A model generated the notes under the pieces. It ran no database searches and had not been told where the DNA came from. It was given only the letters and a program-made list of their open reading frames with translations. From Synechococcales cyanobacterium bin31.maxbin.ball.101 (GTDB taxonomy: Bacteria; Cyanobacteriota; Cyanobacteriia; Leptolyngbyales; Leptolyngbyaceae): DNA of 46,248 nucleotides. Of the stretch, positions 1 through 46,248 are shown in pieces (the stretch's first letter is position 1; the number at the start of each line of letters is the position of its first letter). A program made the position numbers and the translations under genes. The DNA lies in the NCBI GenBank assembly GCA_013298165.1, contig JAAFJU010000023.1, positions 1-46,248 on the forward strand. Reading direction: 5' to 3'.

Positions 1-543
1 CAAGTCATGATCAGAACTTAATAGGGGACTGGGGGTGACTACAGGTTGCATGACTTCGTTCACTCTTCAGGGATAACTTTAGAAATAACTGCGAATGCCT
101 ATCCGTCGATCGATCGGCTAACAGCTCAAACGGAGGCTCAAATTCATGATAAACCGCCATGAAAGCTGAAAATTGACAGTCTAGATACGTTCTAGATCGG
201 TTCTAGATCCGTTGTTTAGACGCAGGCCGAGGGTCTAGGACCGACCGGAGATCATCGCCTCTATCAAAACTGTATCGTGCCACGATTGCTTTAATGCCTA
301 AATAATATTAACCATCATTCAATGGAAAACCTGTGGAGAGTTTCATATCAGTCCCTTGGATTCAATCAGGATTTTCTTGGAAAAATAAATAAATTTAAAG
401 AAGATTAACAGAACCCCTCGATCGGCCTTGTTCTGCTAAAAACTGATCCGCTAAAAACTTATTTGAGATGCGGAACTTTTTCCGAAACCCCAACGACAAA
501 GAAGGAAGCCTAAGCAATTCCAATTTTTTAAAGGACACACTCC
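1..543. other. Intergenic leader, no gene seen
   Basis: No convincing coding frame is visible in this 543-base stretch. It contains a short run of three imperfect repeats around TTCTAGATC (about 179-211) and is AT-rich towards its right end, as expected for the promoter and leader of the gene that starts at 544. AAAGGA about 10 bases before that ATG is a plausible ribosome binding site. I cannot place -35/-10 boxes with confidence. Confidence 0.5.
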
Positions 544-1074
544 ATGAAACGCATTCTCAATCTCTCGATCGGTTTCGCAACACTCTGCGCGTTGGTCGCT
601 TCTAGTGCCGTCATTGCAGGTTCAGCTTCTGCGGCTCCCGTCAAAGGCATGGACAAAGCCTACGTCGGCGGCGGTCTTTCCGGTAGCGTCACCAATGGCG
701 GCACAGGCAGCGATGGTCTGAACTTCGGTGGTAACGTTCAAGGCCGTGCGCCGATCGCAGGCACTGGCCTCTCTGCACGCGGTACTGTGATGTTCAACGG
801 CAACAACAGTGCGGTCATCCCAGTCCTCACCTACGACATGCCCGTGGCCCCTGGTACTAACGTCTATGCAGGCGTCGGTGGCGCGTTTGTCCAGAACCAA
901 GGTGTAAATTCTCCGATCGGCACCCGTAATTCCGTCGTCCTGAACGCAGGGGTGGAAACCCAAGTGGCGAAGGGCGTGGTGGTCTACACCGACGCGAAGC
1001 TCGGCATCAACGCTTACCAAAACAGCCCTGCTTCGGCGTTGGGTCTGAGTGGTGGGGTGGGGATTCAGTTCTAG
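544..1074 (+). CDS. Small secreted glycine-rich protein, probably outer-membrane barrel-like
   Basis: A 176-residue protein I do not recognise by name. Residues 1-30 form a clear Sec signal peptide (MKR, hydrophobic core, then small residues ending near ASA-AP). The mature part is rich in Gly, Asn, Val and Ala, with alternating polar/hydrophobic stretches, and ends in GVGIQF. A C-terminal Phe after alternating residues is the usual signature of an outer-membrane beta-barrel strand. There are no Cys and no catalytic motifs. At this length it could be a small 8-stranded barrel or a periplasmic/surface protein. It stands alone, with long non-coding flanks. The start is supported by the signal peptide and the upstream AAAGGA. 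Export is well supported; the barrel assignment is inference from composition and the terminal Phe. Confidence 0.7.
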   Translation: MKRILNLSIGFATLCALVASSAVIAGSASAAPVKGMDKAYVGGGLSGSVTNGGTGSDGLNFGGNVQGRAPIAGTGLSARGTVMFNGNNSAVIPVLTYDMPVAPGTNVYAGVGGAFVQNQGVNSPIGTRNSVVLNAGVETQVAKGVVVYTDAKLGINAYQNSPASALGLSGGVGIQF

Positions 1075-1137
1075 GCGGACTTTGCTGGCGCAACGCTTCG
1101 CGAACGGCTCCGCTCAGTCCTCGACTCGGGATCTAGT

Positions 1138-1159
1138 GGGCTGAGCGGAGTCGAAGCCC
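1138..1159. repeat. Dispersed palindromic repeat (REP-like), copy 1
   Basis: A 22-base copy of the GGGCTGAGCGGAGTCGAAGC type sequence lies in the gap between the secreted protein and pdhB. A related truncated piece (GGCTCCGCTCAGTCCTCGACTC) sits just upstream at about 1106-1127 in the opposite sense, so the two can pair as a hairpin. The same unit recurs at 2347-2368, 2551-2572 and 44805-44935. The rest of the 1075-1341 gap shows no gene. Confidence 0.75.
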
Positions 1160-1341
1160 ACGACTGGGAATTAAGTCTCTGATGAATGTTCTCTGACGAT
1201 TGTTGACTGATGATTGTTGCAAGTGCGCCGTGGGCGGATCTGAAGTGTGATCCGACTGCGGCGCTTTCTAATTGTCCCCTCGTCCTTTAGTATTATTAGT
1301 TGGCAATCCAGACCGCGAGCTTAATTCGGATAGAGGACGCA

Positions 1342-2319
1342 ATGGCAGAGACGCTTTTATTCAACGCACTTCGTGAAGCGATCGATGAGGAAATGGCTCG
1401 CGACCAGACGGTTTACGTGCTGGGTGAGGACGTCGGACAGTACGGCGGATCCTACAAGGTGACGAAGGATTTGTATGACAAGTATGGCGAATTTCGGCTG
1501 CTCGATACGCCGATCGCTGAAAACAGTTTCACGGGGATGGCCGTCGGGTCCGCGATGACGGGCTTACGTCCGATCATCGAAGGCATGAACATGGGGTTCT
1601 TGCTCCTCGCCTTTAACCAAATCGCCAACAATGCCGGGATGTTGCGCTACACCTCCGGCGGGAACTTCAAGATTCCCATGGTGATCAGAGGTCCGGGCGG
1701 GGTGGGTCGTCAGCTTGGGGCGGAGCATTCCCAGCGTCTTGAGACCTATTTCCAGGCAGTACCAGGATTAAAAATCGTCGCTTGTTCGACGCCACGCAAT
1801 GCCAAGGGTTTGCTCAAAGCCGCGATTCGGGATGATAATCCGGTGCTGTTTTTTGAGCATGTGCTGCTGTACAACCTGAAGGAAGATTTGCCTGAGGGTG
1901 AGTACATTTGCGCATTGGATAAAGCTGAGATTGTGCGTCCGGGGAAGGATGTGACGATTTTGACCTATTCCAGAATGCGCTATCACGTTCAGCAGGCGCT
2001 GAAGGATATTGAGGCGTTGGGCTTTGATCCGGAAGTGATTGATTTGATTTCGCTGAAGCCGTTGGATTTTGACACGATCGGTGAATCCATCAAGAAAACC
2101 CATCGCGTGTTGATTGTCGAGGAAGGCATGAAGACGGGTGGTATTGGTGCGGAGTTGATTGCTTCGATTAACGATCGGTTCTTCGATGAGTTAGATGCAC
2201 CTGTGATTCGGTTGTCGTCGCAGGACATTCCGACGCCTTATAACGGTTTGCTGGAAAATCTGACGATCGTGCAGTCGCCGCAGATCGTGGAAGCCGTGCA
2301 GAAGTTGATGAATCGGTAG
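1342..2319 (+). CDS. pdhB: Pyruvate dehydrogenase E1 component, beta subunit
   Basis: A 325-residue transketolase-like protein. With the E1 alpha subunit it forms the thiamine-diphosphate-dependent decarboxylase that feeds acetyl-CoA synthesis. The N-terminus ([17 protein letters not shown]) and the blocks [27 protein letters not shown] (containing the Glu that activates TPP) and [13 protein letters not shown] are characteristic of cyanobacterial and plastid PdhB. The length matches the usual ~325-327. An in-frame TTG at 1300 is open, but the ATG at 1342 is preceded by GAGG at a good distance and gives the standard family N-terminus, so I start there. The alpha subunit gene is not adjacent, which is common in cyanobacteria. 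The gene is followed by a cluster of palindromic repeats rather than a simple terminator. Confidence 0.95.
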
Positions 2320-2327
2320 GACGGAGA

Positions 2328-2572
2328 TTTTTGGTCTGCGTTTTCCGGGCTTCGACTCCGCTCAGCCCTCTAGAATTCCGCTCAGCCCTCTAGAAATTAG
2401 GGGGCTTTTTGGTCTGCGTTTTCCGGGCTAGTCCTTACGGACGTAAACTACGACTTCGCTCAGCCCTCTAGAGTTGTCCCGGTGAGCTGAATCGTTCTAT
2501 TGCATTGCATTGCATCAGCAATGCCCAGTCCCTAAAACCATTATCCCCGTGGGCTGAGCGGAGTCGAAGCCC
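2328..2572. repeat. Repeat cluster after pdhB: two 24-bp direct repeats plus REP-like palindromes
   Basis: A perfect 24-base direct repeat (2328-2351 and 2406-2429, core GGTCTGCGTTTTCCGGGCT) carries copies of the GGCTTCGACTCCGCTCAGCC palindromic unit: complete at 2347-2368, partial at 2374-2393, and interrupted by a foreign segment at 2425-2467. A further complete copy lies in reverse sense at 2551-2572. An ATTGC tandem run lies at about 2499-2514. Copies in opposite orientation could fold into long hairpins and may end transcription between the convergent pdhB and the gene at 2582-3115. Confidence 0.75.
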
Positions 2573-2581
2573 GAACATCAC

Positions 2582-3115
2582 TTACAAACTCTTCGCCGCC
2601 AAAATCGCCCAACTATCCACCAACGCCAAAAACCCCGTCAACACCAACAAAAACAGATACATCCAAGGCTGAGACAACGGTTTCACATCTTTTGTGTCAA
2701 TACTCGTGCGCTCCTCAACCACCTTCACCAACCGCGCAAACCCCGCCACCCGCATCGGCAACAAAAACCCTTTTTCCGCGCCTTTCTCATCCTCACTCAC
2801 AAAGTAATACACCAACCCACCCTGCCCCGTACTCCGCGCCCGCAAATCCTTCACCTTCGCCCAATCCAGTTGCCACCCCTTACGGAACGGAAACCAAGCC
2901 GGATAGGTCACTTGAATCTGGGTCTCATCCACCAAAACCCGCTCACAAAGCGCACCATACAGACCGACAAAGCCGATCGCAATACCTACCCACAACCATT
3001 CACTGGAAATCGCCGCCTGCGTCGCCGTCGCCAGATAGGGCAACGGCACCGTCAACGCCAAATACAAACTCAACAACGTAAACCGAACCAACGGCGACAA
3101 ATTAAATCGAGTCAT
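2582..3115 (-). CDS. Conserved cyanobacterial-type membrane protein, function unknown
   Basis: A 177-residue integral membrane protein. Two hydrophobic segments lie near the N-terminus (about 10-30 and 38-58) and one near the C-terminus (about 148-172). Between them is a soluble block of about 85 residues with alternating beta character, Trp/aromatic residues and a YYFVSEDEKG turn, which looks like a PH-like or YcxB-like domain set between membrane hairpins. I know no function for it. It is the last of three minus-strand genes, 11 bases after the LD-carboxypeptidase stop, so it is probably co-transcribed with that gene and the DUF3288 gene. The start ATG at 3115 leads directly into a plausible N-terminal anchor. 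The topology is inferred from hydrophobicity by eye. Confidence 0.75.
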   Translation of the reverse strand: MTRFNLSPLVRFTLLSLYLALTVPLPYLATATQAAISSEWLWVGIAIGFVGLYGALCERVLVDETQIQVTYPAWFPFRKGWQLDWAKVKDLRARSTGQGGLVYYFVSEDEKGAEKGFLLPMRVAGFARLVKVVEERTSIDTKDVKPLSQPWMYLFLLVLTGFLALVDSWAILAAKSL

Positions 3116-3126
3116 ACTTATTACTT

Positions 3127-4056
3127 CTAAACTCTAAATTCTAAATTCCCACGTCCCCCATCCAGCCGAACCTCAACGCCCACAGGCAGCGCTGCATTTT
3201 CGCCTTCATGACCAAAGGGTAAATCCGCCACGATCGGAATGTTCAAATCCATCAGCCGATCGCGCAACATTTCTTCAATGCTCAAACTAGGATAACCCTC
3301 CGGCGGCTCGCAGGAACTAAAGCGCCCCAAGGCAATCCCAGCAACTTGACTCAACGCACCCGACATTCGCCACTGCGTCAACATCCGATCGAGCCGATAG
3401 GGCGCTTCCCCCACATCCTCCAACGCCAAAATGACACCCTTCAAATCCGGTTGGTAAGCCGTATTCAACAAATGCGTCGCCACCGTCAGGTTCGCAGGCA
3501 ACAGTAATCCTGTCACCGAACCACCGTTCCAACCCTGGCCCTGCAACGGCGAAATCTCATGCCGCTCTACCCAATCAAACAATCGTGCCTGACTCGACTG
3601 CGGCTCATCGCCCAGGGTCGTCAACACCGGACCATGCACCCCCGAAATCCCCCGACAGGCGAACCCCCACAGCAAACTCGTCACATCCGAAAAACCAATC
3701 AGCCACTTAGGTTTAATCAAAACAGTTTGGGTTCGATTGGATCCCAACGCTTCCATCGGCATCGGCCAATCTTCCAACAGCCGAGCCGCACCCCAACCGC
3801 CGCGAATACAGAGAATGCCGTCGCAGTTTGGATCCTTGAGTGCGGTGGCGAACTGCTGTCTCCGGCCTGCATCGGTCCCAGCCAGATAGCCATAGCGATC
3901 GTCCCAGCCCTCCGCCAGCCGCACCTCATAGCCCCGCGATCGCCAGAGATCCAATCCCGGCTGAAAGGCAGCCGGATCCCGCACGGCCCCACTTGGGGCG
4001 ATCGCGTAAAGCAATGCACCCGGTTTTAACATCGGGGGAATTTGGCAGGTTTTCAT
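3127..4056 (-). CDS. ldcA: LD-carboxypeptidase (peptidase family S66, LdcA-like)
   Basis: A 309-residue muramoyltetrapeptide carboxypeptidase, which removes the terminal D-Ala from L,D-linked murein tetrapeptides during cytoplasmic peptidoglycan recycling. The family's Ser-Glu-His triad is visible: Ser123 in the nucleophile elbow IGFSDVTSLLW, Glu213 in VILALEDVGEAPYRLDRML, and His283 in FGHEGENAALPVG. The N-terminal LKPGALLYAIAPSGAV block and the CIRGGWGAARLLEDW block are also typical. Length is normal. It overlaps nothing: 6 bases separate it from the upstream DUF3288 gene and 11 from the downstream membrane protein, so the three look like one operon. A second murein-recycling gene, anmK, lies at the other end of the window but is not linked. 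Confidence 0.92.
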   Translation of the reverse strand: MKTCQIPPMLKPGALLYAIAPSGAVRDPAAFQPGLDLWRSRGYEVRLAEGWDDRYGYLAGTDAGRRQQFATALKDPNCDGILCIRGGWGAARLLEDWPMPMEALGSNRTQTVLIKPKWLIGFSDVTSLLWGFACRGISGVHGPVLTTLGDEPQSSQARLFDWVERHEISPLQGQGWNGGSVTGLLLPANLTVATHLLNTAYQPDLKGVILALEDVGEAPYRLDRMLTQWRMSGALSQVAGIALGRFSSCEPPEGYPSLSIEEMLRDRLMDLNIPIVADLPFGHEGENAALPVGVEVRLDGGRGNLEFRV

Positions 4057-4062
4057 CCGACT

Positions 4063-4353
4063 CTAGCTCCAGTCTTCCTGTTCACGACGAGCGCGGACCG
4101 TATAGAGCCGCATACTATTATGCAACTCCCGCGTCTTTTCAAAAAGCTGCTCTTCCGTCAACTGCCATCTCGCCAACGCCTGATCCAAGTCCTTTTGGAT
4201 GTCACGAGCGCCAGGAAAACCCCGATAGCGGATCTTGAGGCGGGCGAGTTCGGCGAGGTTGAGGTCCGTGGGATCGCCAGACATGATGGTGTTGACGATT
4301 TGGCGATCGCTCCCGTAGAGCGGATGTTGTTGTTCGCGTCGTTCTGTAGTCAT
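4063..4353 (-). CDS. DUF3288-type small cyanobacterial protein
   Basis: A 96-residue soluble protein with QQHPLYGSDRQIVNTIMSGDPTDLNLAELARLKIRYRGFPGAR near the N-terminus and a charged helical second half. The QHPLY..DR.IV motif and length match what I know as the cyanobacterial DUF3288 family, whose function is unknown. It has no signal peptide, membrane segment or Cys. It is the first gene of a tight minus-strand group: its stop lies 6 bases before the LD-carboxypeptidase start. The family name is from memory of the motif; function cannot be inferred. Confidence 0.8.
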   Translation of the reverse strand: MTTERREQQHPLYGSDRQIVNTIMSGDPTDLNLAELARLKIRYRGFPGARDIQKDLDQALARWQLTEEQLFEKTRELHNSMRLYTVRARREQEDWS

Positions 4354-4439
4354 AGTAATAAGCCTTTAGGGAAATTGTGAATGTAGAGAATTTCCACCGT
4401 GCTAGTGTACCCCGTTACGATCGTTTACACAGCCGTAGA

Positions 4440-4847
4440 TCAATTTTGTTGGTACAAAATCAGTCGATTGTCATCGGGATCAAATGCATAGATTTCCCGC
4501 CCGTGGGAGGGAGTCATGATTTCTCCGGGTGGCGGATACCCCAGGGTAGAGACCAGTTCGATCGCTGCTTCCAGATCGTCCACTTGAAAACAGAGGGATA
4601 AGCTCGAACGGCTACCAGGTTGGGGGGCTTTAGGTTGGTAGAGACCGATCGTCAAGCCCGCAAGCTGAAACTCGGCGTAGATCAGATTGTCAGGGTTTCC
4701 GGGTTTTGTCAGGGTTCGATCGGGAGCTTTTCCGAGAAGCTGCTGGTAAAAATCGCAGGATTTGGCGAAGTCTTGGGGGGCGATCGTGATCCAGGCCCGT
4801 TGGTAGTGGAGGGCTGGGGTCTGAGAAGGCGGGTTTTGAGAGATCAT
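4440..4847 (-). CDS. VOC-superfamily (glyoxalase/bleomycin-resistance fold) protein
   Basis: A 135-residue protein with the two beta-alpha-beta-beta-beta modules of the vicinal oxygen chelate superfamily: RAWITIAPQDFAKSCDFYQQLLGKAP at the start, and LCFQVDDLEAAIELVSTLG followed by IYAFDPDDNRLILYQ at the end. The DPDDN block and the preceding helix are the standard C-terminal signature. The usual metal ligands are only partly evident: there is no His at the first strand position, so this may be a non-metal or divergent VOC member. The substrate cannot be told. It stands 86 bases upstream of the DUF3288 gene on the same strand and is divergent from the aminotransferase at 4939. Confidence 0.85.
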   Translation of the reverse strand: MISQNPPSQTPALHYQRAWITIAPQDFAKSCDFYQQLLGKAPDRTLTKPGNPDNLIYAEFQLAGLTIGLYQPKAPQPGSRSSLSLCFQVDDLEAAIELVSTLGYPPPGEIMTPSHGREIYAFDPDDNRLILYQQN

Positions 4848-4938
4848 AGAACAGGTTTGTAATTTGGGGTGTTGTTAACGCTACATTAGGCCGATAATAA
4901 ACAACATTCGAGTTTAAGTCTTGGTGAGTTTTGGAATT

Positions 4939-6102
4939 ATGAAGCTGGCAGCACGAATTGGACAAGTTACGCCGTCGATGACTTTGGCGATCGATGCGAA
5001 AGCGAAAGCGATGAAGCGAGAAGGGGTGGATATTTGTAGCTTCAGTGCGGGGGAGCCGGATTTCGATACGCCCAAGCACATTAAAGATGCCGCAATCAAT
5101 GCCCTCGAAACCGGGAAAACTCGCTACGGCCCTGCGGCAGGTGAGCCAGGACTGCGAGAGGCGATCGCCCATAAGCTGCAACAGGACAACAAGCTGGACT
5201 ACAAGGCTGAAAACATCGTAGTGACGAACGGCGGCAAGCATTCGCTGTTTAACATTTTCCTGGCATTACTGAATGAAGGCGATGAGGTGATCATTCCGGC
5301 TCCCTTTTGGGTGAGTTATCCGGAGATGGTGAAGCTGGCGACGGGGACTCCGGTGATTGTCCATACGACACCGGAAGCACGCTATAAAATTACGCCGGAG
5401 CAGTTGCGGCAGGCCATCACACCCAGAACTCGGGTGTTGATTATGAATTCGCCCTCGAATCCGACGGGCATGGTTTACAGCCCCGATGAATTACGATCGA
5501 TCGCTGACATTGCGATTGAGCATGACTTGATTGTGGTGTCGGATGAGATCTATGAAAAGCTGCTCTATGACGGCACGCAGCAAATGAGCATTGGGGCGGT
5601 GAGTCCTGAGATGTTCGATCGGACCATTATTAGCAATGGCTTTGCGAAGGGCTATTCGATGACGGGTTGGCGCATTGGGTATGTGGCGGCTCCGTTGAAT
5701 GTGATTAAGGCAGTGACGACCATTCAAAGTCAAAGTACTTCTAATGTCTGTACGTTTGCGCAGTATGGGGCGATCGCGGCATTAGAGGGATCTCAGGACT
5801 GTGTGCAGGAGATGCTGACGGCCTTTACGGCTCGTCGTCAGGGCATGTATGACTTGGTGAATAGAACGCCGGGACTGTCTTGTCTCAAACCCGATGGAGC
5901 ATTTTATATGTTTATTAATATTAGTAAAACGGGATTGGGTTCATTGGAGTTTTGCGATCGGCTTCTAACCAATCATCATGTGGCGTTAATTCCGGGGGTT
6001 GCCTTTGGGGCGGATGACCATGTGCGGGCGTCCTATGCCACCAATATGGAGACGATCGAACGAGGGATGGAACGGATTGGTCAGTTTGTGCGATCGATTT
6101 AA
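4939..6102 (+). CDS. aspC: Aspartate aminotransferase-type PLP enzyme (class I)
   Basis: A 387-residue fold-type I aminotransferase, most like the aspartate/prephenate-type (class I, AAT-I beta/gamma) enzymes that make aspartate from oxaloacetate and glutamate. Visible residues: [10 protein letters not shown] (N-terminal lid), Asn174 in SPSNPTG, Asp202 and Tyr205 in [10 protein letters not shown], the Schiff-base Lys237 in [17 protein letters not shown], and the carboxylate-binding Arg363 in [12 protein letters not shown] (4921) and GTG (4924) are open in frame upstream, but ATG at 4939 gives the family N-terminus [13 protein letters not shown]. Enzyme class is certain. Exact substrate preference (aspartate versus prephenate or another dicarboxylic acid) cannot be settled by eye. 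Confidence 0.9.
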
Positions 6103-6148
6103 TGAGTTTGATTTAATGGGTTTGATTTAGATTGGGTCTTAAATCAGG

Positions 6149-7156
6149 CTATGAAGTTCGAGATAACAGCCTTTCTAATTTTTCATAGGAGGACAGTTCT
6201 GGATGGAGTTTTGGCCAACGTTGAATGAGGAGGTTGGCTGAATCTTGGTCTAGGCTCCAATCAGGGCGATCGATCGTCAAAGGAACAATATCCGGCTGGA
6301 TCTGATTAAAGTAGACCCAGCCGAACACTTGAGGAAATTGCGCCAACTCTCGAATGGCTTGGGTCAGCCATTGCTGTTGTTGCTGCGGTGACGCATTGAC
6401 TCCAACTTCCGCAATTAAAACAGGTTTGCCCCAAGGCTTAAATGCCCTAGCTTTTTGCTGCATCAATCGAGTGAAGGACGGTAACGTTTGTGCGCCATCG
6501 GGATGCCATTCCGGGGTGGCATAGATCGAAATCCCAACGATATCCACAACATCATTTCCGGGCCAATATTCGACGGCATTGGCATTACCTGCAGGCGACC
6601 AAACCCAAAGAATATTATTAACTCCTAATTGTTTAGCCCGATCGAATAGATACCGATAAGCCGCAATATAGGCTTTCGCATTTGCCACACTCCAGGGATA
6701 TTGCCCCACCATTTCCATTTCATGGCCCCAACGCAGTAAAATGGGTTTCGGTGAATGAATTTGAATGGTTTTAAAACAGCGATCGATCGTCGCATCGTAT
6801 CGTCCAGCGACAATATCTTGGAGTAATGTCGCATCAGTCATTTTGTTCCAATTCCAAGGCCAAGACTCCAAAGAAATCATGGCAATCCGCTGATTATCTT
6901 GAGCCTGTTTGAGTGCTTGTCTTAATTCGATCGCATTGTCGAGTCGCCAAGTTACAAAATGGTGCTCTAACGTCACCACGGGGGATTGAGCAATGGATTG
7001 CACCGTCTGGGGCTTAAAGGTTTGGGAGGGATCATACACACCTAAGAGTGCCTGTGCTGGACGACTACTGTACAACATGATGACTAGGATGATCACTGCG
7101 ATCGCCAAAGCGAACCACTTAATCTGTTTACTCCATTTCGCTGATAATGACATCAT
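6149..7156 (-). CDS. Membrane-anchored glycoside hydrolase family 26-like protein
   Basis: A 335-residue protein with a short basic N-terminus, a hydrophobic anchor or uncleaved signal (about residues 14-30), and a TIM-barrel-type domain. GH26 hallmarks: LRWGHEMEM with His145-Glu146 (acid/base, as in the mannanase H-E pair), and VLIAEVGVN with Glu250 (nucleophile) at the end of a later strand. WVWSPAGN and the aromatic SLESWPWNW fit the substrate cleft. GH26 enzymes cut beta-mannans or mixed-linkage beta-glucans. The gene is divergent from a processive GT2 and its TPR-barrel partner, so it probably trims or edits the polymer made by that synthase. A 5' stub of a second copy lies at 10766-10954. 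Whether it is catalytically active and on what polymer is inference. Confidence 0.82.
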   Translation of the reverse strand: MMSLSAKWSKQIKWFALAIAVIILVIMLYSSRPAQALLGVYDPSQTFKPQTVQSIAQSPVVTLEHHFVTWRLDNAIELRQALKQAQDNQRIAMISLESWPWNWNKMTDATLLQDIVAGRYDATIDRCFKTIQIHSPKPILLRWGHEMEMVGQYPWSVANAKAYIAAYRYLFDRAKQLGVNNILWVWSPAGNANAVEYWPGNDVVDIVGISIYATPEWHPDGAQTLPSFTRLMQQKARAFKPWGKPVLIAEVGVNASPQQQQQWLTQAIRELAQFPQVFGWVYFNQIQPDIVPLTIDRPDWSLDQDSANLLIQRWPKLHPELSSYEKLERLLSRTS

Positions 7157-7644
7157 CGTCGTTTACGTATAGTTGTCCAACAAAACACTAATCGACCTTC
7201 ATACTAGCAAAACGCTAAGATTTTCTGTTCATTCTGGACAAGATATCAGGAAATTGATATTTCCCAATCAGCATTATTTTCATCTTCATACTTCTGCACT
7301 ATTTCTCCCTTTACCGACCCTTAGTCAACAGATGCCCTGTCCTAGGACGTAGGTTCAATGCCTCATTAATCTACCATATGAGACTAGTATTCACTCGCTG
7401 AGTCACGATTCACTGCTTAATAATCAAGTGTCTATTAAATCTATTAATAGTGAGAAACATTCTGAGTCGTCATGATTCTATAGTGACATGAACCTTGGTG
7501 ATTTAAGCCTTATTTTCATGTCGTTGATGAAACAGATATTGTTAGAGAAATTGTTCTCAGACTGTATTTTTTAATCACGCCTAGTTCAGATTTTCAGATG
7601 CTTCTACCAGTTCATTCTTTCACCTGAACCTGGTTACTATTAAT
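7157..7644. promoter_or_regulatory. Divergent intergenic control region of GH26 and GT2 copy 1, with dyad at 7545-7558
   Basis: A 488-base AT-rich gap between divergent genes. It holds an inverted repeat GAGAA-ATTG-TTCTC at 7545-7558, 86 bases before the GT2 ATG. The equivalent place before the second GT2 gene (11272-11285) holds GAGAAC-AA-GTTCTC at 84 bases, while most surrounding sequence differs. A second dyad, CTATTAA-N5-TTAATAG, lies at 7432-7450. The stretch CAGATGCTTCTACCAG (about 7595-7612) is also shared with the second copy (CGGATGCTTCTACCAG). These are probably operator and leader elements. I see no gene in the gap. Confidence 0.5.
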
Positions 7645-9744
7645 ATGAGTTTGATTCACGCTCCTAATCTTGAAGTCCAGAAGGAACATCGTTCCTCTGG
7701 TCGCAATTCAAGAGAACCTTTGCTACTCAATGTGTTATCTCAACGTCAACGATCGATCCTCTTGGGATTGATTACATTATGGTCTGTGACCTTAGTTTGG
7801 TTTTGGCATTGGTGGTTACAGCCAAAGCATATTGTTACCCTTGAGGGTGCTGTTATCTGTAGCCTTTTACTGGCTTGGAATACAATGCTGCCCGCTTATT
7901 ATTTCTTCTTCGTTTGGCAAATGAAACGGGCGAATCCGAATTTAAAATTACCAGACCACTAGCGGGTTGCCATTGTGGTCACTAAAGCCCCTTCCGAACC
8001 TTGGGAAGTCGTCGAAAAAACGTTATTGGCGATGATTGACCAAGAGTATCCCCATGACAATTGGTTAGCAGATGAAAACCCGGCTCCGGAAACCGTAGAA
8101 TGGTGCAGACGGAATGGGGTGAAGATTTCGAGCCGCTTTGGAGTAGATGCCTATTATCAACCCAGTTGGCCGCGTCGGACGAAGTGTAAGGAAGGGAATT
8201 TAGCCTATTTCTATGACTATTATGGCTATGACAACTATGATTTTGTGGCGCAGTTAGATGCAGACCATGTGCCGGAAGCAGGATATTTGGTTGCCATCTT
8301 ACGGCCCTTTTTAAACGATCGCGTCGGCTATGTCGCAGCCCCCAGTATTTGTGATGCCAATGCCGATCGGAGTTGGGTGGTGAATGCGCGATTGTTTGCG
8401 GAGGCGACGATGCATGGCTCACTGCAGGCAGGATACAGCAATGGCTGGGCACCGCTTTGTATTGGCAGTCATTATGCAGTGCGCACTCAAGCCGTCAAAG
8501 ACATCGGAGGTTTAGGTCCCGAGTTAGCGGAAGACCATACCACGACGCTGATGATGAATTCCTTCGGTTGGCGCGGGATGTTTGCGCTAGATGCAGAGGC
8601 CCATGGCGATGGACCGACCAGTTTTGCAGATTTCTTAGTGCAGGAATTCCAATGGTCTAGAAGTTTGGTCGTGGTGCTGCTGAGCATTACGCCCCGATAT
8701 ATTGGCACCTTGCCACCCCATTTGAAGTTTCAATTCCTATTTTCACAGTTTTGGTATCCGATTTTTGCCTTGACGATGTTAGCTGGCGCATTAATGCCAT
8801 CGATCGCCTTAATATTAGATCGACCTTGGATGAGTGTGGACTATTTAGAGTTCTTGGGGCGATCGTCTATTTTGACGATGACTTGTATTTTCCCGGTTAT
8901 GTTGGTCAAGCAAGCCAAAGCCTTACGTCCTCATAATGCCAAGATTCTCAGTTGAGAAATGGTGTTGTTTCAGTTTGCCCGTTGGCCTTGGATTTTGATG
9001 GCTGTGGTGAATGCAACGGTGAGTTGTATTCAGGGTAAGGAGTTGCCGTTTAAGGTGACGCCGAAGGGTGAAAGTAATGCGAAACCCTTACCCTTTCCGC
9101 TCATTGTTCCCTATTTGATTTTGGCATTGATTTCTGGGGCATCTGTGCTGTTGTGTCGAGATGTCGCACGAGCGCAGGGTTACTATTTTCTGGCTTGCTT
9201 GAATATGTTGATTTATTCGGGATTATGTCTGTTCGTCTTACAGTTGCATTTCCGTGAAAATGTACTGAAGTATCGGGATTATATTCCTCACTATGGCTCT
9301 GTGGGAACGACCTTTGGGTTACTGGCGATCGCTTGTTTTATCAATCTAGATAAAGGGGTAAAGGCGATGGTTTCCTACAATCCATTATTGAAATCGCTCC
9401 TGGAACAGCCGATCGCCACCACGCCCATCAACGAGATACCTCAACCGATCGCCACCACGCTCATCAGTCCGAAGGAAACTATCTCGCAGACTGTTCTTCA
9501 AACTGTTTCGCAAACCCAGCAGCAAGCGATGAACGATCCTGAAGCAATTTCAAATTTTCCTTCCTCGCTGGAAGAGAGCATTATGGCCACCACACCCGAG
9601 GGAGCGGTCATGATCTGCCGACAAAAGCCTAAAACGACAGACGCTGTGGATTCCGCGATATCAGCTTCCACAGCATCGGGTTCTACAATATTGGTCCAAC
9701 TGGAATGTGAACACCGTCTACCCAATCATTCTGACAGCTTGTAA
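7645..9744 (+). pseudogene. GT2 polysaccharide synthase, copy 1, with two in-frame stop codons
   Basis: Read through, this is a 699-codon membrane GT2 like the intact copy at 11370-13451. Two Trp codons have become stops: TAG at 7960-7962 (codon 106) and TGA at 8953-8955 (codon 437). Both correspond to TGG in copy 2, and each needs one G-to-A change. The frame is otherwise intact. The catalytic motifs survive in the middle part: QLDADH, AEDHTT, QEFQWSRS. The first piece (to codon 105) carries only the N-terminal membrane segments; the last piece (from ATG 8959) carries C-terminal membrane segments and the tail. No good ribosome binding site precedes either internal start. The centre is nearly identical to copy 2, and the ends are much more diverged. 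It is most likely inactive. Suppression or readthrough cannot be excluded from sequence alone. Confidence 0.88.
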
Positions 9745-9787
9745 TCACTCCATTTTTTCGTCACCTATCCATAACTCTTCAATCACT

Positions 9788-10783
9788 ATGAATTCCTGGA
9801 ATCGTCCTCATAAATTGTTCAAAATTACAACGATCGTATTGTCAAAACTTACGATCAGCTTATTGTTGTCAAATTCTGTTTTTGCTACAACACCAATACC
9901 GATCGCACACGGGCTTACAAAGAAAATCAATACCATCCAATCCCAAACCGAATTCACAAGCCGAACTCGCAGTTCTGGACAAGATAGTTTTGCGGTCAAT
10001 CAAACTGTGAAATTTCGCGCAGGTGACAGTGATATGTTGCAGTCTGTGCAATTAGGCTATGGCAAGTTTACTCAGCCGGGTCGCAATGTTGTCAACCATA
10101 TACCCATTCGAGTCGGGATTGAGGGGACGAGTCATCCGACAAAATGGCAAGTAAGTGCAGGGGTGGATATCTTCGATCGGCTTTCGACTCAGCCCTTTGT
10201 GGAAGGCAAAGTAACGACGCAATTGAGTCCTAATTTACAGGTGGGAATCACGGCGAATTACCAAGCCTACAAGGAAAACGTTGTGACCTTAGAAAACGGG
10301 ATCAATCGATTCCAGGTGCAACCCCATATCTATTGGAAAATCACGCCTAGCACCTCGCTCTATGCGCAGTATGGAGCCGGGTTTTATAGTGATGGGAATC
10401 AGGATGGGCAGCTATGGGCGGGATTGAAGCAGGAATTTGGCAATTTTTACGTCGAGGGTTCTGTCCTAAGTTGGCGCTATGCAAAAGACCCAAACAATGG
10501 CTACTTTGCCCCGTCGGACTACTTTAGCTATGGCGGTGAGCTGGGTTGGCAGGGGAAGATTGCTGATCCGGCAACTTGTCAATTAGCGGTGGCGATCGGT
10601 CGTCAATCCTACGATGGACAATCCCGACCCGAAACGGGCTACAAAGCAGGTTGTAATGTTAAACTCTCACCCACCACCAGTCTCGATGCTCAGTATCGCT
10701 ATAGCAGTAGTGCGCAATTTTCTGGACAAGGCTCTAATTCAAATGATCATCGTGTGCAGGTGAATTTAAAAACGAGCCTGTGA
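9788..10783 (+). CDS. Outer-membrane beta-barrel protein, copy 1, lacking the TPR domain
   Basis: A 331-residue secreted protein: signal peptide (about residues 1-34, ending FATTP), a short linker, then a beta-barrel domain almost identical to the C-terminal ~285 residues of the gene at 13480-15024. The TPR region of copy 2 (about 185 codons) is absent. The junction on the right falls at GATCGCA (9901-9907), which is also found at 14148-14154 in copy 2. The deletion keeps the frame, so a secreted barrel could still be made. The last residues are KTSL instead of KTLF, because the 3' end joins the antisense GH26 stub (10766-10954); the usual terminal Phe is lost. The barrel resembles YaiO/BcsC-type export porins. 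An in-frame ATG at 9707 lies inside the previous gene and would hide the signal peptide, so I start at 9788. The protein may be non-functional. Confidence 0.7.
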   Translation: MNSWNRPHKLFKITTIVLSKLTISLLLSNSVFATTPIPIAHGLTKKINTIQSQTEFTSRTRSSGQDSFAVNQTVKFRAGDSDMLQSVQLGYGKFTQPGRNVVNHIPIRVGIEGTSHPTKWQVSAGVDIFDRLSTQPFVEGKVTTQLSPNLQVGITANYQAYKENVVTLENGINRFQVQPHIYWKITPSTSLYAQYGAGFYSDGNQDGQLWAGLKQEFGNFYVEGSVLSWRYAKDPNNGYFAPSDYFSYGGELGWQGKIADPATCQLAVAIGRQSYDGQSRPETGYKAGCNVKLSPTTSLDAQYRYSSSAQFSGQGSNSNDHRVQVNLKTSL

Positions 10784-10954
10784 GGGTTGCCCCACATACA
10801 AGATCATGATCAAGCTGACCCCCACGATCGCACAAATACCCCATCGGATCCTTTTAACCCACTTAAGTAACTTAACCCACTTAAATAACTTAACCCGCTT
10901 AGCAAAGCCAACCTTCCTAACCCATTTAACCCACTTAATTAACGATAGTTTCAT
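10766..10954 (-). pseudogene. 5' stub of a second GH26 gene (signal anchor only)
   Basis: Reading the minus strand gives a 62-residue frame whose second half, KWVKRIRWGICAIVG followed by IMILYVGQPSQARF, aligns with the N-terminus of the GH26 protein encoded at 6149-7156 (KWSKQIKWFALAIAV then IMLYSSRPAQALL). The nucleotide similarity includes GCCTGTG at the point where the plus-strand barrel gene ends. The catalytic domain is gone. Upstream in this frame the KWVK motif is repeated (18-base DNA repeats at 10854-10942), an expansion of the single unit in the intact gene. Position also fits: the stub sits where a GH26 would be expected, divergent from GT2 copy 2. The frame is open, so a short membrane peptide could be made, but I regard it as a remnant. 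Confidence 0.62.
10854..10942. repeat. 18-bp tandem/interspersed repeat within the GH26 stub
   Basis: Units of the form TTAACCCACTTAAGTAAC occur at 10854-10871 and 10872-10889, with degenerate units to about 10942. On the minus strand they encode repeated KWVK-type motifs. On the plus strand they give a meaningless L-T-H-L repeat. The repeat length is a multiple of three, so expansion kept the minus frame open. Confidence 0.7.
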
Positions 10955-11369
10955 TCTTTTTATTCACGATCAATTCATAAAACATTGGCCGATTTCTATC
11001 TATACTATCAACAGTCGTTGGGTCTCTCCTCACTCTAAATAAAATATCACTAGCTACATCATTATTAACAAATATGAATTGCAAACTTATATTTCTGAAA
11101 TCAAGCTAGTTGTCTGTTGATAGATTTGCAATTCATCAATTTTCAAACCTATCAAATCTCTGTTCAATCCGTTCACACCTAGCAACATCGCCCCCAGTGG
11201 CGTCTCTAAGGCGATACGGATTGATGACGCCAATCTGCTTTATACAAACGTTGATGAAATAACTACTGTTTGAGAACAAGTTCTCTAACGGCAACTTCGA
11301 TCGCGTCTAAGTGAGATTTTCGGATGCTTCTACCAGGTTGTAGTTCACCTAAAACTGATAATCATTAAC
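10955..11369. promoter_or_regulatory. Control region of GT2 copy 2, with conserved dyad at 11272-11285
   Basis: An AT-rich, non-coding 415-base stretch. The perfect inverted repeat GAGAAC-AA-GTTCTC (11272-11285) lies 84 bases before the GT2 ATG and corresponds to the dyad at 7545-7558 before copy 1. The leader around 11316-11338 (CGGATGCTTCTACCAG) is shared with copy 1. A regulator binding site or an mRNA hairpin in the 5' leader are both possible. I see no gene. Confidence 0.5.
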
Positions 11370-13451
11370 ATGAATTTGACTCACGCCCCCAAACTTAAAT
11401 TTCAAAAGACACAACGCTCTTATCAATATGCGACAAATGAGAAGTTACTGATTAATGTATTATCTCAACGTCAACGATCGATCCTATTGGGATTAGTGAC
11501 CTTATGGTCCATAACATTAATCTGGTTTTGGCATTGGTGGCTGCAGCCAAAGCATATGGTCAACATTGAAGGGGCAGTCATTTGTAGCCTTTTACTGGCT
11601 TGGAATACGATGTTGCCTGCCTATTATTTCTTCTTTGTTTCGCAAATGAAGCGGGCAAATCCAAATTTGGAATTGCCGAATCACTGGCGAATTGCCATGG
11701 TGGTCACAAAAGCCCCCTCTGAACCTTGGGAGGTCGTCAAAAAGACCCTCTTGGCGATGATGGCCCAGGATCATCCCCATGACAATTGGTTAGCAGATGA
11801 GAATCCATCTCCGGAGACCTTAGACTGGTGCCGTCGTCACAACGTGAAGGTTTCGAGTCGCTTTGGGGTGGAGGCTTATCATCAACCCAGTTGGCCGCGC
11901 CGGACGAAGTGTAAGGAGGGTAATTTGGCCTATTTCTATGACTATTACGGCTATGACAACTATGATTTTGTGGCGCAGTTAGATGCAGACCATGTGCCGG
12001 AAGCAGGATATTTGGTTGCCATCTTACGACCCTTTTTGAACGATCGCGTCGGCTATGTCGCAGCCCCCAGTATTTGTGATGCCAATGCCGATCGGAGTTG
12101 GGTGGTGAATGCGCGATTGTTTGCGGAGGCGACGATGCATGGCTCACTGCAGGCGGGATACAGCAATGGCTGGGCACCGCTTTGTATTGGCAGTCATTAT
12201 GCAGTGCGCACTCAAGCCGTCAAAGACATCGGAGGCTTGGGTCCAGAATTAGCGGAAGACCATACCACGACGCTGATGATGAATTCCTTTGGCTGGCGAG
12301 GTGTGTTTGCGCTAGATGCAGAGGCCCATGGCGATGGACCGACCAGTTTTGCAGATTTCTTGGTGCAGGAATTCCAATGGTCTAGAAGTTTGGTCGTGGT
12401 GCTGCTGAGCATTACGCCCCGATATATTGGCACCTTGCCACCCCATTTGAAGTTTCAATTCCTATTTTCACAGTTTTGGTATCCGATTTTTGCCTTGACG
12501 ATGTTAGCTGGCGCATTAATGCCATCGATCGCCTTAATATTAGATCGACCTTGGATGAGTGTGGACTATTTAGAGTTTCTAGGGCGATCGTCTATTTTGA
12601 CGATGACTTGTATTTTCCCGGTTATGTTGGTCAAGCAAGCCAAAGCCTTACGTCCTCATAATGCCAAGATTCTCAGTTGGGAAATGGTGTTATTTCAGTT
12701 TGCTCGGTGGCCTTGGATTTTGATGGCTGTGGTGAATGCGATCGTGAGTTGTATTCAAGGTAAGGAACTCCCATTTAAGGTGACGCCTAAGGGTGAAAGT
12801 AATGCGAAACCCTTACCCTTTCCGCTCATTGTTCCCTATTTGATTTTGGCGGTGATTTCTGGGGGAGCGATGCTGTTTTGCCAAGAGGTCAATCAGGCAC
12901 AGGGCTACTATTTCCTAGCGGGCTTGAATACGTTGATTTATTCAGGGCTATGTTTGTTGGTTTTGCAGTTGCATTTTCGGGAAAATGTGCTGAGATATCG
13001 AGATTATCTGCCCCACTATGGCGCTGTGGGAACAGCCTTCGGATTGCTGACGATCGCTTGCTTTACCCATCTAGATAAGGGAATCAAAGGGATGATTGCC
13101 TACAATCCCCTGTTAAAATCGCTCCTAGACCAGCCAACAGACAAACTGCCCGCCACTCTACCAACTCAAGCTCCAACTCAAGCTCCAGCCCAACCTGCGG
13201 TGGCAACAGCAGCCAGTCAGAAAGCAATGGTGACACCTGGATCTTCATTCTTTGGGTCAATGGTGACACCTTTACCTGTCTATCGATCGCAACGTTCTGA
13301 AGTGATTGAATCTCTGGCAGTGAGCAATAACATTATTGCCACAACGCCAGAGGGATCTGTGATGGTCTGCCGACAAAAGCCCACCGTGATGCAAATCTCA
13401 TCGGATCCCAAACCACAGGTCCAACTGGAATGTGAGACTCCAGACCACTAG
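11370..13451 (+). CDS. Processive GT2 polysaccharide synthase (cellulose/curdlan-synthase-like), intact copy
   Basis: A 693-residue inner-membrane glycosyltransferase. Two hydrophobic segments (about 37-58 and 68-91) precede a cytosolic GT-A domain with Asp143 (LADEN), the metal-binding DxD in QLDADH (205-207), the acceptor-site AED (295-297) and QEFQW (333-337), a variant of the QxxRW motif of processive synthases. Further membrane segments follow (about 366-392, 407-425, 447-463, 484-504, 517-534). No PilZ-type RxxxR...DxSxxG motif is visible, so c-di-GMP control of the BcsA kind is not supported. The C-terminal tail is low-complexity (Pro/Ala/Thr/Gln) but ends in ATTPEGSVMVCRQKP...VQLECE, shared with copy 1. 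A TPR-barrel exporter follows 28 bases downstream and a GH26 belongs to the same locus. The role is synthesis of a cell-surface polysaccharide; which sugar is unknown. Confidence 0.88.
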   Translation: MNLTHAPKLKFQKTQRSYQYATNEKLLINVLSQRQRSILLGLVTLWSITLIWFWHWWLQPKHMVNIEGAVICSLLLAWNTMLPAYYFFFVSQMKRANPNLELPNHWRIAMVVTKAPSEPWEVVKKTLLAMMAQDHPHDNWLADENPSPETLDWCRRHNVKVSSRFGVEAYHQPSWPRRTKCKEGNLAYFYDYYGYDNYDFVAQLDADHVPEAGYLVAILRPFLNDRVGYVAAPSICDANADRSWVVNARLFAEATMHGSLQAGYSNGWAPLCIGSHYAVRTQAVKDIGGLGPELAEDHTTTLMMNSFGWRGVFALDAEAHGDGPTSFADFLVQEFQWSRSLVVVLLSITPRYIGTLPPHLKFQFLFSQFWYPIFALTMLAGALMPSIALILDRPWMSVDYLEFLGRSSILTMTCIFPVMLVKQAKALRPHNAKILSWEMVLFQFARWPWILMAVVNAIVSCIQGKELPFKVTPKGESNAKPLPFPLIVPYLILAVISGGAMLFCQEVNQAQGYYFLAGLNTLIYSGLCLLVLQLHFRENVLRYRDYLPHYGAVGTAFGLLTIACFTHLDKGIKGMIAYNPLLKSLLDQPTDKLPATLPTQAPTQAPAQPAVATAASQKAMVTPGSSFFGSMVTPLPVYRSQRSEVIESLAVSNNIIATTPEGSVMVCRQKPTVMQISSDPKPQVQLECETPDH

Positions 13452-13479
13452 CCATCAAATTACTCATCATCAAATCATT

Positions 13480-15024
13480 ATGAAGTTCTGGAACCGTCAT
13501 TACTCATTGTCAAAAACTGTAGCGATCGTATTTTCCAAACTTGCGATCGGCTTACTCCTATCCACCTCTGCTTTCGCCGCAACACCAGCACCACTAGCTG
13601 AAACAACAAAAATAATAACGATCGCAGACTCAAATCTGACAACACAGAGCGAATCCGCTTGGAACTATGCCTATCAAAAAAATTACACCGCGAGTTTAGA
13701 ACTATGTGATTATTTAGTTCAAGCAGATCCAAACAATGAATCCTTCCAGCTTCAACGGGCTACCATTCTCAGTTGGGCAAACCGTTATCGCGACTCCATC
13801 CAAGCCTACCAACAAATTTTGGCCAAAAATCCCCAGTCGATCGAAGCGACGATCGGTTATGCCGAAGTCCTGAGTTGGGATGGACAATATGAATCCTCAC
13901 AGCGACTCTATCAACAAGTCCTAGCCGCTAATCCAAACCATGAAAAAGCGCTCACAGGCATGGCCTATCTGAGCCTCTGGCAGGTCGATCTGGGTTCTGC
14001 GATCGACCAATTCACGACCCTACGTCAACAGTTTCCCAAATCAACTGCTATCCAACTGGGCTTAGCTAAAACCTACGTCGCCCGTCAGGAAATTAAACTG
14101 GCTAAGGCTGTATTGGAACCTTTGATCGCCGCGAAGAATGGGGATGCGATCGCACTTGCCAAGGAAATCAATGCAATCCAATCCCAAACCGAATTCACAA
14201 GCCGGACTCGCAGTTCTGGACAAGATAGTTTTGCGGTCAATCAAACTGTGAAATTTCGCGCAGGTGACAGTAATACGTTGCAGTCTGTGCAATTAGGCTA
14301 TGGCAAGTTCACCCAGCCGGGTCGCAATGTTGTCAACCATATACCCATTCGAGTCGGGATTGAGGGTACGAGTCATCCGACAAAATGGCAAGTAAGTGCG
14401 GGGGTGGATATCTTCGATCGTCTCTCGACTCAGCCCTTTGTGGAAGGCAAGGTAACGACGCAATTGAGTCCTAATTTACAGGTGGGAATCACGGCTAATT
14501 ACCAAGCCTACAAGGAAAACGTTGTGACCTTAGAAAACGGGATCAATCGATTCCAGGTTCAACCTCATATCTATTGGAAGATTACGCCTAGCACGTCGCT
14601 CTATGCTCAGTATGGCGCGGGGTTTTATAGTGATGGCAATCGGGATGGGCAGCTATGGGCGGGATTGAAGCAGGAATTTGGGAACTTTTACGTCGAGGGT
14701 TCTATCCTGAGTTGGCGCTATGCTAAGGACCCAAACAATGGCTACTTTGCACCATCGGATTACTTTAGCTATGGCGGTGAACTGGGTTGGCAGGGGAAGA
14801 TTACCGATCCGGCAACTTGTCAATTAGCAGTGGCGATCGGTCGTCAATCCTACGATGGCCAATCCCGACCCGAAACGGGCTACAAAGTCGGTTGTAATGT
14901 TAAGCTCTCACCCACAACCAGTCTCGATGCTCAGTATCGCTATAGTAGTAGTGCGCAATTTACAGGACAAGGCTCCAATTCAAATGATCATCGTGTGCAG
15001 GTGAATTTGAAGACGCTGTTTTAA
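13480..15024 (+). CDS. TPR plus outer-membrane barrel exopolysaccharide exporter (BcsC/YaiO-like)
   Basis: A 514-residue protein with a signal peptide (1-34, ending AFAATP), an N-terminal TPR region of about five repeats (about 50-220: WNYAYQKNYTASLELCDYLVQADPNN, YRDSIQAYQQILAKNPQS, YESSQRLYQQVLAANPNH and so on) and a C-terminal beta barrel (about 230-514) ending in a Phe. This is the architecture of polymer-export proteins, in which periplasmic TPRs guide the chain to an outer-membrane pore; BcsC and PgaA are the known examples, and the barrel is YaiO-like in appearance. It starts 28 bases after the GT2 stop and is surely co-expressed with it. An in-frame ATG at 13432 lies within the GT2 gene and would bury the signal peptide, so ATG 13480 is chosen. 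The barrel is nearly identical to that of the TPR-less copy at 9788-10783. Confidence 0.87.
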   Translation: MKFWNRHYSLSKTVAIVFSKLAIGLLLSTSAFAATPAPLAETTKIITIADSNLTTQSESAWNYAYQKNYTASLELCDYLVQADPNNESFQLQRATILSWANRYRDSIQAYQQILAKNPQSIEATIGYAEVLSWDGQYESSQRLYQQVLAANPNHEKALTGMAYLSLWQVDLGSAIDQFTTLRQQFPKSTAIQLGLAKTYVARQEIKLAKAVLEPLIAAKNGDAIALAKEINAIQSQTEFTSRTRSSGQDSFAVNQTVKFRAGDSNTLQSVQLGYGKFTQPGRNVVNHIPIRVGIEGTSHPTKWQVSAGVDIFDRLSTQPFVEGKVTTQLSPNLQVGITANYQAYKENVVTLENGINRFQVQPHIYWKITPSTSLYAQYGAGFYSDGNRDGQLWAGLKQEFGNFYVEGSILSWRYAKDPNNGYFAPSDYFSYGGELGWQGKITDPATCQLAVAIGRQSYDGQSRPETGYKVGCNVKLSPTTSLDAQYRYSSSAQFTGQGSNSNDHRVQVNLKTLF

Positions 15025-15037
15025 TGGCTTCAGATTT

Positions 15038-15280
15038 CGGGCACCTCGTCACACTTGGAAAGAGAAACGCGATCGATTAGTGCGGTCGGGTTTTGTGGGG
15101 CGGCAGGAGGAATTGGTGGCGTTTCGGCGATCGGTGACGGATGCTGAGGCGACAACGATGATTTTTGCGATTTCGGGGCAGGAAAGGGTTGCAGAAGATT
15201 GAGATTGAGAAGACGTTTATGTTGCTATTGGATACCCATGAAGTGACGTTTTTTGGGATGAATGAAGTAGAAATTCAAGA
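15038..15280 (+). pseudogene. N-terminal fragment of a STAND/AAA-type NTPase gene
   Basis: From 15038 to a TGA at 15200-15202 one frame reads RAPRHTWKEKRDRLVRSGFV, then GRQEELVAFRRSVTDAEATT and IFAISGQERVAED. The GRQEEL...F...IFAISGQ pattern is the entry to a P-loop domain of STAND/NB-ARC-like ATPases, where ISGQGGVGKTTLL would normally follow. After a frame change, EKTFMLLLDTHEV continues the expected GKT-LL-type sequence at about 15208-15250. No start codon or Walker A is intact. The fragment ends at a palindromic repeat just before the HExxH gene. A TPR fragment of the kind found at the far end of such proteins lies on the other side of that gene (16633-16923). The family call rests on motif reading only. 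Confidence 0.55.
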
Positions 15281-15282
15281 GA

Positions 15283-15352
15283 ACTATTCAGTAAAAGCTA
15301 AACATATTTTCGTGCCGTACCTATGGCGCAACATTTTGTAATACTGAATAGT
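15283..15352. repeat. 11-bp perfect inverted repeat at the left scar junction
   Basis: ACTATTCAGTA (15283-15293) is matched exactly in reverse complement by TACTGAATAGT (15342-15352), with 48 bases between. It marks the change from HIP1-containing pseudogene sequence to the AT-rich region of the HExxH gene. It may be the end of a mobile segment or a transcriptional hairpin. A weaker dyad GGTGTA-N9-TACACC lies at 15403-15423, before the HExxH gene start. Confidence 0.55.
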
Positions 15353-15477
15353 ATTGACGAATTAACAAAACATGCTGTAACCTACGATGAAACCATAGAG
15401 ATGGTGTAGCTTTACTATACACCCTACCATATACAGCGTACAACCTTCTCTAGTCCTTCATTCAAAATAACAACGCT

Positions 15478-16575
15478 ATGCATTTACCCAATGCCTCATT
15501 GCGAACGATACAGAAGCAGAATCTTGACCGTAAGCCAGCTTTCTTAAGACTTGTTTCACCCTGTAACGAGAATAAGTCTAAGATTTCTCTATCAGATAGT
15601 CATAACAATAATTCTTCACCGAAGCTTCCTTTCCTTTCATCAAATCATGAAGAGAGGATGGTTGAAATTTGTTTTTCATCTAGTCATCTTAATCAAGAGC
15701 AGATTGAGAGATTGACTCAGCTAAGTCATGTAACACATCCAGACAACGCAGCCTTAAAGAAGTTTTCAGGAAATATTGGCTATATCAAAAATAATGTAGG
15801 TCGGTTTATTAATTATGATCCACAGATAGGGGGAATTGTTAGGGTTATTGAAGGTGATGTATCTAGAATTATTATCGCTTCAATCAACGATAAAGGAATA
15901 GAAATATCTAAGAAAGATTGCTACTTAAATCTTGATGTATTTCTTAGCCTTGCTGAATTTGCTCATCAATCTGTGGACATTCCCGATGAATGGTTGGGAA
16001 TGGCACTGAGTATATACTTTTTTCATGAAGTTAATCATGCATCACAGGGTATTGCAAGACATGAAGATGTAAAAGCCGTAAAATCTATCAATGAAGCATA
16101 TGGTAGAAAAATAATTACGGCACTTGATTTACGAAGTGATTATCTTGCTGCTCACACAATGGCAATCTTGTCTACATTGAGGTGTGGAGCTTTTAGTAGA
16201 CCTTTATACAAAGAGAATTTCTACAAAATATGGTGTCATGTCTGTCGTGGCACTTTACAGGCATTCCCAAGCAAACATCGCCTTAGAAAAGGTGATATAC
16301 AACGGATACTTGGCTATCTTTTGATGTCTCATCTAATCAAAGATAGCTCCCATAAAAATTCTCCACTTTTTATTGAAGGTGAATTATTGCCCGATTGGTG
16401 CAGAGATATGACTAGGATTAATATATCTATGAATCAGCGTCCTTGGATTTCTGGTCTTGAAGTAGATCCAAGAAATATGCAGCAGGCTATCAATTCGATT
16501 AGAAAAGGGGAGTATGATCAAGCTGAAGAGGAAGTTGGTAGTATTTTACGCTGTCTACCACTAACAGCTACATAG
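15478..16575 (+). CDS. Putative HExxH zinc metalloprotein, unknown family, probably acquired
   Basis: A 365-residue protein I cannot name. The first ~60 residues are polar and probably disordered. A central domain has LGMALSIYFFHEVNHASQG, where His183-Glu184-x-x-His187 fits an HExxH zinc-peptidase helix preceded by hydrophobic residues. Thirty residues later, LDLRSDYLAAH (Asp217, Asp221) resembles the ExxAD-xxAA helix that supplies the third ligand in many such enzymes. The C-terminal 30 residues look like a short helical TPR-like piece. No signal peptide or membrane segment is seen, so it is cytosolic. Codon use is AT-rich, and I find no CGATCG from about 15135 to 16845, unlike all neighbouring genes, which suggests transfer. 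It sits between two fragments of one broken STAND-TPR gene. Protease activity is inference from the motif. Confidence 0.6.
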   Translation: MHLPNASLRTIQKQNLDRKPAFLRLVSPCNENKSKISLSDSHNNNSSPKLPFLSSNHEERMVEICFSSSHLNQEQIERLTQLSHVTHPDNAALKKFSGNIGYIKNNVGRFINYDPQIGGIVRVIEGDVSRIIIASINDKGIEISKKDCYLNLDVFLSLAEFAHQSVDIPDEWLGMALSIYFFHEVNHASQGIARHEDVKAVKSINEAYGRKIITALDLRSDYLAAHTMAILSTLRCGAFSRPLYKENFYKIWCHVCRGTLQAFPSKHRLRKGDIQRILGYLLMSHLIKDSSHKNSPLFIEGELLPDWCRDMTRINISMNQRPWISGLEVDPRNMQQAINSIRKGEYDQAEEEVGSILRCLPLTAT

Positions 16576-16600
16576 AACGGCTTTTCTACTCCGTTTATGA

Positions 16601-16627
16601 TGAGTGATGATCGGACATCATTACTCA
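16601..16627. terminator. Hairpin after the HExxH gene
   Basis: TGAGTGATGAT and ATCATTACTCA form a stem with one mismatch around a short CGGAC loop, 26 bases after the stop codon. There is no run of T after it, so it is only a candidate terminator. It lies at the right junction of the AT-rich segment. Confidence 0.4.
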
Positions 16628-16632
16628 CCTAG

Positions 16633-16923
16633 TTTGTTATCTCCCAAGCCAAACAAGCACAAGCCCCCATTGACTGGCGAAACAATTTCAACCTCGCCCT
16701 TTACTACCTTGCAGCCGGACAAGTGGAAGAGAGTCATGGATTGTACGATTCCCATTCTGGGAGGCTTTGCCAACGCGCCTCTGAAGCATCTACAGACTTG
16801 ATTGAAATGGCAATTCGGGATTTGGATGATTATCTGACGTTGTTTCCCGATCGGTTGCAGGTGCGGGAAGTGCGCGATGTTCTTCGAGCCAGCAAAGCTG
16901 AACGTCTTTCTGCACTGGTTTAG
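16633..16923 (+). pseudogene. C-terminal TPR fragment, probably of the same broken STAND-TPR gene
   Basis: An open frame without a proper start reads SQAKQAQAPIDWRNNFNLAL, YYLAAGQVEESHGLYDS, then EASTDLIEMAIRDLDDYLTL, FPDRLQVREVRDVLRASK and a stop at 16923. LALYYLAAGQ-EESHGLYDSAL is a TPR-like helix pair. The DLIEMAIRDLDDYLTLFPDR block is what I associate with the C-terminal end of cyanobacterial NTPase-TPR and CHAT-TPR proteins. The frame is closed upstream by TAG at 16630-16632. HIP1-type CGATCGG reappears in it. The N-terminal part of such a protein is at 15038-15280, so the gene at 15478-16575 appears to occupy the place of the missing middle. Common origin of the two fragments is inference. 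Confidence 0.5.
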
Positions 16924-16995
16924 GGAGGAGGGACGATCGGTCATTTTGGATTTGCGATTTTGGAGTGGGGCGATCGCAGTCACGTACTTCATGGG

Positions 16996-17958
16996 TTACG
17001 CCTCCAAATATTCGGCTAACCATGCATCTAGTTGATCGATCGTTGTGAACCCAAAAATAGACTCTCCAAGCGCATCAAGCTGTGCGATCGATAATTGATC
17101 CAGCTTTTCAATCACCGTCGGAGAAACATCCTGGAACTGATGATTTAAAAATCGGAGAATCATCGACTTGCTCCCGCGTGCTTCCCCGCGTGCTTCCCCA
17201 CGAGTTTCGGCCATTCGTTCGATCGTCGTCACATACTTCATCTTTCTAGCCTCCTCAAAGTCTGCTAATTCCACCTGAAACGCTTGCTCAATCTCCTCTG
17301 GCAGATACATCATCCAGTCCAGAAAATTGTACAACTCCAGTATAGACTGTTCGTCATAACCTCGCTCATACAACATCGTCGTCAACCGAAATTTCCAAGT
17401 CTTTCGCTCCTCCGGCTCATGCTTCGTCTCCTGAGTCTTTAGGTGAGCCATCACCACGATCGCAAACGGATTATCACTCGCCTCCAAAGCTGCCCAATTC
17501 GAGCGATAATCTGAAAGCTTCACGATCGGAAACTCAAACAGCACATTACAACCCCAGATGGAATCCTGATACGATCGGGGTCGCCAGGTCGAATTCTCAT
17601 CCGCCAAAATTGCCAAACTCGCTACTGGACAGTCATAGCGATCGCGCAGCCGATAGTTATAACTGAACATCCGTTTTCCAAAAATATCTTCCTTCTGACC
17701 CTGAACCTCAATGTGACACATCACTAATAGTGGATCACCATTCAATCGCCAGAGTTGAATTAACTTATCTGCGTAGCGTTTTTGAACTTCTCCATCCCGG
17801 ACCACTTTTTGCAGTTCCTTATCCATAAACACAAACCCACGTGACCAATCGATATCGGCTGCGATCGACGGAAAGAAAAACATCATAAACTCTCGAAAAT
17901 ACAGCTCAATTACCGTTTTCCAGGGATTATCGTAGTCGTCATTCGGGAGTTGTGTCAT
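16996..17958 (-). CDS. Rpn-like PD-(D/E)XK nuclease family protein with DUF4351-type C-terminus
   Basis: A 320-residue protein of the recombination-promoting-nuclease / putative transposase (PD-(D/E)XK) family, abundant in cyanobacteria. The N-terminal half contains the nuclease-like core: FREFMMFFFPSIAADIDWSRGF, then LLVMCHIEVQGQKEDIFGKRMFSYNYRL, in which HIEVQGQ is the conserved active-site strand. The C-terminal ~50 residues (ILRFLNHQFQDVSPTVIEKLDQLSIAQLDALGESI) match the small DUF4351-type domain. A TRGEARGEARG linker joins them, encoded by two perfect 12-base repeats at 17176-17199; copy number of this unit may vary between strains. Role unknown: related Rpn proteins nick DNA and stimulate recombination, but here no mobile element ends are visible. 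Confidence 0.82.
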   Translation of the reverse strand: MTQLPNDDYDNPWKTVIELYFREFMMFFFPSIAADIDWSRGFVFMDKELQKVVRDGEVQKRYADKLIQLWRLNGDPLLVMCHIEVQGQKEDIFGKRMFSYNYRLRDRYDCPVASLAILADENSTWRPRSYQDSIWGCNVLFEFPIVKLSDYRSNWAALEASDNPFAIVVMAHLKTQETKHEPEERKTWKFRLTTMLYERGYDEQSILELYNFLDWMMYLPEEIEQAFQVELADFEEARKMKYVTTIERMAETRGEARGEARGSKSMILRFLNHQFQDVSPTVIEKLDQLSIAQLDALGESIFGFTTIDQLDAWLAEYLEA

Positions 17959-18018
17959 GACTCGGAATTTGAAGGAACATCCTGAAATTATATACCCATA
18001 ACCGATCGCCCTTGCCCT

Positions 18019-21000
18019 TCATTCCGCGATCATGGCACTACGATCGAGGACTAAAAGCTGTCTCAATTGATCTGTATCCAATTCCGTAATCCATGATTCT
18101 CCCGCACCGATCACTTGCTCCGCCAAGGCCCGTTTACTTTCAATCATGTCGTGAATCTTCTCTTCCAGCGTTCCGATGCAAATAAATTTATGCACTTGCA
18201 CATTGCGCGTCTGGCCAATGCGAAAGGCACGATCGGTCGCTTGGTTTTCCACGGCTGGATTCCACCAGCGATCGAAGTGAAACACATGATTGGCACGGGT
18301 GAGATTCAATCCTACACCGCCCGCTTTCAAGGACAAAATCAAGATCTTCGGAGCGCGGGGATCTTGCTGGAACCGATCGACCATGGCCTCGCGTTTAATG
18401 CGCGGGGTGCTGCCGTAGAGAAACAACACCTCTTCATTCAATTCCTTCGCCAGTATGGTTTGTAATTGCTTGCCCCATTCTGCAAATTGAGTGAAAATCA
18501 AAACCCGATCGCCCTCGGACATCACCACTTCCAGCATTTCAATTAAGCGTTTTAATTTACCTGAGTCTTTGACTAAATTGGATAAATCAGGTTTGGTAGA
18601 TTCAATCAATCCAGGATGATTGCAGAGCTGTTTTAGCTTCGTCAGCAACGCCAAAATCATGCCGCGCCGTTGAATGCCTTCCGCATCGTCGATCGTTGCC
18701 AAGGTCTCATCGACCACGGTTTGATAGAGGGCGGCTTGGGCGGGGGCGAGATTGCAAAATACAGTCATTTCTTGCTTTTCAGGGAGATCTTGAATGATGG
18801 TGCGATCGGTTTTGAGCCGTCGTAATAGGAAGGGTTGCACCATGCCGCGCAGCATTTGCAATGACATCATGTCACCATACTTTTCAATGGGAATCGCAAA
18901 CCGTCGCTGGAAAAATTGCTTAGAACCCAAATAGCCTGGATTGAGAAATTCCATAATGGACCAGAGTTCCGTCAGGCGGTTTTCCACTGGGGTTCCCGTT
19001 AAGGCAATGCGGAATTGACCCGTGAGTTCCATGATGGCTTGGGTTTGTTTGGTTTCGGCATTTTTGATATTTTGGGCTTCGTCTAATACTAGGCCGCGCC
19101 AGGAGAAGGGCTTTAAGGAAGGCAGATCTCGCATGACTAGCGCATAACTGGTGATGACGAGATCTACTTTTCGCACCTTGAGATCAAAGCTTTGGCCCTG
19201 CGATCGGCCCGCGCCATGGTGCAGCATCACCTTCAGACTCGGCGCAAATTTCCGCACTTCCCGCTCCCAGTTGCCCATGACCGAGGTTGGACAAATTAGA
19301 AGCGTTGGTCCACCTAATCGTTTTTGTTCTTTTAAATGCAGCAGTAACGTTAAAAGCTGCACGGTTTTTCCCAGTCCCATATCATCTGCGAGACAAGCCC
19401 CCAATCCCCACCGTTCCAAAAATGCCAGCCAGCCCGCACCTCGACTTTGGTAAGGCCGCAGTTGACCGTTGAAGCCTGCAGGGGATTCGATCGGAGCGGG
19501 GGTTTGGTTATTTTGTAAGGTACCAATCAGTTCTTGTAGGACACCTGAGGCTTCAAAGTCTACGACCGTCAGCTTTTCAATGATTTTGCCATCACCGGAA
19601 CTAATGCGAAGCACATCTTCTAGGGTCAAAGTGGGATTCGCTTTGCGATTTTCAAAGAAGGCTTGGGCCGATCGAATATCCTGGGGTTTGAATTCAATCC
19701 ATTCACCATTGATTTCCACGATCGGCATATTTAACGCCACCAATCGATCGAATTCGGCTTTGCTAATCGTTTGCTTGCCGATCGCCAAATCCCATTTAAA
19801 ATTCAACATACCCTGAAGCCCAAGACGCTGACTGTCTTGGAGTTTTGGCAAGTCCGCTGATAGTTTTAAACCAAACTTCGTCTGTTCATTTCGATCGCTC
19901 AATCCCGGCGGCAACAGGACTCCGATTCCATTGTCAGAGAGTTTAAATCGCGTTGATTTAATCAATTCATAGGCTTGATAAGCATCGAGAACTGAATGGG
20001 TGGGTTTCGAGGTTTTTAAACTGGATTCAATAATGGGAAACAGTTTCGATGCATTGCCGAGTCCAGCTAGAAAGGTCTCATGGGGATCCTCCAGTCGCAG
20101 TCCCGCCGCTTCAAATCGAGCCGCACTTGACTTCCAGACCTGCGCGGCATTAATCCAAATCCCCGTATCACTGACGGCCTGTAACCCATACTCCAAGCGC
20201 CAATCCCGCGATCCATACTGCGGCGGCTGAAGCTTCACCGCAACCCGAAAGGCACTCTCTGCATTTTGCAAGGGCGCATACCACCGATCGAGTTGGGGAA
20301 TTAAATCGACTGAAACGGCTTCTGTAATTTGCGTTTTGTGGGGTGGAGCGGGCTTGAGCCAGGGGGTGAGCGTGGGGTTTGGGGCGGCGATCGGGGGGGT
20401 GAGCGATCGGACCCCATAGTTGATCACGGCATCTAGAACATTGAGGATCAATCCCTGAACGGCGGGCTGGGTTTTGAGTGTATCCAATCCCAACTCGGAC
20501 GAAGCGTAATACCGACAACTTTCAGGTAAATGTTGAACAAACTGCTGCAAATGGGATTGATCGGTCGCGCTATCGAGTAACGCAGTCCAGTAAGCCGTCG
20601 AGCCAACCACCTGCGGCAAATACTTCCCGCGCACCATCAAGCTCATGGTCCAGCGCAACACATGCACCCAATAGAGCAAACTATCGCTCATCCAATCCCA
20701 AAGTTCATCCTCCCCCGATCGATGCAAGGGCAAATGCGACAGCCATTGATACGCCTCTGCGATCGACAGTGAAATCCCTTGCAGTTGCCAGCGCTGTAAT
20801 TGCCACGATCGGCCCGATTCGCGGCTTAATGCAGCGCCCTCTGAAATCAAAGGCAAGCCGTCGCTGGTGGGCAGTTCTAGTTCACAGGTCTGCAAGGTAA
20901 ACTTCGTCTGGGCAGGCAACGGTGCGAGTTGCTGTTGCTTTAGCCAGGTGATCAAGTCCCGATCGCTCATGCAGTAGGGATGGGCGGGATCATCCGACGC

Positions 21001-21099
21001 CACTGCGCCACCGCGCCACTTCTCCCCCCACAGAAAAAACTCTGCTTGGGGACTGCCAGAGACCACGGTGAGTAGCCAGGTTCCTTGTAAACGTGTCAT
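18019..21099 (-). CDS. Snf2-family DEAD/DEAH-like ATPase (HepA/RapA-type helicase)
   Basis: A 1026-residue SWI2/SNF2 ATPase. The N-terminal ~500 residues form the bacterial SNF2-associated domain, which has no catalytic motif. The ATPase follows: LADDMGLGKTVQLLTLLLHL (Walker A), VLDEAQNIKN (a DEAQ box in place of DEAH), ALTGTPVENRLTELWSIMEFLNPGYLG (motif III region), RRLKTDRTIIQDLPEK, and the C-terminal lobe with VLIFTQFAEWGKQL, LSLKAGGVGLNLTRANHVFHFDRWWNP and QATDRAFRIGQ (motifs V and VI). All core motifs are intact and the length is normal for the cyanobacterial form. It probably remodels nucleic acid-protein complexes or acts in transcription recycling or repair. No methylase, nuclease or other defence partner adjoins it: the upstream neighbour is glyQ and the downstream one the Rpn-like gene, 60 bases away. 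Confidence 0.92.
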   Translation of the reverse strand: MTRLQGTWLLTVVSGSPQAEFFLWGEKWRGGAVASDDPAHPYCMSDRDLITWLKQQQLAPLPAQTKFTLQTCELELPTSDGLPLISEGAALSRESGRSWQLQRWQLQGISLSIAEAYQWLSHLPLHRSGEDELWDWMSDSLLYWVHVLRWTMSLMVRGKYLPQVVGSTAYWTALLDSATDQSHLQQFVQHLPESCRYYASSELGLDTLKTQPAVQGLILNVLDAVINYGVRSLTPPIAAPNPTLTPWLKPAPPHKTQITEAVSVDLIPQLDRWYAPLQNAESAFRVAVKLQPPQYGSRDWRLEYGLQAVSDTGIWINAAQVWKSSAARFEAAGLRLEDPHETFLAGLGNASKLFPIIESSLKTSKPTHSVLDAYQAYELIKSTRFKLSDNGIGVLLPPGLSDRNEQTKFGLKLSADLPKLQDSQRLGLQGMLNFKWDLAIGKQTISKAEFDRLVALNMPIVEINGEWIEFKPQDIRSAQAFFENRKANPTLTLEDVLRISSGDGKIIEKLTVVDFEASGVLQELIGTLQNNQTPAPIESPAGFNGQLRPYQSRGAGWLAFLERWGLGACLADDMGLGKTVQLLTLLLHLKEQKRLGGPTLLICPTSVMGNWEREVRKFAPSLKVMLHHGAGRSQGQSFDLKVRKVDLVITSYALVMRDLPSLKPFSWRGLVLDEAQNIKNAETKQTQAIMELTGQFRIALTGTPVENRLTELWSIMEFLNPGYLGSKQFFQRRFAIPIEKYGDMMSLQMLRGMVQPFLLRRLKTDRTIIQDLPEKQEMTVFCNLAPAQAALYQTVVDETLATIDDAEGIQRRGMILALLTKLKQLCNHPGLIESTKPDLSNLVKDSGKLKRLIEMLEVVMSEGDRVLIFTQFAEWGKQLQTILAKELNEEVLFLYGSTPRIKREAMVDRFQQDPRAPKILILSLKAGGVGLNLTRANHVFHFDRWWNPAVENQATDRAFRIGQTRNVQVHKFICIGTLEEKIHDMIESKRALAEQVIGAGESWITELDTDQLRQLLVLDRSAMIAE

Positions 21100-21169
21100 G
21101 CCAGAAATGGTTTAGAGCTAATCCTTAGGGTAGCGCGATCGGCCAGCGCCCCCCTCTATCTTCAGGGTT

Positions 21170-22066
21170 TTAAAAGATTGCTTCTGCTTTCTCCACCACC
21201 TGCTTCAACAGCGGAAACCCCATCTCCGATCGCTTCGCCAAATAGGCGATCGCCACCTGCTTCGACAAATTCCGGGCACGCCCAATGTATCTTGTCCGCT
21301 CCGTCACCGAAATCACCCCCCGCGCATCCAGAAGATTAAACGAATGGGAACATTTCAGCACATACCCAAACGCAGGCAGCACCAACTGCCGCTCCATTAA
21401 ACGCAGCGCCTCTTTCTCATAGAGATCAAACAAATTAAACAACAGCGCCGAATCCGATGCCTCAAAGTTATAGGTGCATTCCTCAATCTCGCCCTGCAAA
21501 TGCACATCCCCATAGGTCAACGCATCATTCCATTGCAGATCAAAAATCGAATCCACTCCCTGCAAATACATCGTCAAACGCTCCAGCCCATAGGTAATCT
21601 CCACCGACACAGGCTTACAATCCAATCCCCCACATTGCTGAAAATAGGTAAACTGCGTCACCTCCATACCATCGAGCCACACTTCCCAGCCCGTCCCCCA
21701 GGCTCCCACCGCCGCATCTTCCCAGTTATCCTCCACAAACCGGATATCGTGATCCTCCGGCTTAATCCCCAGCACCCGCAACGAATCCAGATACATCTCC
21801 TGAATGTCGCTCGGCGACGGCTTGATCAACACTTGGTACTGATAGTAGTGCTGCGTCCGGTTTGGGTTTTCCCCATAGCGGCCATCTCCCGGACGACGGC
21901 AAGGCTCCACATAGGCCACCGACCATGGCTCCGGTCCGATCGCCCGCAAAAATGTATGGGGACTCTTCGTCCCAGCCCCTTTCTCCGTATCGTAAGGCTG
22001 CACAATCAGGCAACCCCGATCGCTCCAAAACTGATTCAATGCCGCGATGACAGACTGAAAGTTCAC
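21170..22066 (-). CDS. glyQ: Glycyl-tRNA synthetase, alpha subunit
   Basis: A 298-residue class II synthetase subunit. With the beta subunit (not in this window) it charges tRNA-Gly. The sequence [31 protein letters not shown], then [48 protein letters not shown], is the unmistakable GlyQ N-terminus; [12 protein letters not shown] and the ending [21 protein letters not shown] also fit. The frame is open upstream to 22189, but those ~41 residues are Cys/Phe-rich and unlike the family. A GTG at 22064-22066 gives [10 protein letters not shown], with GGGAG a few bases upstream as ribosome binding site, so I use that start. A separate, unlinked glyS is usual in cyanobacteria. Confidence 0.95.
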
Positions 22067-22405
22067 AGAAACGCTCCCGAAGATACAGATGAAAGATACA
22101 GACACAAAATCCGTGCCCTCTATTGTGAAGCATAGCGGCAACGAATCAAAGCAAATTACAGCGCAAGTCACAAAATTGCCATAGCACAAAGCTTCTCAAA
22201 AACTGTCTCATTCTCAGAAATAAAATTCCCGATCGAACTGATCCAAAATCCCAAATCAATTCCCCTAAGCTACTGAATAAGGTTCTACGTAGATTTACGG
22301 GGCTGATTTAAACCGATTTCAGTTTTTTGCATAAATCTTCTGCCGATCGCCCGATAGGTCTAACAACAGGCAACCCCCTATCATCAACCCCTCTGAGGAG
22401 TGACC
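22067..22405. other. Intergenic region between glyQ and the SLH porin
   Basis: A 339-base gap with divergent genes. I see no coding frame. It should hold both promoters: the sequence towards glyQ includes its GGGAG ribosome binding site, and the right end carries CTGAGGAG just before the porin ATG at 22406. No repeat of the kinds seen elsewhere in the window is present. Confidence 0.5.
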
Positions 22406-24034
22406 ATGACATCTGCATCTACGCCCCAATCCCTTTTCTTAAAATCGATTTTAGTAGCCAGCGCCCTGCTCACCGGATGCCTCACCGCCCCTGCCCAAGC
22501 CGAAACCAGCAGCATTCAGACGATCGCCAACCAAATCGAAGAAGAAACCACAATCCCCGCTGTCACCTCCGTTTCGCAACTCTCTGACGTCAAACCCACC
22601 GACTGGGCCTTCCAAGCCTTGCAGTCCCTCGTCGAACGCTACGGCTGTATCGCAGGCTACCCCGACAAAACCTTCCGAGGCAATCGGGCCATGACGCGCT
22701 ACGAATTTGCCGCAGGTTTAAATGCCTGTATGGATCGGATCAACGACCTGATCGCCTCCTCCACCGCAGACTCCGTCAAAAAAGAAGACTTCGCCACGGT
22801 TCGCAAACTCCAAGAACAATTTAATGCCGAACTCGCCACCCTCAGCGGTCGAGTCGGATCCCTAGAAGGCCGCGTAGAAACCCTACAAAAACAACAATTC
22901 TCCACCACCACCAAGCTCTCCGGCCAAACCATCATCGGCTTACAAGGCCGCACCAACAACAAAGCGGCCTTCCCCATCAACGGTCCCGCTGACCTGGATG
23001 ATCCCGACACTAATCTCACCCTCGGCTACAGCACCAACCTCACGCTAACCACTGCCTTCAGTCCCAACAGCATATTGCTAGTCGGCTTAAATGCTGGGAA
23101 CATCAGCACAGGAAGAGCTTATAACAATGATGTCCGTCTTTCCTACGAAAACAACACCGCCAGCGGCCTCCGCATCAGCGACCTCACCTACCGCCAAATG
23201 CTCGGTCGTAACTTCGCTGTCATCGTCGGAGCCGAAGGCTTAAATGCCATCAGCGTCTTCCGAGGCGCAAACCGGGTCGAAAGCGCAGGCTTTGGTCCCA
23301 TTTCAGCCTTGGCACAGCGGAACCCGATCGTCGCGATCGGCGCAGGCAGTTCAGGCGCGGGGTTTGACTGGCAGATTACGCCTCGTATTAGCTTGCAAGG
23401 GGTCTACTCCGCAGGCAACGCCAGCTCTCCTTCTCCCGGTGCAGGACTGTTCAACGGACCCTACAGCATGGGCGCACAATTAACCCTCGCTCCCACCAAG
23501 TCGGTTGACCTGGCCCTGCAATACATGCATTCCTACAGCCCCACAGGCGATCTCGGCACAGGTCTCGGCGACTCCCAAATCGCCACCGTCGGCTCTCCCC
23601 TGAATACCAATGCCCTCGGCCTTTCCGCCGCATGGCGGATCAATCCCCGTGTCACCTTAGGCGGCTGGACAGGCGTGACCCGATCGACCGTCTCCGGCTT
23701 ATCCGGCGGCATCGACACCTTTAACTGGATGGCTTACTTGAACCTGCCCGACTTCGGCGGCAAAGGCAACCTGGCTGGACTGTACATCGGTCAACCGCCC
23801 CGCATTACCTCCAGTGATCTGCCCTCGGGTCAAAACTTACCGGACTTACTGCGCGGTGGCTTAGGTCTCCCTGGCGGTCAAGAAAAAGCGACCACCCATA
23901 TCGAAGCGTTCTACCGGATGCGGGTGACGGACAACATTTCGATTACACCTGGTCTGATGGTGATTTTGAATCCGGCCCATTCCAACAGTGACACCGTTAC
24001 GGTTGGTGCAATTCGGACCACGCTAACGTTCTAG
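22406..24034 (+). CDS. SLH-domain outer-membrane porin (OprB-type, cyanobacterial)
   Basis: A 542-residue cyanobacterial porin. Signal peptide about 1-34 (core ILVASALLTGCLTAPAQAE). One S-layer homology domain at about 55-107 (LSDVKPTDWAFQALQSLVERYGCIAGYPDKTFRG...MTRYEFAAGLNACMDRI) is expected to bind the peptidoglycan-linked polysaccharide. A coiled coil (about 118-165, VRKLQEQFNAELATLSGRVGSLEGRVETLQ) leads into an OprB-like barrel from about 170 to the C-terminal Phe (TVTVGAIRTTLTF). This order matches the family of nutrient and iron uptake porins in cyanobacteria. GTG at 22400 is in frame, but the ATG at 22406 has CTGAGGAG at the right distance. It is followed 57 bases later by the secreted protein at 24092, so the two may be co-transcribed. 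Substrate unknown. Confidence 0.93.
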   Translation: MTSASTPQSLFLKSILVASALLTGCLTAPAQAETSSIQTIANQIEEETTIPAVTSVSQLSDVKPTDWAFQALQSLVERYGCIAGYPDKTFRGNRAMTRYEFAAGLNACMDRINDLIASSTADSVKKEDFATVRKLQEQFNAELATLSGRVGSLEGRVETLQKQQFSTTTKLSGQTIIGLQGRTNNKAAFPINGPADLDDPDTNLTLGYSTNLTLTTAFSPNSILLVGLNAGNISTGRAYNNDVRLSYENNTASGLRISDLTYRQMLGRNFAVIVGAEGLNAISVFRGANRVESAGFGPISALAQRNPIVAIGAGSSGAGFDWQITPRISLQGVYSAGNASSPSPGAGLFNGPYSMGAQLTLAPTKSVDLALQYMHSYSPTGDLGTGLGDSQIATVGSPLNTNALGLSAAWRINPRVTLGGWTGVTRSTVSGLSGGIDTFNWMAYLNLPDFGGKGNLAGLYIGQPPRITSSDLPSGQNLPDLLRGGLGLPGGQEKATTHIEAFYRMRVTDNISITPGLMVILNPAHSNSDTVTVGAIRTTLTF

Positions 24035-24091
24035 CGATTCACCGATCGATGTTTAAACCATTCTTTACCCTATTTTAGGACTTGAATCCCT

Positions 24092-25306
24092 ATGAAATTT
24101 TGGAAATTTAGTCTCGCCGCTTTGGCCCTATTAGTTGCCAGCACGATCGCTCCCTCAGTCCAAGCGCAAGTCAAGATCACAGGCGGAAGCGGCACCATGA
24201 CAGGCGGTCGAGTGTTTGTCCCGACGACCGGACGGTTTATTGGTCCGGGCGATCGAGGCACAGAAGAAACCAGCACCTATTACGGCGGCAGTTACAAAGG
24301 CGTTTTGATCAAAACAGAATTAGGCAATCTCCCAACAAATCTTCTGTTCCGCGCCAACATCGTGCCCACCTTCAACACGAGCGCTGGAGAGTCCCCGTCC
24401 GTCGGAACCCGAGGTGAAGTTAGTGGATTGGTCTCATTTAAAGCGTTCACGAACGCAGGTCGTCCCGTCTTCTACAACAACGTCCCGACTAGCCTCAACA
24501 TCCAACTCACCAAAGTCCCCTCAGACAACAACTCCAGCCGAACAACGGAATGGAATGCCTTTGACTATCGCCTCACCGAAGTGGGTGTCGGCGAAACCCC
24601 ATCTAGTCGCACGGTGATCACCCGTGGAACGGATGTTCGACTCATTCAATTCCAAGACAGAGGCGATGATCCGACCGATCGCACCGTCCTCGGCAACAGC
24701 ATCCCAGCCAGCGCTTACAACGTTCGTCGCAATGGCGTTAGCTTTGGCGGTGATGTGAAATTTGACATTAAATCAGGCACTTTCGGCGATGGTGATATCA
24801 ACACAACCCGACTCATCGAAGTAATCACCAATCCCAACAATCCCACGAACCCAACCAACCCCAACAATCCAAATCCCACAACGGAAGGACCTAGGACTGG
24901 AAACCCGATCGTGATTGGCTATCTTCCTGTAGTCATCACCACACCCCGAGGCAGCAATACCACTTGGTACACCGTGCCTACGACGGTCTACAATCCGATG
25001 TTGGATCAAGAAGTCAAAATCATCGTGCGCGGTCGGACAAAACCCAAACCCGATAGCACTCCCAAACCCGACGACAAGACCCCCAAACCGGACGACAAAA
25101 CCCCTAAACCCGACGATAAGACCCCTAAACCTGACGACAAACCCAAGCCTGATGACAAACCCAAGCCTGAAGAGGTCGAAATCGATACAGAGGAAATCGT
25201 CTTTGTCGATCGTAAAACCGAAAAAACCTACACCACCGTCGGCTTACCGAGCCGAGTCTTCCCTAATTTCATGGGGCTTGAAGAAGTCGATCTGAAAAAA
25301 GACTAA
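24092..25306 (+). CDS. Secreted protein with Asn-Pro and Lys-Pro-Asp-Asp repeat regions, unknown function
   Basis: A 404-residue exported protein I do not recognise. Signal peptide at residues 1-26 (MKFWKFSLAALALL...VQAQ). A mature domain of about 215 residues (27-245) has Gly/Thr/beta-rich sequence, no Cys and no catalytic motif. Then come an Asn/Pro/Thr linker (about 246-268), a short conserved-looking block (about 275-312, IVIGYLPVVITTPRG and TVYNPMLDQEVKIIVRG), four tandem TPKPDDK units and shorter PKPDDK units (about 322-358), and a C-terminal block IVFVDRKTEKTYTTVGLPSRVFPNF. The repeats look like wall-spanning or charged spacer sequence. It follows the SLH porin on the same strand and is closed by a strong hairpin, so it may be a periplasmic or envelope partner of that porin; this link is inference. 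Confidence 0.75.
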   Translation: MKFWKFSLAALALLVASTIAPSVQAQVKITGGSGTMTGGRVFVPTTGRFIGPGDRGTEETSTYYGGSYKGVLIKTELGNLPTNLLFRANIVPTFNTSAGESPSVGTRGEVSGLVSFKAFTNAGRPVFYNNVPTSLNIQLTKVPSDNNSSRTTEWNAFDYRLTEVGVGETPSSRTVITRGTDVRLIQFQDRGDDPTDRTVLGNSIPASAYNVRRNGVSFGGDVKFDIKSGTFGDGDINTTRLIEVITNPNNPTNPTNPNNPNPTTEGPRTGNPIVIGYLPVVITTPRGSNTTWYTVPTTVYNPMLDQEVKIIVRGRTKPKPDSTPKPDDKTPKPDDKTPKPDDKTPKPDDKPKPDDKPKPEEVEIDTEEIVFVDRKTEKTYTTVGLPSRVFPNFMGLEEVDLKKD

Positions 25307-25335
25307 TCTCTAAACCTCTATACAATGCAGCAAAC

Positions 25336-25374
25336 GCCCGATCGGCCTCAAAACCAAACCGATCGGGCTTTCCT
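25336..25374 (+). terminator. Rho-independent-type terminator after the porin/secreted protein pair
   Basis: GCCCGATCGG (25336-25345) and CCGATCGGGC (25359-25368) form a perfect 10-base stem around a 13-base loop, followed by TTTCCT. It lies 29 bases after the stop codon at 25306. The genes on both sides converge, so it may serve both directions. The stem is built from the HIP1-like palindrome CGATCG. Confidence 0.75.
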
Positions 25375-25408
25375 AATGGATTCTAAACCCATCAATTCGC
25401 TGTATATT

Positions 25409-25990
25409 CTAGCGACCCAATTTACGTTTCATCTGTTGTAATTCTTCCTCTGCTTCCCAAGATGCAAACTTCTTCTCTAGGGGATCCGTTGGCATCTTAG
25501 GCGTTGCTTTTACCGTACTACTATCTCGCCAAGGATTTGGGCTATCGGCAGTTGTGCGACTGGCAGCGCGCTGCGATCGGGCTTCTTCGAGTTTGACTTT
25601 GACCTCTTGGCGACGTTGTTGAATTTGGAGGGCGAGTTTTTCGGTTTGGGGGATGCGATCGCGGAGGAGTTCCATTTGGCCCCAGATTTGGTTGCCTTCT
25701 CGCAAAAGTTCGGCTTCATGAGCTTGGGCTAAGACGACGAGATCGTTACGCCCCGCTTTTTTTGCCTTTTCAATGCGGGTATGCCAGCGTTTGATTTCTT
25801 CCGCTGTTTCGCGAATGTTGGATTCCACGGTTTGTAATCGAGATTTTAGATCCACGAGGAGCCGATCGGACTCGCGCTGCTGCTCTGCCAGCTTTTCATC
25901 CAGGGCTTGCAGTTCTAAATGAGGATTATTTTTTAGAAATTCATCGATTTGATTTTCTAAAAATTTACTGACATCGTCAAAAAGTCCCAT
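25409..25990 (-). CDS. Coiled-coil cytosolic protein, cyanobacterial conserved type
   Basis: A 193-residue protein starting MGLFDDVSKFLENQIDEFLKNNPHLELQALDEKL. It continues as a long charged coiled coil (about 25-130, many Leu/Glu/Arg/Gln heptads) and a flexible C-terminal part with Ser/Thr/Pro and a final charged helix (EEELQQMKRKLGR). I recognise the N-terminal block as that of a conserved cyanobacterial family of unknown role (I believe annotated TIGR04376, from memory). The overall shape recalls PspA/Vipp1-like helical proteins, but there is no real sequence evidence for that. A TTG at 25999 is in frame; the ATG at 25990 gives the family N-terminus. It converges with the 24092 gene across the terminator hairpin. 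Confidence 0.72.
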   Translation of the reverse strand: MGLFDDVSKFLENQIDEFLKNNPHLELQALDEKLAEQQRESDRLLVDLKSRLQTVESNIRETAEEIKRWHTRIEKAKKAGRNDLVVLAQAHEAELLREGNQIWGQMELLRDRIPQTEKLALQIQQRRQEVKVKLEEARSQRAASRTTADSPNPWRDSSTVKATPKMPTDPLEKKFASWEAEEELQQMKRKLGR

Positions 25991-26118
25991 AGTTCGCAAG
26001 CCTGGATTGATGAGTGATTTAGATTTATCTCCATTGTAAAGGCGATCGTCCGACCTAGCGATCTGGTGTGGAACGGGATTTTACGGTACGGTTGGGGAGA
26101 TGATTTTTCGAGGGCGGT

Positions 26119-26217
26119 ATGAGCGGTAGCTGGCAGGATTGGGTGTTCGTGGTGGGCTATGTGTCGATTTTGGGGTTTGTGATGTTTATGGTGTTGAAAC
26201 CAGGCAGATCAGATTAA
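26119..26217 (+). CDS. Possible 32-residue single-pass membrane peptide
   Basis: ATG at 26119 to TAA at 26215-26217 encodes a 32-residue peptide beginning MSGSWQDWVFVVGYV and ending VLKPGRSD. It has one strongly hydrophobic helix (about residues 8-26) between a polar N-terminus and a Lys/Arg-containing C-terminus, the shape of small photosynthetic or respiratory complex subunits. GAGGG sits 7-10 bases before the ATG. I cannot match it to a known Psb/Psa/Pet/Ndh peptide. It lies alone in the 25991-26394 gap, whose remainder shows no gene. A chance frame of this size is possible; the combination of ribosome binding site, helix and stop makes it worth listing. Confidence 0.4.
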   Translation: MSGSWQDWVFVVGYVSILGFVMFMVLKPGRSD

Positions 26218-26394
26218 CAGGCACGTTGAAAGGGACGATCGACACAAAACTGTCCGGAATAGGCCAAATCTAGATGTAGATTAGCAAACTAGCTCCTAAT
26301 GGTGCAATTCTGCATAGTTTTGGGCATTTTTAAGTATCTATAAGAGTAGAATTCCCTTACTCCGTTGGCTGAGTAAAACTGCTAAGCAAAACCT

Positions 26395-27141
26395 ATGGCA
26401 TCCCTAAACCCTGACAACGCACCGCTCAAAGTCCGTTCCATCCGTCGGAAACAGATTCAACAAACGTTGATGGTTTCAGGCGTGATCACCGTGTTGGCAA
26501 TCTCCGGCTGTAGTAGTTCCTCCGATGATAAGCCCGCCGCCGCACCCGCTCCGGTTCCTAGTCCGAAGGTTCCGGCGCTGTTCTATAGCAATACAGAGCA
26601 GTGCGAAGCCGATACGAAAAAGCAGCAGCAGACCTACGAAGCTAAACTCAAGGCATACAACGCTAAAAAGCAAGGTGCTGAACCCGTTCCACCCGCCCTG
26701 AGCAGTTCTGATTGCGCCGATCAAATGGCGGCGGCTCGGCGGGAACACGATCGTCATGCCCCCGTCTACCAAACCCTCGCCGCCTGTGAAGCCGAGCGTG
26801 TAAAATGTGAGACCTCCCGATCGGATGTGGTGGGGTATCGACCTAGTTTTGGCGGCGCTTATCTCTATCCCTACGCCGCCAGCGCCACCAGTAATTTTGC
26901 AGGCGGTAGCTCTCGGGTCTATCAACCCCACACCGTCTATCAAGGGATGAATCCCGGTCAGGTGATGACACCCCAGGGGGAATCCCTGGTGCAAACAAAA
27001 TCCGGTTTCGTCTCCGCGCCTCAACCCAGCGTCGATGCGCCCTCTCGTCCAGCGGGTCATGCCGCCCAGGGGACCATTAGCGGTCGGAGTCAATCGGGCT
27101 TTGGGTCTACGTTTAAGAGTACTGGAAGTGGAGGAAAATAG
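26395..27141 (+). CDS. DUF1190 (YgiB-like) lipoprotein or membrane-anchored protein
   Basis: A 248-residue protein with a basic N-terminus, a hydrophobic segment (about 24-40) and ISGCSSSS, a lipobox-like site at about Cys40. The periplasmic part contains paired Cys blocks (FYSNTEQCEAD, SSSDCADQMAAARREHDRHAPVYQTLAACEAERVKCE), then Gly/Tyr/Pro-rich low-complexity sequence. EQCEAD...DC...AA..EH.R.AP.Y.T...C is the pattern of the DUF1190 family, of which E. coli YgiB is the known member. In many bacteria ygiB is paired with ygiC, an ATP-grasp of the glutathionylspermidine synthase type, and the same pairing occurs here: the next gene starts 5 bases after this stop. Function is unknown in the family. 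The C-terminal third is low complexity and poorly conserved in appearance. Confidence 0.8.
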   Translation: MASLNPDNAPLKVRSIRRKQIQQTLMVSGVITVLAISGCSSSSDDKPAAAPAPVPSPKVPALFYSNTEQCEADTKKQQQTYEAKLKAYNAKKQGAEPVPPALSSSDCADQMAAARREHDRHAPVYQTLAACEAERVKCETSRSDVVGYRPSFGGAYLYPYAASATSNFAGGSSRVYQPHTVYQGMNPGQVMTPQGESLVQTKSGFVSAPQPSVDAPSRPAGHAAQGTISGRSQSGFGSTFKSTGSGGK

Positions 27142-27146
27142 GTCCT

Positions 27147-28475
27147 ATGAAAGTGCTGAAAATCGCTTGTCGCAAAGATTGGCAGGCCCATGTTCGTGAA
27201 AATGCCTACCAATCTGAGGTGCTGAGCGATGCACAGCAGAAATACTGGGTAGAAGCGCTACCACAGCCCTTTGCGATTCAGTTTACGACGGCGGAAGAAA
27301 CGGCGATCGCAACCGCAACTGAAATGCTGTGGGAAATGTGTGTCAAATTTCTCGACTGGTTTTTCACAGACCAGACGCCAGGAGACGTACATCAGCGATT
27401 GGCTCAGCTTAAAATTCCCCAAGCCTACTGGAGCGCAATTCAGGCTAGTTGGGAACGGACGGGTCCGATCGAAGACCTGTCGCTCTACACCCGGTTTGAT
27501 CTTGCGATGACCGAAGATGGCCAAATCAAACTCTTAGAAATCAATGGAGAAACGCCCTTACTGGGGGCCGAGACCGTATATCAGTGGAATTGGTATGTGG
27601 ATTACAAACTCAACCATCAAGATAGCGCCCATCCATTGCCCAGTGATGCCAGTCAGTTTAATCAATTTTGGGAGCAGACGGCGGGACAATGGCGACGATT
27701 GGTTGAGGATTACGAGCTTGAAAAAACAGGGATTTCCTTCTTAGTCGATGAGAAGTTAGAAGAAGATCTGGAAATGGCGATGCAATTGATTCAGATTCTC
27801 CATGATGAAGTGAATCCCAATGTCCATGCCCAAATCGTCTACCTGCGCGGGCTGCGGGATGAGTCGGATCAGGAGGTGCAGCGGGGAATTGGCCTAGATG
27901 AGGCGGGATACTTTATTGACCACTTCAATGAACGGATTCCGGTGCTGTGGAAAATGTATGACTGGTCGGATATTCAAAATGACATGGCAAATGATGGCAC
28001 AACCGCTGTACTAGCTCGTCACTTAGAACTCGGGGAAACGAAATTTTTAGAACCGCTCTGGAAACAGGTGATTTCCAATAAAGGTGCCATGGCCTTGATG
28101 TGGCAACAGTTTAAAAATTCAGACTATCGCCCCTATTTATTAGAGACCTATTTTCAAGATGATTTCGCCGTTGAAAATACCCGACTGCAATTAGATATTC
28201 ATGTGAGAAAACCGCTGATTGGGATGGAGGGCGTGGGCATTTCGATCGAGTCTGGCATGGGTTCACTCGATCAACGGGATACCCTGGGCTACGGGGGTGA
28301 AGGCTACATTATTCAGGAATATGTAGAGCTTCCTCAGGCATTGGGCTATCACTATATGATTGGCAGTTGGTGCATTGATGGAACCGCTTCTGGTATCATT
28401 CTCCGGGGCGATACCTCTAAGATTACAGGTCGTCACTGTTTGATTATTCCTCACATTGTTTCTGACCATGATTAA
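27147..28475 (+). CDS. Glutathionylspermidine synthase-like ATP-grasp protein (YgiC/YjfC-like)
   Basis: A 442-residue member of the glutathionylspermidine synthase ATP-grasp family. The N-terminal domain includes WVEALPQPFAIQF and the helical block around MLWEMCVKFLDWFF. The catalytic part shows YTRFDLAMTEDGQIKLLEINGETPLLGAETVYQWNW (metal/substrate-binding acidic and Asn residues), LDIHVRKPLIGMEGVGISI (nucleotide-binding Lys region) and YIIQEYVELPQALGYHYMIGSW. Unlike E. coli Gss it has no amidase domain. The family makes amide bonds between a carboxylate and an amine at the expense of ATP; the substrates of the YgiC type are not known. It is preceded by the DUF1190 gene at 5 bases, and its last 8 bases overlap the start of the diiron gene, a sign of translational coupling. 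Confidence 0.88.
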   Translation: MKVLKIACRKDWQAHVRENAYQSEVLSDAQQKYWVEALPQPFAIQFTTAEETAIATATEMLWEMCVKFLDWFFTDQTPGDVHQRLAQLKIPQAYWSAIQASWERTGPIEDLSLYTRFDLAMTEDGQIKLLEINGETPLLGAETVYQWNWYVDYKLNHQDSAHPLPSDASQFNQFWEQTAGQWRRLVEDYELEKTGISFLVDEKLEEDLEMAMQLIQILHDEVNPNVHAQIVYLRGLRDESDQEVQRGIGLDEAGYFIDHFNERIPVLWKMYDWSDIQNDMANDGTTAVLARHLELGETKFLEPLWKQVISNKGAMALMWQQFKNSDYRPYLLETYFQDDFAVENTRLQLDIHVRKPLIGMEGVGISIESGMGSLDQRDTLGYGGEGYIIQEYVELPQALGYHYMIGSWCIDGTASGIILRGDTSKITGRHCLIIPHIVSDHD

Positions 28476-29280
28476 TCAAACTATTAATCACAGCATTCAT
28501 CAAACCCATCTTCGTCAAGACCCTTGGAAATTAGATGCGGTTCTTCCGATCGATCATCAGATCGCACCCCACTATTTCACCAAAGCTCCAACAGGCGTCT
28601 GGGAAAATTTCACGAGACTGCTCAGCCGAGACATCTTTTCTGAAGCGGATGCACAGATTCTCTATGATCACCTGATGCAACGTCAGGATGAGTTTTCTGA
28701 CGAGTTTCTCGCGATGCTTCAGGTTTGGCTGATCGATGAACTGAAGCACTACGAAGCCTTGCGACGCACCTATCACTGCATTTCAGGCGTGAGTTTTGCA
28801 GAAATGAATCGATTATTTGCCGATCGGGTTCATGAGATCAAACCGATCGAACGAGTGTTAGTCGATGAATTCACGATTCTCGTCACCATGATGTTCGATG
28901 AGATTGGCTCGGTGTATTCCTATCGCCGGGATTTGCGAGAATACTACTGTCATTTTGGCCGCGAAATTCAGAAAATTGGCCATCACTTAGTGCAAGATGA
29001 AGGACGGCATTTTAGCAATGCGGCGGAGTTGCTTTTGAGTCACCATCGCGATCGGTTAGATCACATTGAACCGCTTTTACATGACATTGCCCACCTCGAA
29101 GATCGCCTAGGAACCTACTACAAATCCTTTTTTCTAGACCATGCCCAAGAGCAATTTCGCTTTCCACCCAATTTCAACGCGGTCATCATTCAAGTCATCC
29201 TAGCGCGATTAGGACTGGCTTCCTATCCAGATGCTAAGGCCGTCAAAGAATTGTGGCAGTGGGTTCCCGCAGATGGGTAA
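28468..29280 (+). CDS. Ferritin-like helical diiron protein, unknown function
   Basis: A 270-residue all-helical protein. Two ExxH motifs are visible: Glu91-x-x-His94 in LIDELKHYEALRR and Glu178-x-x-His181 in QDEGRHFSNAAELLL. Acidic residues lie on intervening helices (Glu134 in VDEFTILVTMMFDE, Glu145), the ligand pattern of four-helix diiron carboxylate proteins (ferritin-like, ribonucleotide-reductase-like oxidases and oxygenases). I do not recognise the subfamily. The ATG at 28468 overlaps the end of the ATP-grasp gene by 8 bases (ATGATTAA), so translation is coupled; a TTG at 28456 is in frame but less likely. With DUF1190 and the ATP-grasp it forms a three-gene operon. A role in oxidising or hydroxylating the product of the ATP-grasp enzyme is possible but purely inferred. 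Confidence 0.72.
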   Translation: MINQTINHSIHQTHLRQDPWKLDAVLPIDHQIAPHYFTKAPTGVWENFTRLLSRDIFSEADAQILYDHLMQRQDEFSDEFLAMLQVWLIDELKHYEALRRTYHCISGVSFAEMNRLFADRVHEIKPIERVLVDEFTILVTMMFDEIGSVYSYRRDLREYYCHFGREIQKIGHHLVQDEGRHFSNAAELLLSHHRDRLDHIEPLLHDIAHLEDRLGTYYKSFFLDHAQEQFRFPPNFNAVIIQVILARLGLASYPDAKAVKELWQWVPADG

Positions 29281-29303
29281 ACCCCTAAAAGCACAGCAAA
29301 TCC

Positions 29304-29332
29304 AAAAATATTACGTCGCAGCAAATATTTTT
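29304..29332 (+). terminator. AT-rich hairpin after the diiron gene
   Basis: AAAAATATT (29304-29312) and AATATTTTT (29324-29332) form a 9-base stem with an 11-base loop, 23 bases after the stop at 29280. The stem is AT-only but its right arm ends in a run of T, so it could end transcription of the operon that starts at 26395. Confidence 0.45.
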
Positions 29333-29413
29333 AGGCGGACTGTTAATCACGCTGACGATCGTGGGAACTCTTGGACATAACTAGGAACATCTACCCCCAC
29401 TTCTAGGCCCCAT

Positions 29414-32400
29414 ATGTCATCGTACCGTCGTCTTCAATGGTTAGGCTTATTGCCGTTGAGTCTTCTTTGCCTCACTGCCCCAGCCCTCGGACAAACCGCC
29501 ACCCCATCAAAGTCCACCGCACCTGCACTATCTCGTGATAATGCCACGAAAGCGGGTAATTCGACCCCGGTGCCGACCAATGTCAATGATCTAGAGGCGC
29601 TGGTCAGTAGCATTGAAAATCCAAAATTTCCCCTCAAAAAACGATTGGATGCGATTCTGGCGATCGGCAAATTGGGACCTGAAGCCGGAAATGCCGTCAC
29701 TGTTTTAAAAGGCTCTCTCACCGATCGCAACGCCGTTGAAATTCGTCGCTATGCCGCAGACGCCCTCGCTGCGATCGGCAATAAATCAAAACCCGCGCTC
29801 CCCGAACTCCTGATTCTCCTCAAAGACCCAAATCCCGGTGTCCGAGCCGCTGCTGCCAATGCGATCGGGAAAATTGAAGGGGTGGGGAAAGAAGTCGCTC
29901 CATCATTAATCGATATTCTAGATGATCCCAACATTGCCGTTCGGATTAGTGCGGTCAATGCCCTTTCGACCTTTGGCTCAGAAGCACAACCAGGACTGCC
30001 ACAATTGATTGAAGGGTTGAAATCCTCCGATCGAGGTCTGCGCAAAGTCATCATTAATGCCCTCGGTCGCCTCGGCAAAGAAGCAAAACCTGCGGCCCAG
30101 GGACTTAGTCATCTCATTCAAGAAGGCGATACCGAAACCAGTCTTGCTGCCCTCATGGCGATCGGGCAAATTGGGAATGAGGCCACTGCCGCAGTACCCG
30201 AAGTCGGTAAAGCGCTCGCGAGTGATGACGCACAAATTCGGACGTTTGCGGCCCTGACCTTGAGTCGCATGGGAGAAGCCGCCGAACCCGTCCTTCCAGA
30301 CCTTCGCCGTGCCCTCCAAGACTCCGACAAAAATGTCCGACAAAATGTAGCCTCCAGTCTCGGACAAATCACCGCGAACACCCCTGAGACGTTAGCGGCA
30401 CTGGCAAGTGCATTAAAGGATCCTGACATTGGGGTGCGGATTAGCGCCGCGAGTGCCATCAATCGTCTAGCAGGCTATGTCCAGGACCAAAGCGCTAAAT
30501 TTTCCCGTGATGAATTGAGCGCTGTGATTACGACGTTGGATGCGGTTTCGACTTCCTTTGAAGATCCAAAAAGCAATACCAATGAAGAAGTGCGGAACTC
30601 GTTGCGCCGATCGCTCATTGCCATCAAAGCCGCCAAAGCCTCCCGCTACCTGGACCAAATCTTTGCTTGGGGACGTGAAAATCCAGCCTTTGCTTTAATT
30701 GCATTGTACATATTAGCGACACCAGGCTTTTGGCTCTTGGTGCTGCTATTAAAACCGCTGTGGCTACTGAAGGTGAATGATCTCCTCAAGCCCTACACCG
30801 ACTTTGAATTGCCGACGCCGTTAGGGAACACCATTAAAGTTCCGTTGCGCTTTGTGATGTTTCTGGGCTGGTTGCATTATCATCCTCGGGTTTTAGACGC
30901 TTGGGTCGATCGGCAATTGAATATTGCTCACGACGCCTTTGCCAATAAGAGTACGGTGAACGATCGGCTCGTCTACATTCCGATTCCCGTCGTGCTTCAG
31001 GGCAATACTGTCACGGATATTAGCAATAAAGACATTCAAGCCACCTTTTTGGATGGGCGGCAATGTGTGTTGATCTGGGGTGAAGGCGGCATTGGTAAAA
31101 CCAGTCTCGCTTGCCAATTGGCCCAATGGTCCATGTCGGACGATCGGACCAAACGTCTGTGCCGTCACCGCATGATTCCGGTGCTCATTGAACAAGAACT
31201 CGACTTCAAAGTCAATGAAGGCAAAGATCCCTTCCGGGAAGCCATTCGCGGTCAATTGCAAGCTCTGGTGGATTCAGCCGAACCCTTGAGTGATGAGTTT
31301 ATTGAAAAACTTCTGCGTCAGCGTCGCGTGTTGGTCATCGTCGATCGGATGTCAGAACTGAGCGACGCCACGCGACGAGAAATTCGTCCTGGCCATCCCG
31401 ACTTCCCGGCCAATGCGCTCATCGTCACCTCCCGCGTCGAAGAAAACCTCGACAATGTCCCCAAAACCTTAATGCGCCCCATGCGGATTGAAGGCAATCG
31501 TCTTTCGTCCTTTTTGGAAGCTTACTTGACCCAATGCAATCAGCGGGAATTATTCACAGATTCCGAATACTTTGATGCCTGTAGCCAACTGTCAAAAATG
31601 GTGGGACAGCGCAATGTCACGGTGCTGCTAGCCAAACTCTATGCCGAGCAATTGATTGCTCAAAAATCCGGCATTGCGGATACTCACTTGCCGGACAACA
31701 TTCCGGATTTGATGTTGAGTTATCTCAATGAACTGAACCGCGATCACAATCCCGATGAACCCGATAATCCCACCATTCACCAGGATGCTAAAGTCGTGGC
31801 TTGGGAATGCCTCAAGTATACGTTCCGGCCCGCACCTGTGCGTCGGGAGACGGTCCTGACCGAGTTAGAACTGGCTTGTAACATCGATCGTGAATCCGCC
31901 AAAAATCGGCTGCGTCATTTAGAAAGTCGATTGCGCATTCTTCAGACCGTCGGACCTGCCCAAGACCAGATTTCGTTTTCCCTTGACCCCTTGGCAGAAT
32001 GTTTAGCCGCCTTATACTTAGTTGAGCTATACGGCAATGAAAACTACCTCTGGCAGAACTTTCTGATTCAAGCAGATGCGATGCCCGGAGCGCCCGAGAG
32101 CATTCATGGATTCCTCCTGGCACTGCGGGACTGCTGCTTGACGCGCGGTGTGGAAATGGATATTCCAGAGAATGTCCTCAATGAATTGGGGCAACGGGTC
32201 GGACTCAGTACAGAAATGCTGCGCCGCACCCAAATTGAACAGCGTCTAGCAAGACTCGTTCCCAAATTGACCGATGGTCTCTTGGATAATCGGTTGCGGG
32301 CAATTCGAGAACTGGGTGAACTGGGGGCTGCGGCTAAGCCTGTGCTGCCTGCGTTGGTGCGGGAAATCCATGCACCAGAATGGCAAATTCGTCAGGAGGT

Positions 32401-32854
32401 GATTAAGACGATCGGCTTGATGGGAGCCGAGGGGCGCAATGCCATTCCGGTATTGGTCGATCGGATGCGAGATGACGATCGCCGCGTCGCTTGTGAATCC
32501 ATTGTTTCCCTTGGGAAGATTGGTACGATCGCCATTCCAGCATTAGTTTCCGCGTTGGATTCTAAGACGGCTTACATTCGCAGTTCTGCAGCTTGGGTGT
32601 TGGCTAACTTTGAAGAAAGTGCCAATGCTGCGGTTCCAGCATTGCGGAAAGTCTTGCACGATGAGGATTGGCAAGTGCGTTGGGTTGCGGCCTATACGCT
32701 GGGTGCGATCGGTGTCGGTGCGAAAGATGCTGTTCCTGATTTAATTACCATTTGCAAAGGAACACATGCCTTGGTTCGTCAAGAAGCCAGTCGTGCATTA
32801 TGGCGAATTAACGGGGAAGAAGCCTCGAAGATCGTCATGGCGCTCAGCCGATAA
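29414..32854 (+). CDS. HEAT repeat - transmembrane - STAND/NACHT-type NTPase - HEAT repeat protein
   Basis: A 1146-residue multidomain protein. Signal peptide at 1-27 (LGLLPLSLLCLTAPALGQ). HEAT/PBS-lyase-like repeats at about 50-370 (units like NAIGKIEGVGKEVAPSLIDI and NALGRLGKEAKPAAQGL). A strong transmembrane segment lies at about 426-452 (IALYILATPGFWLLVLLLKP). A P-loop NTPase starts at about 553 (VLIWGEGGIGKTSLACQL) with a Walker-B-like strand VLVIVDRMSEL at about 638 and a helical winged-helix-like region after it. HEAT repeats return at about 955-1146 (IRELGELGAAAKPVLPALVREIH, VSLGKIGTIAIPALVSALD). The first HEAT block should face the periplasm and the NTPase and second block the cytoplasm. 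This suggests a sensor that couples an envelope signal to a STAND-type switch. No effector domain is recognisable. The Walker A is intact. Confidence 0.85.
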   Translation: MSSYRRLQWLGLLPLSLLCLTAPALGQTATPSKSTAPALSRDNATKAGNSTPVPTNVNDLEALVSSIENPKFPLKKRLDAILAIGKLGPEAGNAVTVLKGSLTDRNAVEIRRYAADALAAIGNKSKPALPELLILLKDPNPGVRAAAANAIGKIEGVGKEVAPSLIDILDDPNIAVRISAVNALSTFGSEAQPGLPQLIEGLKSSDRGLRKVIINALGRLGKEAKPAAQGLSHLIQEGDTETSLAALMAIGQIGNEATAAVPEVGKALASDDAQIRTFAALTLSRMGEAAEPVLPDLRRALQDSDKNVRQNVASSLGQITANTPETLAALASALKDPDIGVRISAASAINRLAGYVQDQSAKFSRDELSAVITTLDAVSTSFEDPKSNTNEEVRNSLRRSLIAIKAAKASRYLDQIFAWGRENPAFALIALYILATPGFWLLVLLLKPLWLLKVNDLLKPYTDFELPTPLGNTIKVPLRFVMFLGWLHYHPRVLDAWVDRQLNIAHDAFANKSTVNDRLVYIPIPVVLQGNTVTDISNKDIQATFLDGRQCVLIWGEGGIGKTSLACQLAQWSMSDDRTKRLCRHRMIPVLIEQELDFKVNEGKDPFREAIRGQLQALVDSAEPLSDEFIEKLLRQRRVLVIVDRMSELSDATRREIRPGHPDFPANALIVTSRVEENLDNVPKTLMRPMRIEGNRLSSFLEAYLTQCNQRELFTDSEYFDACSQLSKMVGQRNVTVLLAKLYAEQLIAQKSGIADTHLPDNIPDLMLSYLNELNRDHNPDEPDNPTIHQDAKVVAWECLKYTFRPAPVRRETVLTELELACNIDRESAKNRLRHLESRLRILQTVGPAQDQISFSLDPLAECLAALYLVELYGNENYLWQNFLIQADAMPGAPESIHGFLLALRDCCLTRGVEMDIPENVLNELGQRVGLSTEMLRRTQIEQRLARLVPKLTDGLLDNRLRAIRELGELGAAAKPVLPALVREIHAPEWQIRQEVIKTIGLMGAEGRNAIPVLVDRMRDDDRRVACESIVSLGKIGTIAIPALVSALDSKTAYIRSSAAWVLANFEESANAAVPALRKVLHDEDWQVRWVAAYTLGAIGVGAKDAVPDLITICKGTHALVRQEASRALWRINGEEASKIVMALSR

Positions 32855-32885
32855 TTAGGCCAAATCTTCTCATCATTGCTATGGA

Positions 32886-32999
32886 CCCGATCCCCCTAAC
32901 CCCCTTAAAAAGGGGGAACCAGAAAAAGAGTATATTTACTCAAAATCTTTTAATTTTACTCAAAGTCCCCCTTTGTAAGGGGGATTTAGGGGGATCGGG
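32886..32999. repeat. 114-bp MITE-like element with 14-bp perfect terminal inverted repeats
   Basis: CCCGATCCCCCTAA (32886-32899) is exactly inverted at TTAGGGGGATCGGG (32986-32999). Inside each end is another C-run/G-run pair (CCCCCTTAAAAAGGGGG at about 32899-32915; CCCCCTTTGTAAGGGGG at about 32967-32983), and the core is AT-rich. It lies between the convergent HEAT-STAND and AAA-like genes and may fold to end transcription. It codes for nothing; it is probably a non-autonomous repeat of a type common in cyanobacteria. Confidence 0.8.
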
Positions 33000-33040
33000 A
33001 TGTGTGGCAATAATAGACTGATTTGGTATTGGGCCGATCG

Positions 33041-34468
33041 TTAATGCGATCGCAGCCACCAAGCCAACCCAAACCCGATCGCAAACCCGATCGCTAGCCC
33101 TACGAGCAAAATGCGCATCGAACGTTTGCGCGAACCTGCCACAGATTGCTTCTTAGCAGGTTCCGTTGAGTTTGGGTCGGTGGGTTCGAGATAGATGACG
33201 GGATTTCCCTGACGCCGATCGGCCAGCTTGCGGCGATTGCCTTCCGCTAATTGGAGATTTTCACGATCGGAACGACGGGCCATGATCACCTGAATCAACG
33301 CCTGCTGCTGCTCTAACCACGCCGCAGAAAAGATCTCTTGGTACAGTCGATTTTTGACGACCAGACCTTCATTGGTCCGTTCTACAAGACCCGTTAAACT
33401 AAATTCCAAGGTGAGACTGTTGAGATCCTTTAGGGCTAGATTTTCGGTGTTGGGTTCATCCAAGATTTCTTGCATTCCAAAGGGCTTTCGGGAATCCAAA
33501 ATAGAGGCGTAGAGCTTCAGCAAGGAGGGAGATCTGGGACTTTGGAGGAGTCGATCGCGAATGGTGCGTAAATGCTCAGGATTATCCTTCACTTCCCAAT
33601 CCTGTAGCAAATGAGTATGAACCAATTGATCGACCCAATAGCCCTCCGTTCCGGGCGGCAATAGCAGTTTGCCTTGAATGCTGGATTCACAGGCTTTAGC
33701 CGCTAAGGTACAAAGTTTTTGCGTGAGAAAGGGCTGACCATTGGTCCAGCGCAAAATCTCGCGGAGGACATTCATGGGTTGCGGGACATAGTCTACCAGT
33801 CCCTGCGCTAAGGGAAAGACTTCATGCTCTTTAAACCCAGTCAGACTGATGGCTCGCCCGAGATTAAACCCCGAGGCTTGCGGATCATTCATTAAGTCGT
33901 AGGGCGTGGTGACACCCAAGAGCGCCCAAGTGATGCGTTGAAAGGTGGGATTGCTGGATCTACGATCGTAAATGGCGCGTAAAAAAACAAAGAAATCATC
34001 CAATGCAAAAGGCAATCCTAACGTGTGATCAATTTCGTCTAAAAAGATCACCACAGGGTCCGAAACCTGTTCTAAAAAGAACTCAAAAAAAGCCGTTAAA
34101 CGAGCAATGACCGATAGGGCCTCATGGTCCCGCCACCATTTTGGAACGTGAATATCCAATTCAAAACTTTGAGCTACAGAACAGGCAAAGGAGGCATACC
34201 ACTGTTCAGGAGTCGTTAATTGAGATCCCAGTAGCGTTGCATCAATCACCCCACAGCGCACGCCCTGTAGCTGCAATTCACGCATGGCCCGCACCCGCAG
34301 ACTGGATTTGCCCATTTGCCTTGCATTAAAGACGTAGCAAAATTCTCCGTCGCGTAATGCCTGCAAGAAATCTAAATCGGCCTGACGAACCACGTAGCTC
34401 AGAGCGTCCCATCCCAGACTCCCTCCAACTTGATATCGATAATCCACAGGTTTTGAGTCCCAATTCAT
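33041..34468 (-). CDS. AAA-like (PF14516-type) ATPase with C-terminal membrane anchor
   Basis: A 475-residue protein beginning YQVGGSLGWDALSYVVRQADLDFLQALRDGEFCYVFNARQMGKSSL. NARQMGKSSLRVRAM (about 48-62) is the P-loop of the AAA-like family, which is much expanded in cyanobacteria. Walker B is PVVIFLDEIDHTLGL (about 138-152). A sensor-like WALLGVTTPYDLM, GFKEHEV and WTNGQPFLTQKLC with a helical lid follow. The C-terminus has a basic region (KKQSVAGSRKRS) and one transmembrane helix (about 451-471), so the ATPase is cytosolic and tail-anchored. Other family members are fused to WD40, PAS or kinase domains; this one has none. It is the last gene of the minus-strand signalling cluster, 63 bases after the REC-PAS gene, which suggests the ATPase is a target or modulator of that pathway. 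Confidence 0.85.
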   Translation of the reverse strand: MNWDSKPVDYRYQVGGSLGWDALSYVVRQADLDFLQALRDGEFCYVFNARQMGKSSLRVRAMRELQLQGVRCGVIDATLLGSQLTTPEQWYASFACSVAQSFELDIHVPKWWRDHEALSVIARLTAFFEFFLEQVSDPVVIFLDEIDHTLGLPFALDDFFVFLRAIYDRRSSNPTFQRITWALLGVTTPYDLMNDPQASGFNLGRAISLTGFKEHEVFPLAQGLVDYVPQPMNVLREILRWTNGQPFLTQKLCTLAAKACESSIQGKLLLPPGTEGYWVDQLVHTHLLQDWEVKDNPEHLRTIRDRLLQSPRSPSLLKLYASILDSRKPFGMQEILDEPNTENLALKDLNSLTLEFSLTGLVERTNEGLVVKNRLYQEIFSAAWLEQQQALIQVIMARRSDRENLQLAEGNRRKLADRRQGNPVIYLEPTDPNSTEPAKKQSVAGSRKRSMRILLVGLAIGFAIGFGLAWWLRSH

Positions 34469-34476
34469 GCAGTACG

Positions 34477-34546
34477 TCTATGCTGGAAAATCTATGCTAA
34501 AAGTCTAAGCCAAAAGTCTAAGCTGGAAAATCTATGCTGGAAAATC
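34477..34546. repeat. 13-14 bp imperfect tandem repeat spanning a gene end
   Basis: About five units of the form TCTATGCTGGAAAA / TCTAAGCCAAAAG run from 34477 to about 34546. They cover the whole spacer between the REC-PAS and AAA-like genes and include the last codons and stop of the REC-PAS gene (stop 34532-34534). Changes in unit number would alter the spacing and possibly the C-terminus of the upstream product. Confidence 0.75.
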
Positions 34547-35677
34547 TCGTTTGAGCGAATCTGAGGCACTCGATCGATCGGCTTGTTTTCGATCGGTGAT
34601 ATCTCGAACCGTTCCTTCCAAGGTATAGATCAAACCTGTTTCATCTTGAATCAGTCGCACAGATTCCGAAATCCATCGAGCCTCTCCGCACACCGTCTGA
34701 ATCGGGGACTCAAACTGGACGACGGATTCAAACTGCTGTAGACAGGTGACAAGTTCTGCCCAGCGAGCGGGACTGCGATAGACCTGCTGCGCAATGGAGG
34801 AGACCTGAGCGACGACTTGCTCCGGGCGACTGTAGCCGAGAATCTTTGCATAGGCTGGATTGACCGCAATGAACTTACCATCCACGCTAGCGCGATAAAA
34901 ACCATCCAGCGATCGTTCCCAAAAGCCATCGTAATGACGACCTTCATCAGCGATCGGGGTCTTGGACTGAGCCTTAAGGTGATCCTGAAGGCGTTTCAGG
35001 GTGAGTTGGTGTTCGATGCGGACGAGGAGTTCCTCGATTTGGATGGGCTTGGTGAGGTAGTCTACGCCCCCGAGATTAAAGGCTCTCACCTTATCGAGGG
35101 GTTCATGAATCGCACTCATGAAAATGACGGGAATGTCGGCGGTTTGCTCATCGGCCTTGAGCCGTTCGCAGACTTCATAGCCATCGAGACCCGGCATCAT
35201 AATGTCCAACAAAATCAAACTGGGTTCGATCGTGGGAATGTGATTGAGAGCAACCGAGCCGCTGATGGCACTACAGACCTCATAGCCCTGCTGCGTCAAT
35301 GCTTGCGTAAAAAACCGCAGCACTTCCGGCGTATCGTCCACCACCAAAATCGTCCCTTTTCGGTGGTTATCATCGAGTCGTAGCCCGATCATCTGCAGAA
35401 TTTCGGTTTCGATGCCTTTGACGGAGTCTTGGTGGATGGCCCCTTGACTAATCAACGTCTGATGTTCTAAGGCAAGGCGTTCTAAGCGCAGATGGCCATC
35501 CTGGGAGGCGGAACGCTGGTGGTTTTTGGCCGTTGGGGGCTGCTCTTTTGCGTCATCTAAGATCAGCCGATCGAGGTTCTGGCGAATCAGTTGAGTGAGA
35601 TAGTATCGAGTGATGGGGGACAGCTCAATTTGACTGAGAAGACTCAGGGGTTGCTGCGATAAATGTTGAGTGGTCAT
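34532..35677 (-). CDS. Response-regulator receiver plus PAS protein without an output domain
   Basis: A 381-residue protein. Residues 1-105 form an unrecognised helical region (QPLSLLSQIELSPITRYYLTQLIRQNLDRL). A receiver domain follows at about 108-228 (ILVVDDTPEVLRFF, phosphoacceptor Asp158 in LILLDIMMPGLDGYEVCERL, and the Lys of YLTKPIQ). A PAS/PAC unit covers about 250-370 (FWERSLDGFYRASVDGKFIAVNPAYAKILGYSRPE, ending EGTVRDITDRKQA). No kinase, GGDEF or DNA-binding domain follows, so it probably works by protein contact. GTG 35680 and ATG 35677 are adjacent; AGGAG lies upstream of both, and I use the ATG. It follows the REC-histidine kinase by about 85 bases in the same cluster, so phosphotransfer from one of the two kinases is likely. 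The C-terminal codons lie within a tandem repeat. Confidence 0.88.
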   Translation of the reverse strand: MTTQHLSQQPLSLLSQIELSPITRYYLTQLIRQNLDRLILDDAKEQPPTAKNHQRSASQDGHLRLERLALEHQTLISQGAIHQDSVKGIETEILQMIGLRLDDNHRKGTILVVDDTPEVLRFFTQALTQQGYEVCSAISGSVALNHIPTIEPSLILLDIMMPGLDGYEVCERLKADEQTADIPVIFMSAIHEPLDKVRAFNLGGVDYLTKPIQIEELLVRIEHQLTLKRLQDHLKAQSKTPIADEGRHYDGFWERSLDGFYRASVDGKFIAVNPAYAKILGYSRPEQVVAQVSSIAQQVYRSPARWAELVTCLQQFESVVQFESPIQTVCGEARWISESVRLIQDETGLIYTLEGTVRDITDRKQADRSSASDSLKRDFPA

Positions 35678-35762
35678 CACGCAATGCTCCTAGGGACCTG
35701 GGTCAGTCGAGAGTGAATGAAATGCGGCATCACAGGATAAAATTTTTGGATCATAACTTAGT

Positions 35763-37124
35763 CTATCGTTGCCGCTGAGGAATCTCAAGTGAAAAGATGG
35801 TTTCTCCATGACTGCGGCTTTCGAGGATACGTCCACCATGCTGGATTTGGATGATTTGGTAGCTGGTGGATAGACCGAGTCCGGTCCCTTGACCAATGGG
35901 TTTAGTGGTGAAAAACGGATCGAACATGCGCGATCGGATCGCCTCAGGAATCCCTAAGCCTGTATCTCGAATCTGAACCTGAATCCAGTCATTGTCGAGG
36001 GTGTTGGTGACAATTTTAATGCTCGGCAAGGGAGGTTCACTGACTGGACTTTCATTCACTTTGGAAACCGTCTTTCTTCCAGCTTCATCCAAGGCATCCA
36101 GGGCGTTACTGAGGAGATGCATGAAGACCTGATTAAGCTGCCCTGCATAGCATTCAACGGGGGGCAAGCTACCATATTCGCGACAGATTTCCACGTCCGA
36201 TCGGACGCCATTCGCCGCAAAGCGATGCTGCAATAACAGCAGGGCACTTTCAATGCCTTCATGGATGTCGGTGCATTGCAAGGCGGACTCGTCGAGGCGG
36301 GAAAAGACCTGAAGGGATTGCACAATGGCGACAATTCTGGCGGTGCCCACTTCCATGGAGGCAATGAGTTTAGGCAAGTCCGCTCGGATAAAGTCCAAAT
36401 CCATGGCCTTGGTCTGCGATCGTAAACTAGCAGGTAACTCGGGAAAAGCGGATTGATAGGCAGCCATCAAATCCAAAAGCTGCTGTGTATAGCTGGCGGT
36501 ATGGGAGAGATTGCCCTGAATGAAGTTAATGGGATTGTTGATTTCGTGGGTCACGCCTGCCACCAGTTGGCCGAGGCTCGACATCTTTTCGGTTTGGATC
36601 ATTTGGACTTGGGCGCGATTGAGATCTTGCAGGGCTTGCTCTAGCCGATCGCGCTTTTGGGTCAGTTCCAGTTCCACCTGTTTGCGGGCTTCGATTTCGG
36701 CTTGCAATTGGGTGTTTTGCACAGCCAAATCCTGCTGCAACCGCCGAATCATTAAATGGTGGGCGACCCGAGCCAGGACTTCTTTAATCTGAAAGGGTTT
36801 AGTAATGTAGTCCATTCCCCCCACTTGAAACGCCCGCACCTTATCACGGGCATCATTCAATGCACTGATAAAAAGGACAGGAATATTCTGAGTTTCAGCA
36901 TTCTTTTTCAGATGTTCGCAAACTTCATAGCCATCCATGTCAGGCATCATGATGTCTAACAAAATCAAGTCCGGAGACACATCTGCGACACAATTGAGAG
37001 CTTCAGGTCCACTGGCAGCGCGGAAGACGCTGTAATGTTGTCGTTCTAATACGACCTCTAATAAATCCAAGTTATCTGGATGGTCATCGACGACTAGAAT
37101 CCGCGCTGGAGAGGAGTGGGTCAT
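35763..37124 (-). CDS. Receiver plus histidine kinase hybrid (REC-HisKA-HATPase)
   Basis: A 453-residue cytosolic kinase. A receiver domain at about 8-125 has the acidic pair VVDDHPDN, phosphoacceptor Asp57 in LILLDIMMPDMDGYEVCE, and Lys109 in YITKPFQ. A coiled coil (about 128-185) leads to the dimerisation/phosphoacceptor helix with His193 in GQLVAGVTHEINNPINFI, and then the ATP-binding lobe with LSNALDAL (N box), IQIRDTGLGIPEAI (G1) and FFTTKPIGQGTGLGLS (G2). An N-terminal receiver on a soluble kinase suggests it is itself controlled by phosphotransfer, plausibly from the CHASE2 kinase encoded 97 bases upstream. No membrane or other sensor domain is present. All catalytic motifs are intact. 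Confidence 0.93.
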   Translation of the reverse strand: MTHSSPARILVVDDHPDNLDLLEVVLERQHYSVFRAASGPEALNCVADVSPDLILLDIMMPDMDGYEVCEHLKKNAETQNIPVLFISALNDARDKVRAFQVGGMDYITKPFQIKEVLARVAHHLMIRRLQQDLAVQNTQLQAEIEARKQVELELTQKRDRLEQALQDLNRAQVQMIQTEKMSSLGQLVAGVTHEINNPINFIQGNLSHTASYTQQLLDLMAAYQSAFPELPASLRSQTKAMDLDFIRADLPKLIASMEVGTARIVAIVQSLQVFSRLDESALQCTDIHEGIESALLLLQHRFAANGVRSDVEICREYGSLPPVECYAGQLNQVFMHLLSNALDALDEAGRKTVSKVNESPVSEPPLPSIKIVTNTLDNDWIQVQIRDTGLGIPEAIRSRMFDPFFTTKPIGQGTGLGLSTSYQIIQIQHGGRILESRSHGETIFSLEIPQRQR

Positions 37125-37221
37125 ATCCTAAAAACACAAGCTAAACATCAACCACCGCGCCTTATAGATTCAGCTTTCTTAACCTTATCATTTACCAATG
37201 CCTTAATTTTTGCCGCAGCCC

Positions 37222-39636
37222 TTAATTTTTAGAATTGGGGACTTGCAGACGAGGCGAGGTGGATTCTGATTCGAGACTGCGTTGAAGCAGCCGTTGGATG
37301 TCATCGAACTGAAAGGCTTCGATCGCTTGAATCAGATACTGTTTTAACTCTAGATAGTCGGAGTCTAATTCCATCAGTAGGGCCTGGGCACGATCGACAT
37401 TCAGCCGCGTCACACTGTACAAAAATCGCTCCCGCCAATCCACCGAAACGGTTTTCAGTGACTTGAGCCAAGGTTCTGACGTCAAAGCGTCCTCTAAGGC
37501 ATCCTCTGCTTGATGGGAAAAATCGTCTAATTCAACAGAGTGATCTCCAAAGCGACCTGAAGGTTGGGACGGCTGCCAGATCTGCGGCTCATTCTGAGGA
37601 AGTCGCAAGGGAAGGGTCACTTGAAAAATACTGCCCACGCCTAACGTACTCTGGACCGTTAAGGATCCGCCTAAAATCTGAGCAAACTGTTGACTAATGG
37701 CCAGCCCCAACCCGGTCCCGACGGGCTGGGTGACTTTAGAGGAGTGCGATCGGCTCTGATAGAAGGGCACAAAAATTCGATCGCATTCTTCGGGTGCAAT
37801 GCCGCACCCCGTATCCGCCACTCGAAATTGTAATCTCGCGCCCTTCAGCGACACCGTCAGCATCACCTGACCTTGACGGGTAAACTTAATGGCATTTCCC
37901 AGTAAGTTAATCAGGATTTGCCGCAGTTTTCGTTCATCGGTCTCAATCACCTTCGGTAAGTCAGTGGCCATGACCAATTCAAAGGCAATCCCCTTGGCTT
38001 CAGCCTGGGTCCGAAACAACTGACTCAGCGTCGTAATCAAGTCAAGTAGGGGCAGGGGGGTGGGCTGGTAATCGACCTTACTGGCTTCTAGACGCGATAG
38101 ATCCAGGACATCATTAATCATCTCCAGCAAATGGGTCACACTGCGATCGATGGAATTCAGATAGTCCTGCTGCTGGGGTTGTAACCCCTCACTCTGCTGC
38201 ATCAGCTCACTGCTGCCCAAAATAATCGTCAGCGGCGTCCGAAATTCATGGTTCATACTGGCCAAAAAGGCACTCTTCGATCGATTGGCGATCTCGGCTT
38301 GCTGAAAGGAGAACTCCAACGCTTGATTTTTTTCCTGTAGCTCCAGGGTCCTCAGTTGAACCGTGCTTTCTAGGGTTCGGGAGTAGGACTCTAGTTGCCC
38401 ATAGGACTGCTGCAATGCTGACCATAAACGACTGCTCTGGCCTAGGACACTGCCGCCCAAAAGTGCCGTCGCCGCTGCCATCATCGGCACCCACCACCCC
38501 AGCGTAAAGGCCCCATACCCCAGCCCAAACAAGACCAACCAACCAGCACAAACACTCAGACCCAGAGTCCATCGACGCGGACTGAAGCAGCCTAAGATCG
38601 TCCCCAAGGTCCCCCAACAGACCATCCACCCCAGACTCCATTCCCAGGACAAAGCTTGTAAGGTTGAGCGGTGGCCTTGGGCGGCCCCTACGAGTTGAGC
38701 CGCCAAGTCTCCATGCACCTCAACCCCTGCCCAAGAGGTCTGCGGACTATTGCTGTAGGGGACGTAAAACCGATCGCCCAAACTGGAGGCAGTGGTGCCG
38801 ATTAATACGATTTTGTCTCGGAGTAAACCGGGCGGAACGGTTTGGGTGAAGACGTCTGTGATGGATACTGCGATCGGACGGTGCTGAGCAGGGTAGAAGT
38901 TCGAGAGAATCTGGTAGCCTCCGGTATCGGCTCTGACATAGCCACTCACATTTTCGGTTAGGGGACTAAAGGTCGCTTTTCCAAGCTGGACTCGGTTTTC
39001 AGTGAGGGGTTTGACGGTGATATTTTCTTTGGCTAAGTATTCCAGCGCGAGTCTTGTGCCCAGGGTGTAGTAGGTCTGATTCGATCGGTCTTTGAGGGAA
39101 ATCAACGCCCGTCGAATTTTGCCATCGCTGTCTAGCACAATATCACTGGCGGCAATTTGGCTATTCGCTTGGAGGACGGGCATGGGAGGGACTTGAGCAG
39201 ATTGGGCCTCCCCGGCAACCCGTTTGATCCCGATGACGAGAGGAGACGATCTAAAAACGGTGTCTAAGGAAGCTTGGCCCGGTGGAACCGGGAGGTTGCG
39301 GTAGAGATCCAGCCCAATGACCCTGGGCTTCTCCGCCTGGATCAGACGCAACAGGGTCGCAAGTTGACTATCTTTGAGGGGATGCCCCCAGCGCTGAATG
39401 TCCTCTTCGGCGATCGTCACAATGACCACGGGATTGAAGAGATCTTTTCTCTCTTTACGAATACGAAAAGATTGGTCCAGGATCGCCCAGTCCAAGAGCT
39501 GAAATGCACCACTAAACTGGATTAGGCCAGTGACTAAGCTGACACCGCCTAAGACTGAGACGATCGCCTGAACCGATCGTTGGTAGGGCGATAGCCGGGT
39601 GACGATCCTGCGTAAATTTACCATGCAGGGTTCCAA
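37222..39636 (-). CDS. CHASE2-domain sensor histidine kinase
   Basis: An 804-residue membrane kinase. After an N-terminal membrane helix (about 23-45) comes an extracytoplasmic CHASE2 domain (about 50-335: FRIRKERKDLFNPVVIVTIAEEDIQRWGHPLKD, IGLDLYRNLPVPPG, DKIVLIGTTASSLGDRFYVPY), then about three transmembrane helices (about 345-410), a coiled linker, HisKA with His463 in SMNHEFRTPLTIILGSSEL, and HATPase with NLLGNAIKFT, VADTGCGIAPEE and GTGLGLAISQQFA. The C-terminal ~90 residues form a helical tail (ending IQAIEAFQFDDIQRLLQRSL) seen at the end of many cyanobacterial sensors; it is not a receiver. Either Met1 or Met5 could be the start. It follows the DUF928 gene by 18 bases, a common cyanobacterial pairing. 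The signal sensed by CHASE2 is unknown. Confidence 0.93.
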   Translation of the reverse strand: MEPCMVNLRRIVTRLSPYQRSVQAIVSVLGGVSLVTGLIQFSGAFQLLDWAILDQSFRIRKERKDLFNPVVIVTIAEEDIQRWGHPLKDSQLATLLRLIQAEKPRVIGLDLYRNLPVPPGQASLDTVFRSSPLVIGIKRVAGEAQSAQVPPMPVLQANSQIAASDIVLDSDGKIRRALISLKDRSNQTYYTLGTRLALEYLAKENITVKPLTENRVQLGKATFSPLTENVSGYVRADTGGYQILSNFYPAQHRPIAVSITDVFTQTVPPGLLRDKIVLIGTTASSLGDRFYVPYSNSPQTSWAGVEVHGDLAAQLVGAAQGHRSTLQALSWEWSLGWMVCWGTLGTILGCFSPRRWTLGLSVCAGWLVLFGLGYGAFTLGWWVPMMAAATALLGGSVLGQSSRLWSALQQSYGQLESYSRTLESTVQLRTLELQEKNQALEFSFQQAEIANRSKSAFLASMNHEFRTPLTIILGSSELMQQSEGLQPQQQDYLNSIDRSVTHLLEMINDVLDLSRLEASKVDYQPTPLPLLDLITTLSQLFRTQAEAKGIAFELVMATDLPKVIETDERKLRQILINLLGNAIKFTRQGQVMLTVSLKGARLQFRVADTGCGIAPEECDRIFVPFYQSRSHSSKVTQPVGTGLGLAISQQFAQILGGSLTVQSTLGVGSIFQVTLPLRLPQNEPQIWQPSQPSGRFGDHSVELDDFSHQAEDALEDALTSEPWLKSLKTVSVDWRERFLYSVTRLNVDRAQALLMELDSDYLELKQYLIQAIEAFQFDDIQRLLQRSLESESTSPRLQVPNSKN

Positions 39637-39654
39637 TGCTGAGAGATCAACCAG

Positions 39655-40419
39655 TTAACTACCACGAGATGGATTCAAGACCCGACTTTGCAGTAGGAGT
39701 GCTTGCCAAGACTCATCGGAAACCGATGAATTAACCTGTCCCTCACGTTTGCCTTGAATCCCGGCGTTATCAGATTTTATCCAGGTTATCCGATTATTTT
39801 CGCTCATCTTGGACATTGCGTCGAGCCAGTAATCAGAGCGAATTTTTTCAATCTCGTCTGACGCTAAGATGGATTGAGGCTGGTAAATGAGATTGCCTCG
39901 CACAACGGTGTCATTGGAAGGGCGATCGGCAGGGTCGCAGACTAACGCCACACTCCATCGATAGAGCCGTTTTGCCTGCAGCGCGGGAACATCCTGCGGC
40001 AGATCCAGGGCTGTCCATCCTGAGCCGATCGGGGCTGGAATCATGACCTGATAGCTATCGGTGACTCCGTTGGAGGGATTGGGGTCTAGGGCTTGAAGCG
40101 TAAACTCTAGTTCGATCGTCGGATGAGGGGGCAAATAGACCCAAAATTTAGGACGTTGCTGGGCTGTATAGCCCAAGCCTGAGGGCGGCGTCAACGTCTG
40201 CAACGCACTGCCATCTCGGGTCAGGCATCGCGAGGGTCCAGCGGGACGGGTGCCGCCGCCACTGGTTCCCTTGGGGGCACCACTTTTGGGCGGTGGCTCA
40301 AACGCATTGACCTGGGAACCCAGCGACATCATCAAGAGCGGCACCAAAACGAAGCTTCGAAAATTGGGGAATTTGAATCCAGGGTTCAGTTTAGAGAACC
40401 GAGAGAAGCTAAACTGCAT
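39655..40419 (-). CDS. DUF928 exported protein, partner of the CHASE2 kinase
   Basis: A 254-residue protein with an N-terminal signal or anchor (FVLVPLLMMSLGSQVNAFE) and a periplasmic domain. The pattern of GAPKGTSGGGTR-AGPSRC, LTPPSGLGYTAQQRPKFWVYLP, YRWSVALVCDPADRPSND--VRGNLIYQP and a helical C-terminus (SDEIEKIRSDYWLDAMSKM) matches the cyanobacterial DUF928 family. Two Cys (in PSRCLT and LVCDPADR) could form a disulphide. It is the first gene of the minus-strand cluster and lies only 18 bases before the CHASE2 kinase. A periplasmic co-sensor or ligand-presenting role for CHASE2 is a reasonable inference from this steady pairing, not a known function. Upstream, a 247-base gap (40420-40666) separates it from the divergent cytochrome b561 gene and should contain both promoters. 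Confidence 0.88.
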   Translation of the reverse strand: MQFSFSRFSKLNPGFKFPNFRSFVLVPLLMMSLGSQVNAFEPPPKSGAPKGTSGGGTRPAGPSRCLTRDGSALQTLTPPSGLGYTAQQRPKFWVYLPPHPTIELEFTLQALDPNPSNGVTDSYQVMIPAPIGSGWTALDLPQDVPALQAKRLYRWSVALVCDPADRPSNDTVVRGNLIYQPQSILASDEIEKIRSDYWLDAMSKMSENNRITWIKSDNAGIQGKREGQVNSSVSDESWQALLLQSRVLNPSRGS

Positions 40420-40666
40420 AGGACCTTAAAAATATAAATGAGTGTTTTCAGGAAATGTGATGAAATCAACAAGACTGTGCCCGATGACGCGGCAAGTCCC
40501 ATACCATTCCATCACATTTCATTTGGACGATCAGGACTAATTTCCCCCTCAAGGCCATTAAAAAAAATCCTGGACAATAATATGACTTAGTTGTGTCAAC
40601 TGAATGAATAAATCTTTGCGAACGATATAAAAATACAAACAAGATTCCCCCATTTGTTCTAACGCT

Positions 40667-41242
40667 ATGAAAGTTTTTCCCCTTCAATCGATCGCTGTTA
40701 AGGTCTTCCACTGGATCAACCTCTTCAGTGTGAGCGTCATGCTCCTCAGTGGCCTACAAATCTACAATGCCAATCCGGTCTTTGGCGGACGGGAGGGGTT
40801 GCATTTGCCGCCGATTCTGCTGCTGGGTGGGTGGTTGGCGGGTGGCCGGGATTGGCATTTTGCGGCGATGACGCTGTTCTCGGTCAATTTGTTTTGCTAC
40901 GGGCTGTATGTGTTGCTGAGTCGGCGTTGGAAGATTCGTTTTGTCAGTTCTCGGGATGTGAAAGCACTTCAGGGGGAGAATGTGAAACGGAAGTTTTATT
41001 CCTGGCATCGCATTGCCTATACGGCGATCGTTCCGGTGTTACTCATTGCGATTTTGAGTGGCATTGGAATGTATAAGTCGGCACAATTTGACTGGATTGT
41101 GAAGCTCTTTGGAGATGACTGGCAAGCCTTGCGCATTGCCCATTTTATGACCGTGCCGATCGTACTGACCTTCATCCCAATCCATGTGCTGTTAGCGCTG
41201 CGGGTGGGGCAGAAGAAGTTGATTGAATCGATGTTTTGGTAG
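40667..41242 (+). CDS. Cytochrome b561-type diheme membrane protein
   Basis: A 191-residue four-helix membrane protein of the bacterial cytochrome b561 / Ni-Fe hydrogenase cytochrome b family. Candidate heme-binding His residues lie in the expected helices: KVFHWINLFSV (His15), DWHFAAMTLFSVN (His64), FYSWHRIAYT and AHFMTVPIVLTFIPIHVLLA. Hydrophobic segments run about 14-32, 60-84, 113-132 and 155-176. Such proteins pass electrons between quinone and a soluble or periplasmic partner, often a molybdopterin oxidoreductase; no such partner is next to it here, and the adjacent genes are on the other strand. The ATG at 40667 gives a normal N-terminus for the family. The stop is followed directly by a 15-base tandem repeat. 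Confidence 0.88.
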   Translation: MKVFPLQSIAVKVFHWINLFSVSVMLLSGLQIYNANPVFGGREGLHLPPILLLGGWLAGGRDWHFAAMTLFSVNLFCYGLYVLLSRRWKIRFVSSRDVKALQGENVKRKFYSWHRIAYTAIVPVLLIAILSGIGMYKSAQFDWIVKLFGDDWQALRIAHFMTVPIVLTFIPIHVLLALRVGQKKLIESMFW

Positions 41243-41286
41243 TTGAAGTTTTGGGCGTTGAAGTTTTGGGCATTGAAGTTTTGGGC
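41242..41286. repeat. 15-bp tandem repeat, three units, after the cytochrome gene
   Basis: GTTGAAGTTTTGGGC occurs at 41242-41256 and 41257-41271, and once more with A for the first G at 41272-41286; a partial fourth unit follows. It starts at the last base of the cytochrome stop codon and fills most of the space to the convergent kinase gene. Confidence 0.85.
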
Positions 41287-41309
41287 GTTGAATGAGGCAG
41301 TTCGTCAGC

Positions 41310-42920
41310 CTAGCGGGTAAATCGCTTGAGGTCGGGATTGAATTTGGCTTTGAGCTTATCGAGTTCTGATTTTAGAACGCCCTTACTGGTGGTGGCGTCG
41401 CTGACGGATCTCCAAGTGGCGCTCAGAATTGACCATTCTTGGATCAGAGATTGCAACTGGGCGTTGAAGGGCATTTCGACCACTAGGGCACAGCGATCGG
41501 GCTGGCCTTGGGAAAACAGTAAGAGGTGATAGCGACCCCGTTCCCCGAGAAGACGCAGGGTATCTTGGCCTTGGGGGGTCGCCAGATCCAGATATTGTGG
41601 GAACCAACGCGGGTCGCGATCGGGATGGCCTGCGCGGTTATACAGAGCGGTCATCCACAGCGCCATGGGATGGGGCGAGGGCAGACAGATCATGTTTTTG
41701 TAGGTGCGGTTGTACATCTGGTGCATTCGGATTTGTTGCACTTCGGCGTCCGGCAGCATGGCCCAGACTAACGGCAATCGCTTTTGACAGATCTCTAAGG
41801 GCTGGGTGAAGGTGATCAGTTGATTGCTGGGCTTGTCTTTGGGCCAGCAGGCTTGATGGTACAGTTCGTCCACCAAGGACATAGTGAGGCGAGGAGTGGC
41901 GGTTTTGACTTCGCTGGAGTCTTCAATGGTGCCCGTCTGGCGCGTGACATCTGGGGCGGAGACGGGGGTGGGGCTGGAGGAGGGCTGCGATCGCCGACCG
42001 ATGCTGTAGTGCTCTTCTAGCGGTTCGAGCTGCTTGAGAATCTCGATGACGGATTGGGGCCGATTTTTGGCTTCTTTGGCGAGGCAAGCCATGACCAGCG
42101 ACTCCAAGGCGCGGGGGAGATTGATACTGGGGAGGGCGACCTTGAGGGGTTTGGGGGGTTGGGTGGTGTGGGCGCGATACCATCCGGCGAAGGTGTGGGT
42201 TTCGGCTTGGAGGGGGATTTGCCCGGTGAGCATCTCGAACATCATGATGCCGAGACTGTAGATGTCCGATCGGGCATCCAGTTCCCGGCCTTCCATTTGC
42301 TCAGGCGAGGAGTAGACCATGGTGCCCATGAAGGTGCTGGTTTGGTTGGCATCTTCTTGCAGCACTTTGGAAATGCCGAAGTCCAAGACCTTGACCAGTT
42401 CGCCGAGGCTTTGGTCCTGCATGACCAGCATGTTACTGGGTTTGATATCGCGGTGGATGATGGGACAGAGGGCACCGTTGACATCAATGCCTTGGTGAGC
42501 CGCCTGTAGTCCCAAACAAATTTGACGCATCATGGAGAGAAAGCGTCGGAGTTCTAGGGGTTGCTTGCGGACGATTTCGTTGAGTCCATCGCCCTGCAAG
42601 TATTCCATGACGTAATAAGGAACGCCATCGCTGTCAAAGTCGTAGTCGCTAACCCGAACGATGTGAATACTTTTTTGACCCAGTTGTGCGCAGATACTGG
42701 CTTCGTTACGAAATCGTCCGCACATTTTGTCGCTGATCAGGCCCTTAGAGAGAACTTTGACGGCCACGAGTGCGCCGCCAAGGCGCATGTCTCTGGCTTT
42801 GTAGACGCGACCCATGGCCCCTTTCCCGATCAGGTCCAGCATCTGATAGCGATCGTTTAGTAATTCAAGTTTAGCTTCAGGCTTGGACATCGAAGGAACC
42901 ATTACAGGAATGGAAGTCAT
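41310..42920 (-). CDS. Serine/threonine protein kinase (Hanks type) with unrecognised C-terminal domain
   Basis: A 536-residue kinase. The catalytic domain (about 25-290) is complete: glycine loop IGKGAMGRVYKA, Lys55 in VAVKVL, catalytic Asp158 in IIHRDIKPSNML, DFG at 180-182, SSPEQ in place of APE, and SDIYSLGIMMFEMLTG. The activation segment has several Thr/Ser (NQTSTFMGT). After a Ser/Pro/Thr linker (about 310-345) a C-terminal domain of ~190 residues (WPKDKPSNQLITFTQPLEICQ, MHQMYNRTYKNMICLPSPHP, GERGRYHLLLFSQGQPDRC) is not one I recognise. There is no membrane segment, PASTA or WD40 domain, so the kinase is cytosolic and differs from the receptor type. The frame is open to TTG 42932; ATG 42920 is the first good start, and Met at 42890 is also possible. 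Confidence 0.9.
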   Translation of the reverse strand: MTSIPVMVPSMSKPEAKLELLNDRYQMLDLIGKGAMGRVYKARDMRLGGALVAVKVLSKGLISDKMCGRFRNEASICAQLGQKSIHIVRVSDYDFDSDGVPYYVMEYLQGDGLNEIVRKQPLELRRFLSMMRQICLGLQAAHQGIDVNGALCPIIHRDIKPSNMLVMQDQSLGELVKVLDFGISKVLQEDANQTSTFMGTMVYSSPEQMEGRELDARSDIYSLGIMMFEMLTGQIPLQAETHTFAGWYRAHTTQPPKPLKVALPSINLPRALESLVMACLAKEAKNRPQSVIEILKQLEPLEEHYSIGRRSQPSSSPTPVSAPDVTRQTGTIEDSSEVKTATPRLTMSLVDELYHQACWPKDKPSNQLITFTQPLEICQKRLPLVWAMLPDAEVQQIRMHQMYNRTYKNMICLPSPHPMALWMTALYNRAGHPDRDPRWFPQYLDLATPQGQDTLRLLGERGRYHLLLFSQGQPDRCALVVEMPFNAQLQSLIQEWSILSATWRSVSDATTSKGVLKSELDKLKAKFNPDLKRFTR

Positions 42921-43124
42921 GGTAAGGCACAAAAACGGATCGGCAGGATTAAGGCGGCAAGATGCAAATTATGGTGTCTCTCTTAGTATCGACAGAACCC
43001 TCACTAAAATCAACGTAATTTTCAATGCTGACGATCGATGGTTTGGAATCGCTGAGGTTTGCGATCAGAAGTTTGCGATCAATCGACTGCGATCGATATG
43101 CGATTTTTGCAATCTTACGGTGGT

Positions 43125-43571
43125 CTATTGCGGTGCGCGTTCGATGATGGCTTCAAGGGCGCTGTTGAGGTAATGTCCAGCGAGGATGCCGCTGGAGAAG
43201 TGGTATCGATCGTCTGTAACGCGATAGAGGGTTTCAAAGCCACTGCGACGTTGCCGATCGCCCAAGGCCCAGTAGCGTTGAATAATGGAGTCCGGTGCAA
43301 TCCAGCCTTCGCCTTCTACGCGCCCGAGTTCCGTATGTTGTAGAACGTAAGTGTAGCGTTGATTTCCGGTATCGAATCGACCTCGGTACTGAAAGTCGAT
43401 ATTCTCATGATCGCTATCTGCAAAGACCAGCCGCATGACCATGTTGAACCAGTCATCCCGGCTCCAGGTAATGATAATTTTGCCTTTGACGGGAACGGGC
43501 ATTGCGCCTTTGTCTAGCCAAGTGCCCTGAAGGGTCCAGGTGCCAGATTCTAATAAAAAGGTGTGGCTCAC
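43125..43571 (-). CDS. Small conserved beta-rich protein, function unknown
   Basis: A 148-residue soluble protein with no signal peptide. Repeated beta-strand patterns rich in Trp, Tyr and Arg (ESGTWTLQGTWLDK, GKIIITWSRDDWFNMVMRLVF, IDFQYRGRFDTGNQRYTYVLQHTELGRVEGEGWI, QRRSGFETLYRVTDDRYHFSSGIL) suggest a small barrel, perhaps lipocalin- or fatty-acid-binding-like. I do not recognise the family. It lies between the Ser/Thr kinase and anmK on the same strand, with ~60 bases to anmK and ~200 to the kinase, so it may be read with anmK. The start ATG at 43571 is the only reasonable one. Confidence 0.7.
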   Translation of the reverse strand: MSHTFLLESGTWTLQGTWLDKGAMPVPVKGKIIITWSRDDWFNMVMRLVFADSDHENIDFQYRGRFDTGNQRYTYVLQHTELGRVEGEGWIAPDSIIQRYWALGDRQRRSGFETLYRVTDDRYHFSSGILAGHYLNSALEAIIERAPQ

Positions 43572-43630
43572 AGGCTTGTCTCGGTGGACTGAACGTAACA
43601 GAATGCGGGCCTATGCTAACACAGGAGATT

Positions 43631-44773
43631 CTAGAGAACGTCGTGAATTTCCCCCAGAAGGACAGTTTTTGTGGCTCCGGTGACTTGGGGGAGATTACCA
43701 GGATGGTGGGTTTTTCGCCAGTAGGCGAGGACGGCGAAGGCGATCGCTTCTTTGGCATCGGCGTTGAGTCCGGCTTCGTCGGTGGTGAGGACGTGGCTGG
43801 TGGGGAGGTTGGTTTGAATGCGGGATTTGAGGTATCCATTGCGACTTCCGCCGCCACAGAGTAGGACTTCGTCGGGGATTTCGGGGAGGAATTGTTGGTA
43901 GCTGAGGGCGATCGATCGGGCGGTGAGTTCGGTGAGGGTGGCGAGAAAGTCTTCGGGTTTGAGTTGGTAGGGGAGGGCGTCTTGGTGGCAGGTTTCGAGG
44001 TAGGCGGCGCTGAATTGTTCGCGGCCTGTGGATTTGGGGGGAGCTTGTTGGAAAAAGCTTTGATTGAGCCAGTTTGTCACCAATTCCTGACAAATTTGGC
44101 CTGTAGCGGCCCAGGCTCCGTTGGAGTCGTAGGTTTGTTTGCCTTGGGTGAATTGGGTGATGGCGAGGTCGAGAAGCATATTTCCGGGTCCGGTGTCCCA
44201 GCCGAGGATGAGGGGGCTGGCGGCGGGGAGATAGGTTACGTTGCCGATGCCGCCGATGTTTTGGATGGCGCGGCTGTGGGTGGGATGGGTGAGGAGGGCG
44301 GCATCGATCGGCGGAACTAAAGGCGCGCCTTGGCCTTGGGCGGCGATGTCAGCGGCGCGGAAGTTGCTGATGGTTTCGATCTGGGTCAGGTGGGCGATTA
44401 AGGCTCCGCGTCCGAGTTGGAGGCTATAGCCGAGGCCCGAGTTTGTCGTAATTTGGTCCAATGTGCGGGGACGGTGGAAGACGGTTTGGCCGTGGGAGCC
44501 GATCAGGTCTGCTTTGGGGTGGTTTTGGTTGATGGCGATCGCGGCTTTGGCAAATTCTTGGGCGATCGTGTCGTCGAGTGTTGCAAAACTCTCCAGATCC
44601 AGTTTTTCACCGCCGCAGACGGCGAGGATTTGCGATCGGAGTTCGTCGGGATAGGGATAGGTTTCGGCTTGGAGGAGGTGGGTGGTGATGTCGGTGCCGG
44701 AGCCTTCGATTTCGACGAGGGCGGCATCAATGCCATCCACAGAGGTGCCACTCATCAGTCCAATAATTCGCAT
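43631..44773 (-). CDS. anmK: Anhydro-N-acetylmuramic acid kinase
   Basis: A 380-residue sugar kinase that opens and phosphorylates anhydroMurNAc to MurNAc-6-phosphate in peptidoglycan recycling. The N-terminus [21 protein letters not shown] is diagnostic. [71 protein letters not shown] and [14 protein letters not shown] complete the ASKHA-fold motifs with the catalytic Asp in [17 protein letters not shown]. Length is normal. A ROK-family sugar kinase gene is the next gene upstream on the same strand, separated by a 39-base tandem repeat array, so they may share a transcript, though the array hairpins could attenuate it. No murQ-type etherase is in view. Confidence 0.95.
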
Positions 44774-44804
44774 ATCTGTAATTCCACAATGGTTTATAAC
44801 GCCG

Positions 44805-44935
44805 GGGTTCGACTCCGCTCACCCCTCGATACTCGTAGGCTGAGCGGAGTCGAAGCCTCACCCCTCGATACTCGTAGGCTGAGCGGAGTCGAAGCCTCAC
44901 CCCTCAATACTCGTAGGCTGAGCGGAGTCGAAGCC
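44805..44935. repeat. 39-bp tandem repeat array of the REP-like palindromic unit
   Basis: Three head-to-tail 39-base units start at 44838, 44877 and 44916 (each: 20-base GGCTGAGCGGAGTCGAAGCC plus 19 bases TCACCCC...ACTCGTA; the third ends after the palindromic part). They are preceded by an inverted copy, GGTTCGACTCCGCTCACCCC (44805-44824), so a strong hairpin can form with any of the three. The unit is the same family as at 1138, 2347 and 2551. It lies between two minus-strand kinase genes and could affect their co-transcription. Confidence 0.85.
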
Positions 44936-44961
44936 TGAACCGAACGCAAAATTTAGGGATT

Positions 44962-45864
44962 TCACAATCTACTCATAACCAAGTCCAAAGCTAGTTTTGC
45001 CGCACCGAACATTCCGGCTTGGTTTCCCAGTTCAGCTTTGATTAATTTTACGCCTTCTCGGGATGGAGCCGACACCCGTTGATTGATTTCGGCGATCGCA
45101 CCCTCAAAAAAGAAGTCACTACTGCCCGAAATGCCACCACCAATGACGATCGCCTCGGGATTCAACACATAGATCAACGTCGTCAGTCCAATGCCCAAAT
45201 CGCGTCCGTAGTCTTTCCAAAACTTGAGGGCGTCGGAGTCTCCCGCTTGAGCCAGTTCGCCGAGGATGCCGGGGTCTTGACCCGATCGACGGACGATCGC
45301 GCTGATGCAAAGCTGCTGTTCAAGGGAGCCGCGATTGCCACTGTTGCAAGGATGACCATCGGGATTAAAACTAATGGAACCCAATTCTCCCGCCGCTCCG
45401 TTGTGGCCTGTGAAGAGTTTTCCATCGAGAATGATACCGCCGCCCACTCCCGTTCCTAAGGTGAGAAGAACCAGGTTTTGATACCATCTGCCTGCGCCTT
45501 TCCAGGCTTCTCCAAGGGCGGCGCAGTTGGCATCGTTGGCGATACGACAGGGCAAGCTGAGGTTGGATTCGATCCGATCGGCCACCGCTACATTCGTCCA
45601 TTCGGGGAGATTAATGGAGAGTTTTGCAATGCGGCCTGTGGGGTCTGAGGGTCCGGGGGTGCCGATGCCGATCGCTTGGGCGGTGCGATCGGGGTCAAGC
45701 TGGGGGATGGCGGCGACGATCGAGGTTAAAACCGCGTCGGGGGTGGCGGGTTGGGGCGTGGGGATTTTAAGAAATTGCAGGGCATTGCCTTGAGCATCAA
45801 AACGACCGAGTTTGATGGCGGTGCCGCCGATGTCGATGCCGAGGACTTGAGGGTTTGGGGGCAT
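44962..45864 (-). CDS. ROK-family sugar kinase (glucokinase/N-acetylhexosamine kinase type)
   Basis: A 300-residue ROK kinase. Phosphate loop LGIDIGGTAIKLGRFD, IGIGTPGP, catalytic Asp in RIANDANCAALGEAW, TLGTGVGGGIILDGKLFTGHNGAAGELG with the ROK sugar-contact residues, and IVIGGGISGS are all present. The zinc motif CxCGxxGCxE of typical ROK proteins is reduced to HPCNSGNRGSLEQ: one of the Cys remains and the others are replaced. I associate this form with a cyanobacterial glucokinase group, where zinc may not be bound. There is no N-terminal helix-turn-helix, so it is a kinase and not a ROK repressor. It precedes anmK on the same strand. Substrate (glucose, GlcNAc or ManNAc) cannot be decided from sequence. 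Confidence 0.9.
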   Translation of the reverse strand: MPPNPQVLGIDIGGTAIKLGRFDAQGNALQFLKIPTPQPATPDAVLTSIVAAIPQLDPDRTAQAIGIGTPGPSDPTGRIAKLSINLPEWTNVAVADRIESNLSLPCRIANDANCAALGEAWKGAGRWYQNLVLLTLGTGVGGGIILDGKLFTGHNGAAGELGSISFNPDGHPCNSGNRGSLEQQLCISAIVRRSGQDPGILGELAQAGDSDALKFWKDYGRDLGIGLTTLIYVLNPEAIVIGGGISGSSDFFFEGAIAEINQRVSAPSREGVKLIKAELGNQAGMFGAAKLALDLVMSRL

Positions 45865-45911
45865 GGGATTTGGGGATATGAGGCGTTGAGACTTTCTAGA
45901 TGAATAGCGTT

Positions 45912-46248
45912 ATGATCGCGATCGATTTCACAGATTTTACAACAGTTGTAATTGCTATGTTCTTGAGTCCTCCTATGTTAGCTACGGTTGCGGCGGAAAA
46001 TGCGCCGATCGTTCTCAGTAGTGTATTGCTGAGTTTAGTGGTCATTTATTTGGCCAGTAAACTGGGTGCCGAAGTTGCAAAACGGTTTGACTTTTCCCCG
46101 GTGTTGGGCGAACTGATTGCTGGGGTCGTCGTCGGAATTTCTGCCCTTCATTTGGTCATGTTTCCCGAGGGCGGTTTTGAGGCCACGGATTCGGTGGTCA
46201 TGACGGCGATTCAAACGCTGAATCATTTGACCCCTGAAAGCTTAAATG
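45912..46248 (+). CDS. Cation:proton antiporter (CPA2/Kef-Na/H exchanger type), 5' part only
   Basis: The start of a membrane transporter that runs off the right edge. The frame reads PIVLSSVLLSLVVIYLASKLG, then AEVAKRFDFSPVLGELIAGVVVG and ISALHLVMFPEGGF. The pattern 'L...A...RF.FSPVLGELIAG...G' is the first helix pair of CPA2-family antiporters (KefB/NhaS type). In-frame starts are ATG 45912, 45957 and 45975; none has a clear ribosome binding site, and I take the outermost. It is divergent from the ROK kinase gene with a 47-base gap. About 110 codons are visible; the ion-binding helices are outside the window. Confidence 0.75.
   Translation, partial: MIAIDFTDFTTVVIAMFLSPPMLATVAAENAPIVLSSVLLSLVVIYLASKLGAEVAKRFDFSPVLGELIAGVVVGISALHLVMFPEGGFEATDSVVMTAIQTLNHLTPESLN

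Follow-up and report, generated by a model that had tools for sequence, protein, structure and literature searches.

Which secretion machinery is encoded where a GT2 synthase gene and an outer-membrane barrel gene occur twice in tandem beside a GH26 glycosidase gene, and is that machinery new? This arrangement lies on a 46,248-nucleotide stretch (contig JAAFJU010000023.1, positions 1–46,248; the whole stretch is referred to here as the window) of a Synechococcales cyanobacterium. The original prediction proposed a distinct secretion system, in part because the synthase lacks PilZ. This absence holds, as Pfam finds no PilZ match in the intact synthase. However, judged by sequence, the synthase and GH26 correspond to the published apsS and apsE of Sinorhizobium meliloti, so the pair does not constitute a new system. 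The locus probably encodes ApsS–ApsE-type synthase-dependent secretion that came from a non-cyanobacterial source and works with an outer-membrane barrel of cyanobacterial type. The best reading of this combination, an ApsS–ApsE module with a native-type barrel, is a new variant of synthase-dependent secretion.

A tandem duplication in which neither unit is whole

The two GT2–barrel units lie head to tail at 7645–10783 and 11370–15024, as predicted, and retain the same gene order. The tandem duplication is real: DNA identity is 87% between 7522–9410 and 11249–13135, and 94% between 9914–10774 and 14155–15015 (E 0.0 for both alignments). GT2 copy 1 (7645–9744, + strand) is a broken ApsS-type gene, a single frame interrupted twice by nonsense codons, at 7960 (TAG) and 8953 (TGA). 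Copy 2 (11370–13451, + strand) has TGG opposite each and encodes an intact ApsS-type synthase of 693 aa with DAD, EDH, and QEFQW motifs, identified by Pfam and by its position in a phylogenetic tree. The longest exact match between the two genes is 215 bp (8638–8852) and separates the stops, so assigning both to a single copy assumes that the assembly is correct. A tract of copy 1 (8200–8964, + strand) is nearly identical to copy 2, with dS of about 0.1 versus 0.5–1.1 outside it, a pattern that we read as gene conversion.

The barrel genes differ in one domain. Copy 2 (13480–15024, + strand) encodes 514 aa with a signal sequence, a TPR domain, and a C-terminal barrel ending in Phe (PF14559, PF13505, and the family alignment). 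Copy 1 (9788–10783, + strand) encodes 331 aa with a signal sequence and a barrel; the TPR domain is missing without a break in the frame, and the protein ends in SL; it is the sole exception among the 12 barrels compared, of which 11 have a terminal Phe. In the alignment, the TPR domain absent from copy 1 lies within a stretch of copy 2 (13620–14154, + strand) between GATCGCA repeats, which begin at 13620 and 14148, 528 bp or 176 codons apart. Loss in copy 1 is favoured over gain in copy 2, since the residues found after the TPR stretch in copy 2 are retained in copy 1, along with a single GATCGCA at the junction (9901). An additional in-frame gap of ∼27 bp at the same junction means that one repeat-to-repeat deletion would explain the loss only in part.

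A complete GH26 gene (6149–7156, − strand, 335 aa) and a 62-aa stub (10766–10954, − strand) are both present. The stub had been taken for a decayed second GH26 gene. It looks instead like what is left of the GH26 anchor region where the two units join. It shares KWxKxIxW...AI...LY...PxQA with the GH26 N-terminus, and the local protein score of 74 was reached by none of 1000 shuffles (best 45). The match is at the protein level only; the DNA score (23) falls below the shuffle maximum (25). We read the stub as the anchor end of a GH26 gene that was severed at the duplication breakpoint, not as a gene that decayed in place.

The description of one copy as intact and the other as decaying thus applies to the synthase, where copy 1 carries the two stops, but not to the units. 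Barrel copy 1 is not visibly rotting and has an open frame with a signal sequence. Moreover, neither unit is whole: the only full GH26 gene is in unit 1, while the only intact GT2 and TPR-barrel genes are in unit 2.

These lesions raise the possibility that the whole locus is decaying and non-functional, with no complete unit and no counterpart in related genomes. The nonsense codons, the TPR loss, and the GH26 stub point in this direction, as does the absence of an ApsS-type GT2 from the three other genomes of the genus and from the remainder of the 42 genomes of the family. Nonetheless, the GH26 gene and the second copies of the GT2 and TPR-barrel genes all have open, full-length frames, and dN/dS between the copies is 0.145 for the GT2 genes and 0.083 for the barrels. 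We regard wholesale decay as unlikely. Under the preferred reading of a working system, the unit would have been duplicated in tandem long ago, and purifying selection, together with gene conversion, would have maintained both copies. Later, stops would have arisen in GT2 copy 1 and the TPR domain would have disappeared from barrel copy 1, so that the working set would now consist of GH26 and the second copies of the GT2 and the TPR-barrel.

The synthase groups with ApsS

Phylogenetic analysis places the window GT2 within a clade of 18 ApsS sequences (the window included) with 100/100 support, in a tree that excludes locus L067. Its nearest group comprises three Patescibacteria sequences (L002, L071, and L072; 100/100). 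Cyanobacterial BcsA, the other cyanobacterial GT2, and BgsA all branch outside the clade. QEFQW is found in 17 of the 18 members and QEYQW in the remaining one, and the window GT2 shares 49–54% identity with ApsS. We assign it to the ApsS type; it is neither a BcsA nor a BgsA. A match in Sinorhizobium had suggested that it was BgsA, the synthase of mixed-linkage β-glucan (MLG); this identity was rejected, as the genes around that match correspond to the APS operon and the true BgsA lies outside the clade.

Among 386 genomes of the phylum, only the window's own was found to contain an ApsS-type GT2. Elsewhere in our data the synthase–GH26 pair occurs in rhizobia-like and ultra-small bacteria; transfer would have been into the window genome. 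A scan of GTDB contigs with a single-protein query, which is not a census, returned at least three relatives. A literature search, which mostly did not extend to subscription papers, returned no paper placing ApsS or ApsE in cyanobacteria.

A GH26 enzyme paired with the synthase

The GH26 protein carries an N-terminal hydrophobic anchor and is classed as ApsE-type from its PF02156 match, tree position, and structural model. PF02156 scores 43.2 bits against a cut-off of 20.2, and Glu146 and Glu250 occupy the positions that we take, from the alignment, to be catalytic; together these place the protein in GH26. It falls within a 16-member ApsE clade (100/100; L062, L067, and L069 are excluded from this tree). 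The acid/base Glu is present in all 16 members and the nucleophile Glu in 15, the remaining sequence being truncated. The window protein has a long branch (2.29) and is 28–31% identical to the four ApsE sequences aligned with it. It is probably on the periplasmic side and is likely to be catalytically active.

ApsE lies beside ApsS in all 18 of the other ApsS loci, each outside the cyanobacteria, with gaps of at most 2043 bp. This count comes from an unfiltered six-frame search that included overlapping frames; four of the loci (L002, L003, L004, and L017) contributed to the search profile and the other 14 are independent of it. The proposed ancestral cassette, a GH26 gene divergent from a GT2–exporter pair, is borne out in that GH26 and GT2 form a real cassette, with a GH26 gene within 2.1 kb of the GT2 in all 18 loci and the two genes divergent, as in the window, in two of them (L062 and L065). 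None of the 18 has a barrel of the window family. The pairing suggests that the GH26 enzyme works as part of the machinery for APS; it also suggests a chain that is perhaps mixed-linkage, which can be tested in S. meliloti.

Sequence and fold point to the same relative. The top match of the ApsE profile is the mixed-linkage-glucan lichenase (EC 3.2.1.73) CtLic26A (E 1e-22). A search with the single GH26 sequence gives CtLic26A a narrow lead (E 2.8e-12) over an endo-mannanase (8.1e-11) and a β-1,3-xylanase (4e-10). The GH26 model, of middling confidence (mean pLDDT 69.4), is likewise closest to CtLic26A (Z 23.7), followed by the mixed-linkage xylanase AlXyn26A (20.8) and by YdhT and mannanases (≤19.7).

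A lichenase-like GH26 beside a PilZ-less synthase could instead mark a BgsA-type MLG locus, since BgsA likewise lacks PilZ (PMC5567048). However, BgsA (L050, 23636–25645, identified by its RTGD, offset by +5 from the published position) groups with BcsA sequences (91/85, on a long branch) outside the ApsS clade. Nor does the window contain a match to BgsB, the HlyD-like partner of BgsA (PMC9495663). A BgsA-type locus is accordingly quite improbable, and we retain the ApsS–ApsE assignment. Whatever the synthase clade, the polymer could still be mixed-linkage, and we infer a β-1,3/1,4-type chain.

A barrel family found near cyanobacterial synthases

A 2015 phylum-wide survey reports the BcsC_C domain in none of the strains that it covered and no confident AlgK, AlgE, or BcsC (PMC4594306), and a 2025 review describes the route of cellulose secretion as poorly defined (PMC12430437). 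The window barrel belongs to a family that recurs in 23 cyanobacterial genomes. As predicted, a processive, cellulose-synthase-like GT2 lies near the barrel gene in most of these (15 of 23), as does a DUF3131 gene (also 15); the stretch fetched holds no GT2 in the other eight. The literature search returned no paper on DUF3131 with cyanobacteria.

These neighbouring GT2s belong to another subfamily than ApsS, with QRLRW in place of QEFQW; the one scanned is CelA-like by NCBIfam, below the cut-off. The window protein is 25–28% identical to eight relatives over its full length; over the barrel, identities to the family are 30–35%. Pfam detects no TPR in the eight relatives scanned. The barrel–DUF3131–GT2 clusters, such as those in L035, L037, L040, and L092, share the barrel family and a processive GT2 with the window, and some include a GH26-like gene. 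The GH26-like proteins form a clade separate from ApsE, and five of six have Gln at the nucleophile position (the exception is L039, 4216–5304), so the GH26 beside the barrel there need not be the same enzyme. The trio of QEFQW-type GT2, barrel, and GH26, expected to be conserved, was found in no other genome: the barrel is in none of the 18 other ApsS loci, and this GT2 is in no other of the 386 cyanobacterial genomes.

Because structure prediction of the barrel failed (an AlphaFold model from two sequences, with a mean pLDDT of 38.6 and values below 50 in the barrel part), its fold is read from weak Pfam matches and its role from gene neighbourhood. In the family, PF13505 matches two of ten members and BCSC_C one (E 0.0016), and BCSC_C is not listed for the window barrel. 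With hhalign, the BcsC barrel ranks first among six E. coli outer-membrane proteins (31.9), ahead of PgaA (22.0) and the other four (≤14.3), at a match probability of only 17.7%. Against solved structures, the family profile gives BcsC (E 0.11) and NspA (0.69), neither significant, and phmmer with the whole protein returns 40 sequences that all match the TPR stretch. The earlier YaiO label finds no support: NCBIfam has no YaiO match at E 0.001, and hhalign scores E. coli YaiO at 12.5 (E 0.57).

The barrel may have nothing to do with polysaccharide and be an outer-membrane protein that landed downstream by chance, for example one for nutrient uptake. Its absence from the 18 ApsS loci and the eight barrel genomes without a nearby GT2 fit this explanation. 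The 15 genomes with a nearby processive GT2 argue against it; we estimate the chance of one GT2 within 10 kb in a ∼6-Mb genome at about 0.3%. The GT2–barrel order also occurs in both window copies, and a TPR domain followed by a barrel is the layout of BcsC and PgaA. We find a chance neighbour improbable, and export of the polymer through the barrel would fit the neighbourhood.

The published survey did not find the outer-membrane exporter in cyanobacteria; this barrel family is a candidate for that role, and its linkage to GT2 genes makes it a direct target for deletion. A broader conjecture is possible, though we hold it only tentatively: the family would be the missing exporter of synthase-dependent polysaccharides, modular enough to be coupled to the incoming ApsS–ApsE, with the TPR giving a BcsC-like layout and the polymer being a mixed-linkage chain new to cyanobacteria.

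Relationship to known systems

In the proposed mechanism, ApsS would join nucleotide-sugar units and drive the chain across the inner membrane. The N-terminally anchored ApsE, probably facing the periplasm, would trim or release it, as BcsZ or AlgL do elsewhere. The TPR domain of barrel copy 2 would then lead the chain to the barrel, which would let it out.

This layout resembles E. coli BcsABCZ in having a GT2, an endoglycanase, and a TPR-barrel in one locus. It differs in that Pfam finds no PilZ, BcsB, or GH8 match among ten window proteins, the GT2 falls outside the BcsA group, and the barrel is only weakly BcsC-like. A six-frame scan of the window (E 1e-3) gave no DUF3131, STAS, OpgC-like, E. 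coli BcsB, or BcsZ match. The XcsAB–TolC model likewise combines a cyanobacterial synthase with an endoglycanase; there, XcsA carries PilZ and is partnered by an HlyD-like protein (PMC12430437), and neither feature is recognised in the window.

The arabinose-containing polysaccharide (APS) operon of S. meliloti, published as uxs1-uxe-apsS-apsH1-apsE-apsH2, is by its title the subject of PMC7902896. It shares with the window an adjacent GT2 and GH26, each in one clade with its counterpart. The window differs in its TPR-barrel gene after the synthase and its divergent GH26, and it lacks the rhizobial form of the operon (uxs1, uxe, and DUF995 genes): the same six-frame scan matched none of S. meliloti uxs1, uxe, apsH1, apsH2, or CuxR. 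The three Patescibacteria loci, which hold the nearest GT2s, have GH26 directly beside the synthase and, like the window, no recognised uxs1 or uxe; unlike the window, they have no barrel of its type. Beyond the conserved HxREN, the synthase extends for 7 residues in L002 and L071, 42 in L072, and 154 in the window. Elsewhere in the window's genome, a gene is 60% identical to S. meliloti uxs1.

Locus organization and duplication history

As originally predicted, the exopolysaccharide locus (6149-15024) contains a GH26 glycosidase gene (6149-7156, minus strand) and a duplicated GT2-barrel unit, the two copies lying head to tail and divergent from GH26. GT2 copy 1 (7645-9744, plus strand) carries two stops (TGG-to-TAG at 7960 and TGG-to-TGA at 8953); copy 2 (11370-13451, plus strand) is intact. 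Both encode a similar tail after a variable linker (ATTPEGxVMxCRQKP ... VQLECE; 9575-9744 and 13320-13451, approximately), which none of the four remaining ApsS rows in alignment A1 shares. Barrel copy 1 (9788-10783, plus strand) lacks the TPR domain and keeps its reading frame. In copy 2 (P0002, 13480-15024, plus strand) a pair of GATCGCA repeats with a spacing of 528 bp flanks this domain; the copy 1 junction contains just one such repeat.

Outside a central tract, the GT2 copies differ with a dS of 0.5 to 1.1 and a dN/dS of 0.05 to 0.2, and dN/dS between the barrel copies is 0.083. These values indicate that both copies were long retained and that GT2 copy 1 was broken late. Across GT2 codons 185-440 dS is about 0.1, and the tract thus reads as recent gene conversion. 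A GH26-like stub (10766-10954, minus strand) resembles the GH26 anchor in protein, not in DNA, and runs into the 3′ end of barrel copy 1; on both grounds we take it to mark where the tandem duplication broke and rejoined. Barrel copy 1 terminates in SL (10772-10783), unlike copy 2 and all ten relatives in the comparison, which end in Phe; its final codons were apparently substituted at the junction of the duplication.

An ApsS-type synthase in a cyanobacterial genome

Cellulose synthases were the only matches to the GT2 in a search of solved structures (best E 1.5e-11). Its true relatives come from Woesebacteria (57%), Sinorhizobium (54%), Mesorhizobium (52%), and Actibacterium (48%). A 30-row tree, for which the tool warned of long branches at the base, places it within an ApsS clade of 18 rows (100/100), joined to three rows of the Woesebacteria phylum, Patescibacteria (100/100). 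This clade excludes BgsA, the BcsA of cyanobacteria, and a second GT2 from that phylum. At E 1e-40, this GT2 was detected in a single genome among 386 sampled across the phylum and a single one among 42 of the family, in each case the window's own, so transfer from outside cyanobacteria is the simplest account.

Cyanobacterial origin of the window, part of a 5.4 Mb draft genome, is supported by its octamer content and its neighboring genes. The octamer GCGATCGC, the cyanobacteria-linked HIP1, occurs 18 times against 0.97 expected; the neighbors include a por_somb iron-uptake porin above its cut-off and a protein with NblB and CpcE matches, both below cut-off. One octamer each lies in GH26, GT2 copy 1, and TPR-barrel copy 2. 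Directly 3′ of the locus, a 365 aa ORF (15478-16575) has no Pfam or NCBIfam match at E 0.001.

The gene order around the match in S. meliloti 1021 (AraC-type regulator, two epimerases, GT2, DUF995, GH26, and an apsH2-sized gene) is that of the CuxR-activated APS operon, uxs1-uxe-apsS-apsH1-apsE-apsH2 (PMC7902896). The window's GT2 and GH26 form a pair of the same type. When all six frames of the window were scanned with S. meliloti queries (E 1e-3), no uxs1, uxe, apsH1, apsH2, or CuxR was detected; the genome carries a uxs1-like gene (60%) outside the window.

The GH26 glycosidase

The predicted GH26-GT2 pairing holds in all 18 other ApsS loci, where an ApsE-type GH26 lies at most 2043 bp from ApsS, four of these loci having supplied the search profile. 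ApsS occurred in 13 of 398 genomes from the phylum of Mesorhizobium and in 3 of 239 from that of the Woesebacteria (centre genomes counted); Actibacterium and S. meliloti complete the set. In two (L062 and L065) GH26 is divergent from ApsS, as in the window. The Pfam GH26 cut-off is passed by the window protein and by ApsE of S. meliloti and loci L002, L003, and L004; that of L071, from Patescibacteria, scores slightly below it (19.9 versus 20.2).

The window GH26 falls in a 16-row ApsE clade (100/100) and retains Glu at both catalytic positions, as named by alignment. The lichenase CtLic26A is the top match of the ApsE family profile (E 1e-22) and of the window GH26 model (Z 23.7, rmsd 3.3 over 236 residues; mean pLDDT 69), ahead of a mixed-linkage xylanase (Z 20.8), and leads a single-sequence search by a narrow margin. 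The profile and model matches favor a polymer of the β-1,3/1,4 type.

Five of six GH26-like proteins from other cyanobacterial loci carry Gln at the ApsE nucleophile Glu position (L035 9716-10855, L037 14254-15459, L039 6953-8101, L040 16240-17421, and L092 11645-14170; the exception is L039 4216-5304). The two scanned had no Pfam match. Judged by sequence, these are perhaps binding proteins, not enzymes. In L044 (8147-11959), a GH26-like stretch lies within a 1270 aa protein whose gene adjoins genes that by eye resemble phage-tail or baseplate genes.

A candidate cyanobacterial exporter

P0002 comprises a signal sequence (by eye), a TPR domain, and a C-terminal OMP_b-brl match at cut-off. In hhalign comparisons with six outer-membrane proteins, the barrel of E. 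coli BcsC scored highest, but at a probability of only 17.7%, which makes BcsC homology no more than a lead. Six-frame scans of the whole window (E 1e-3) returned no E. coli BcsB or BcsZ and no BgsB. PilZ had no match at the locus, so c-di-GMP control, if there is any, would have to act by other means. BgsA likewise lacks PilZ and is controlled by c-di-GMP through a different route (PMC5567048).

The barrel family is absent from all 18 ApsS loci; the window therefore unites two things found apart elsewhere. The proposal of a distinct three-gene system was half right: GT2 and GH26 make up a known pair, that of APS, to which a cyanobacterial barrel has been added. By analogy with the roles of BcsA, BcsZ, and BcsC, GT2 copy 2 would most likely polymerize the chain at the inner membrane, GH26 would trim or release it, the TPR domain would guide it, and the barrel would let it exit. 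The new point is that the barrel family is a candidate polysaccharide exporter in cyanobacteria, where BcsC could not be found (PMC4594306).

A profile of ten relatives detected the barrel family in 17 of 386 phylum genomes (E 1e-25), the window's included. With earlier class and family matches added, neighborhoods were fetched from 23 genomes besides the window's. Cellulose-synthase-like GT2s occur in 15 (clipped at the edge of the stretch in G225), or 14 within 10 kb, since that of G037 lies ∼15 kb away; DUF3131 proteins occur in 15 and GH26-like proteins in five. No GT2 was present in the stretches from G070, G081, G247, G380, G282, G471, G273, and G425; the G273 and G070 contigs span 3.9 and 5.5 kb, and the G425 barrel gene is broken. 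The whole-window scan (E 1e-3) found no DUF3131, STAS, or OpgC-like protein of the cyanobacterial clusters, and no paper in the collection searched names DUF3131 with cyanobacteria. Seven loci (L035, L036, L037, L040, L041, L087, and L093) hold clusters of barrel, DUF3131, cellulose-synthase-like GT2, and STAS protein. Some barrel-DUF3131 clusters add an OpgC-like acyltransferase or HATPase, and one DUF3131 protein carries its domain in three stretches.
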